Shown: positions 1-40,106 of the stretch, one piece after another
Layout: the number at the start of each line of letters is the position of its first letter
Numbering within the stretch: the stretch's first letter is position 1
DNA from: Curvibacter delicatus NBRC 14919
GTDB lineage: Bacteria; Pseudomonadota; Gammaproteobacteria; Burkholderiales; Burkholderiaceae_C
Direction: 5' to 3'
Length of the DNA: 40,106 nucleotides
Assembly: GCF_001592265.1 (NCBI RefSeq)
Contig: NZ_BCWP01000031.1
Span: forward strand, 1 to 40,106
Position numbers and translations under genes: made by a program
The notes under the pieces: generated by a model
What the model saw: only the letters and a program-made list of their open reading frames with translations
Database searches by the model: none
Told to the model about the DNA's origin: nothing

Positions 1-33
1 GGAGGGGCTTGCTCTAGTCTCTTTTTTTCATGC

Positions 34-61
34 AAAATAGCACGATCGTTCGTTTTATTTT
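34..61. promoter_or_regulatory. Palindromic operator upstream of the TetR gene
   Basis: A 28-bp dyad centred between bases 47 and 48. Twenty-two of 28 positions match the reverse complement. The outer arms are AAAATA/TATTTT and the inner arms ACGA/TCGT around a CG centre. It ends 8 bases before the regulator's ATG and therefore covers the place for a promoter or ribosome entry. This size and position are typical of an autoregulatory TetR-family site. That it also controls the downstream beta-oxidation genes is inferred from the 4-base gap between regulator and dehydrogenase. Confidence 0.7.
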
Positions 62-69
62 GAGCCCCC

Positions 70-798
70 ATGACGGTTGTCGAGTTACCCGCCAAGACGA
101 AGCGCCCCGCGAGCCGCGAACGCGTGCGCGAGGAACGCGATTTGCACAAGGGGCAGCAGACCAAGCTCGCCATCATTGATGCCGCGCTGGGGCTGGCCGC
201 CCAGATCGGTCTGGAAGGCCTGAGCATCGGGGTGCTGGCCGAAGTCACCCACATGAGCAAATCCGGCGTCTTCGCGCACTTCGGTTCGCGCGAGGAGCTG
301 CAGATTTCCGTGGTGCGCGAGTACTTCCACCGCTTCGAGCAGGAGGTGTTCTACCCGGCGTTGCGCGAACCGCGCGGCCTGCCGCGTCTGCGCGCCCTGT
401 TTGCCAACTGGATGAAGCTGGTGGCGGTGGAAATCCAGTCGGGCTGCATCTTCATCAGTGGTGCGGCTGACTTCGATGACCGGCCCGGGCCGGTGCGCGA
501 TGCGCTGGCTAGTTCCGTGAAGACCTGGCTGGGTGCCGTGCACCGTGCAGTGGTGCAGGCCAAGGAAGAAGGCCACCTCTCGGCCGATGCTGAGGAGCGC
601 CAGATTGCCTTCGAAATCCACGGGCTGATCCTCGCATTGCATTACGAAGCACGTTTTCTCAAGAATCCCGGTTCGGTCGAGCGCGCCAACCAGGGCTTCG
701 AGTACATCCTGGCCCGCTACGGCCACCACGCAGCTGAAGCGGAAAAGCCGCGTCCTCCGGTTCGAACCCGCAAATCATCCAAATCCATCAAGGAGTAA
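70..798 (+). CDS. TetR/AcrR-family regulator, probable repressor of fatty-acid degradation
   Basis: A 242-residue DNA-binding protein. The N-terminal helix-turn-helix lies at about residues 30-75, with the recognition helix in SKSGVFAHFGSREEL (63-77). The rest is an alpha-helical ligand domain and the tail is basic (RTRKSSKSIKE). The ATG at 70 has no strong Shine-Dalgarno, but a 28-bp palindrome lies just upstream. Its stop is 4 bases before an acyl-CoA dehydrogenase gene whose ribosome site is in the regulator's last codons, so the two are cotranscribed. TetR proteins such as FadP and PsrA control beta-oxidation in proteobacteria with acyl-CoA as inducer. Equivalence to FadP is a guess from context. 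Confidence 0.88.
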   Translation: MTVVELPAKTKRPASRERVREERDLHKGQQTKLAIIDAALGLAAQIGLEGLSIGVLAEVTHMSKSGVFAHFGSREELQISVVREYFHRFEQEVFYPALREPRGLPRLRALFANWMKLVAVEIQSGCIFISGAADFDDRPGPVRDALASSVKTWLGAVHRAVVQAKEEGHLSADAEERQIAFEIHGLILALHYEARFLKNPGSVERANQGFEYILARYGHHAAEAEKPRPPVRTRKSSKSIKE

Positions 799-802
799 AC
801 CC

Positions 803-2599
803 ATGCCCAGCTACACCCCGCCCCTGCGCGACATGCAGTTCGTGATGCACGAAGTGCTCAACGTGACCGAGTCGCTCAAGCAGATTCCGCGTCATGCCGA
901 CACCGACGCCGACACCATCAATGCGGTGCTGGAAGAAGGCGGCAAGTTCGCGGCCAATGTGATCTTCCCGCTCAACATCAGCGGTGATGCCGAAGGCTGC
1001 AAGCTAGACAAGACCACCCACGAGGTCACTGCGCCCAAGGGCTTCAAGGAAGCCTATGCCCAGTACGTGGAAGGCGGCTGGGCGGCACTGAGCTGCGACC
1101 CGGACTACGGCGGCCAAGGTCTGCCTTTTGTGCTCAACCAGTGCATCTACGAAATGATGAACTCGGCCAACCAGGCCTGGACCATGTACCCCGGCCTCTC
1201 GCACGGCGCCTACGAGGCCCTGCACGCCCACGGCACCGACGAGCAGAAGAAACTCTACCTGCCCAAGCTGGTCAGCGGCGAGTGGACCGGCACCATGTGC
1301 CTGACCGAGCCCCATTGCGGTACCGACCTGGGTATGCTGCGCACCAAGGCCGAACCCCAGGCCGACGGCACCTACAAGCTCAACGGCGCCAAGATCTTCA
1401 TCAGTGCCGGTGAGCACGACCTGGCCGAGAACATCGTGCATCTGGTGCTGGCTCGCCTGCCCGAGGCGCCCAAGGGCAGCAAGGGCATCAGCCTGTTTGC
1501 CGTGCCCAAGTACAACGTGAAGGCCGACGGCTCCCTGGGCACGCGCAATGGCATCTACTGCGGTGGCCTGGAGCACAAGATGGGCATCCACGCCAACTCC
1601 ACCTGCCAGATGATCCTGGAGAATGCGGTCGGCACGATGGTCGGGCAACCCAACAAGGGCCTGCAGGCCATGTTCGTGATGATGAACGCCGCGCGCCTGG
1701 GGGTGGGCAACCAGTCCCTGGGCCTGACCGAAGTGGCCTACCAGAACGCCCTGGCCTATGCCAAGGACCGCATCCAGATGCGCAGCCTGTCGGGCACCAA
1801 GGCCAAGGACAAGGAAGCCGACCCCATCATCGTGCACCCCGACGTGCGCAAGATGCTGCTGACCGCCAAGGCCTATGCCGAAGGCGGCCGCGCCCTGGCC
1901 TGCTACTGCGCCATGTTGCTGGACCAGCACCTGTACCACCCCGACGAAAAGGTGCGCAAGGACAGCGACGAGATGCTCGCCCTGCTGACCCCCATCGTCA
2001 AGGCCTTCCTGACCGACAACGGTTTCGAAGCCACCGTGATGTGCCAGCAGGTCTTCGGCGGCCACGGCTATATCAAGGAGTGGGGCATGGAGCAGTTCGT
2101 GCGCGATGCCCGCATCAACATGATCTACGAAGGCACCAACACCGTGCAATCGCTGGACCTGCTGGGCCGCAAGATCCTGGGCAACAACGGCGCCACGCTG
2201 AAGAAGTTCGGCAAGCTGGTTGGTGCGCTGGTGGAGGAAGAGGGCGTCAACGAGAAGATGGCCGAGTTCATCAACCCGCTGGCCTACCTGGGCGACCAGA
2301 TGACCAAGTTCACCACCGAGATCGGCTTCAAGGGCTTCCAGAACGCCGACGAAGTGGGTGCCGCTGCGGTGGACTACCTGCGCGTGGCCGGCCACCTGGT
2401 GTTCGGTTACTTCTTTGCCCGCATGGCTTCGGTCGCGCTGAAGGAAATCGCGGCCGGCAACACCGATCCGTTCTACCAGGCCAAGCTGCAGACGGCGCGT
2501 TTCTACTTCGCCAAGCTGTTCCCCGAGACCGCCACGCTGATGCGTACGGCGCGTGCCGGCAGCAAGGTGCTGATGGACACCGACCTCGCCTTGGCATGA
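803..2599 (+). CDS. Acyl-CoA dehydrogenase (long form with C-terminal extension)
   Basis: This 598-residue FAD flavoenzyme would do the first step of beta-oxidation, acyl-CoA to trans-2-enoyl-CoA, passing electrons to ETF. The middle-domain motif CLTEPHCGTDLG is near residues 166-177. The C-terminal helical domain has the MIYEGTN motif, and Glu443 is the expected catalytic base. About 130 further residues form the C-terminal extension seen in the roughly 600-residue subfamily common in beta- and gammaproteobacteria. An AAGGAG site about 10 bases upstream supports the ATG at 803. Its stop overlaps the next start in an ATGA. Chain-length preference cannot be read from the sequence. Confidence 0.95.
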   Translation: MPSYTPPLRDMQFVMHEVLNVTESLKQIPRHADTDADTINAVLEEGGKFAANVIFPLNISGDAEGCKLDKTTHEVTAPKGFKEAYAQYVEGGWAALSCDPDYGGQGLPFVLNQCIYEMMNSANQAWTMYPGLSHGAYEALHAHGTDEQKKLYLPKLVSGEWTGTMCLTEPHCGTDLGMLRTKAEPQADGTYKLNGAKIFISAGEHDLAENIVHLVLARLPEAPKGSKGISLFAVPKYNVKADGSLGTRNGIYCGGLEHKMGIHANSTCQMILENAVGTMVGQPNKGLQAMFVMMNAARLGVGNQSLGLTEVAYQNALAYAKDRIQMRSLSGTKAKDKEADPIIVHPDVRKMLLTAKAYAEGGRALACYCAMLLDQHLYHPDEKVRKDSDEMLALLTPIVKAFLTDNGFEATVMCQQVFGGHGYIKEWGMEQFVRDARINMIYEGTNTVQSLDLLGRKILGNNGATLKKFGKLVGALVEEEGVNEKMAEFINPLAYLGDQMTKFTTEIGFKGFQNADEVGAAAVDYLRVAGHLVFGYFFARMASVALKEIAAGNTDPFYQAKLQTARFYFAKLFPETATLMRTARAGSKVLMDTDLALA

Positions 2600-3123
2600 A
2601 GATGACTTCCCCCCGAAGCGCAGGAATGGCTTCCCCCCGAGACGTCTTTGGCGTCCCCCCCCAAGGGGGGCGCACCCGGTGGACCGGCAAAGCCGGATCC
2701 ACGGGCGTCTTGGCCTTTGCGTTGGTGCTGGCCGGCAATATGGCGTGGGCCCAGAGCACCCCGGTGGGCCTGTGGCAGAGCATCGACGATGCGACCAACA
2801 AGCCCAAGGCGGAAATCCGCATCCGTGAGTCAGCCGGTGTGCTTACTGGTGTGGTCGAGAAATCGTTGGCGCCGTCGGCGTCGTCGAACTGCGATCTCTG
2901 CACCGACGACCGCAAGGGTCAGCCCAAGCTGGGCATGGAGATCATCCGCGGCGCCCAGAAGGCCGAGGGCAAGGACGTCTGGAAGGACGGCAAGATCCTC
3001 GACCCCGACAACGGCAAGACCTACACGCTGCGCATGACCCCGCTGGAGGGCGGCAGCAAGTTGCAAATCCGGGGCTATATCGGCCCCTTCTACCGGACCC
3101 AGATCTGGGTTCGTGTGCAGTAA
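2596..3123 (+). CDS. DUF2147 secreted protein with a repeat-derived N-terminus
   Basis: The body, from about residue 55 (STPVGLWQSIDD) to the end (IWVRVQ), matches the DUF2147 family of small exported bacterial proteins of unknown function. A hydrophobic stretch (GVLAFALVLAGNMAWAQ) looks like a signal peptide core with cleavage after AWA. The ATG at 2596 overlaps the preceding stop. Residues 3-36 are encoded by a C-run/G-run mosaic repeat and are unlike any family N-terminus. The start is therefore uncertain: TTG 2710 or GTG 2725 would give a short leader with no basic residues, whereas the repeat-encoded part supplies Arg and Lys before the hydrophobic core. It lies inside the beta-oxidation operon, 15 bases before the next gene, without an obvious biochemical link. 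Confidence 0.75.
   Translation: MKMTSPRSAGMASPRDVFGVPPQGGRTRWTGKAGSTGVLAFALVLAGNMAWAQSTPVGLWQSIDDATNKPKAEIRIRESAGVLTGVVEKSLAPSASSNCDLCTDDRKGQPKLGMEIIRGAQKAEGKDVWKDGKILDPDNGKTYTLRMTPLEGGSKLQIRGYIGPFYRTQIWVRVQ
2604..2704. repeat. Mosaic C-run/G-run repeat between fad genes
   Basis: The sequence CTTCCCCCCGA occurs twice (around 2606 and 2630). It is followed by C8-AA-G6 (2655-2670) and a long hairpin: GTGGA (2679-2683) plus CCGGC (2684-2688) pair with GCCGG (2692-2696) and TCCAC (2698-2702) around an AAA loop with one bulged A. The CCGGC-AAA-GCCGG part recurs in the elements at 19641 and 34675. The whole element is readable in frame with the DUF2147 gene. Confidence 0.7.
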
Positions 3124-3138
3124 ACAAGGAAGACATTC

Positions 3139-5538
3139 ATGTCACGTTTCCAAGTCAAAAAAGTCGCCGTGCTCGGCGCTGGCGTGATGGGCGCGCAGAT
3201 CGCAGCCCACCTCGTCAATGTCAAGGTGCCGGTCGTGCTGTTCGACCTGCCGGCCAAGGAAGGCCCGAAGAGTGGCATCGCCCTCAAGGCCATCGACAAC
3301 CTGAAGAAGCTCAAGCCGGCCCCGCTGGGTGTGGCCGACGATGCCGGCCTGATCCAGGCTGCCAACTACGAAGAGCATCTGGCGCAGTTGAAGGAGTGCG
3401 ACCTGATCATCGAGGCCATTGCCGAGCGCATGGACTGGAAGCTCGATCTGTACAAGAAGATCGCGCCCCATATTGCCAAGCACGCCATTGTGGCCTCCAA
3501 CACCTCGGGCCTGTCGATCACCAAGCTGTCAGAAGCTCTGCCGGAAGAAATCAAGCCGCGCTTCTGCGGCATCCACTTCTTCAACCCGCCGCGCTACATG
3601 TACCTGGTGGAGCTGATCGCCACGCCGACCACGCAGCCTGCCATCCTCGACCAGTTGGAGACCTTCGTCACCAGCGGTCTGGGCAAGGGCGTGGTGCGCG
3701 CCAAGGACACGCCCAATTTCATCGCCAACCGCATCGGCATTGCCGGCATGCTGGCCACCATGAAGGAGGTTCAAAATTTCGGCCTCAGCTATGACGTGGT
3801 CGATGACCTTACCGGCAAGAAGCTCGGCCGTGCCAGCTCCGGCACCTTCCGCACCGCCGACGTGGTGGGCCTGGACACCATGGCCCACGTCATCAAGACA
3901 CTGCAGGACAATCTGGACGAGAAGAGCGATCCGTTCTACGGCAGCTTCGGTACACCCGAGGTGCTGAAGACCCTGATCGAGATGGGCAACCTGGGCCAGA
4001 AGAGCAAGGCCGGTTTTTACAAAAAAGTCGGGCGCGACATCCTGCGTTTTGATCTGGCGGGCAAGGAGTACGTGCCAGGCGGCCAGAAGGCCGATGCCGT
4101 GTACGAGCGCATGCTCAAGAAGCCGGCTGGCGAACGCCTGAAGTTGTTGCGCAACAGCGAAGGCGCCCAGGGCCAGTTCCTCTGGGCCATCCTGCGCAAC
4201 AGTTTCCATTACGCTGCCGTGCATCTGGCCGCGGTGGCCGACACGGCGCGCGACGTTGACCAGGCCATGCGCTGGGGCTTCGGCATGAAGCAGGGCCCGT
4301 TCGAGCTCTGGCAGGAAGCCGGCTGGCTGGAGGTGGCCAAGATGATCCAGGAGGACATCGATGCCGGCAAGGCCTTGTGCAAGGCGCCGCTGCCCAAATG
4401 GGTGTTCGACGGTCCGGTGGCCAAGGCCGGTGGCGTGCACACGCCCGAAGGTTCCTTCAACCCGACGACGGGCAAGTTCGAGCCGCGTCGCCAACTACCG
4501 GTTTATGCGCGTCAGCATTTCCCCGAGAGCGTGCTGGGCGACGGCAGTGTGAAGTACCAGGCCGCCGGCAAGACGCTGCAGGAAAACAGCGGTGTCCGAC
4601 TGTGGACCTTGGACGACGAGGTGCTGATCGCCAGCATCAAGACCAAGATGCACGCCATCAGCCCGGATGTGGTTGAGGGCCTGATGCAGGGCATCGAGCT
4701 GGCGGAGAAAGACTACCAGGGCATGGTGATCTGGTCGGGCGACGAGCCCTTCAGTGTCGGCGCCGACCTGCAGGCCATGTTGCCGGCCTTCATGGTGGCC
4801 GGTGTCGGTGCCGTTGAGGGCGCCGAGCACGAGATGCAGACCATGATGCTGCGTTTGCGCTACGCGGGTGTGCCGGTGGTGTCGGCCATTCGTGGCATGG
4901 CGTTGGGCGGTGGCTGTGAACTGGCCGTGCACTCGGCACGCCGCGTCGTTGCCATGGAGTCGTACATCGGCCTGGTCGAGGTGGGCGTGGGCCTGATCCC
5001 GGGTGCCGGTGGCCTGACCTACATCGCGCGCCGCGCCGCCGAGAATGCGGCCGCTTCCACCGGCAAGGACATCCTGCCGTTCCTGACCGAAGGCTTCACC
5101 GCCGCGGCCATGGCCAAGGTGGGCACCAGCGCGCTGGAATCGCGCAAGCTGGGCTACCTGCTGGAGAGCGACATCATCGTGCCGAACAAGGACGAGCTGC
5201 TGTTCGTGGCGCTGAACGAAGCCAAGTCCATGTACCAGGGCGGCTGGCGCGCGCCGCACAAGCGCCTGTTCCCGGTGGCCGGCCGCAGCGGCGTGGCCAC
5301 CATCAAGGGCCAGCTGGTCAACATGCGTGACGGCGGCTTCATCAGCCAGCACGATTTCCACATCGCCAGCCTGATCGCCAACGTGGTGTGCGGCGGCGAG
5401 GTCGACCCCGGCACGCTGGTGTCCGAGGAGTACCTGATGACGCTGGAGCGCCAGGCTTTCTGCTCGCTCATCGTGCATCCCAAGACGCAGGAACGCATCA
5501 TGGGCATGCTGAGCACCGGCAAGCCCCTGCGCAACTGA
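3139..5538 (+). CDS. 3-hydroxyacyl-CoA dehydrogenase / enoyl-CoA hydratase fusion
   Basis: This bifunctional enzyme of 799 residues would hydrate enoyl-CoA and oxidise the 3-hydroxyacyl-CoA with NAD. The dehydrogenase comes first: the Rossmann motif GAGVMG is at 13-18, followed by ASNTSGLSI and the IHFFNPP motif with the catalytic His near 149, then the 3HCDH C-terminal domains to about 430. The crotonase domain is C-terminal (about 500-720), with oxyanion motifs SVGADLQAM and RGMALGGGCEL and the acid-containing LVEVGVGLIPGAGG. This order is that of FadN-type proteins, the reverse of E. coli FadB. AAGGAAG precedes the ATG at 3139. The thiolase follows 29 bases later, making a fadBA-like pair. 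Confidence 0.94.
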   Translation: MSRFQVKKVAVLGAGVMGAQIAAHLVNVKVPVVLFDLPAKEGPKSGIALKAIDNLKKLKPAPLGVADDAGLIQAANYEEHLAQLKECDLIIEAIAERMDWKLDLYKKIAPHIAKHAIVASNTSGLSITKLSEALPEEIKPRFCGIHFFNPPRYMYLVELIATPTTQPAILDQLETFVTSGLGKGVVRAKDTPNFIANRIGIAGMLATMKEVQNFGLSYDVVDDLTGKKLGRASSGTFRTADVVGLDTMAHVIKTLQDNLDEKSDPFYGSFGTPEVLKTLIEMGNLGQKSKAGFYKKVGRDILRFDLAGKEYVPGGQKADAVYERMLKKPAGERLKLLRNSEGAQGQFLWAILRNSFHYAAVHLAAVADTARDVDQAMRWGFGMKQGPFELWQEAGWLEVAKMIQEDIDAGKALCKAPLPKWVFDGPVAKAGGVHTPEGSFNPTTGKFEPRRQLPVYARQHFPESVLGDGSVKYQAAGKTLQENSGVRLWTLDDEVLIASIKTKMHAISPDVVEGLMQGIELAEKDYQGMVIWSGDEPFSVGADLQAMLPAFMVAGVGAVEGAEHEMQTMMLRLRYAGVPVVSAIRGMALGGGCELAVHSARRVVAMESYIGLVEVGVGLIPGAGGLTYIARRAAENAAASTGKDILPFLTEGFTAAAMAKVGTSALESRKLGYLLESDIIVPNKDELLFVALNEAKSMYQGGWRAPHKRLFPVAGRSGVATIKGQLVNMRDGGFISQHDFHIASLIANVVCGGEVDPGTLVSEEYLMTLERQAFCSLIVHPKTQERIMGMLSTGKPLRN

Positions 5539-5567
5539 ACGGCAAGACAGGCTAAAGAGGAATTACC

Positions 5568-6764
5568 ATGAAACAAGTTCAAGACGCCTACATCGTTGCC
5601 GCCACGCGCACACCCATCGGTCGTTCGCACCGCGGTTTCTTCCGCAACACCCGTCCTGACGACCTGCTGGCCACCACGCTGAAAGCCGCGCTGGCCCAGG
5701 CGCCGGGGCTGGATCCGGCCGCCATCGAGGACATCGTGTGCGGCTGCGCCATTCCCGAAGCCCAGCAGGGCCTCAATGTGGCGCGCATCGGCGCCGTGCT
5801 GGCCGGCCTGCCGACCAGCGTCGGCGGCATCACCGTCAACCGCTTCTGCGCCTCCGGCCTGTCGGCGGTGCAGATGGCGGCCGACCGCATCCGTGTCGGC
5901 GAGTCCGACGTCATGATCGCCGCCGGCGTGGAAAGTATGAGCATGGTGCCCATGATGGGCAACTCGCCTTCGCTGTCGCCCTCGATCTTCGAGCGCGACG
6001 GTGACGTCGGCATTGCCTACGGCATGGGCCTGACGGCCGAGAAGGTGGCTCAGCAGTGGAAGGTCAGCCGCGACATGCAGGACGCCTTTGCGCTGGAGTC
6101 GCATCTGCGCGCCATCCGCGCGCAGCAGGCCGGCGAGTTCACGGCCGAGATCACGCCGATCGAAGTCACCGACAGCAGCGCCAACCTGGCCAGCGGCGAG
6201 GTGGTCGCCAAGTCGCGCACCGTCAACCTGGATGAAGGTCCGCGCGCCGACACCACGCTTGAGGCGCTGGGAAAGCTCAAGACCGTGTTCGCGGCGCGTG
6301 GCTCGGTCACGGCCGGCAACAGCTCGCAGACCTCGGACGGCGCCGGTGCGCTGATCTTGGCCAGCGGCGATGCGGTCAAGCGTTTCGGCCTCACGCCGCT
6401 GGCGCGTTTTGTCAGTTTCGCTTCGCGTGGTGTGCCGCCCCACATCATGGGTATCGGCCCGATCGAGGCGATTCCCGCCGCGCTGCGTGCTGCCGGCCTC
6501 AAGCAGGACGACATCGACTGGTTCGAGCTCAATGAGGCGTTTGCTGCGCAATCGCTGGCCGTGGTCAACAGCCTGGGCCTGGACCCGGCCAAGGTCAATC
6601 CCATGGGTGGCGCGATTGCGCTGGGCCACCCGCTGGGGGCTACCGGTGCCATCCGTTCCGCCACCGTGGTGCATGCACTGCGCCGCCACAACAAGAAATA
6701 CGGCATGGTGACCATGTGCGTGGGCATGGGGCAGGGCGCCGCCGGTATTTTCGAGCGCGTCTAA
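5568..6764 (+). CDS. fadA: Acetyl-CoA C-acyltransferase (3-ketoacyl-CoA thiolase)
   Basis: This 398-residue thiolase cleaves 3-ketoacyl-CoA with CoA, the last beta-oxidation step. The acyl-accepting Cys94 is in NRFCASGLSA. His354 is in ALGHPLGATGA, and the second catalytic Cys384 is in MCVGMGQGAAG. All three active-site elements are present and the length is standard. AAAGAGGA precedes the ATG at 5568. A strong terminator follows, so this is probably the last gene of the main fad transcript. The fadA symbol rests on position next to the fused dehydrogenase/hydratase; a biosynthetic thiolase role is less likely. Confidence 0.94.
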   Translation: MKQVQDAYIVAATRTPIGRSHRGFFRNTRPDDLLATTLKAALAQAPGLDPAAIEDIVCGCAIPEAQQGLNVARIGAVLAGLPTSVGGITVNRFCASGLSAVQMAADRIRVGESDVMIAAGVESMSMVPMMGNSPSLSPSIFERDGDVGIAYGMGLTAEKVAQQWKVSRDMQDAFALESHLRAIRAQQAGEFTAEITPIEVTDSSANLASGEVVAKSRTVNLDEGPRADTTLEALGKLKTVFAARGSVTAGNSSQTSDGAGALILASGDAVKRFGLTPLARFVSFASRGVPPHIMGIGPIEAIPAALRAAGLKQDDIDWFELNEAFAAQSLAVVNSLGLDPAKVNPMGGAIALGHPLGATGAIRSATVVHALRRHNKKYGMVTMCVGMGQGAAGIFERV

Positions 6765-6774
6765 GACATCGATG

Positions 6775-6800
6775 AAGGCCACCGCAGAGTGGCCTTTTTT
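6775..6800 (+). terminator. Rho-independent terminator after the thiolase gene
   Basis: A perfect 8-bp stem AAGGCCAC (6775-6782) / GTGGCCTT (6789-6796) has a CGCAGA loop and a run of six T ending at 6800. It lies 10 bases after the thiolase stop and before the ribosome site of the hydrolase gene at 6822. It probably reduces expression of the second half of the locus. Confidence 0.85.
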
Positions 6801-6821
6801 AATGACAGCGAGGAGCAAGAC

Positions 6822-7697
6822 ATGAGGACCGAAGTCATTCAGGTGAGTGACGGCGCGAAACTCAGGGCCCGCATCTATGAGCCGGCTGGCCCGAGCCAGG
6901 GCAGCGTGGTGATCGGCGGGGCCATGGGCGTGCGGCAGGATTTCTATGCGGCATTTGCGCAGTGGCTGGCGGGCCAGGGCTGGCGTGTGACCACGTTTGA
7001 CTACCGTGGTTCGGGTGACTCCGTGCCGGACACGCCGCATGGCCGCCTGCGCGGCTTCAAGGCGAACCTGTACGACTGGACACGCGACTACGAAACCGTG
7101 ATCGACCACGCCCATGCGGCGCAGCCGGACCGGCCGCTGTACCTGCTGGGCCACAGCCTGGGGGCGCAACTGCCGGGCCTGCTCGGCAACCAGCACAAGG
7201 TCAGTGGCCTGCTCAGCGTGGCAGCGGGCAGCGGCTACTGGCGCGAGAACGCGCCGCAGCTCAAACGCATCGTGCCTTATTTCTGGTTCTTCATCGTGCC
7301 GCTGGCAACCCGGTTATGCGGCTATTTCCCGGGCCGCAAGCTGAAGATGGTGGGCGATTTGCCGGCCGGTGTCATGCTGCAGTGGCGCAAGTGGTGCCTG
7401 AACCCGCGTTACAGCGTGGGGGCGGAAGGCGAGGCGGCGCGGCAAGGCTACGCCAGCGTGACCTTTCCCGTGCTGGCGCTGTCCATTACCGACGATGAAT
7501 TGATGACCTTGCGCGGCATACACAGCCTGATCGGTTTCTATGAGAACGCGCCGCGCGACATCCAGTGCATTGCCCCGGAAGACCTGTCCGTGCGCCGTAT
7601 CGGCCATTTCGGACCGTTCCGGCCCGAGCACGAGACGCTGCTCTGGCCGAGGATGGGGCAATGGCTGGCCGGCCTGTCGCGTTCGGCCGTCGTATGA
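6822..7697 (+). CDS. Alpha/beta hydrolase (COG4757-like)
   Basis: The 291-residue product has an alpha/beta-hydrolase fold. The nucleophile elbow is GHSLGAQ with Ser112, an early conserved motif is DYRGSGDS, and a late His in RRIGHFGPF is the likely catalytic His. The ATG at 6822 has AGGAG 6 bases upstream (6811-6815); a GTG at 6789 in the same frame lies inside the terminator stem and is rejected. The stop overlaps a possible ATG of the thioesterase gene, so the two are translationally coupled. Substrate is unknown; an ester or thioester hydrolase linked to acyl metabolism is inferred only from neighbours. Confidence 0.85.
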   Translation: MRTEVIQVSDGAKLRARIYEPAGPSQGSVVIGGAMGVRQDFYAAFAQWLAGQGWRVTTFDYRGSGDSVPDTPHGRLRGFKANLYDWTRDYETVIDHAHAAQPDRPLYLLGHSLGAQLPGLLGNQHKVSGLLSVAAGSGYWRENAPQLKRIVPYFWFFIVPLATRLCGYFPGRKLKMVGDLPAGVMLQWRKWCLNPRYSVGAEGEAARQGYASVTFPVLALSITDDELMTLRGIHSLIGFYENAPRDIQCIAPEDLSVRRIGHFGPFRPEHETLLWPRMGQWLAGLSRSAVV

Positions 7698-7723
7698 GCG
7701 GCGTGGATTGTCTGGAGCGACCC

Positions 7724-8545
7724 ATGGCTAAGCATGTGTTCGACGAGGCGATGGCGCTGACGGCGCAAGCCGAAGACCAGTTCCTGGGGCGGACGAGCCC
7801 GGCCTACTGGAACATGGTGGGGCCGTTCGGCGGCATCAGTGCCGCGCAGGCCTTGCAGGCGGTGCTGCAACACCCCAAGCGCCTGGGCGAGCCGGTGTCC
7901 TTCACGGTCAACTTTGCCGCAGCCTTGAGCGAGGGGCCGTTTCACATCGAAGCGCGGCCGGTACGCACCAACCGTTCCACCCAGCACTGGCTGGTGCTGC
8001 TGTCGCAAACCGGGCCGGACGGACAGGCGGCCGTGGTGCTCACGGCCACGGTGGTGACGGCGCTGCGGCGCAGCACCTGGAGTGCCGTCGATGCCGTCAT
8101 GCCCGCGGTGCCGGCACCCGAGACTATGGCGCGTGGCAGTTTGAATCGGCCGGTCGCCTGGCTGCAGCGCTACGACATCCGGCCGTGTGCCGGCAGCCTT
8201 CCCGAGCAGTGGGACGGCAGCGAGGCCGACAGCCTGACCCAGCTCTGGATGCGTGACGATCCGCCGCGCCCGCTGGACTTCTGCAGCCTGCTGGCGTTGG
8301 CCGATGTGTTCCCGCCGCGCGTCTGGCGCCGCCGCGCCCGCATGACGCCGGTGGGCACGGTGTCCATGACGGTGTACTTCCATGCCGGCGCCGACGAACT
8401 CGCCGCCACCGGCCGTGGTTACCTGCTGGGCCAGGCGCGGGCACAATCCTTCTTCAACGGTTTTTTCGACCAGAGCGCCGAACTCTGGAACCAGGCCGGT
8501 CAGCTGCTGGCCACCTCGCATCAGATTGTCTATTTCAAGGAATGA
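7724..8545 (+). CDS. Acyl-CoA thioesterase, double-hotdog (TesB-like) family
   Basis: The protein is 273 residues and fits two tandem hotdog folds. The N-terminal part contains YWNMVGPFGGISAAQALQAV, typical of the 4HBT_3/TesB-like family, and an FHAGADEL segment lies in the C-terminal half. Start choice: ATG 7724 has GGAG (7713-7716) at a good distance; ATG 7694, which overlaps the hydrolase stop, would add ten residues and lacks a ribosome site. The predicted reaction is hydrolysis of acyl-CoA to free acid and CoA, which could relieve CoA trapping by poorly oxidised intermediates. Confidence 0.82.
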   Translation: MAKHVFDEAMALTAQAEDQFLGRTSPAYWNMVGPFGGISAAQALQAVLQHPKRLGEPVSFTVNFAAALSEGPFHIEARPVRTNRSTQHWLVLLSQTGPDGQAAVVLTATVVTALRRSTWSAVDAVMPAVPAPETMARGSLNRPVAWLQRYDIRPCAGSLPEQWDGSEADSLTQLWMRDDPPRPLDFCSLLALADVFPPRVWRRRARMTPVGTVSMTVYFHAGADELAATGRGYLLGQARAQSFFNGFFDQSAELWNQAGQLLATSHQIVYFKE

Positions 8546-8550
8546 CCCCC

Positions 8551-9315
8551 ATGTCCGACATCCTCGTCCACACCGAAGACGGTGTAGCCACCCTCAGCTT
8601 CAACCGCTTGGAGCGCAAGAACTCCATCACTTCGGCCATGTATGCCGCGATGGCCGATGCCGTCGAGCAGGCAGCGGCCGACGCGACTGTGCGTGTGCTG
8701 GTGATCCAGGGCCATGAGACGGTGTTCAGTGCCGGCAATGACATTGGCGACTTCCTGAACCAGCCGCCTGCCACCGCAGATGCACCGGTGTTCCGTTTCC
8801 TGCGCGGCATTGCCAGCTTCCCCAAGCCGGTGATCGCGGCCGTCAGCGGTCCGGCAGTGGGCATCGGCACCACGCTGCTGTTCCACTGCGATCTGGTCTA
8901 CGCCGGCGACAACGCGGCTTTTTCCATGCCCTTCGTGAACCTGGGCCTGTGCCCGGAGGCGGCGTCGAGCTTGCTGGTGCCGCAGATGTTCGGTTACCAC
9001 CGCGCGGCCGAAGCACTGCTGCTGGGCGAGCCCTTCATGGCCGAAGCCGCGCTGGAGGCCGGCTTGGTCAACCGCGTGTTGCCGCCGACCGAGGCCAACG
9101 GCTACGCGCAGGCACAGGCGCGCAAGCTGGCCGCCAAGCCGCTGTCGGCGCTGATCGAGACCAAGCGTCTGATGAAGCAGGGGCAGGCAGCGCGTGTGCT
9201 GGAGCAGATGGCCGAGGAAGGTGCGAGTTTCGGGCGCATGCTGCGCGAGCCGGCGGCACGCGAAGCCTTCACGGCCTTCATGGAGAAGCGCAAGCCTGAC
9301 TTCAGCAAGGTCTGA
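8551..9315 (+). CDS. Crotonase-family enoyl-CoA isomerase or hydratase
   Basis: A 254-residue crotonase-fold protein. The oxyanion-hole motifs are SAGNDIGDF and SGPAVGIGTTL. The usual hydratase residue equivalent to rat Glu144 is not Glu here (segment SMPFVNLGL). Instead Glu136 in LGLCPEAASS lines up with the single catalytic Glu of delta3,delta2-enoyl-CoA isomerases (LGL-x-x-E). This makes an ECI2-like isomerase for unsaturated fatty acids more likely than a hydratase; the alignment was done by eye. AAGGA at 8537 supports ATG 8551 over ATG 8542, which overlaps the preceding stop. Confidence 0.88.
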   Translation: MSDILVHTEDGVATLSFNRLERKNSITSAMYAAMADAVEQAAADATVRVLVIQGHETVFSAGNDIGDFLNQPPATADAPVFRFLRGIASFPKPVIAAVSGPAVGIGTTLLFHCDLVYAGDNAAFSMPFVNLGLCPEAASSLLVPQMFGYHRAAEALLLGEPFMAEAALEAGLVNRVLPPTEANGYAQAQARKLAAKPLSALIETKRLMKQGQAARVLEQMAEEGASFGRMLREPAAREAFTAFMEKRKPDFSKV

Positions 9316-9399
9316 AGCCCGCAGCGGGTCCAACCCGTCAGCACGGCAGCGTTTTCACCCCAAGCGTTGCCCTGATTCCTCCACACTGCAAGCGCTGCC

Positions 9400-9888
9400 A
9401 TGAACAAGCCTCTTTCTGCCGAACCCGTGATCGAATTCGAAGAAGAGTTCGTGGCCGGTCTCAAGCTGATCTTTGAAGAAAAGATCGCCTTCAACCAGGT
9501 GCTGGGCCTCAAGATCACCTCGCTCAAGCCGGAGTGCGTGGTGGCACGCATCGAGATGCGGCCGGCGTTGATCGGCCATTACGGCCACAGCCGCATCCAC
9601 GGCGGCGTCATCAGCGCCGGGCTGGATGCCATGGGCGGCCTGGCGGTGATGGCCGCCATCGGCGCACGTCACATGGACGAGCCGCCGCTGCAGCGGCTGC
9701 ACCGCTTCGGCAAGCTCGGCACCATCGACCTGCGGATCGACTACCTGCGCCCCGGCATTGGCGAGCACTTCGAGTTGCGCGCCGAAGTGCTGCGCCTGGG
9801 GTCGCGTGTGGCCACCACACGCATGGAGTTTTTCGGGCCGGACGGCAAGCTGCTGTCGGCCGGCGCGGCCGCCTACATCGTCTCGTAG
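9400..9888 (+). CDS. Hotdog-fold thioesterase (PaaI-like)
   Basis: A single-hotdog protein of 162 residues. The central helix motif IHGGVISAGLDAMGG (about 66-80) is characteristic of the PaaI/4HBT thioesterases that act on acyl-CoA or aryl-CoA. It follows the isomerase gene by 84 bases with no visible terminator and is convergent with a YciA-type thioesterase 17 bases further on. No clear Shine-Dalgarno is seen before ATG 9400. Substrate cannot be read from the sequence. Confidence 0.83.
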   Translation: MNKPLSAEPVIEFEEEFVAGLKLIFEEKIAFNQVLGLKITSLKPECVVARIEMRPALIGHYGHSRIHGGVISAGLDAMGGLAVMAAIGARHMDEPPLQRLHRFGKLGTIDLRIDYLRPGIGEHFELRAEVLRLGSRVATTRMEFFGPDGKLLSAGAAAYIVS

Positions 9889-9905
9889 GTACGGTTGCTG
9901 TGGGC

Positions 9906-10322
9906 TCAGGCCTGCGGACGCGGGATCTCGCGCGGCTTGCCCTGGTCGTCGATGGCGACATAGGTCAGGCTGGCCTCCGTCACCTTGACGAACTGGCCCT
10001 GGGCACGGAAGCGCTCGGCATAGACCTCGACCTTGACCGTCATGGAGGTGCGGCCCAGGCGCGTGAGCTTGGAATAGAACGACAGGATGTCGCCCACCCG
10101 CACCGGCTGCTTGAAGATGAATTCGTTGACGGCCACGGTGGCCATGCGGCCATCGGCGTAACGCGCCGGGATCACCGAGCCGGCCAGGTCAACCTGGGCC
10201 ATGACCCAGCCGCCGAAGATATCGCCATTGGCATTGCAGTCGGCCGGCATGGGGATGACCTTGAGGACCAGCTCCTCGTCGGAGGGCGGCTGGATCGGGG
10301 CGGAACTTGAAATCACGGACAT
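9906..10322 (-). CDS. Acyl-CoA thioesterase, YciA-like
   Basis: This hotdog protein has 138 residues. The signature is NANGDIFGGWVMAQVDLAG, with the catalytic Asp in GDIFGGW, as in YciA and other hexameric acyl-CoA hydrolases. The C-terminal segment VKVTEASLTYVAIDD is also typical. ATG at 10322 is preferred to an upstream TTG at 10337, which is in frame but atypical. Its 5' end overlaps the upstream region of the ABC exporter on the other strand, so the two genes are divergent with promoters that must interleave. Broad acyl-CoA specificity is usual for the family. Confidence 0.88.
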   Translation of the reverse strand: MSVISSSAPIQPPSDEELVLKVIPMPADCNANGDIFGGWVMAQVDLAGSVIPARYADGRMATVAVNEFIFKQPVRVGDILSFYSKLTRLGRTSMTVKVEVYAERFRAQGQFVKVTEASLTYVAIDDQGKPREIPRPQA

Positions 10323-10363
10323 GGGGGAAAATCTCAAAAAATAACCAGTTCGGATTGTCCTCT

Positions 10364-12265
10364 ATGCGCCGCTTTGGCGATACCGCCCTCACACCTCCCG
10401 CCAGCACGCCCTCCCAACCGGGCGTACCGCATTCCGACTGGGGCACGCTCCAGCGCCTGTTTCCCTACCTCTGGCAGTACAAGTGGCGGGTGATGGCCGC
10501 ACTGGCCTTCATGGTGGGGGCCAAGCTGGCCAATGTCGGGGTGCCGCTGCTGCTCAAGAACCTGGTGGACACCATGGACATCAAGCCGGGCGACGCGGTT
10601 GCCGTGCTGGTGGTGCCGGTGGGGCTGCTGCTGGCCTATGGTGCGTTGCGCCTGGCCACGTCGCTGTTTGCCGAGTTGCGCGAACTGGTGTTTGCCAAGG
10701 CCACCCAGGGCGCGGCGCGCAGCATCGCCCTGCAGACGTTCAGCCACCTGCATGCCTTGAGCCTGCGCTTCCACCTGGAGCGCCAGACCGGCGGCATGAC
10801 ACGCGATATCGAGCGCGGTGTGCGCGGCATCGAGTCGCTGATTTCCTATTCGCTCTACAGCATCGTGCCGACGCTGATCGAGGTGGCGCTGGTGCTGAGC
10901 ATCCTGGCCGTCAAGTTCGATGTCTGGTTTGCCTGGATCACCCTCGGTGCCCTGGCAGGCTACATCCTGTTCACGGTGACGGTGACCGAATGGCGCACCC
11001 AGTTCCGCAAGCAGGCCAACGAATTTGACTCGGCAGCGCACAGCAAGGCCGTGGATTCGCTGCTCAACTATGAAACCGTCAAGTACTTCAACAACGAGGA
11101 TTTCGAGGCCCGACGCTATGACGAGAGCCTGATGCGCCTGCATCAGGCACGGCTCAAGAGCCAGTCCACCCTGAGCCTGCTCAACACCGGGCAGCAGCTC
11201 ATCATCGCCATCAGCCTGGTGGCCATGCTGTGGCGCGCCACGCAGGGCGTGGTGGATGGGCACATGACGCTGGGTGACCTGGTCATGGTCAATGCCTTCA
11301 TGATCCAGCTCTACATCCCGTTGAACTTCCTCGGCGTGATCTACCGCGAGATCAAGCAGAGCCTGACGGACCTGGACAAGATGTTCACGCTGCTGGAGCG
11401 CGAGCGCGAGGTGGCCGACGTCCCGGATGCGCCGCCCTTGCAGGTCGATCAGGCCGATGTGCGCTTCGAGGACGTGAGTTTTGCCTATGATCCCTCGCGG
11501 CCGATCCTGCGCCACGTCAGCTTCGAGATCCCGGCTGGCAAGACGGTAGCCGTGGTCGGCCCTTCCGGCGCCGGCAAATCGACGCTGGCACGCCTGCTTT
11601 ATCGCTTTTACGATGTAGGGGTTGTGCCCCCACAGGCGCCTGCTGCGCATGACGCCTTGCCCCCCGAGGGGGCCGTCGCCGACTTGGGGCGGCCCGGCGT
11701 CGGCGGGGGCCGCATCACGATTGGCGGCCAGGACATCCGCAAGGTGACGCAGGCCAGTTTGCGGCAGGCCATCGGCATCGTGCCGCAGGACACCGTGCTG
11801 TTCAACGACACGGTGGAATACAACATCGCCTACGGCCGTCCCGGCGCCAGCCGCGCCGAGGTGGAGGAGGCCGCACGCGCGGCGCACATCCACGACTTCA
11901 TCGCCGCCACACCCAAGGGCTACGACACCATGGTGGGCGAGCGCGGCCTGAAGCTGTCCGGCGGCGAGAAGCAGCGCGTGGCGATTGCGCGCACCCTGCT
12001 CAAGAACCCGCCCATCCTGATCTTCGACGAAGCCACTTCGGCGCTGGATTCGGCCAACGAGCGTGCCATCCAGGCCGAGCTGCAAAGCGTGGCCCACAAC
12101 AAGACCACCTTAGTCATTGCACACCGTCTGTCCACCGTGGTGGAGGCGCACGAGATCCTGGTGATGGAGGCCGGGCGCATCGTGGAGCGGGGATCACATG
12201 CCGAACTGCTGGCGCGCGGCGGGACCTATGCCCGCATGTGGGCCCTGCAACAGAGTTCGGAGTGA
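10364..12265 (+). CDS. ATM1-type ABC exporter (membrane domain plus ATPase) with in-frame insertion
   Basis: A half-transporter of 633 residues. The membrane domain (about 40-340) is followed by the ATPase domain: Walker [10 protein letters not shown] at 399-407, signature LSGGEKQR, Walker [13 protein letters not shown] and the H-loop IAHRLST. The sequence closely resembles the ATM1/MsbA-like heavy-metal or glutathione-conjugate exporters of betaproteobacteria. About 30 residues (419-449), rich in Pro, Gly and Ala, are inserted after YRFYDV, between Walker A and the Q-loop, and coincide with a mosaic repeat. ATG 10364 is chosen; a TTG at 10307 would read through the divergent gene's start. 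Whether the insertion is tolerated is unknown. Confidence 0.9.
11618..11710. repeat. Mosaic repeat inserted in frame inside the ABC ATPase domain
   Basis: Exactly 93 bases (31 codons) are absent from typical ATM1 proteins. The insert holds GGGG-N5-CCCC (11618-11630), the perfect palindrome CAGGCGCCTG (11633-11642), a C6-GA-G5 hairpin around 11660-11672, and a stem GCCGAC (11678-11683)/GTCGGC (11699-11704) around the core CTTGGGGCGGCCCGGC (11683-11698). The same core occurs at 34769-34784 and, inverted, near 30968. No stop codon is introduced. Confidence 0.8.
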
Positions 12266-12300
12266 TTTGGGCCTTTGGTGCCGTTGAATAAGCGCAACAC

Positions 12301-12317
12301 GCTATCAAATCGATAGC
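12301..12317. repeat. Short inverted repeat GCTATC-N5-GATAGC
   Basis: A perfect 6-bp inverted repeat with a 5-base loop sits 36 bases after the ABC exporter stop. The same GCTAY-N7-RTAGC plan occurs at 21342-21358 and 36019-36035, both inside genes. Here, between genes, it could act as a weak transcript end or mRNA-stabilising hairpin. No T-run follows. The remainder of 12266-12435 shows nothing else recognisable. Confidence 0.6.
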
Positions 12318-12435
12318 GATTGGCGATATGGAAATCTTTTGCGCAGTGCGGGGAGCGGCTTCGGCGCCGACTTCACTGCCAGCATCACATCCGTCCTAGT
12401 CTGGGGGCTTGGCATGCGGGTGATGATTTGCGCCG

Positions 12436-12441
12436 CATAAT
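12436..12441 (+). promoter_or_regulatory. -10 box of a probable leaderless promoter
   Basis: CATAAT ends 6 bases before ATG 12448, so transcription starting about 7 bases after the box would begin at or next to the start codon. There is no Shine-Dalgarno before this LysR gene. The rnpB gene in this window has GATAAT 7 bases before its mapped 5' end, which supports the spacing. No good -35 box is visible. Confidence 0.5.
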
Positions 12442-12447
12442 TTGCCC

Positions 12448-13440
12448 ATGGAAACCAAATGGCTGGAAGATTTCGTCAGCTTGGCGGAGACGCGCAGCTT
12501 CAGCCGTTCTGCGCAGTTGCGCCATGTGACGCAGCCCGCGTTTTCCCGCCGTATCCAGGCGCTGGAAGCCTGGGCCGGCACCGATCTGGTGGACCGCAGC
12601 TCCTACCCCACACGCCTGACGCCCGCCGGTGAAACGCTGTACGGCCAATCGCTGGAAATGCTGCAAGCCTTGCAGAGCACACGCGCCATGCTGCGTGGGC
12701 ACACCTCGGCGGGGCAGGATGTGATCGAGTTTGCGGTGCCGCATACCCTGGCCTTCACTTTTTTCCCGGCCTGGCTGTCGGGCCTGCGCGACAAGTTCGG
12801 CCCCATCAAGAGCCGCCTGATTGCGCTCAATGTGCACGATGCCGTGGTGCGGCTGGTCGAGGGTGGCTGCGACCTGCTGATCGCCTACCACCACCCCTCG
12901 CTGCCGTTCCAGCTCGATGCCGACCGCTACGAGATGGTCAGCCTGGGCGAGGAGGTCATTGCGCCTTATTGCCGGCCCGATGCCCAAGGCCAGCCGCTGT
13001 TTCCGCTGCCGGGGCAAGCGAGTCAGCCTTTGCCTTACCTCGGTTATGCCCCCGGGGCGTACCTGGGGCTGGTGGTGGACTTCATGCTCAAGCAGGCGAG
13101 CACGCCCATCCACCTGGACCGCGTGTACGAGACCGACATCGCCGAAGGGCTCAAGGCCATGGCGCTCGAAGGCCATGGCCTGGCTTTTCTGCCGCACAGC
13201 GCCGTGCGCAACGAACTGCAGGCCGGCAAGCTGGTTTGTGCCGCACCCGCCGGGCTGAAGGGCATGCAGATCACCATGGACGTGCGGGCCTACCGTGAAA
13301 AACCGGCTGCCCGCGAGGCCCACAAGGGGGCCCCGCACCGTGCAGCAGCGGTGCCCAAACGCACCGCCCAGGCCTTGTGGGACTACCTGCAGGTGCAACC
13401 CCTCACCGGCCAGGGGGGCGGCGCAAGCCCGTCGGCTTGA
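12448..13440 (+). CDS. LysR-family transcriptional regulator (HypT/YjiE-like)
   Basis: The 330-residue regulator has an N-terminal winged helix-turn-helix at about 1-60 (WLEDFVSLAETRSFSRSA, then VTQPAFSRRIQALEAWAG) and a periplasmic-binding-protein-like effector domain to about 300. The N-terminus resembles the HypT/YjiE branch (WLEDF, ALEAWAG) more than typical LysR regulators; this is from memory of the family. The last 60 residues are Ala/Gly/Pro-rich and less conserved. It is convergent with the TRAP transporter genes (15-base gap), so it is not in the usual divergent position to regulate them. A -10 box just upstream suggests leaderless translation. Confidence 0.9.
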   Translation: METKWLEDFVSLAETRSFSRSAQLRHVTQPAFSRRIQALEAWAGTDLVDRSSYPTRLTPAGETLYGQSLEMLQALQSTRAMLRGHTSAGQDVIEFAVPHTLAFTFFPAWLSGLRDKFGPIKSRLIALNVHDAVVRLVEGGCDLLIAYHHPSLPFQLDADRYEMVSLGEEVIAPYCRPDAQGQPLFPLPGQASQPLPYLGYAPGAYLGLVVDFMLKQASTPIHLDRVYETDIAEGLKAMALEGHGLAFLPHSAVRNELQAGKLVCAAPAGLKGMQITMDVRAYREKPAAREAHKGAPHRAAAVPKRTAQALWDYLQVQPLTGQGGGASPSA

Positions 13441-13455
13441 GCGGGGCGCACAGGC

Positions 13456-14484
13456 CTATTTCTTCCGTGCGGCGATCGATTTTTCCGCCAGGTTGACCAG
13501 GTCGGCGCCGATCTGGTTTTTCCACTTGTCATACACCGGGCGTGATGCCTTGATGAAGGTTTCGCGCTCTGGCGCGCTCAGGTGCGTGATGGTGACGCCG
13601 AGCGTCGAGATGTCCTTGAGCATGGGCTGGCCGGCTTCGATCAGGCCTTTGCGTGCGATGGCAATTTCTTCCTTGCCGGCATCGATGGCCGCCTGGCGCA
13701 CGATCTCGCGGTCGGCCGGGGTCCACGAGTTCCAGATGTCCTTGTTGACCACGAACACCAGTGGATCGGCCATGTAGCCCCACATGGTGATGTACTTCTG
13801 GCCCACCGTGTGCATCTTCAGCCCGGTGAAAAGGTACAGCGGGTTTTCCTGGCCGTCCACCGCGCCGCTGGCCAAGGCCGGCTGTGCATCGGCCCAGCTC
13901 ATCTGGGTCGGGTTGGCGCCCAGGGTGGTGAAGAGGTCGGAGAACAGCGGCGAGCCGACCACACGGATCTTCAGGCCCTTGAGGTCCTGCGGCGAACGGA
14001 TGGCGCGCTTGGAGTTGGTGATTTCGCGGTAGCCGTTTTCGCCCCAGGCCAGTGGCACCACGCCCGCCTGGTCCAGCACCTTGAAGATGCGTTGACCGAC
14101 CTCGCCTTGCGTCAGCGCGTCGACCGCGGCGTAATCGGGCATCAGGAAGGGCAGCGAGAACAGGTTGAGCTGCCTGACCTGGGGTGACCAGTTGATGGTG
14201 GAGCCGACGGCCATGTCGATCACCCCCTGGCGCAGGGCGCTGAACTCCCGCGTCTGGTCACCCTGGATCAGGGACACGCCGGGGTAGAGCTTGATGTTGA
14301 TGCGGCCCTGGGTGCGCTCGCGCACCTTGTTGGCCCACAACTCGCCGCCCTTGCCCCAGGGCAGGCTGGGCGGCAGCACCAGCGACATGCGGTATTCCGA
14401 CTTGTAGGTCTGGGCAGGAGCCAGTGCCGGCAGGGCCAGGGCCGCAGCAGCAGCGGTGAGGCCAAGGAAGGTGCGAAGTTTCAT
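13456..14484 (-). CDS. dctP: TRAP transporter solute-binding protein, DctP family
   Basis: The product is a 342-residue exported protein. The signal peptide is MKLRTFLGLTAAAAALALP with a cleavage near PAQ. The DctP signature lies around LKGLKIRVVGSPLF, whose Arg typically forms the salt bridge with the substrate carboxylate, followed by SWADAQPALASGAVDGQENP. GGAG is 9 bases before ATG 14484. It is the third gene of a DctQ-DctM-DctP operon with a 29-base gap to dctM. A C4-dicarboxylate or other organic acid is the expected class of substrate; the precise ligand cannot be predicted. Confidence 0.93.
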   Translation of the reverse strand: MKLRTFLGLTAAAAALALPALAPAQTYKSEYRMSLVLPPSLPWGKGGELWANKVRERTQGRINIKLYPGVSLIQGDQTREFSALRQGVIDMAVGSTINWSPQVRQLNLFSLPFLMPDYAAVDALTQGEVGQRIFKVLDQAGVVPLAWGENGYREITNSKRAIRSPQDLKGLKIRVVGSPLFSDLFTTLGANPTQMSWADAQPALASGAVDGQENPLYLFTGLKMHTVGQKYITMWGYMADPLVFVVNKDIWNSWTPADREIVRQAAIDAGKEEIAIARKGLIEAGQPMLKDISTLGVTITHLSAPERETFIKASRPVYDKWKNQIGADLVNLAEKSIAARKK

Positions 14485-14513
14485 GGGTTTGTCTCCGGGT
14501 TGAAAAACAGAAC

Positions 14514-15812
14514 TCAGTAGCCCAGTGTGCGGGGCAGCCACAGCGCCAGCTCGGGGAAGGCAATCACGGCCACCATGACCAGGGCCATGGCGAACAGCAG
14601 CCAGCCGACCCAGCGCACCGTTTCTTCCATGCGCACACGGGCGATGCGGCACGACACCATGAGGTTGACGGCCAGGGGCGGCGTGAACTGGCCGAGCGCC
14701 ACCTTGAGCGTGAGGATGACGCCGAACCAGACGGGGTCCCATTGGTAGTGCTGCATGATGGGCAGGAGCAGCGGCACGAAGATCAGGAAGATCGACACGC
14801 CGTCGAGGAGCATGCCCACCGTGATCAGCATGACGATCAGCAGCGCCAGGACGCCATATTCGCCCAGCCCCGAATTCACAATGGCGTGGGTGATCGGGTC
14901 GATCACGCCCAGCGTGGAGAGCGAATAGGCAAAGATGCCGGCCAGCGACACCACCAGCAGGATCACGGCCGACAGCTCGCCCGATTCGCGCAGGATCACG
15001 AACAGGTCGCGCACCCGGATCGTGCGGTGGATCGCCATGCCGACGAACAGGCCGTAGAACACGGCCACCACCGCGGCTTCGGTCGGGGTGAACCAGCCCG
15101 CGCGCATGCCACCCAGGATGACCACCGGGGCCGCCAGCCCCCAGACGGCTTCACGCAGGCTTTTCCAGAACGGGGGGCGCGGCAGGCTGGCCTCCAGGGC
15201 GCCCATCTTGTGCTTGCGTGCCATCCAGACGGTCGGCGCGATCAGGGCCACGCCGGCCAGGATGCCCGGCACCATGCCGGCGGCAAACAGCGCAGGCACC
15301 GAGGCGCCCGGCACCAGCACCGAGTAGACGATGAAGGCCACCGAGGGCGGGATCAGGATGTCGGTGGCTGCGGCCGCACCCACCACGCTGGCCGAGAAGG
15401 CCGCCGGGTAGCCGGCGCGCGCCATGGCCGCGATCATCACGCCGCCGACCGCGGCTGCGTTGGCCGGGCCGGAGCCCGAGATGCCGCCCAGGAACATGGC
15501 CACGGCAATGGCGACCAGCGGCAGCATGCCGGGGCCGCGGCCGACAATGGCCACGGCAAAGTTCACCAGCCGCAGCGCCACGCCCGAGCGGTCAAAGATG
15601 GAGCCCACCAGCACGAACATGGGAATCGCCAGCAAGGGGTACTTGCCCAGGCCGGCGTAGAAGTTCTGCGGCACGGCCAGCAAGCCGAACCATTGCGCGT
15701 CGGCATTGGCCACGCCGATGGCTGTGGCACCGGCCAGGCCCAGGGCGGCGCCGATCGGCACGCCCAGCAGCATCATGGCAATGAAGAGGAGGAAAAGCAG
15801 GGCGACGATCAT
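14514..15812 (-). CDS. dctM: TRAP transporter large permease, DctM family
   Basis: A polytopic membrane protein of 432 residues, standard for DctM, with about 12 hydrophobic segments. Conserved features include GVPIGAALGLAG near the start, GGISGSGPANAAAVGG in the first half and MLLDGVSIFLIFVPLLLP in the second. It forms the sodium-driven transport channel with DctQ and receives substrate from DctP. Its ATG overlaps the dctQ stop by 4 bases, indicating translational coupling. Confidence 0.94.
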   Translation of the reverse strand: MIVALLFLLFIAMMLLGVPIGAALGLAGATAIGVANADAQWFGLLAVPQNFYAGLGKYPLLAIPMFVLVGSIFDRSGVALRLVNFAVAIVGRGPGMLPLVAIAVAMFLGGISGSGPANAAAVGGVMIAAMARAGYPAAFSASVVGAAAATDILIPPSVAFIVYSVLVPGASVPALFAAGMVPGILAGVALIAPTVWMARKHKMGALEASLPRPPFWKSLREAVWGLAAPVVILGGMRAGWFTPTEAAVVAVFYGLFVGMAIHRTIRVRDLFVILRESGELSAVILLVVSLAGIFAYSLSTLGVIDPITHAIVNSGLGEYGVLALLIVMLITVGMLLDGVSIFLIFVPLLLPIMQHYQWDPVWFGVILTLKVALGQFTPPLAVNLMVSCRIARVRMEETVRWVGWLLFAMALVMVAVIAFPELALWLPRTLGY

Positions 15813-16351
15813 GCGTCGTCCTCATCACGGCCGCGCCGGATGAACAGGCCGAGCGCGCGCAGCATGATCGCGATCGACAGCACCGGCAGCCAGATCGAAT
15901 ACCACCATTGCGGCACGCCAATGCCGGGAGAGGTCTCGCCAAAACGGTAATCGTCCCAGACCAGGCGCATGCTGAGGACGCCGATCAGCCCGAACAGCAG
16001 GGCCACCATCAGGGCGCCGAAACGGGCCAGGGCCCGCTGACGCGACGCGGGGCCGCTGTCGGCAAAGTACTCGATGCGGATATGCCGGTTGCGCGCCACG
16101 GCGGCAGAACCGGCCACCAGCGACAGCACGATCATCAGGAAGACCGAAAACTCCTCGGTCCAGGCGAAGGACTGGTTGGTGAAGTAGCGCACAAGGACAT
16201 TGGCAAAGGTGATCAGGGCCAAGGCGCCCATGACGATGACGGTGAGCCAGTCCTCGAGCTTGAGCGGCACCCGGGTTGCCTCGTCGCGCTCGCTCATTTC
16301 CGGGGGTAATCCGGCCTCGTCTGGTGGGCCGAAATCAGAGGGCAGTGACAT
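15809..16351 (-). CDS. dctQ: TRAP transporter small permease, DctQ family
   Basis: The 180-residue membrane protein has four predicted hydrophobic segments. The first is VIVMGALALITFANVLVRYF, followed by the family motif FAWTEEFSVFLMIVLSLVAG. It begins with a hydrophilic, acidic 35-residue N-terminal segment. It is the first gene of the TRAP operon and starts back to back with gltI, about 100 bases apart, so both promoters share 16352-16453. No strong Shine-Dalgarno is seen before ATG 16351. Confidence 0.9.
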   Translation of the reverse strand: MSLPSDFGPPDEAGLPPEMSERDEATRVPLKLEDWLTVIVMGALALITFANVLVRYFTNQSFAWTEEFSVFLMIVLSLVAGSAAVARNRHIRIEYFADSGPASRQRALARFGALMVALLFGLIGVLSMRLVWDDYRFGETSPGIGVPQWWYSIWLPVLSIAIMLRALGLFIRRGRDEDDA

Positions 16352-16371
16352 GGGGCTGGGGTTGTGATTTA

Positions 16372-16401
16372 TTGTTCAACTATCTTAGCGGCGTATAGAA
16401 T
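16372..16401 (+). promoter_or_regulatory. Probable sigma-70 promoter for gltI
   Basis: The -35-like TTGTTC (16372-16377) is separated by 16 bases from TATAGA (16394-16399). It predicts a start near 16406 and a leader of roughly 48 bases ahead of the AAGGAG site and the gltI ATG. It lies in the 102-base divergent region shared with the TRAP operon. Confidence 0.5.
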
Positions 16402-16453
16402 CAAATCCATCGCATTTGTCGACGCGTCGTCGGCACCCCACAAGGAGCATCCC

Positions 16454-17353
16454 ATGAAGAAGCAGGTATTGGCCTTTTCCATTGCCATCTTGGCGGCCAG
16501 TGGTGCGTTGGCCCAGGCGAACAACACGCTTGCCAAGATCAAGGCTTCCGGCAGCGTCACCTTGGGTGTGCGTGAATCCTCGGGTCTGGGCTATACCCTG
16601 GGCAACGGCAAATACGTGGGTTTTCATACCGAGATGGGTGAGCGTGTCCTGGCCGACATCCAGAAGCAGCTCGGCCTGGCCAAGCTGGACATCAAGTACC
16701 AGCCGGTGACCTCGCAGAACCGCATCCCGCTGGTGACCAACGGCACGGTCGATCTGGAGTGCGGCTCCACCACCAACAACGCCGCGCGCCAGAAAGACAT
16801 GGCGTTCGCCGTGACCACGTATGTGGAAGAGGTGCGCATTGCCGTCAAGGCCAATTCGGGCATCCAGTCGATCAAGGACCTCAACGGCAAGAGTGTCGCC
16901 ACCACCACCGGGACCACTTCGGTGCAGACCCTGCGCAAGCATGAGCGTGCGGGCGGCATCGATTTCAAGGAGGTGTACGGCAAGGACCACGCCGACAGTT
17001 TCCTGCTGCTCGAATCCGGTCGTGCCGACGCCTTCGTGATGGACGGCTCCATCCTGGCGGCCAACATCTCGAAGTCCAAGAACCCCAACGACTTCAAGAT
17101 CGTCGGTGAGGTGCTGTCGGTCGAGCCGATTGCCTGCATGCTGCGCAAGGACGACCCGGCCTTCAAGAAGGCGGTGGACGACAGCATCAAGCGCCAGATC
17201 GCCGATGGCTCGCTGGCCAAGCTGTACGACCGCTGGTTCATGCAGCCGATCCCTCCGACCAACACCAAGGTGGGCCTGCCGCTGTCGGAGGCCACCAAGG
17301 CGGCCTGGGCCAACCCGAACGACAAGCCCATGGAAGATTACGCCAAGAAGTAA
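16454..17353 (+). CDS. gltI: Glutamate/aspartate ABC transporter substrate-binding protein
   Basis: A periplasmic binding protein of 299 residues. The signal peptide is MKKQVLAFSIAILAASGALA. Family-3 solute-binding features follow: SGSVTLGVRESSG, the GFHTEMGER segment, and VDLECGSTTNN, typical of GltI-type proteins. AAGGAG 7 bases upstream marks ATG 16454; a start at 16364 in frame would precede the signal peptide and is rejected. It heads a complete four-gene importer operon. Glutamate/aspartate specificity is inferred from overall similarity and gene order. Confidence 0.93.
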   Translation: MKKQVLAFSIAILAASGALAQANNTLAKIKASGSVTLGVRESSGLGYTLGNGKYVGFHTEMGERVLADIQKQLGLAKLDIKYQPVTSQNRIPLVTNGTVDLECGSTTNNAARQKDMAFAVTTYVEEVRIAVKANSGIQSIKDLNGKSVATTTGTTSVQTLRKHERAGGIDFKEVYGKDHADSFLLLESGRADAFVMDGSILAANISKSKNPNDFKIVGEVLSVEPIACMLRKDDPAFKKAVDDSIKRQIADGSLAKLYDRWFMQPIPPTNTKVGLPLSEATKAAWANPNDKPMEDYAKK

Positions 17354-17458
17354 GCCGGCGCGTGCTGCCGAATCCCTTCGGCCCGATGGTTGAGGGGTGT
17401 CGGGTTGACGCAGGTGTACGGCAACCGGAGCCCTGTCGATGAGAAGGAGGGGTGACAC

Positions 17459-18208
17459 ATGAGCTGGGATTGGCAGGTGTTCTGTGAAGACACCATGGAA
17501 CGGGTGGCCGTGCAAGGCTGCTTTGGCAAGGACGGCGGTATCACCTACCTCGACTGGATGTTGTCGGCCTGGGGCTGGACCGTGTCGGTGTCACTGCTGT
17601 CGCTGTTGCTGGCACTGCTGTTGGGCGCGTTGATCGGGACACTGCGCACGCTGCCCGATCGTCCGCTGGTCGTGAAACTCGGCAACGCCTGGGTCGAGTT
17701 GTTTCGCAACATCCCGTTGCTGGTGCAGATCTTCCTCTGGTACCACGTGGTGCCCAGCATCTTCCCGGCCATGAAGGCGGTGCCGGGCTTTGTGCTGGTG
17801 GTGCTGGCGCTGGGGTTCTTCACTTCGGCGCGCATTGCCGAGCAGGTGCGTTCGGGCATCGAGACGCTGCCGCGCGGGCAGCGTTATGCCGGCATGGCCA
17901 TGGGTTTCACCACCTTCCAGACCTACCGCTATGTGCTGTTGCCCATGGCGTTCCGCATCATCGTACCGCCGCTGACCAGCGAGACCATGAACATTTTCAA
18001 GAACTCGTCGGTCGCGTTCGCCGTGTCGGTGGCCGAGCTGACCATGTTCGCCATGCAGGCGCAGGAGGAAACATCGCGCGGCATCGAGGTCTACCTGGGC
18101 GTGACCGCCCTGTACATCATCTCGGCGTTTGCCATCAACCGTCTCATGGCCTTCATCGAGAGGCGCGCACGCGTGCCGGGTTTCATTGTCGCGGGTGGAG
18201 GGCATTGA
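17459..18208 (+). CDS. gltJ: Glutamate/aspartate ABC transporter permease
   Basis: This inner-membrane permease of 249 residues begins with a hydrophilic segment containing CFGKDGGITYLDWMLSAWG, characteristic of GltJ, then HisM-type transmembrane helices. The coupling loop that contacts the ATPase is the GQRYAGMAMGFTTFQTYRYV region. A strong AAGGAGGGG ribosome site precedes ATG 17459. The 105 bases after gltI hold no gene; no clear hairpin with a T-run is seen, so the operon is continuous. Confidence 0.93.
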   Translation: MSWDWQVFCEDTMERVAVQGCFGKDGGITYLDWMLSAWGWTVSVSLLSLLLALLLGALIGTLRTLPDRPLVVKLGNAWVELFRNIPLLVQIFLWYHVVPSIFPAMKAVPGFVLVVLALGFFTSARIAEQVRSGIETLPRGQRYAGMAMGFTTFQTYRYVLLPMAFRIIVPPLTSETMNIFKNSSVAFAVSVAELTMFAMQAQEETSRGIEVYLGVTALYIISAFAINRLMAFIERRARVPGFIVAGGGH

Positions 18209-18210
18209 CA

Positions 18211-18882
18211 ATGAACCTCCAGCTCGACCTTTCGTTCTACAACTGGGACCTGATCAGCAACTTCGTCCTCAAGGGGCTGTACTTCAGCCTGATGCTGACG
18301 TTGGTGGCCACGGTGGGCGGCGTGATCTTCGGTACCGTGCTGGCATTGATGCGCCTGTCGGGCAAGCCATGGCTCGACGTGCCCGCCACGATCTACGTCA
18401 ACGGCATGCGCAGCATTCCGCTGGTGATGGTGATTCTGTGGTTCTTCCTGCTCATGCCGGCCCTCATCGGCCGCCCGATTGGCGCCGAGGTGTCCGCGGT
18501 GGTCACCTTCATTGCTTTCGAAGCTGCCTACTTCAGCGAAATCATGCGCGCCGGCATCCAGTCGATTCCGCGCGGTCAGGTGTTTGCCGGCCAGGCGCTG
18601 GGCATGACCTACGGCCAGAACATGCGGCTGGTGGTGCTGCCGCAGGCCTTGCGCAACATGCTGCCGGTGTTGCTGACGCAGACCATCATCCTGTTCCAGG
18701 ACACCTCGCTGGTCTATGCCATCGGGGCCTACGACATGCTCAAGGGTTTCGAGGTGGCCGGCAAGAATTTCGGCCGTCCGATCGAGGCCTATCTGGCAGC
18801 GGCGCTGTTGTACTTCGTCATGTGCTACGCGCTGTCCTGGGCGGTGAAGCGGCTGCATCAGAAGATTGCCATCATCCGGTGA
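18211..18882 (+). CDS. gltK: Glutamate/aspartate ABC transporter permease
   Basis: The second permease has 223 residues with about five transmembrane helices. The EAA-type cytoplasmic loop is near GQVFAGQALGMTYGQNMRLVV. GGAGG at 18196-18200 sits 10 bases before ATG 18211. An in-frame TTG at 18205 overlaps the gltJ stop but is too close to the ribosome site. It pairs with GltJ to form the channel. Confidence 0.92.
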   Translation: MNLQLDLSFYNWDLISNFVLKGLYFSLMLTLVATVGGVIFGTVLALMRLSGKPWLDVPATIYVNGMRSIPLVMVILWFFLLMPALIGRPIGAEVSAVVTFIAFEAAYFSEIMRAGIQSIPRGQVFAGQALGMTYGQNMRLVVLPQALRNMLPVLLTQTIILFQDTSLVYAIGAYDMLKGFEVAGKNFGRPIEAYLAAALLYFVMCYALSWAVKRLHQKIAIIR

Positions 18883-18900
18883 CGGCGGGAAGGATTTGTC

Positions 18901-19638
<738 letters not shown>

Positions 19639-19640
19639 GA

Positions 19641-19712
19641 GCGTCCCCCTGAGCGGCTGCGCCGCTTCCCCCAAGGGGGACGCCGCCAGCAGCCCGGCTA
19701 AGCCGGTTCTGC
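19641..19712. repeat. Compound hairpin repeat between gltL and pyrC
   Basis: Perfect outer arms GCGTCCCCCT (19641-19650)/AGGGGGACGC (19674-19683) enclose a second perfect hairpin AGCGGC-TGC-GCCGCT (19652-19666). A third, CCGGCT-A-AGCCGG, follows around 19694-19706. The right-hand part resembles, inverted, the stretch near 34825-34848. With no T-run it is not a classic terminator, but it could end or protect the glt transcript. Confidence 0.75.
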
Positions 19713-19749
19713 GGCAGCCCTGGTCTGAGACCGAGAGTGGCGGTTTTGG

Positions 19750-19755
19750 GACAAT
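19750..19755 (+). promoter_or_regulatory. -10 box of a probable leaderless pyrC promoter
   Basis: GACAAT ends 6 bases before the pyrC ATG at 19762, and no Shine-Dalgarno is present in the intervening AGCGTC. The spacing matches the -10 box to 5' end distance at rnpB and the arrangement before the LysR gene at 12448 and dapF. A -35 box is not clear. Confidence 0.45.
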
Positions 19756-19761
19756 AGCGTC

Positions 19762-20793
19762 ATGACTTCGCAAATTACCATCACCCGCCCCGATGACTGG
19801 CATCTGCACGTGCGCGACGGCGAGCCGCTGGCCACTGTGGTGCCGCACACCGCAGCCCAGTTCGGCCGCGCCATCATCATGCCCAACCTGAAGCCGCCGG
19901 TGACCACCGCGCAGCAGGCGCTGGACTACAAGCGCCGCATCCTGGCTGCCGTGCCGGCAGGCATGGCGTTTGAGCCGCTGATGACGCTCTACCTCACCGA
20001 CAATCTGCCACCGGACGAGATCCAGCGCGCCAAAGACGCGGGCGTGATGGCGGCCAAGCTCTACCCGGCGGGCGCCACCACCAACAGCGATGCCGGCGTG
20101 ACCGACCTGCGCAAGACCTACAAGACGCTGGAAGCTATGCAGCGCGAGGGCCTGCTGCTGCTGGTGCACGGCGAGGTCACTTCGCCCGAGATCGACCTGT
20201 TCGACCGCGAGGCGGTGTTCATCGAGCAGCAACTGATGCCGCTGCGGCGCGACTTCCCCGAGCTGAAGATCGTGTTCGAGCACATCACGACGAAGGAGGC
20301 GGCGCAGTACGTGCAGGCCAGCGACCGTTACCTGGGCGCTACCATCACCGCCCACCATCTGCTCTACAACCGCAACGCCATCTTCACCGGCGGCATCCGG
20401 CCGCACTACTACTGCCTGCCGGTGCTGAAGCGGGAAGTGCATCGCCAGGCCCTGGTGGCGGCAGCCACCAGTGGCAACCCGAAGTTCTTCCTCGGCACCG
20501 ACAGTGCGCCGCACCCGGTACACCTGAAAGAGCACGCCACCGGTTGCGCCGGCTGCTACACCGCGCATGCGGCGATCGAGATGTACGCCGAGGCATTCGA
20601 TCTGGCGGGCGGGCTCGACAAGCTCGAAGGCTTTGCCAGCTTCCATGGCGCCGACTTCTATGGCTTGCCGCGCAACACGGGCACCATCACGCTGCGGCGC
20701 GAGTCGTGGACGCCGCCGGAGAGCTTCCCCTTCGGTCAGGCCGAGCTCAAGCCGCTGCGCTCCGGTGAGCCGCTGCCGTGGCGCATGGTCTAG
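19762..20793 (+). CDS. pyrC: Dihydroorotase, class II
   Basis: The zinc amidohydrolase has 343 residues and closes carbamoyl-aspartate to dihydroorotate in pyrimidine synthesis. The metal-binding HLHVRDG motif is near residue 14. The Lys that becomes carboxylated is in [14 protein letters not shown]. Further zinc His ligands are in LLVHGEV and ITAHHL, and the catalytic Asp is in LGTDSAPH. Length and motifs match E. coli-type PyrC. Its end overlaps the GTG start of the following gene. Confidence 0.97.
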
Positions 20794-21548
20794 CGCTGAT
20801 TGACTGGTCGGCGCCCTGGCTGGCGCCGTACCGCAAGGTTGGAGAGCCGCTGGCGCAGCAGGTGATGCAGGGCGCCAGCTGTGCGGCGGCGCTGAACAGC
20901 TGTGCGGCCATGCCGGTGCGTTTCGTGCCGCAGTCGGCATTGCCCGATGGCATGGCCTACGAGCAGTACATCTTTGAGCAGGGCGGTGTGCCGACACGTG
21001 ACGGCCTGCACGATTTCTTCAACGGCCTCATCTGGCAGCATTTCCCCTTGGCCAAACAACGGCTCAACCAGCTGCAGGCGGCGCAGATTGCGGCCGACGG
21101 CGTGCAGGCGGTGCGCGGGCCGGTGCGCGATGCCATCACCGTGTTCGACGAGAACGCTGCCCTGCTGCACGCCCCCGATGCCTTGTGGGATGCCCTGGTG
21201 GCCCGGGACTGGCAGCGCCTGTTCATCGAGCTGCGGCCGCTGTGGGCGCAGGCTTCGCTGCTGCTGTTCGGCCATGCCTTGCTGGAAAAACTGGTTTATC
21301 CAAAAAAACCGATCACGGCCCACGTCTATCCTGCGCAAATCGCTATAGATTCGATAGCAAGTTTGGATGCCTGGCTGGCGCAGGATCTCACGGCAGACAA
21401 ACTGGCGGGCAAGCCCTTCGTGCCGCTGCCGGTGCTGGGTGTACCCGGCTGGTGGCCGGCCAATGGCGAGCCGGCCTTCTACGACGACGCGCAGGTGTTT
21501 CGCCCGGCCCGCGCCGCGGCGCATCCCGTATCATCCGGCAGCCGGTGA
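20778..21548 (+). CDS. DUF3025-family protein
   Basis: This 256-residue protein begins with [18 protein letters not shown] and contains [33 protein letters not shown]-type sequence, which I recognise as DUF3025, a family of unknown function common in betaproteobacteria. There is no ATG near the beginning. GTG 20778, inside the last codons of pyrC, is the best start and implies translational coupling. A short GCTAT-N7-ATAGC inverted repeat is read in frame at 21342-21358, just after a [14 protein letters not shown] segment. No signal peptide or catalytic motif is evident. Confidence 0.78.
21342..21358. repeat. Short inverted repeat GCTAT-N7-ATAGC inside a gene
   Basis: This copy has 5-bp perfect arms with a 7-base spacer, AGATTCG. 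It matches 14 of 17 positions of the repeat at 12301-12317 and has the same plan as 36019-36035. It is translated as part of AIDSIAS in the DUF3025 protein without breaking the frame. Confidence 0.6.
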
Positions 21549-21663
21549 ATCAAATGGCCACAGGTGATGGGGACTTTTCCCGTCTGTGCCTTGATTTTCA
21601 TCGTTCCGCCCTTACCATTCGCGCCATCGGCCTGCGAATGACGGGCTGTCGTAGAAGGAAAGC

Positions 21664-22539
21664 ATGAAACGCATTGTTCTGTTTGTTCTGACCAATCTTG
21701 CGGTGGTGGTGGTGCTGGGCATTGTGGCCAGCCTGCTGGGTGTCAACCGCTACCTCACGGCCAATGGCATGAATCTGGGGGCCTTGCTTGGTTATGCCTT
21801 GGTCATGGGTTTTGGCGGCGCCATCATTTCGCTGCTGATCAGCAAGCCGGTGGCCAAGTGGAGCGCCGGTGTGCGCGTGATCGAGCAGCCGCAGTCGCCC
21901 GATGAGGCCTGGATTGTCAACACCGTGCAGAAGTTCGCCGACAAGGCCGGCATCGGCATGCCCGAGGTCGGCATTTTCGAAGGCGAGCCGAATGCTTTCG
22001 CCACCGGCGCCTTCAAGAACTCGGCGCTGGTGGCCGTGTCTACCGGTCTGCTGCAGGGCATGACGCGCGAAGAGGTGGAAGCCGTCATCGGCCACGAGGT
22101 GGCCCACATTGCCAACGGTGACATGGTTACCATGACGCTGATCCAGGGGGTGATGAACACGTTTGTGGTGTTCCTCAGCCGTGTCATTGGTTATGCGGTG
22201 GACAGCTTCCTGCGCAAGGGCGACGACCGCGACAGCGGCCCCGGCATCGGCTACTTCGTGACGACCATCGTGCTCGACATCGTGCTGGGTTTCCTGGCCG
22301 CCATCATCGTGGCCTGGTTCTCGCGTCAGCGCGAGTTCCGCGCCGATGCCGGCTCCGCGCAACTGCTGGGCCGCAAGCAGCCCATGATCAATGCGCTGGC
22401 GCGCCTGGGCGGCCTGCATGCTGGTGAGCTGCCCAAGAGCATGGCGGCCATGGGCATTGCCGGCGGCATCGGCCAGCTGTTCTCGACCCACCCGCCGATC
22501 GAAGAGCGCATCGCGGCGCTGCAAAACGCCCAAGGCTGA
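21664..22539 (+). CDS. htpX: HtpX membrane zinc metalloprotease
   Basis: A 291-residue inner-membrane protease. Two N-terminal transmembrane segments (about 4-24 and 38-58) precede the zinc motif HEVAH at residues 144-148. Two more hydrophobic segments follow, then the third zinc-ligand region [13 protein letters not shown]. In E. coli HtpX helps FtsH degrade damaged membrane proteins under heat or envelope stress. AAGGAA before ATG 21664 is a good ribosome site. A strong terminator lies 24 bases after the stop, so this is a single-gene or final-gene transcript. Confidence 0.96.
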
Positions 22540-22563
22540 GCAAGAACATCCTGCTCCTGATGC

Positions 22564-22600
22564 AACCCGGCCGGACTGCTCAGTTCGGCCGGGTTTTTTT
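22564..22600 (+). terminator. Strong rho-independent terminator after htpX
   Basis: A perfect 10-bp GC-rich stem AACCCGGCCG (22564-22573)/CGGCCGGGTT (22586-22595) has a 12-base loop and seven T at 22594-22600. It separates htpX from the cyclic-di-GMP gene. Confidence 0.95.
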
Positions 22601-22776
22601 GTGCCCTGGCATCTTGGGGCAAGACCACTTGCGCTCGCGGATGGGTCTCTCCACAATGGGGTCGACTGAAGCAGACAAACAACTTGTTCGGAGGCCGCGT
22701 TGCAAGACAAGAGCCCCATGCCCCAGGCCTACCGCGGGTTCGCGCAGGCAACGCGCCGCGTTCCGGCATGGCTGCG

Positions 22777-22803
22777 CCATGTCTTCGCCATGTCTTCGCC
22801 ATG
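22777..22803 (+). repeat. 11-bp tandem duplication at the 5' end of the GGDEF-EAL gene
   Basis: The unit CCATGTCTTCG occurs at 22777-22787 (first C at 22777), again at 22788-22798, and its first five bases recur at 22799-22803. Each copy carries an ATG, at 22779, 22790 and 22801, and the three are in three different frames. Only the last is in frame with the GGDEF-EAL gene. Removing one 11-base copy would fuse an upstream coding-like frame beginning at ATG 22718 to the gene. Confidence 0.8.
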
Positions 22804-25485
22804 GGGTTCATGGCGCGTCTGTTTTCGGGGCTGTTGCTGCTCAATCTGCTGGTGATCGCACTGGCCGTCTGGGCGCTTTTTGAGAGCCGTCTCAAATACG
22901 AGGAGCGCGCGGCCAGCGAAGTCCAGAACCTGGCCCTGCTGCTTGACCATGACATCGCGGCCTCCCTCCGCGAAACCGACCTGTCCTTGCGGGCCACCCT
23001 CATGGAGGTTGAACGCAACATGGCGTCTGAGCGGCGCGATGACCAAGCCCTGAACTTTTTCATCGAACAGCAGCTGTTCCAGCACCCTGACCTGGACGGT
23101 CTGCGTGTGACGGACGAGCAGGGGCGCATGACGCACGGGACCGGTGTATTGCCGGGCTCCCAGCTGATGGTGGCGGATCGCGACTACTTTGTGCGTTTGC
23201 GCGAGCAGCCATACGCCGGACTGGTGGTCGGACAGCCGGCATTGGGGCGCATCAGCGGCAAGTGGGTCATCAACCTGGCGCGGGCCATCCGCACGCCAGA
23301 GGGCCGCTTTGCCGGTGTGGTTGTTGGCTCAATACCGGTGGCGCGTTTCAGCAGCGCCTTTGCCACCTTGACACTGGGACCTGGGGATTCGTTCACATTG
23401 TTCAACAGCGACATGCGCGTCGTGACCCGCCATCCGGAGGTGCCGACGGTGGCGACCTTGGTGGGGATGAAGTTCGGTTCGCCAGCCCTGCAAAGCCTGG
23501 TGCGTTCCGAGGCGGTCGAAGGCAGTTACCAGGCCGTCTCCAGCATTGATGGCGTGCACCGGGTCTTCGCCTACCGCAAGGTGAGGGGTGTGCCGCTGCA
23601 CATTGTGGCGGGCTTGTCGACGGCGGTGGCTCTGGCCGGTTGGCGTCAGGAGGCCTTGAAGGCGATGGGGCTGGTCGGGGTTTTTGTGCTGGCCACGCTG
23701 GTGCTGTCGTGGTTCATCTGCCAGGTCTGGCGCCAGCAGGCGCAGGCTGTGGCGGCCTTGCGGTCCGTCAACCGGACGCTGGATGCTGAAAAGTACCTGA
23801 ACCAGACCATCATCCAGAGTTCGCCGTTTGCCATCTACACACGCAACCAACAGGGCCTGGTGACGGCCTGGAACCTGGCCGCGGAAAAACTGTTCGGCTG
23901 GCGCGCCGAAGAAGTCTTGGGCAAGCCCCTGTTGAGTGTGCCGATCGGTAAAGAGGCGGAAACACGGGAGTTGCGTGAGCGCGTCTTGCGTGGTGAGAGC
24001 ATCATCCAGTTCGAGGTGCAGCGGCAGAAGCGTGACGGCACGGTGTTCGAGCTGAGCACCACCATGGCGCCTCTGCGCGGTGCTTCGGGTGAGATCGACG
24101 GCTATCTGGCCATTGCCACCGATGTCACGGCGCGCAAACAGGCCGAACGACAGATCGAATTCCTCGCCTACCGCGACGTCCTGACCGGCCTGCCCAACCG
24201 TCTGTTGCTGCACGATCGGTTCACGCAGGCCATCGCCTACGCGGATCGTGCCGGTTTGCGTGTGGCGCTGCTGTTCATCGATCTGGACAACTTCAAGACC
24301 ATCAATGATTCGCTGGGGCATGCCGTAGGGGATGCCCTGCTCAAGGAGATCGCGCTGCGTCTGGGTGCCTGCGTGCGCGAGACCGACACCATCAGCCGGC
24401 AAGGCGGTGACGAGTTCCTCATCGTGCTGTCCGATCTGTCCGACACCGATGCCATCAGCCCCGTGCTGGCCAAGATCCGCGAGCAATTGCACGCTCCGTT
24501 CGAGCTCGATGGACATGAGCTGACCACGTCGGCTTCCATCGGCATTGCCATCTACCCGAGCGACGGCCGGGATTTCGAGACCCTGCTGAAAAAAGCCGAC
24601 ACCGCCATGTACCAGGCCAAGGACGCCGGGCGCAACAGCTACCGTTTCTTTGACGAGCAGATGAACGTCAAGGCGGTTGAGCACCTCAGCCTCAAAACCG
24701 GCCTGCGCCGGGCACTGGACCGCGGCGAGTTCGAACTGCACTACCAGCCTCAGATCGATCTTGGCACTGGCAAAGTGATCGGGGCCGAGGCCTTGTTGCG
24801 CTGGCGCCATCCCGAACTGGGCCTGGTGTCGCCAGCCCGCTTCATCCCGGTGGCCGAAGACAGCGGCCTGATCGTGCCGATCGGCGAGTGGGTGATCCAG
24901 GAGGCCTGCCGCCAGGGGGCGGCGTGGAAGCAGGCGGGGTTGCCGCCACTGGTGATGGCGGTCAACCTGTCCGCGGTGGAATTCAAGCGTGGCGATGTCG
25001 AGCACAAGGTGATGCGCGCCTTGCAGGACAGCGGACTCGATCCGCATTGCCTGGAGCTGGAGCTGACCGAGTCGATCCTGATCCACAACACCGAGCAGGT
25101 GCTGGCGACGGTGCAGCGCCTTAAGCTGCTGGGGGTGAAACTGTCGATCGATGATTTCGGCACCGGGTATTCCAGCCTGTCCTACCTGAAACGCTTCGAG
25201 GTGGACAAGCTCAAGATCGACCAGTCCTTCATCCGCGATCTGGCCTCCGATCCGGATGATGCCGCCATCATCCGTGCCATCATCCAGATGGCGCGCAGCC
25301 TGAACCTGCGGACCCTGGCCGAAGGGGTGGAGAATGGCGATATGCTGGCGCGGCTGCGCGACTTCGCGTGCGAAGAAGCCCAGGGCTATTTCTTTGCCCG
25401 GCCCATGCCGGCGCAGGACTTTGTCGAGTTCGTCGGGCAGTGGGCGGGCCGCCAGTTGTTGATGAAGGGGGATTTGATCATATGA
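22801..25485 (+). CDS. Membrane sensor with PAS, GGDEF and EAL domains
   Basis: This cyclic-di-GMP enzyme has about 894 residues. A first transmembrane helix (FSGLLLLNLLVIALAVWAL) is followed by a periplasmic Cache-like sensor region, then a second helix (GVFVLATLVLSWFICQVW) near 285. A PAS domain comes next (about 330-445). The cyclase motif GGDEF is at 535-539 and an upstream RETD fits the inhibitory I-site. The phosphodiesterase EAL is at 663-665 with IDDFGTGYSS, ELTES and AEGVEN retained, so both activities look intact. The start is uncertain: ATG 22801 is the first in-frame ATG next to the helix, while a coding-like stretch from 22718 is separated by a frameshifting 11-bp duplication. 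It overlaps the next gene by 4 bases. Confidence 0.92.
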   Translation: MGFMARLFSGLLLLNLLVIALAVWALFESRLKYEERAASEVQNLALLLDHDIAASLRETDLSLRATLMEVERNMASERRDDQALNFFIEQQLFQHPDLDGLRVTDEQGRMTHGTGVLPGSQLMVADRDYFVRLREQPYAGLVVGQPALGRISGKWVINLARAIRTPEGRFAGVVVGSIPVARFSSAFATLTLGPGDSFTLFNSDMRVVTRHPEVPTVATLVGMKFGSPALQSLVRSEAVEGSYQAVSSIDGVHRVFAYRKVRGVPLHIVAGLSTAVALAGWRQEALKAMGLVGVFVLATLVLSWFICQVWRQQAQAVAALRSVNRTLDAEKYLNQTIIQSSPFAIYTRNQQGLVTAWNLAAEKLFGWRAEEVLGKPLLSVPIGKEAETRELRERVLRGESIIQFEVQRQKRDGTVFELSTTMAPLRGASGEIDGYLAIATDVTARKQAERQIEFLAYRDVLTGLPNRLLLHDRFTQAIAYADRAGLRVALLFIDLDNFKTINDSLGHAVGDALLKEIALRLGACVRETDTISRQGGDEFLIVLSDLSDTDAISPVLAKIREQLHAPFELDGHELTTSASIGIAIYPSDGRDFETLLKKADTAMYQAKDAGRNSYRFFDEQMNVKAVEHLSLKTGLRRALDRGEFELHYQPQIDLGTGKVIGAEALLRWRHPELGLVSPARFIPVAEDSGLIVPIGEWVIQEACRQGAAWKQAGLPPLVMAVNLSAVEFKRGDVEHKVMRALQDSGLDPHCLELELTESILIHNTEQVLATVQRLKLLGVKLSIDDFGTGYSSLSYLKRFEVDKLKIDQSFIRDLASDPDDAAIIRAIIQMARSLNLRTLAEGVENGDMLARLRDFACEEAQGYFFARPMPAQDFVEFVGQWAGRQLLMKGDLII

Positions 25486-25784
25486 ACAAGCTTCGCTTAC
25501 CTGTTTTACGGCTGCTGCCCTTGTGCCTGGCCGCACCGGTGGCGTTGGCACAAACCCCCCCCGCCTGCGAGCAGGCCTGGGTGGAGTACAACGAGTTCAA
25601 GGACCGCACGGTGATGGAAGCGTCCCAGTACCCTCTGACGGTGCAAGGTGCCGCGGTACGCGCTGCCTGCGGCACCGATGCGTTGCCGGCGCCGCCCTGG
25701 GCGGATACCCCGCCACCGCCGCAGGTGCGCAAGCGCAAGTCACCTCCGCCGCCGCCCCCACCCACCCCGCCACGTGCTCCTTAG
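25482..25784 (+). CDS. Small secreted proline-rich protein
   Basis: This hypothetical protein has 100 residues. The signal peptide is MNKLRLPVLRLLPLCLAAPVALA, cleaved before QTPP. The mature part has two cysteines (ACEQ and AACG, 37 residues apart by eye) that could form a disulfide. It ends in a basic patch KRKS followed by a polyproline tail. The ATG overlaps the GGDEF-EAL stop (ATGA) and AAGGGGG lies upstream, so it is coupled to that gene. Its stop interlocks with the stop of the convergent oxidoreductase gene. I do not recognise a family. Confidence 0.72.
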   Translation: MNKLRLPVLRLLPLCLAAPVALAQTPPACEQAWVEYNEFKDRTVMEASQYPLTVQGAAVRAACGTDALPAPPWADTPPPPQVRKRKSPPPPPPPTPPRAP

Positions 25785-27520
25785 GCGGATGGCTGCAGGT
25801 CGAGCGCCAGTGCCTCGGCCACCTTGATGCCGTCCACTCCTGCCGACAGAATGCCGCCGGCATAACCCGCACCTTCGCCGGCCGGGTAGAGGCCGCGCAC
25901 ATTCAGGCTTTGCAGGTCTTCACCGCGCGGGATGCGCAGTGGTGAGGAGGTGCGTGTCTCCACGCCGGTGAGCACGGCGTCCTTCATGTCAAAACCCATG
26001 ATCTTCTTGCCGAAGGCCGGCAAGGCTTCACGGATCGCTTCAATGGCGTAGTTTGGCAGGGCGGTGGCCAGGTTGCCCAGGTGCACGCCCGGTTTGTAGG
26101 AGGGCAGCACGCTGCCGAAGTCGGTGGACGGCTGGTTGGCGACGAAGTCGCCCACCAGCTGGCCCGGCGCGTCGTAGGTGCCGCCGCCCAGCACGTAGGC
26201 ATGGGCTTCCAGCTTGCGCTGCAGCACGATGCCCGCCAGTGGGTGCGGCTGGGGCGGTTGTTGGCGTGCCATATTGGCCGCCTGCTGCGCGTAACGGGTA
26301 CCGTCTTCCGGGCCGAAGGCTGCCTGCCAGTCAGCCGCGTCATCCACGCCGTTCGGATAATCGACCGGCTCGATGCCGACCACGATGCCGGCGTTGGCGT
26401 TGCGCTCGTTGCGCGAGTACTGGCTCATGCCGTTGGTCACCACGCGGCCCGGCTCCGAAGTGGCCGCCACCACTGTGCCGCCGGGGCACATGCAGAAGCT
26501 GTAGACGGCGCGGCCGTTTTTCGCGTGGTGCACCAGCTTGTAGTCGGCGGCGCCCAGCAGCGGGTGGCCTGCGTGCTTGCCCCAGCGTGCACGGTCGATC
26601 ACGCTTTGCGGGTGCTCGATGCGAAAGCCCACCGAGAACGGTTTGGCCTGCATGGCCACGCCACGGTCGAACAGCATGGCAAAGGTGTCGCGCGAGCTGT
26701 GGCCCAGTGCCATCACCACGTGCGAGGCCTTCAACTCGTAGGACTGGTTGGTGCTGAGGTCCAGGATGGTGAGGCCGCGCAGCTGTTTGCCTTTGGGTGT
26801 CTCTTCAATCTTCACATCGGTGACGCGTTGCTGGAAGCGGATTTCGCCGCCCAGCGCGATGATCTGCTCGCGGATGCTCTCCACTACCTTGACCAGCTTG
26901 AAGGTGCCGATGTGCGGGTGTGCTTCCACCAGAATCTCTGCCGGTGCGCCGGCCTGCACGAACTCGTTCATCACCTTGCGGCCCAGGTGGCGCGGGTCCT
27001 TGATCTGGCTGTAGAGCTTGCCGTCACTGAAGGTGCCGGCGCCGCCTTCGCCGAACTGCACGTTGGACTCCGGGTTCAACACCTGCTTGCGCCACAGGCC
27101 CCAGGTGTCCTTGGTGCGTTGGCGCACCGTGGTGCCGCGCTCGATCACGATCGGCTTGAAGCCCATCTGCGCCAGGATCAATGCCGAAAAAATGCCGCAG
27201 GGGCCGAAGCCCACCACCACCGGGCGCTCCTTCAGGTCGGCCGGCGCCTGTGCCACCGGGTGGTACACCAGGTCGGGCGATGGGCCGATGTGCGGATGGC
27301 CGGCAAACTTTTCCAGCAGGCTGGCTTCGAGCGCTGGATCCAGGTCTACATCCACGATATAGACCTTCAGCAGATCGGCCTTGCGCGCATCGAAGCTGCG
27401 CTTGTAGATGGTGAAGCGGGTGATGGCTTCGGGCGCGAGGCCCAGCGTCTTGGCAATGAGGGCCGGCAACGCGTCGGCCGCGTGCTCCAGCGGGAGCTTG
27501 AGTTCGGTCAGTCGGATCAT
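25781..27520 (-). CDS. FAD-dependent oxidoreductase (COG2509-like)
   Basis: A flavoprotein of 579 residues. The N-terminal 90 residues form a small alpha/beta domain. The FAD-binding dinucleotide motif VVGFGPCGIFSALILAQMGF follows, with VIERG at the end of the second strand. Other typical segments are GGAGTFSDGKLYSQIKD, VMALGHSSRDTF and the C-terminal VRGLYPAGEGAGYAGGI. These match the widespread uncharacterised NAD(P)/FAD-dependent oxidoreductases that also resemble geranylgeranyl reductases and HI0933-type proteins. The substrate is not known. It is divergent from the GFA gene and overlaps the proline-rich gene by its stop codon only. Confidence 0.88.
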   Translation of the reverse strand: MIRLTELKLPLEHAADALPALIAKTLGLAPEAITRFTIYKRSFDARKADLLKVYIVDVDLDPALEASLLEKFAGHPHIGPSPDLVYHPVAQAPADLKERPVVVGFGPCGIFSALILAQMGFKPIVIERGTTVRQRTKDTWGLWRKQVLNPESNVQFGEGGAGTFSDGKLYSQIKDPRHLGRKVMNEFVQAGAPAEILVEAHPHIGTFKLVKVVESIREQIIALGGEIRFQQRVTDVKIEETPKGKQLRGLTILDLSTNQSYELKASHVVMALGHSSRDTFAMLFDRGVAMQAKPFSVGFRIEHPQSVIDRARWGKHAGHPLLGAADYKLVHHAKNGRAVYSFCMCPGGTVVAATSEPGRVVTNGMSQYSRNERNANAGIVVGIEPVDYPNGVDDAADWQAAFGPEDGTRYAQQAANMARQQPPQPHPLAGIVLQRKLEAHAYVLGGGTYDAPGQLVGDFVANQPSTDFGSVLPSYKPGVHLGNLATALPNYAIEAIREALPAFGKKIMGFDMKDAVLTGVETRTSSPLRIPRGEDLQSLNVRGLYPAGEGAGYAGGILSAGVDGIKVAEALALDLQPSA

Positions 27521-27607
27521 GGCTTGTGTTGATCAAGCAGAAGAAGGGCGTCATGATACGCTGAGCCGCTGCCACGGTGGCCGATGAGACCCATCAGCGG
27601 AGGACTT

Positions 27608-27955
27608 ATGCGCTACAAAGGAAGTTGCCATTGCGGCAGGATTGCGTTTGAAGTGGACGGTGAAATCAATGGCGCCATGGCCTGCAACTGTTCCATGTGT
27701 TCACGCAAAGGCTCGCTCCTGTGGTTTGTGCCACGCGAAAAGCTCCATCTGCTGACGCCAGAGGAAGCAGCCAGCACGTACGTGTTCAACAAGCATGTGA
27801 TCCGGCACCGGTTCTGTCCCACGTGTGGCATTCATCCTTACGGGGAAGGTGTTGATCCCAAGGGGAATCATATGGCGGCTATCAATGTGCGTTGCCTGGA
27901 AGGTGTCGACTTGGCCGCCATCCCCGTCACAAACTTTGATGGCCGGTCGTCCTGA
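27608..27955 (+). CDS. GFA-family (CENP-V/GFA) zinc-binding protein
   Basis: The 115-residue product has the GFA fold. Zinc ligands are visible as SCHCGRI near the N-terminus, ACNCSMCSRKG in the middle and RFCPTCGIHPYGEG in the C-terminal half. Members are annotated as glutathione-dependent formaldehyde-activating enzymes or aldehyde-responsive proteins, but most are unproven. GGAGG at 27599-27603 marks ATG 27608; ATG 27584 lacks a ribosome site. It stands alone between the oxidoreductase and cysK. Confidence 0.88.
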   Translation: MRYKGSCHCGRIAFEVDGEINGAMACNCSMCSRKGSLLWFVPREKLHLLTPEEAASTYVFNKHVIRHRFCPTCGIHPYGEGVDPKGNHMAAINVRCLEGVDLAAIPVTNFDGRSS

Positions 27956-28027
27956 GCGCGGTGAGGCGCTGAATCCAGGCCAGCGAGGGTCGGCGTGCAG
28001 CAAGTGCCTGCCGGCCCGTATTGCGGT

Positions 28028-28945
28028 TCAAGTCGGCAGGAATCCCTCCACCGACAGATAGCGCTCGCCGGTGTCGTAGTTGAAGCCCAGCACGGTAGCG
28101 CCGGCTGGCAATTCCGGCAGCTTCTGCGCAATCGCCGCCAGCGTGGCGCCGGAGGAGATGCCCACCAGCATGCCTTCCTCGCGGGCGCTGCGCCGGCCCA
28201 TCTCGCGAGCGGCCTCTGCGTCCACCGTGATCACGCCGTCAAGCAGGCCGGTATCGAGGTTCTTCGGCACAAAACCGGCGCCGATGCCCTGGATCGGGTG
28301 CGGGGCCGGGGCGCCGCCGGAGATCACGGGCGAGGCGGCGGGCTCGACGGCGAACACCTTGAGCTGCGGCCACTTCGCTTTCAGCACCCTGGCGCAGCCG
28401 GTGAGGTGGCCGCCGGTGCCGACACCGGTGATGAGCGCATCAAGACCTTCCGGGAAGTCCTGGATGATTTCCAGGGCGGTGGTGCGGGCGTGCGCCTCGA
28501 TGTTGGCCGGGTTTTCGAACTGCTGCGGCATCCAGGCGCCCGGCGTGCTGGCCACCAGTTCCTCGGCACGGGCAATCGCGCCCTTCATGCCTTTTTCGCG
28601 CGGTGTCAGATCGAAGCTGGCGCCATAGGCGAGCATCAGGCGGCGGCGTTCGATCGACATGCTGTCGGGCATGACCAGGATCATCTTGTAGCCCTTGACG
28701 GCGGCCACCATGGCCAGGCCGACGCCGGTGTTGCCGGAGGTCGGCTCGATGATGGTGCCGCCGGGCTGGAGCGCGCCGCTGCGTTCAGCGTCTTCGATCA
28801 TGGCCAGGGCAATCCGGTCCTTGATGGAGCCGCCCGGGTTGCCGCGCTCGGACTTGATCCACACGTTGGCGGTGTTGCCGAACAGGCGGTTGATGCGTAC
28901 ATGCGGCGTGTTGCCAATGGTCTGCAGGATGTTGTCGGCTTTCAT
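28028..28945 (-). CDS. cysK: Cysteine synthase A (O-acetylserine sulfhydrylase)
   Basis: The enzyme is 305 residues long and PLP-dependent; it converts O-acetylserine and sulfide to cysteine. The PLP Lys is Lys42 in GGSIKDR. The substrate loop is TSGNTG, and the phosphate-binding loop is [10 protein letters not shown]. Length and the ending [10 protein letters not shown] fit CysK rather than CysM. AAGGAG in front of ATG 28945 is a good ribosome site; an ATG at 28981 in frame is rejected. It is divergent from rnpB; the rnpB -10 box begins 58 bases from its start codon. Confidence 0.93.
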
Positions 28946-29003
28946 GGCGGGGGCTCCTTCGGTCGGAATTCGAATGCTCAATGCAGGAATTGTCGCCGCA
29001 GAG

Positions 29004-29009
29004 GATAAT
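29004..29009 (+). promoter_or_regulatory. -10 box of the rnpB promoter
   Basis: GATAAT lies 7 bases before the 5' end of RNase P RNA as fixed by its P1 helix (29017). No clear -35 box is seen at the usual distance. It gives an internal calibration for how far this organism's -10 boxes sit from the transcript start. Confidence 0.65.
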
Positions 29010-29016
29010 CCGTGCT

Positions 29017-29345
29017 GTGAAGCCCGCCAGACCGCCGCTGGTGCAATCTGGGAAACCAGGCACTGGAGGAACGTCCGGACTGCACAGGGCAGCGTAGCAG
29101 CTAACAGCTGTCCACCGTGAGGTGAGGATCAGAGCAACAGAGACGAGTCGCAACAGGGCAACCTGTTGCGGGTGAAACGGGCAATCTCTACGCGCAGCAA
29201 TACCAAATAGGCACACATTGACGCGGCCCGCGGAGTGTGCGGGTAGGTAGCACCGAGCCGGTGGGGCGACCCCCGGCCCAGATTAATGGCGGTCACACCG
29301 AGGGCAACCTCGGCGCACAGAATCCGGCTTATCGGCGGACTTCAC
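29017..29345 (+). ncRNA. rnpB: RNase P RNA, bacterial class A
   Basis: The catalytic RNA of RNase P, which trims the 5' leader of pre-tRNA. Helix P1 is GTGAAG-CCCGCC (29017-29028) pairing with GGCGGACTTCAC (29334-29345), with one mismatch. The universal cores are present: GAGGAACGTCCGGACTGCAC near 29067, the AAACGGGCAATCTC segment near 29176, and the P4 strand with ACAGAATCCGGCTTAT near 29318. At about 329 bases it is a little shorter than the E. coli RNA. It is followed by a terminator hairpin and preceded by a -10 box at the correct distance. Confidence 0.97.
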
Positions 29346-29356
29346 ACTTATGCACG

Positions 29357-29386
29357 ACGCAGCGCCGCACGGCGCTGCGTTTCTTT
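29357..29386 (+). terminator. Terminator of rnpB
   Basis: A perfect 10-bp stem ACGCAGCGCC (29357-29366)/GGCGCTGCGT (29371-29380) has a GCAC loop and is followed by TTCTTT. It begins 12 bases after P1 and reaches the stop codon of the convergent Rrf2 gene, so the hairpin may serve both strands. Confidence 0.88.
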
Positions 29387-29921
29387 AGCGGCTGCTGCCC
29401 AGTGCCCCGGCCAGCGCAAACACCGAATTCGGCACGGTCGATTTCGCCGGTGCGGCCTTGCGTTGCGCGAAGATGCCGCGCTTGCTGGCCGGCCGCGCTT
29501 CCACGTGCACGCCGCCCTTGGCGCGTTGTTCTTCGCCGAGCTGGTGCAGCGTGATGGACTGCAGGTGCTCCATCATCTTGGTGTTCAGGCTGGTCCACAG
29601 TTCTTGCGTCAGGGCGCAGCCGGCCTCACCCGCACCGGTGGCCGTCTCCAGCTGCAGGGCGCGCGCACCTTCCACCGCCATGATGATGTCGGCCACGCTG
29701 ATGGCCTGGGCTGCCCGCGCCAGCGTGTAGCCGCCGCCAGGGCCGCGCGTGCTGTCCACCAGGCCCTGCTGGCGCAGCTTGCTGAACATCTGTTCCAGGT
29801 AAGACAGCGAAATCTGCAGTCGCTCACCAATGGAGCCCAGTGGGACCGGTCCGGCCTGCTCGCGCAAGGCCAGATCAATCATGGCGGCAACGGCAAAGCG
29901 GCTTTTGGTGCTTAAACGCAT
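29385..29921 (-). CDS. Rrf2-family regulator related to IscR, two cluster cysteines missing
   Basis: A 178-residue winged-helix regulator. The N-terminus MRLSTKSRFAVAAMIDLAL and the wing RGPGGGYTLARA are IscR/Rrf2 hallmarks. E. coli IscR binds a 2Fe-2S cluster with Cys92, Cys98 and Cys104; here only Cys102, in GCALTQELW, remains at the third position. The C-terminus is long and basic (about 140-178). AAAGGAAG precedes ATG 29921. No isc genes lie nearby; it is divergent from a NhaR-like gene. It may bind DNA without a cluster or use another signal, so the symbol iscR is withheld. Confidence 0.87.
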   Translation of the reverse strand: MRLSTKSRFAVAAMIDLALREQAGPVPLGSIGERLQISLSYLEQMFSKLRQQGLVDSTRGPGGGYTLARAAQAISVADIIMAVEGARALQLETATGAGEAGCALTQELWTSLNTKMMEHLQSITLHQLGEEQRAKGGVHVEARPASKRGIFAQRKAAPAKSTVPNSVFALAGALGSSR

Positions 29922-30021
29922 GGCGCTTCCTTTCAGCATCAGTTGCACAGACGAGATGTCCGCACATCCTTACTGTAGTCATTGTGTCACTTCTCGTAAA
30001 TTCGTATTTTTGGTTTAATTA

Positions 30022-30038
30022 CTTCGATAAAACCGAAG
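30022..30038. promoter_or_regulatory. Candidate LysR-type binding site between the Rrf2 and nhaR genes
   Basis: A perfect dyad CTTCG-N7-CGAAG contains the LysR consensus T-N11-A (T30024, A30036). It ends 13 bases before the nhaR ATG, in the 130-base divergent region. This fits autoregulation by the LysR-type protein encoded next to it. A binding role is inferred. Confidence 0.5.
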
Positions 30039-30051
30039 ATATGAGCTCACC

Positions 30052-30948
30052 ATGAACTTCAAGCATCTGTACTATTTCTGGGTGACAGCACGTGCCGGCG
30101 GAATCATGCGCGCAGGTGAGCAGTTACATACAACGCCACAGACGCTGTCGGGACAAATCAAGCTGCTGGAGGATCGGCTGGGGCGCAAGCTGTTTCGCAA
30201 AAGCGGCCGCCAGCTGGAGCTGACGGAAGACGGCCGCGTGGCGCTGGACTATGCAGACGACATCTTCACCCTGGGCGCCGAGCTGGAGTCGGCCTTGCGC
30301 CAGCCGCGCAGCGGGCCGCGGGTGCTGGACTTCCGCGTCGGCGTGGCCGATTCGGTGGCCAAGTCGGTGGCCTACCGCCTGCTGGAGCCGGCCATGGCCC
30401 TGGACGTGCCGGTGCGTCTGATCGGCAGCGAGGGCAAATTTCCCGACCTGCTGGCGCAGCTGGCGTTGCACCGGCTCGACCTCGTGATTGCCGATGAGCC
30501 GCTGACGCGCCGCATCAGCGTCAAGGCCTTCAACCATGCGCTGGGTACCTCTCCCATGAGTTTTTTCTGCGCCCCGGCGCTGAAAAACCAGTTGCAGGGC
30601 AAGTTCCCGCAATGCCTGCACGACGCGCCGATGCTGATCCAGGGCGCGGCCTCTTCGGTGCGCCAGCAGCTCGATGGCTGGCTGGTGCGCCAGCAGATCC
30701 AGCCGCGCATCGTCGGTGAGTTCGACGACGGCGCGCTGATGACCGCCTTCGGCCGCGAGGGGCGCGGCGTTTTCATGTCGCCCAGCGTGCTGGAGGCGGA
30801 GACGGTGGCGCACTATGGCGTGGAGGTCATTGGCCGCAGCGACGAACTGGTGGAGGAGTTTTTTGCCGTCTCGGTGGAGCGCCGCATCAAGCACCCGGCG
30901 GTGGCGGCCATCACACAGGCCGCGCGCGGCCGGCTGTTCAGCGCTTGA
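30052..30948 (+). CDS. nhaR: LysR-family regulator, NhaR-like
   Basis: The 298-residue LysR protein has the N-terminus MNFKHLYYFWVTARAGG, then TPQTLSGQIKLLEDRLG, the diagnostic pattern of NhaR (NHLYYFW, TPQT-x-x-GQI). NhaR activates the sodium/proton antiporter gene nhaA and other osmotic genes in enterobacteria. No antiporter gene lies in this window, so the target here is unknown. The effector domain occupies about 90-295. It is divergent from an Rrf2-type gene, with a palindromic LysR box between them. Confidence 0.85.
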   Translation: MNFKHLYYFWVTARAGGIMRAGEQLHTTPQTLSGQIKLLEDRLGRKLFRKSGRQLELTEDGRVALDYADDIFTLGAELESALRQPRSGPRVLDFRVGVADSVAKSVAYRLLEPAMALDVPVRLIGSEGKFPDLLAQLALHRLDLVIADEPLTRRISVKAFNHALGTSPMSFFCAPALKNQLQGKFPQCLHDAPMLIQGAASSVRQQLDGWLVRQQIQPRIVGEFDDGALMTAFGREGRGVFMSPSVLEAETVAHYGVEVIGRSDELVEEFFAVSVERRIKHPAVAAITQAARGRLFSA

Positions 30949-30951
30949 AGA

Positions 30952-31064
30952 GGTTTCGCCGCCGGGCCGCCCCCAGACGAAACGCGGCCCCGGCCCTGGC
31001 GCCGCGCAGGGCCTGTCTGCACGGGGGCAGAGAGCCACACGCAGTGGGCGAGCGTGGGGGCTCT
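30952..31064. repeat. Mosaic repeat after nhaR
   Basis: Bases 30952-30991 are the reverse complement of 34754-34793 with only three differences in 40. This block includes the stem arms TTTCG/CGAAA around the shared core. The right end has a second hairpin, AGAGCC (31031-31036)/GGCTCT (31059-31064), enclosing ACACGCAGTGGGCG, which resembles 34887-34901. The element fills the 118 bases between nhaR and the convergent pseudouridine synthase gene. Confidence 0.82.
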
Positions 31065-31066
31065 AT

Positions 31067-31843
31067 TCAGAAGCGTTCGTACGGCATCAGGTAGCGCCAG
31101 TGCCCTTCGGGCAGGCCGGCCAGCGGCAGGCGTCCGATGCGGATGCGTTTGACGGCCAGGATCGTCAGGCCGGCGGCCGAGCACATGTGCGCAATCTGCC
31201 CGGGCCAATAACCCTTGAGGGCAAAGCGCAGGCCGGTGACATCACCCGTCTGCCGGTTCACGCTGACCCGGGCGGGCGCCATGGCGCGGCCGTCGACCAC
31301 CGGCGCACGGTTGAGCTGCTGCAGTGCTTCCGGGGAGACGGTGCCGCGCACGTCCACCATGACCTCGTGCTCCACCAGCGCGCCATCTTCCACCAGCTTG
31401 CGTTTCACGCGCCAGTCCTGTGTGAAGACCAGCAGGCCGCTGGCCGCAGGTTCCAGTGGCGTGACGACTTCCAGGCCGCGCAGGTGGCGTTGCAGCTGGC
31501 GGATGCCGGAACGGTCGCTGCTATCACGCGTTTCCGGGCGCAGCAGGTCGATGGCGGCATGGGCCTGTCCGGCGGCGGCCGTGGCGATGACGTCCGGCGG
31601 TTTGTGCAGCACCAGGGTGACGGGCGCCGGCGCCGTGGCCGGTTGGCGCCGTGCCGCGGGGTCGAGTTCGACGGTCTGGTCCAGCACCCGGAACTGGGGC
31701 ACTTCCACCACCTCGCCGTTGACACGCACCCAGCCGCCTTCGATGTAGAGCTCGGCCTCGCGGCGCGAGCAGCCGGCCAGTTCGGCCACGCGCCGGGCCA
31801 GGCGAACGCCTTCGGTGTCTGAAGGATGGGATGAAAAGGTCAT
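31067..31843 (-). CDS. Pseudouridine synthase-like protein (RsuA/RluF family), catalytic Asp replaced
   Basis: The product has 258 residues. An S4 RNA-binding domain is at about 12-60 (RRVAELAGCSRREAELYIEG). The RsuA/RluF-type catalytic fold begins near LVLHKPPDV (77-85). The catalytic motif, normally RLD-x-x-(S/T)xGLLLLT, reads PLEPAASGLLVFT, putting Glu131 where Asp is expected. The rest of the fold, including IRIGRLPLAGLPEGHWR, is well kept, so it is not an obvious pseudogene. It may be inactive, act only as an RNA-binding factor, or use Glu. ATG 31843 lies 4 bases after the upstream gene's stop, so the two are cotranscribed. Confidence 0.85.
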   Translation of the reverse strand: MTFSSHPSDTEGVRLARRVAELAGCSRREAELYIEGGWVRVNGEVVEVPQFRVLDQTVELDPAARRQPATAPAPVTLVLHKPPDVIATAAAGQAHAAIDLLRPETRDSSDRSGIRQLQRHLRGLEVVTPLEPAASGLLVFTQDWRVKRKLVEDGALVEHEVMVDVRGTVSPEALQQLNRAPVVDGRAMAPARVSVNRQTGDVTGLRFALKGYWPGQIAHMCSAAGLTILAVKRIRIGRLPLAGLPEGHWRYLMPYERF

Positions 31844-31847
31844 GGGT

Positions 31848-33527
31848 TCAGTCGTTGCCGGGTGGCAGGGCGCGCAGGCGTTCCACATGGGCCAGGAGCG
31901 AGCGCTTGGCCACCGGCCAGATGCGTTCGGGCACATCGTCATAGGCCAGCGCCACCCATTCATCCATGGTGCCCTCGGGCAGGGCCTGCATCACGCGCAG
32001 GATCTTGGCCTCGCGCTGCAGCCGGTGCGCACGCAAGTGCGCGATGGCCGTGCGTGCCTCGCCCAGCACGTGGCCGTGCGCCGGCAGGATGAAGTCGATG
32101 CGGTGCTCGGCGCAGGCGTTGTCCAGCAGCGCCAGCGAGTCGAGGTAGGCCGTCATGTTGCCGTCCGGCGGGTCGATCACCGTGGTGCTGCCGTTGAGGA
32201 TGTGGTCACCCGAGAACAGCAGTCCGTCTTCCACCAGCGCCAGGCACAGGTGGTTGGCAGCATGGCCGGGCGTGTGGATCACCTGCAGGGTGTGGGTGAT
32301 TTCGGGCTCCAGCCCTTGTGAAATCAGCGTCAGCAGCTCCTGATGTTGTAGCGCCCGGTCGGGTGTGAAGTGGCTGGCGGCGCGTGCGGTGGGCGCCGAA
32401 GGCAGGCCCAGCACCGGCGGCACGCCGTGGCCCTGGCCGGCATTCAGGCACAGCGCCTGCAGTGGCCGGGCGCCGGGCGAGTGGTCGGCATGCGAGTGGG
32501 TGCAGACGATCATGCGGATGTCGCCACCGGCGGCGCGCCACAGGCGCTCCAGGTGCTCCGGGTCGTCAGGGCCAGGGTCGATCACGATGTAGCCGGTGCG
32601 CGGGTCGCCCACCAGGTAGCTGTTGGTGCCGGGGCCGGTCATCACGCCGGGGTTGGTAGCGGTCAGGCGCTGCACGTTCTTCAGCAGCGGCACCGGCTGC
32701 GTGTGCTGCCAGTCAAGGTGGTGCAGCATCTGGCCGTCGGGGCAGACCAGGGCCAGCTCGCCGAACGGCGCATCGCCTTCCATGTAGCGCGCTTCGCGGC
32801 CGACCAGCAGGCCGGCGCGCGGGCAGCTGGTCCACAGCGGTTCTTCGGTGGCGGCGCAGGCCTGCAGCACGGCCGCCACGTCCGGGAAGTGCAGCAGCCG
32901 CTCCAGCGTGCGCACGGTGGGGAAGATCATGAAGAAGCTGCCTTCGCGGTGGCGCACCAGCGCATCGGCCGGGCGCACCCACACCGGGTCGAACTGCTCG
33001 CGTTCGTCGGCCACCGCGGTCTGGTTGTGCGGCATGCGCGCCACCAGAAAGGGCACGTCGAAGCGGCGCGGCAGGTCGCGGTCGGTGATCCAGCGCGCCA
33101 GCACGAAGACCTCGTTGGCCGCCAGCGTCAGGCCTCGTGCCTGGCATTGCGGCAGCAGCGGTGCGTGGCGGTCCAGTTGGGCCACATCACTGGCATCGGC
33201 GGCGGTGCCGTCGGCGCGGCGCGCCAGCAGGATGCCAAGTTCCTCGAAGCTTTCGCGGATGGCGGCAATCGCCTGCGTCAGGTGCTCGTCGCTCTGGCCG
33301 GGGCGGCGCTGCGCCAGGGCGTGGGCTTGTCCATCGGCCGCATCGATGCCGCCACCGGGAAAGACGTAGGCGCCGGGGGCGAAGCTGGCGCTGAGCGAGC
33401 GGCGGGTCATCAGTACTTCCACCCCCTGGGGTCCGTCGCGCAGCAGGAGCACGGTGGCAGCATGCCAAAGGGGGGCGGGTTCACGCTGGGCGTGCAGGAG
33501 CTGGTTCAGGCGCGGCATGGACTGCAT
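31848..33527 (-). CDS. Nudix hydrolase / metallo-beta-lactamase fusion
   Basis: This two-domain protein has about 559 residues. The N-terminal half has a Nudix-like beginning (AATVLLLRDG, FPGGGI) and the box RESFEELGI, with extra residues between the Gly part and REXXEE, as in NUDT19-type CoA diphosphatases. The C-terminal half is a metallo-beta-lactamase fold with THSHADHSPGA, HTPGHAANH, SGDHIL and PAHGHV. A winged-helix end (about 490-559) resembles LACTB2-type proteins. Start is uncertain between ATG 33527 and ATG 33518. Activity on both a nucleotide/CoA pyrophosphate and an ester or RNA substrate is possible; the partnership suggests sequential hydrolysis. Confidence 0.87.
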   Translation of the reverse strand: MQSMPRLNQLLHAQREPAPLWHAATVLLLRDGPQGVEVLMTRRSLSASFAPGAYVFPGGGIDAADGQAHALAQRRPGQSDEHLTQAIAAIRESFEELGILLARRADGTAADASDVAQLDRHAPLLPQCQARGLTLAANEVFVLARWITDRDLPRRFDVPFLVARMPHNQTAVADEREQFDPVWVRPADALVRHREGSFFMIFPTVRTLERLLHFPDVAAVLQACAATEEPLWTSCPRAGLLVGREARYMEGDAPFGELALVCPDGQMLHHLDWQHTQPVPLLKNVQRLTATNPGVMTGPGTNSYLVGDPRTGYIVIDPGPDDPEHLERLWRAAGGDIRMIVCTHSHADHSPGARPLQALCLNAGQGHGVPPVLGLPSAPTARAASHFTPDRALQHQELLTLISQGLEPEITHTLQVIHTPGHAANHLCLALVEDGLLFSGDHILNGSTTVIDPPDGNMTAYLDSLALLDNACAEHRIDFILPAHGHVLGEARTAIAHLRAHRLQREAKILRVMQALPEGTMDEWVALAYDDVPERIWPVAKRSLLAHVERLRALPPGND

Positions 33528-33659
33528 TGTGCCGTCAAGCTGCCACGCTTGGCGCCGCCCAAGCGGCTCTACGCGTAAACCCGATTGGTAATTTCCGCAA
33601 CGCACAGGAGGGCCGGGGCGCTCGATACTTGGGCTTCAACACGACCCGAGGAGACCCGC

Positions 33660-34643
33660 ATGCCCCTGAATCGACAGACCTTGCGCACACTCTGCGCCCT
33701 GGCCGCAACTGCCGCGCTGGCCATGCCGCTGAGCGCCCTGGCCCAGGCCTGGCCGGGCAAGCAGCCGATCAAGCTGGTGGCGGTGTTTCCGCCCGGCGGC
33801 TCGGTGGACCAGGTGGCGCGCATCCTGGCGCAACCGCTGTCACAGCAGCTGGGGCAGAACATCATCGTGGACAACAAGGGGGGTGCTTCGGGCGCCATCG
33901 GCACCGGCATGGTGGCTGCGGCACCGGCGGACGGCTACACCTTCGCTGTGGTGTTCGACACCCACGGCGTCAACCCGAGCCTGATTCCCAACCTGCCCTT
34001 CGACACGAAAAAAGACCTGGTTCCCATTATCGTGGTGGGTACCTCGCCCATGGTGCTGGCCACCCATGCCGGCTCGGCGTACAAGACCTTTGCCGATGTG
34101 CTGGCCGCGGCGCGCTCGAAGCAGGGTGTGAGCTACGGCTCGATCGGCTCCGGCAGTCTGGGCCACCTGGCCATGGCGCTGCTGGGCAAGAGCGCCGGCC
34201 TGGACTTCCAGCACATCCCCTACAAGGGCGGCGGTCCCTTGATGAATGATGCGGTGGCGGGGCACGTGCCGCTGTCCATCGGCTCGGTGTTTGTGACCAA
34301 GCCGCACATCGACAGCAAGCGCATGCGGCCGCTGGCCGTGACAACCAGCACGCGTTCGCCGGATTTGCCGGAGGTGCCCACGATCGCCGAGAGCGGCTTT
34401 GCCGGTTTCGAGGCACCGGCCTGGTGGGCCATCCTGGCACCGGCCAAAACCCCGCCCGAGATCGTCAAGCGCATGAACGAAGAGCTGAACAAGACCCTGA
34501 AGTCGCCGGAAGTCGCCAGGAAACTCGACGCCCAGGGCATCGACGTCATGGGCGGCTCACCGGAGGCCGCCCGTGTGTTCATCGACCGCCAGATCGACAT
34601 CTGGGCCAAGGTGGTGAAAGACAACAACATCAAGCCGGATTGA
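33660..34643 (+). CDS. Bug/TctC-family periplasmic solute-binding protein
   Basis: A 327-residue exported protein. The signal peptide is about 29 residues, ending SALAQA, before WPGKQPIKLVAVFPPGG. The Bug family motifs are VVVFPPGGSVD-like near 43 and DNKGGASGAIGT. GAGGAG about 8 bases upstream marks ATG 33660. The family usually serves tripartite tricarboxylate transporters (TctABC), but many betaproteobacterial members are orphans, as here: no tctA or tctB in the window. The ligand is unknown. Confidence 0.92.
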   Translation: MPLNRQTLRTLCALAATAALAMPLSALAQAWPGKQPIKLVAVFPPGGSVDQVARILAQPLSQQLGQNIIVDNKGGASGAIGTGMVAAAPADGYTFAVVFDTHGVNPSLIPNLPFDTKKDLVPIIVVGTSPMVLATHAGSAYKTFADVLAAARSKQGVSYGSIGSGSLGHLAMALLGKSAGLDFQHIPYKGGGPLMNDAVAGHVPLSIGSVFVTKPHIDSKRMRPLAVTTSTRSPDLPEVPTIAESGFAGFEAPAWWAILAPAKTPPEIVKRMNEELNKTLKSPEVARKLDAQGIDVMGGSPEAARVFIDRQIDIWAKVVKDNNIKPD

Positions 34644-34674
34644 GGTGGTCCCCACGGTTGCTCACTACGTGTAG

Positions 34675-34917
34675 CGCCCTGTGGGGTCGCGCCGGAGGCT
34701 GCGACTCTTCGGCCCGTCCGAGCAGCTCAGAGCCGTGGGCCTCAGCCCCCCGAGGGGCCGCGTTTCGCCTTGGGACGGCCCGGCGGCGAAACCTCCATGG
34801 CTTGGCTCAACGAAATCCGCGGAATGCCGCGGAACCGGCTTTGCCGGGCCGCTGGCGTTGCCCCCTGCAAGGGGGGTGGCGAAGCGACACGCAGTGCGCG
34901 CAGCCTGGGGGTGGGCG
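34675..34917. repeat. Large mosaic repeat between Bug and CMD genes
   Basis: About 240 bases of GC-rich mosaic with several blocks seen elsewhere in the window. Bases 34754-34793 are an inverted copy of 30952-30991 (37/40). The core CTTGGGACGGCCCGGC matches the in-frame insert at 11683. CCGCGGAACCGGCTTTGCCG near 34826 is the inverted counterpart of the right part of the 19641 element. A C5-TGCAA-G6 hairpin and an ACACGCAGTG block follow. It fills the whole gap between convergent genes and holds no credible coding region. Confidence 0.82.
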
Positions 34918-35463
34918 TCAACCTTCCGGTGTGATCCCCAGTGCCACCAGGAAACGCGCCACCATGTTGTAGGTGGCAATCGCGCTGGTCAGCTCCACGA
35001 TCTGCGTCTCGTCGAAATGCCGGCGCAGGGCATCGAAGACCTCGTCGCTGACCTTCACGTCCAGCGTCATCTGCGCCGCGTAGCGGATCACCAGCTGGTC
35101 CACCTCGCCCAGTGACGGGTCAGCCGGAATGCCGCGCGGGTCGGTCCGGACGAAGGCATTGAGCGCATCGAGCTGGGCCTGCGTGCCGCCGGCAGCCAGG
35201 AAGTCGGGCGCGTGGTGGTGGTACTCGTAGTGGGCGCCGGTGAGCAGCGCCACGGTGCAGATGCCGAGTTCACGCAAGCGGCGGCTGGTCGGCAGTTCAG
35301 TGCGCACGGCCTTGAGGTAGGTGTTCCAGCCGCGCGCCAGCGGCTCGCTCCACAGCAGCGCCTTGTCGAGGTTGAGCAGGGCGCCGCCGCGGCGCGCCAG
35401 GATGGCGTCCACCAGTTCCTGCGGTTGGGCTTTGCGTTCGGGGGTCCAGTCGGGCAGTCGCAT
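34918..35463 (-). CDS. Carboxymuconolactone decarboxylase-family protein
   Basis: An all-helical protein of 181 residues. RELGICTVALLTGAHYEYHHHAPDF, about 78-102, matches the CMD helical core, where the Tyr-Glu and His residues are conserved. The C-x-x-C redox pair of AhpD is absent, so a peroxidase-partner role is unlikely. ATG 35463 has AGGGA about 10 bases upstream; longer in-frame extensions run into the divergent dapF gene. Substrate is unknown. A palindrome AGGCTG-T-CAGCCT sits between this gene and dapF. Confidence 0.83.
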   Translation of the reverse strand: MRLPDWTPERKAQPQELVDAILARRGGALLNLDKALLWSEPLARGWNTYLKAVRTELPTSRRLRELGICTVALLTGAHYEYHHHAPDFLAAGGTQAQLDALNAFVRTDPRGIPADPSLGEVDQLVIRYAAQMTLDVKVSDEVFDALRRHFDETQIVELTSAIATYNMVARFLVALGITPEG

Positions 35464-35492
35464 GCGTGTTGTCCCTATGAAGTTGAAGTAAC

Positions 35493-35505
35493 AGGCTGTC
35501 AGCCT
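35493..35505. promoter_or_regulatory. Short palindrome in the CMD/dapF divergent region
   Basis: AGGCTG-T-CAGCCT is a perfect 13-base palindrome lying 30 bases upstream of the CMD start codon and about 40 bases before the dapF ATG. It could be an operator for either gene; no regulator gene is adjacent. Confidence 0.35.
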
Positions 35506-35530
35506 CCAAGGATAAGGGGAGAAATGAGCG

Positions 35531-35536
35531 GATAAT
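35531..35536 (+). promoter_or_regulatory. -10 box of a probable leaderless dapF promoter
   Basis: GATAAT is identical to the rnpB -10 box and ends 8 bases before the dapF ATG at 35545. The intervening TTGTTGCC has no Shine-Dalgarno. By the rnpB spacing the transcript would begin one or two bases from the ATG. Confidence 0.5.
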
Positions 35537-35544
35537 TTGTTGCC

Positions 35545-36432
35545 ATGCGAATCCGCTTTACCAAGATGCAGGGGGCCGGCAACGATTTCGTGGTGCTGGA
35601 CGAGACGCGCGGGCGTCTCGGCCTGAGCACAGCCCAGTACCGTTGGCTGGCCGACCGCCATTTCGGCGTCGGTGCCGACCAGATCCTGACCGTGCGCCCC
35701 GCGCCGGCGCCGGGCATCGACTTCGAGTACGTGATCCACAACGCCGACGGCGCCGAGGTCGAGCAGTGCGGCAATGGCGCACGCTGTTTTGCGCGTTATG
35801 TGCACGACCAGGGGCTGACACCGAAGGACACCCTCCGGGTGCAGACCCTGGGCGGCGTGATCGAGCTGCGCCTGCAGGCCGACGGCCGCGTGACGGTGGA
35901 CATGGGTGCGCCGGTGTTCGATCTGCCCAGCATTCCCTTTGACGCCACCGGCCTGACGCCCGAGCCCAGCGGTTCATGGCAAAAATGGCCACTGGACCTT
36001 GCCGCCAATGCGCAAGAAGCTACTGTTTTTGTAGCAACTGTGTCGATGGGCAACCCGCATGCGGTGCAGGTGGTGGACGATGTGGAGCACGCACCGGTGC
36101 TGACGCAGGGCCTGCTGATCGAACACCATCCGCGCTTCCCGCGTCGTGTCAACGCCGGCTTCATGCAGGTGCTGGACCGCACGCACATCAAACTGCGCGT
36201 CTGGGAGCGCGGTGCCGGCGAGACGCTGGCCTGCGGTACCGGCGCCTGCGCTGCGGTGGTGGCGGGCATCCGTCTCGGCCTGCTCGATGCGCGTGTCGAC
36301 GTACAGACCCGCGGCGGCGTGTTGACGATTGAATGGGCCGGTGTCAGCCAGAACCAGGCAGCACCGGTGATGATGACGGGACCGGCCACCACGGTTTTCC
36401 AGGGCGAAATTGAACTACCAGAACTGACATGA
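35545..36432 (+). CDS. dapF: Diaminopimelate epimerase
   Basis: The enzyme has 295 residues and interconverts LL- and meso-diaminopimelate for lysine and peptidoglycan. The two catalytic cysteines are Cys75 in [10 protein letters not shown] and Cys230 in [10 protein letters not shown]. The start [20 protein letters not shown] is canonical. It is about 15-20 residues longer than E. coli DapF; part of the excess is [19 protein letters not shown], at the point where a short GCTAC-N7-GTAGC inverted repeat is read in frame. Its stop overlaps the DUF484 start (ATGA). Confidence 0.97.
36019..36035. repeat. Short inverted repeat GCTAC-N7-GTAGC inside dapF
   Basis: This repeat has 5-bp perfect arms around TGTTTTT. 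It has the same size and plan as the repeats at 12301 and 21342 (GCTAY arm, 17 bases in all). It lies where DapF proteins have a variable loop before the conserved VSMGNPH motif and is translated as EATVFVA. Confidence 0.6.
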
Positions 36433-37115
36433 GCAACCAACATCTGAACCCCGTAACCGAGGACGATATTGCCGATTACCTGGGCAACAACCCCGAGTTT
36501 TTCGAGCGCCATGCCGAGCTGCTGGCGGCTGTGCACCTGACCAGCCCGCACAGCCACCGTGCCGTCAGCCTGCAGGAACGTCAGGCCGAGATGCTGCGCG
36601 ACAAGATCCGCATGCTCGAAGGCCGCATCATGGACATGATCCGCCACGGCAATGACAACCTGGCGCTGCTGGACAAGCTGCTGGTCTGGGCGCGCGACCT
36701 GTTCCTGACGCTGGACTTCACCAACCTGCCCGCCACCATTGCCACCTCGATCCAGACGCAGTTCTCGGTGCCGCAGGTCGCGATCCGGGTCTGGGACGTG
36801 GCACCGGAATTCGCCAGCGCCGCTTTCGCACAGAACGTCAGCGAAGACGCCAAGGTGTTTGCCTCCTCGCTGCGTGAACCCTTCTGCGGCGTCAACTCCG
36901 GCTTCGAGGCCGCCAGCTGGCTGGAGGAACCGACCCAGGCGGCTTCGCTGGCGCTGCTGCCCTTGCGTGCGGCGGCTTCCGGCAACACGACACCGGCCTT
37001 CGGCATGCTGGTGCTGGCCTCGCCGGATGCCCAGCGTTTCGTCAGCACCATGGGCACCGACTTCCTGGAGCGCATTGCTGAACTGGCCAGCGCCGCGCTC
37101 TCGCCGCTGAGGTAA
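36429..37115 (+). CDS. DUF484-family protein
   Basis: A 228-residue cytoplasmic protein of the DUF484 (YigA) family. The N-terminal part reads [22 protein letters not shown] and is followed by [19 protein letters not shown], probably a coiled coil at about 50-75; a GAF-like domain follows. The gene lies between dapF and xerC, as in many gamma- and betaproteobacteria (dapF-yigA-xerC). Function is unknown. Confidence 0.92.
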
Positions 37116-37119
37116 CGCT

Positions 37120-38082
37120 GTGACGCCGGACGCGGTCCAGGCAGGCGGTGACGAAGAACTCGTCGAGCGCTACCTGGAGCATGTCCGGGTCGAGAAACGG
37201 CTGGCGCAACGCACGGTCGAGCTCTATGCGCTCGACTTGCAGAAACTCAAAGACTTCGCGGCCCAGGTACCGGTGGCGCTGACGCAGGTGCAGAACACCC
37301 ACATCCGTCGCTGGGTGGCGCAGATGCACAGTGGCAGGCGCAGCGGCCGCGGCATTGCGCTCATCCTCTCGGGCTGGCGCGGCTTCTATGCCTGGCTCGG
37401 ACGTGAGGGGCTGGTGGCCAGCAACCCGGTGCAGGACGTGCGCTCACCGAAAGCGGCCAAACCCTTGCCGAAAGCGCTGAGCGTCGACGACGCGGTGCAG
37501 CTGGCGGCTTTTCGCCATGACGAGGCCGATCCCTGGCTGGAAGCGCGTGATGCCGCCATGGTGGAGCTGCTCTACAGCAGCGGCTTGCGTGTGGCCGAAT
37601 TGACCGGGCTGGATGTGGCGGCCAGTGCTTCAGCACGCGGCTGGATCGATCTGCAGGAGGCCGAGGCGCATGTGCTGGGCAAGGGCGGCAAACGGCGCAG
37701 TGTGCCGGTGGGGCGCGAGGCGCTGGCCGCCTTGTCAAAGTGGCTGGTGTTGCGGTCGCAGATGGGGGGGGCGGCTGAGCAGGTGGCCCTTTTCATCGGT
37801 CGCAATGGCACGCGCCTGACGGCGCAGTCGATCTGGCAGCGCCTCAAGCGCCGCAGCCAGCAAGCGGGGCTGGCCACGCCGGTGCACCCGCACATGCTGC
37901 GCCACTCCTTTGCCAGCCATGTGCTGCAGTCCAGCAGCGACCTGCGCGCGGTGCAGGAGCTGCTGGGCCATGCCAACATCAGCACCACGCAGGTCTACAC
38001 CCGGCTCGATTTTCAGCATCTGGCCAAGGCCTACGACGCCGCGCATCCGCGCGCGCGCAGCAAGCGCCCGCCCAAGTCTTAG
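37120..38082 (+). CDS. xerC: Tyrosine recombinase XerC
   Basis: The site-specific recombinase has 320 residues and resolves chromosome dimers at dif with XerD and FtsK. The catalytic set is intact: Arg157 in SSGLRVAEL, a Lys in GKGGKRR, His258 and Arg261 in HMLRHSF, His284 in LLGHANI, and the nucleophile Tyr293 in TQVYTRL. The N-terminal SAM-like core-binding domain is at about 12-95. The GTG start at 37120 lies 4 bases after the DUF484 stop. It is about 20 residues longer than E. coli XerC, mainly at the ends and in the loop AASASARGWIDLQEA. Its context with dapF supports XerC over a phage integrase. Confidence 0.96.
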   Translation: MTPDAVQAGGDEELVERYLEHVRVEKRLAQRTVELYALDLQKLKDFAAQVPVALTQVQNTHIRRWVAQMHSGRRSGRGIALILSGWRGFYAWLGREGLVASNPVQDVRSPKAAKPLPKALSVDDAVQLAAFRHDEADPWLEARDAAMVELLYSSGLRVAELTGLDVAASASARGWIDLQEAEAHVLGKGGKRRSVPVGREALAALSKWLVLRSQMGGAAEQVALFIGRNGTRLTAQSIWQRLKRRSQQAGLATPVHPHMLRHSFASHVLQSSSDLRAVQELLGHANISTTQVYTRLDFQHLAKAYDAAHPRARSKRPPKS

Positions 38083-38120
38083 GCGTATACAGCGCCGGAC
38101 TCAAGCGCTGCCTCTTTTCC

Positions 38121-39860
38121 TCAGAATGATTCCCAGTCGCCGGTGGCGTCGTCTGCTTTCGCACTGACAGGCTTGCTGGCAGGTGGCAGGGCGGTTTTGG
38201 TCACCGGTTTGGCCAGCGCCTTGGGAGCCGCTGCCTTGTTCGACACCGACGGTTTGGGCTGGCTGATGGTTTTTGTCGACGCGGACTGCGCCTGCCCTTG
38301 CGTCAGTTTGAATACGGCGACTGTCTGTACCAGGTCCTGCGCCTGCGACTTCAGGCTGGAAGCTGCTGCCGCCATCTCCTCCACCAGCGCCGCGTTCTGC
38401 TGGGTAGCCTGGTCCATCTGCGTCACGGCCTCGCCTACCTGCGCCACGCCCTGGCTCTGTTCGGTACTCGCAGCACTGATCTCGCCCATGATGTCGGTTA
38501 CGCGGCGGATCGAGGCCACTACTTCGCTCATGGTGCTGCCGGCCTGGTCCACCAGGGCCGTGCCTTGTTCGACGCGCTCCACGCTGTCGGTGATGAGTGT
38601 CTTGATTTCCTTGGCAGCTTCGGCAGAACGGCTGGCCAGGGAACGCACTTCACCGGCCACTACGGCAAAACCGCGGCCCTGTTCGCCGGCACGGGCCGCT
38701 TCCACGGCGGCATTCAGGGCCAGGATATTGGTCTGGAAGGCGATGCCATCAATGACGCTGATGATGTCGTTGATCTTGCGGCTTGAGTCGTTGATGCCCT
38801 TCATGGTGTCCACCACCTGGGCCACCACCTCGCCACCCTGGATGGCCACGGTGGAGGCGCTTTGGGCCAGTTGATTCGCTTGCTTGGCGTTGTCTGCATT
38901 CTGCTTGACGGTAGAGCTCAGCTCTTCCATCGAAGCGGCGGTTTCTTCCAGCGCGCTGGCCTGGCTCTCGGTGCGGGCAGAGAGGTCATGGTTGCCTTCG
39001 GCAATCTCGCTCGACGCGGTGGCTACGCTTTCGGAACCCTGTCGTACCGTGGAGACCACCTTGATCAAGCTGCCTTGCATATTGCGCATGGCGCCCAGCA
39101 ATTGACCGGTTTCGTCCGTGGTGTCGATCACAATAGTGGATGACAAGTCACCATCGGCAATGGTCTGGGCCACCTCGATTGCGTAGCTCACTGGTACAGT
39201 GATGGAGCGGGTAATCCAGAAAGCGGCCGCAATACCGAGAAGAACACCGAACCCGGCGATGGCCAGTGACAAGGTCAGGGCTGCTTTGTATGCCGCTTCG
39301 GACTGGACACTCATCTCGTTGTTGAGGTTGTTCTCGAAATCGATCAGCTCCTGAATCACCTCCAAGCGGGCTTGTTGTGCCGGCAAGGCCTCTTTCGTCA
39401 GGGCCAAAATCGCTTCATCCTTTTTGTTTTCCAGGCTCAAGGTCGAGACTTTCTTGTTCAGCGGCTGGATGACCTGTCGCATCTCCCGTATCTTGGCCAG
39501 CAGCGATTTCTCCTTGGCTGTGGTGCCTTCAATGGTGTCAAACATCTGACCCAGTTTCTTGTCGGCTTCGTCATAGCTGGTGCGAGCCTTGTCCAGACGC
39601 TCGGTTGCTTTCTTGAGCGCTTCTGCATCGGTCAGCAGCAGTTGATCGCGCATCATCATGCTGATCATGTTGGCATGCACGCGCATGTCTGTAGCCAGAC
39701 GAGCTTCTTCGTTGTTGACCTTGACGATCTCGTCAAGTCGTCCTTGGATTTCGGCCATGCGTTTGATGCCCATACCGGACACCAGGATCAGCAGCAGCAA
39801 GACAAAGCCAAAACCCAACCCAAGCCGAGTTCCGATCTTCAAGTTTTTGATAGTGTTCAT
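38121..39860 (-). CDS. Methyl-accepting chemotaxis protein with CheR-tether pentapeptide
   Basis: A 579-residue transmembrane chemoreceptor. TM1 is [15 protein letters not shown] (about 16-30); a four-helix-bundle ligand domain follows to about 190, then TM2 near 193-214. A HAMP domain (about 215-268) leads into the signalling hairpin with its tip [21 protein letters not shown]-like near 395. Methylation-helix pattern segments such as [15 protein letters not shown] are present. An Ala/Pro/Lys-rich flexible linker (about 520-570) ends in DWESF, matching the xWxxF pentapeptide that recruits CheR/CheB to E. coli-type receptors. AGGAAA precedes ATG 39860. A cheW gene lies just upstream on the same strand. 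Confidence 0.96.
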
Positions 39861-39915
39861 TTCAATTTCCTCGATTCAATCCCATGCGGTGTGCGCGTTG
39901 GGTGGTCTGGTGGTA

Positions 39916-40106
39916 TCACTGCAAGGACTGGCTCACCAAGCCCATGTCTTCGCTGCGCATGAGCTTCTCGATGTCGAGCAGGATCAGCATGCGGTCGTCC
40001 AGCGAGCCGATGGCCAGCAGGTGGTCGCTGGCAATGGACGAAGACAACTCCGGCACCGGGCGCAATTGCGCGGGCGCCAGCGTGATCACATCCGACACAC
40101 CATCCA
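39916..40106 (-). CDS. cheW: CheW coupling protein, C-terminal part (cut by the window edge)
   Basis: Sixty-plus C-terminal residues are visible, running DGVSDVITLAPAQLRPVP, then LLAIGSLDDRMLILLDIEKLM. This is the conserved end of CheW (the VDxVSDV and LLDI-x-KL patterns), which links chemoreceptors to CheA. The gene continues beyond base 40106; it is partial at its 5' end. It precedes the chemoreceptor gene by 55 bases, in one transcription unit. Confidence 0.85.
   Translation of the reverse strand, partial: DGVSDVITLAPAQLRPVPELSSSIASDHLLAIGSLDDRMLILLDIEKLMRSEDMGLVSQSLQ

Follow-up and report, generated by a model that had tools for sequence, protein, structure and literature searches.

Rickettsia palindromic elements (RPEs) were reportedly described by Ogata in 2000 and 2002, and the title of the 2002 report is said to have called in-frame, protein-invading palindromes unique but recurrent in Rickettsia. 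RPEs are about 150 bp long and are repeats of Rickettsia (PMC10969869). A GC-rich repeat named BRE, published in 2011, occurs in Bordetella and Comamonadaceae as intergenic and tandem copies, with some copies lying wholly in coding sequences; full copies measure about 75-91 bp, partial ones 40-60 bp, and the GC content is 69.0% (PMC3110155). REP/RAYT and the GTAG- and CGTC-tagged repeats are short multi-copy hairpin repeats (PMC3733652), and the RU repeats of enterobacteria are also small (PMC2759123). For QMITE1/2 of Coxiella, mid-gene insertions have been reported in hypothetical proteins (PMC5896051). The original prediction for the DNA analysed here knew of no described equivalent of such an in-frame palindromic repeat in Comamonadaceae, and this has to be corrected, since a similar repeat, BRE, has been counted in that family (PMC3110155). 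The repeat family considered here lies in frame in some two dozen conserved proteins and shows unfilled sites in close species, a bias towards two reading frames and a covarying hairpin. It is very probably a selfish repeat that is translated as a flexible surface loop, with a habit like that of RPEs but unrelated to them.

The window, i.e., the whole stretch of 40,106 nucleotides that was analysed, is contig C31 of the 3.76 Mb genome of Curvibacter delicatus NBRC 14919 (the own genome, in what follows). The features of its exporter gene are as follows.

10307 to 12265, plus strand: Atm1-type ABC exporter gene, host of the insert, with Pfam matches PF00664 (ABC_membrane) and PF00005 (ABC_tran).
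11558 to 11584, plus strand: Walker A motif upstream of the insert, placed by counting along the translation.
11618 to 11710, plus strand: in-frame element copy of 31 codons (28 net) in the frame ..LPPEGA.., matched by the repeat model R1 at 11626-11714.
11659 to 11673, plus strand: perfect central palindrome GCCCCCCGAGGGGGC (H2), read from the sequence.
11676 to 11706, plus strand: right hairpin H3, with arms TCGCCGAC and GTCGGCGG, variable yet complementary, and the conserved core CTTGGGGCGGCCCGGC at 11683-11698.

The exporter reading frame encodes 652 amino acids and is stop-free through the block, and the PF00005 match spans the insert. Its nearest solved chains include ATM1-type exporters, e.g. 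4mrn. The 93-base block stands after the helix that follows Walker A and ahead of the strand preceding the Q-loop. It places 31 codons where each of the three closest relatives has 3, a net difference of 84 nt. In the matched N-terminal part these relatives are 91-95% identical to the exporter, and all three are without the block. The predicted in-frame insertion in the ATPase domain is confirmed; a block shared by all orthologues, which would have spoken against it, is not what the alignment to close relatives gave. The phmmer alignment of the exporter to its best solved chain, 7n58, breaks at the insert, where query 437 pairs with residue 531 and query 467 with 533. An AlphaFold2 model of the exporter, built on 38 close relatives, has a modest mean pLDDT of 69.7, and its longest stretch with pLDDT < 50 is 396-426, the insert being 398-428 there. 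Ten-residue blocks in the insert average pLDDT 28 and 26, compared with 73 for the preceding helix block and 86 for the following block. This low-confidence stretch fits a disordered loop without being proof of one.

The element is a dispersed, GC-rich, three-hairpin repeat of about 80-90 nt with an average GC content of 75.6%. A full unit starts with GCCCCCACGC, including a weak hairpin CACGC...GCGTG, continues into the palindrome GCCCCCCGAGGGGGC and ends with a third hairpin around CTTGGGRCGGCCCGGC. The palindromes of the original prediction, GCCCCCCGAGGGGGC and the arms TCGCCGAC/GTCGGCGG around CTTGGGGCGGCCCGGC, are real, and the core was also found, as had been claimed, in two intergenic repeats of the window between likely genes, at 34745-34788 (plus strand) and 30950-30991 (minus strand). 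These two copies, together with a second class of repeat in which CCCCCAAGGGGG-like palindromes stand beside CCGGCnAAGCCGG-like ones, are located as follows.

34736 to 34798, plus strand: intergenic copy with its left part missing, an R1 match to model positions 24-85 (repeat D15).
30950 to 30991, minus strand: intergenic partial copy with the right hairpin (repeat I2; core at 30961-30976 with 1 mismatch).
2648 to 2716, 19668 to 19726 and 34827 to 34883: second repeat class (repeats D6 and I1).

Arms of REP hairpins vary yet stay complementary. Among 22 own-genome core hits, a set taken from 30 of 45 core hits with two members that are probably chance, 95/132 of the outer six H3 pairs are formed, where 5000 shuffles average 66 and reach 86 at most. 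The sampled genomes give 50 distinct arm sets, in which 235/300 pairs form (shuffle mean 148, maximum 174 in 5000); in the 12 distinct in-frame arm sets it is 56/72 (mean 37, maximum 55). The in-frame arm sets still pair, and therefore the H3 hairpin is kept even within genes. Folding energy of the block is not unusual (z -0.62 as DNA and -2.09 as RNA) and was rejected as evidence, with z between -0.4 and -2.1, so the case for the element rests on recurrence and covariation. No target-site duplication was visible by eye in nine comparisons of filled and empty sites, and the marks of a MITE, terminal inverted repeats and target-site duplications, were not seen by eye in those nine comparisons and an alignment of 15 copies.

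A blastn search of the own genome with the DNA of the block gives 13 matches at E <= 0.001, itself included, the best non-self match having an E of 1.4e-11. The sequence GCYCCCCGAGGGGG occurs 20 times at up to one mismatch, compared with 0 for the reversed control; the other core alone, at up to two mismatches, gives 45 matches versus 23 for its control and is weaker evidence. R1 is a sequence-only model based on 15 copies of the own genome, 8 of which lie in genes, and may favour in-frame copies. At E <= 0.001 it matches the own genome 27 times and each of eleven relatives 4-68 times (G003 36, G024 9, G025 35, G018 35, G001 4, G015 21, G029 7, G102 68, G028 17, G032 5 and G027 31). Across the order, 20 of 200 genomes (own included) in eight family codes have a match at E <= 1e-6 under stricter filters. 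One of the hosts, G553 (family f4), carries the element in tandem twos and threes; it comes from another family of the same order, suspected to be Alcaligenaceae. The host genomes are Burkholderiales of 2.6-5.3 Mb, which are probably free-living. Two intergenic copies of the own genome, L006 (G000:C12:64143) and L009 (G000:C32:10081), fill short gaps between genes that by eye resemble rimM-trmD and mreD-mrdA. A variant element also encodes the C-terminal tail of a gene named by eye as ExbB-like (L062, G000:C9:78679).

A total of 129 copies from seven genomes were classified by codon usage in their flanks only, with a coding-potential classifier. The own sample consists of 24 loci hand-picked from repeat matches, with chance-looking matches and duplicates excluded, and the other sample of 99 stretches around R1 matches, taken in list order and with no selection by frame, from six relatives (G018, G003, G025, G015, G027 and G102). 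Matches of G027 and G102 were taken in part, the last G025 match was left out, G024, G029, G001, G028 and G032 stand outside the count, and 3 of 132 nhmmer matches (E 1e-6 to 1e-3) were excluded before counting. Twenty-six of the 129 copies are in frame within a gene (own 8/21, G003 5/22, G025 6/20, G018 2/20, G015 1/11, G027 2/10, G102 2/25). The remainder comprises 52 copies with the same strand but a different phase, 25 with a coding signal on one side, 16 in the same phase with a stop, 6 between opposite strands, 2 without a coding signal and 2 lying too close to an end; in these classes any gene-breaking insertions are pooled with intergenic ones. One site that is filled by alignment, that of rubredoxin reductase (L080), escaped the classifier.

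In the own genome, nine sites are read through in recognisable proteins: the ABC exporter, RibF, an M16-type peptidase, MoeA, an AidB-like acyl-CoA dehydrogenase, GlnD, UvrA, rubredoxin reductase and an FAD/4Fe-4S oxidase, some of these names having been assigned by eye. Hosts recognised by NCBIfam or Pfam include PheS, ValS, LigA, AroA (two sites), CobQ (two sites), PurL, RecJ, RecQ, XerC (near its start), Mpl, FdhD and UvrA. PheS, ValS and LigA are generally essential. When 24 of the 26 in-frame copies were scanned with NCBIfam or Pfam, a single stretch of the model spanned the insert in 17, including ValS, Mpl, AroA, PurL, LigA, RecJ, CobQ, RibF and MoeA, and none did in 7. Alignments to solved chains break at the insert region in PheS (45 query versus 4 chain residues) and in LigA (30 versus 3). 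UvrA carries an in-frame element at three different positions in three genomes (L240 in G018, L348 in G102 and L012 in the own genome), so some proteins may be especially tolerant of the element.

Under the preferred explanation, the block is one copy of a non-autonomous palindromic repeat of about 80-90 nt that occurs across Burkholderiales and enters both intergenic DNA and genes. Copies landing in frame in a permissive surface loop would be retained and translated in the cell as a flexible Pro/Gly/Ala/Ser-rich loop; in the exporter, this loop would connect the helix that follows Walker A with the strand that precedes the Q-loop. The element would be selfish and near-neutral rather than useful, and its movement would depend on a hairpin-recognising enzyme supplied in trans. 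Exactly one PF01797 (Y1 transposase) protein is present per genome in 8 of 8 genomes, and no element match at E <= 10 was found in the eight neighbourhoods of 3.4-3.6 kb (about 1.5 kb around) of these genes. The flanks hold AT-rich GGTCAGATTCC-type repeats and no element copy, and a RAYT/Y1 transposase was rejected as the identified mobiliser, though it may still act from a distant locus. The Y1-type transposase gene of the own genome (G000:C1:107917-108243, L250) lies upstream of an apparent large glutamate synthase gene.

The exporter site itself can be followed across lineages. Among 30 loci (the own locus and 29 relatives, L014-L043), the long block occurs in two, own and G029, and a longer loop of another kind in G001; in three the loop is 4 residues longer, and 24 pass straight on. 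Among 80 named exporter loci, the site holds a long insert in 5 and is empty in 56, and in the other 19 the loop is longer by 3-12 residues. The five filled loci (nzgw547, Variovorax sp. MHTC-1, an SRR9109409 bin, Pseudorhodoferax sp. Leaf274 and KLAP71) carry the insert at the same point and in the same orientation and frame, and at least four of 399 genomes of the family (own, G029, G102 and G179) match the insert peptide unshortened. On an insert-free tree of exporter genes, a quick tree with one support measure from which four duplicate rows had been removed beforehand, the seven filled genes need seven changes, and the starred branches force seven. The filled label is unclustered on this tree (500/500 shuffles are as low), and filled genes stand next to empty ones, as Variovorax MHTC-1 does with its sister CF079.

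The strongest competing account concerns this site, and holds that a single ancient insertion, followed by many losses or shortenings and by recombination between genera, explains the pattern in place of repeated insertion. It has a substantial chance of being right, somewhat short of even. The own genome, G029 and KLAP71 share the arms CGCCGAC/GTCGGCG, which among 102 parsed copies are carried only by the window copy, and a compensated version of them is common to Variovorax MHTC-1 and Leaf274. Arms that are nearly unique and yet common to different lineages suggest that the three same-armed inserts are probably not all fresh insertions. Exporter loops 8 residues longer, such as GIPGSPSVAGG, also resemble shortened forms by eye, whereas the seven changes and the empty sisters on the quick tree, and the reversion of empty sites to the canonical short loop, speak for repeated insertion. 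Loops of this length, mostly GIPGxxxxxxG, are found in some Ramlibacter, Polaromonas and other relatives (L110, L111, L118, L145, L148, L154, L161, L166 and L168), and are perhaps a shortened remnant of the element. Repeated insertion, short-tract transfer across genera and old insertion with loss may each lie behind the exporter inserts, and the analysis leans towards a mixture with recombination. It is doubtful, although conceivable, that a lineage outside Rickettsia is remodelling essential proteins by the ongoing in-frame insertion of a repeat whose sequence has come to encode a harmless linker in one frame per orientation, and that this repeat homes, or is carried, repeatedly to the same codon of the Atm1 loop across genera.

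Close species also differ at the other sites. Among the three nearest species, G003 carries the insert at two of the nine own sites (GlnD and the FAD oxidase), G025 at two others (RibF and rubredoxin reductase) and G024 at none. G018 has a UvrA copy at a place unlike the own one, and G001 has a copy near the own UvrA site. Compared with empty species, the net insert is 84 nt at four sites, 81 at AidB, 87 at GlnD, 90 at the FAD oxidase, 99 at MoeA and 69 at UvrA, so that all nine, from 69 to 99 nt, are multiples of 3. Around the empty GlnD site of G025 (L236) the identity to the own genome is 86 and 83%, compared with 94 and 93% for G024; the G025 segment is perhaps an allele replaced by recombination.

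The reading frame of the in-frame copies is strongly biased, with 24 of 26 copies (22 of 24 distinct sites) using two of the six frames. In the plus orientation nine copies read ..LPPEGA.. by script and a tenth by peptide, namely LigA (L312), which has an altered core and without which the count is 23/26. In the minus orientation fourteen copies read ..APSGGS.., and two of the 26 copies differ. When weighted by frame openness and with sites taken as independent, the bias has a P of about 2e-9, which becomes 3.5e-8 once a factor of 15 allows for the choice of the pair. Stop codons were rejected as the cause: among 101 copies that are not in frame, the used frames hold a stop in 23 and 19 copies and the unused frames in 8, 7, 11 and 45, so that three unused frames are interrupted less often. 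Arginine content is what separates used from unused frames, at 6.6-6.7% in the former and 15-20% in the latter. Cysteine and histidine are likewise more frequent in one unused frame; cysteine is a weak candidate for the cause, as only one unused plus frame is clearly richer in it (7.0% vs 3.9%). The used frames are thus the poorest in arginine and not the most stop-free, which points to translation with selection on the peptide. On a plain reading of these peptides, strongly basic loops would be purged and the surviving copies would be translated.

The inserted peptide might instead be useful, as a docking, regulatory or stress-related tag for its hosts. Such a role would agree with a near-identical peptide in unrelated conserved proteins, with the conserved frame and with one exporter site filled in seven lineages. 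It is nevertheless improbable, as the nine own sites are filled in some close species and empty in others, the functions of the hosts are unrelated, both orientations are used (10 and 14 copies) and give different peptides, and avoidance of arginine-rich loops can account for the bias. Highly improbable is removal of the block around protein synthesis, through intron-like splicing, ribosome bypassing over hairpins or intein-like excision, which a multi-hairpin segment within conserved, generally essential genes could bring to mind. Removal would make an open frame and a particular peptide frame needless, yet both are present, and the frame bias argues against splicing, bypassing and protein excision alike. 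By general knowledge an 84-nt block is also too small for known intron or intein machinery, and no Rfam family comes near its gathering score within 10300-12300 (E up to 1). A lineage-specific loop expansion of the ordinary kind, a broken gene or a faulty assembly has a negligible chance of explaining the block. The exporter loop does vary by 3-12 residues in 19/80 named loci, but the DNA of the block is a dispersed repeat and the ORF is unbroken. Homologous inserts are also found in other assemblies, in relatives with 79-84% identity, and stand at the same point in, for example, G029 and Variovorax sp. MHTC-1.

The preferred reading remains that of a selfish repeat which is translated into a loop. 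In-frame invading palindromes outside Rickettsia, in Burkholderiales genomes of ordinary size, would represent a more general route by which proteins gain loops, and Burkholderiales are tractable hosts for questions of tolerance, mobility and frame bias. The element also accounts for odd insertions in PheS, ValS, LigA, UvrA and other proteins that might be taken for errors or new domains. None of the open-licence PMC papers found by literature searches mentions in-frame insertion by the element in its title or abstract opening, this collection leaving most subscription journals outside its scope.

The comparison with Rickettsia made in the original prediction holds as a working analogy, for a dispersed palindromic repeat with patchy presence that lies in frame in many conserved proteins. 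As described in the literature cited above, RPEs are likewise small palindromic repeats found in frame in unrelated genes, where they add a protein segment, and are probably non-autonomous; the element lies in frame in protein-coding genes of unrelated function in 26/129 copies. The element is about 80-90 nt long with a Comamonadaceae host, in contrast to about 150 bp and Rickettsia, and it differs further in being GC-rich, in belonging to Burkholderiales and in having two peptide frames, one per orientation. Its size and host place it outside every RPE family.

QMITE1/2 and the RU repeats are similar in being small repeats that overlap or lie within coding sequences, sometimes in frame, but the mid-gene cases given for QMITE are in hypothetical proteins, whereas the element is inside conserved enzymes. 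With REP sequences, as far as their cited description extends, the element shares short many-copy hairpins, and variable complementary arms have been demonstrated for it here; unlike REP/RAYT, it is longer, is often in genes and is not linked to the single Y1 transposase.

The closest described repeat is BRE. No element copy was found beside lexA of G553, so LexA synteny gave no link to BRE in that genome, and a weak match (E 8e-4) at L371, the lexA locus of a genome from another family, was not counted as evidence. The section on BRE in its published account gives neither a count of in-frame copies nor a frame bias, empty sites or a list of hosts (PMC3110155). The GC content differs, at 69.0% for BRE versus 75.6% for the element. 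R1 matches measure about 75-90 nt, with partial ones in addition (e.g. 34736-34798), and the element occurs in Comamonadaceae and has tandem copies in G553. In size, partial copies, GC richness, presence in Comamonadaceae, tandem habit and copies in coding sequences the element resembles BRE as described, and by this description, as distinct from the letters of BRE (given in Figure 6 and the supplement of that report), the two are probably the same repeat.
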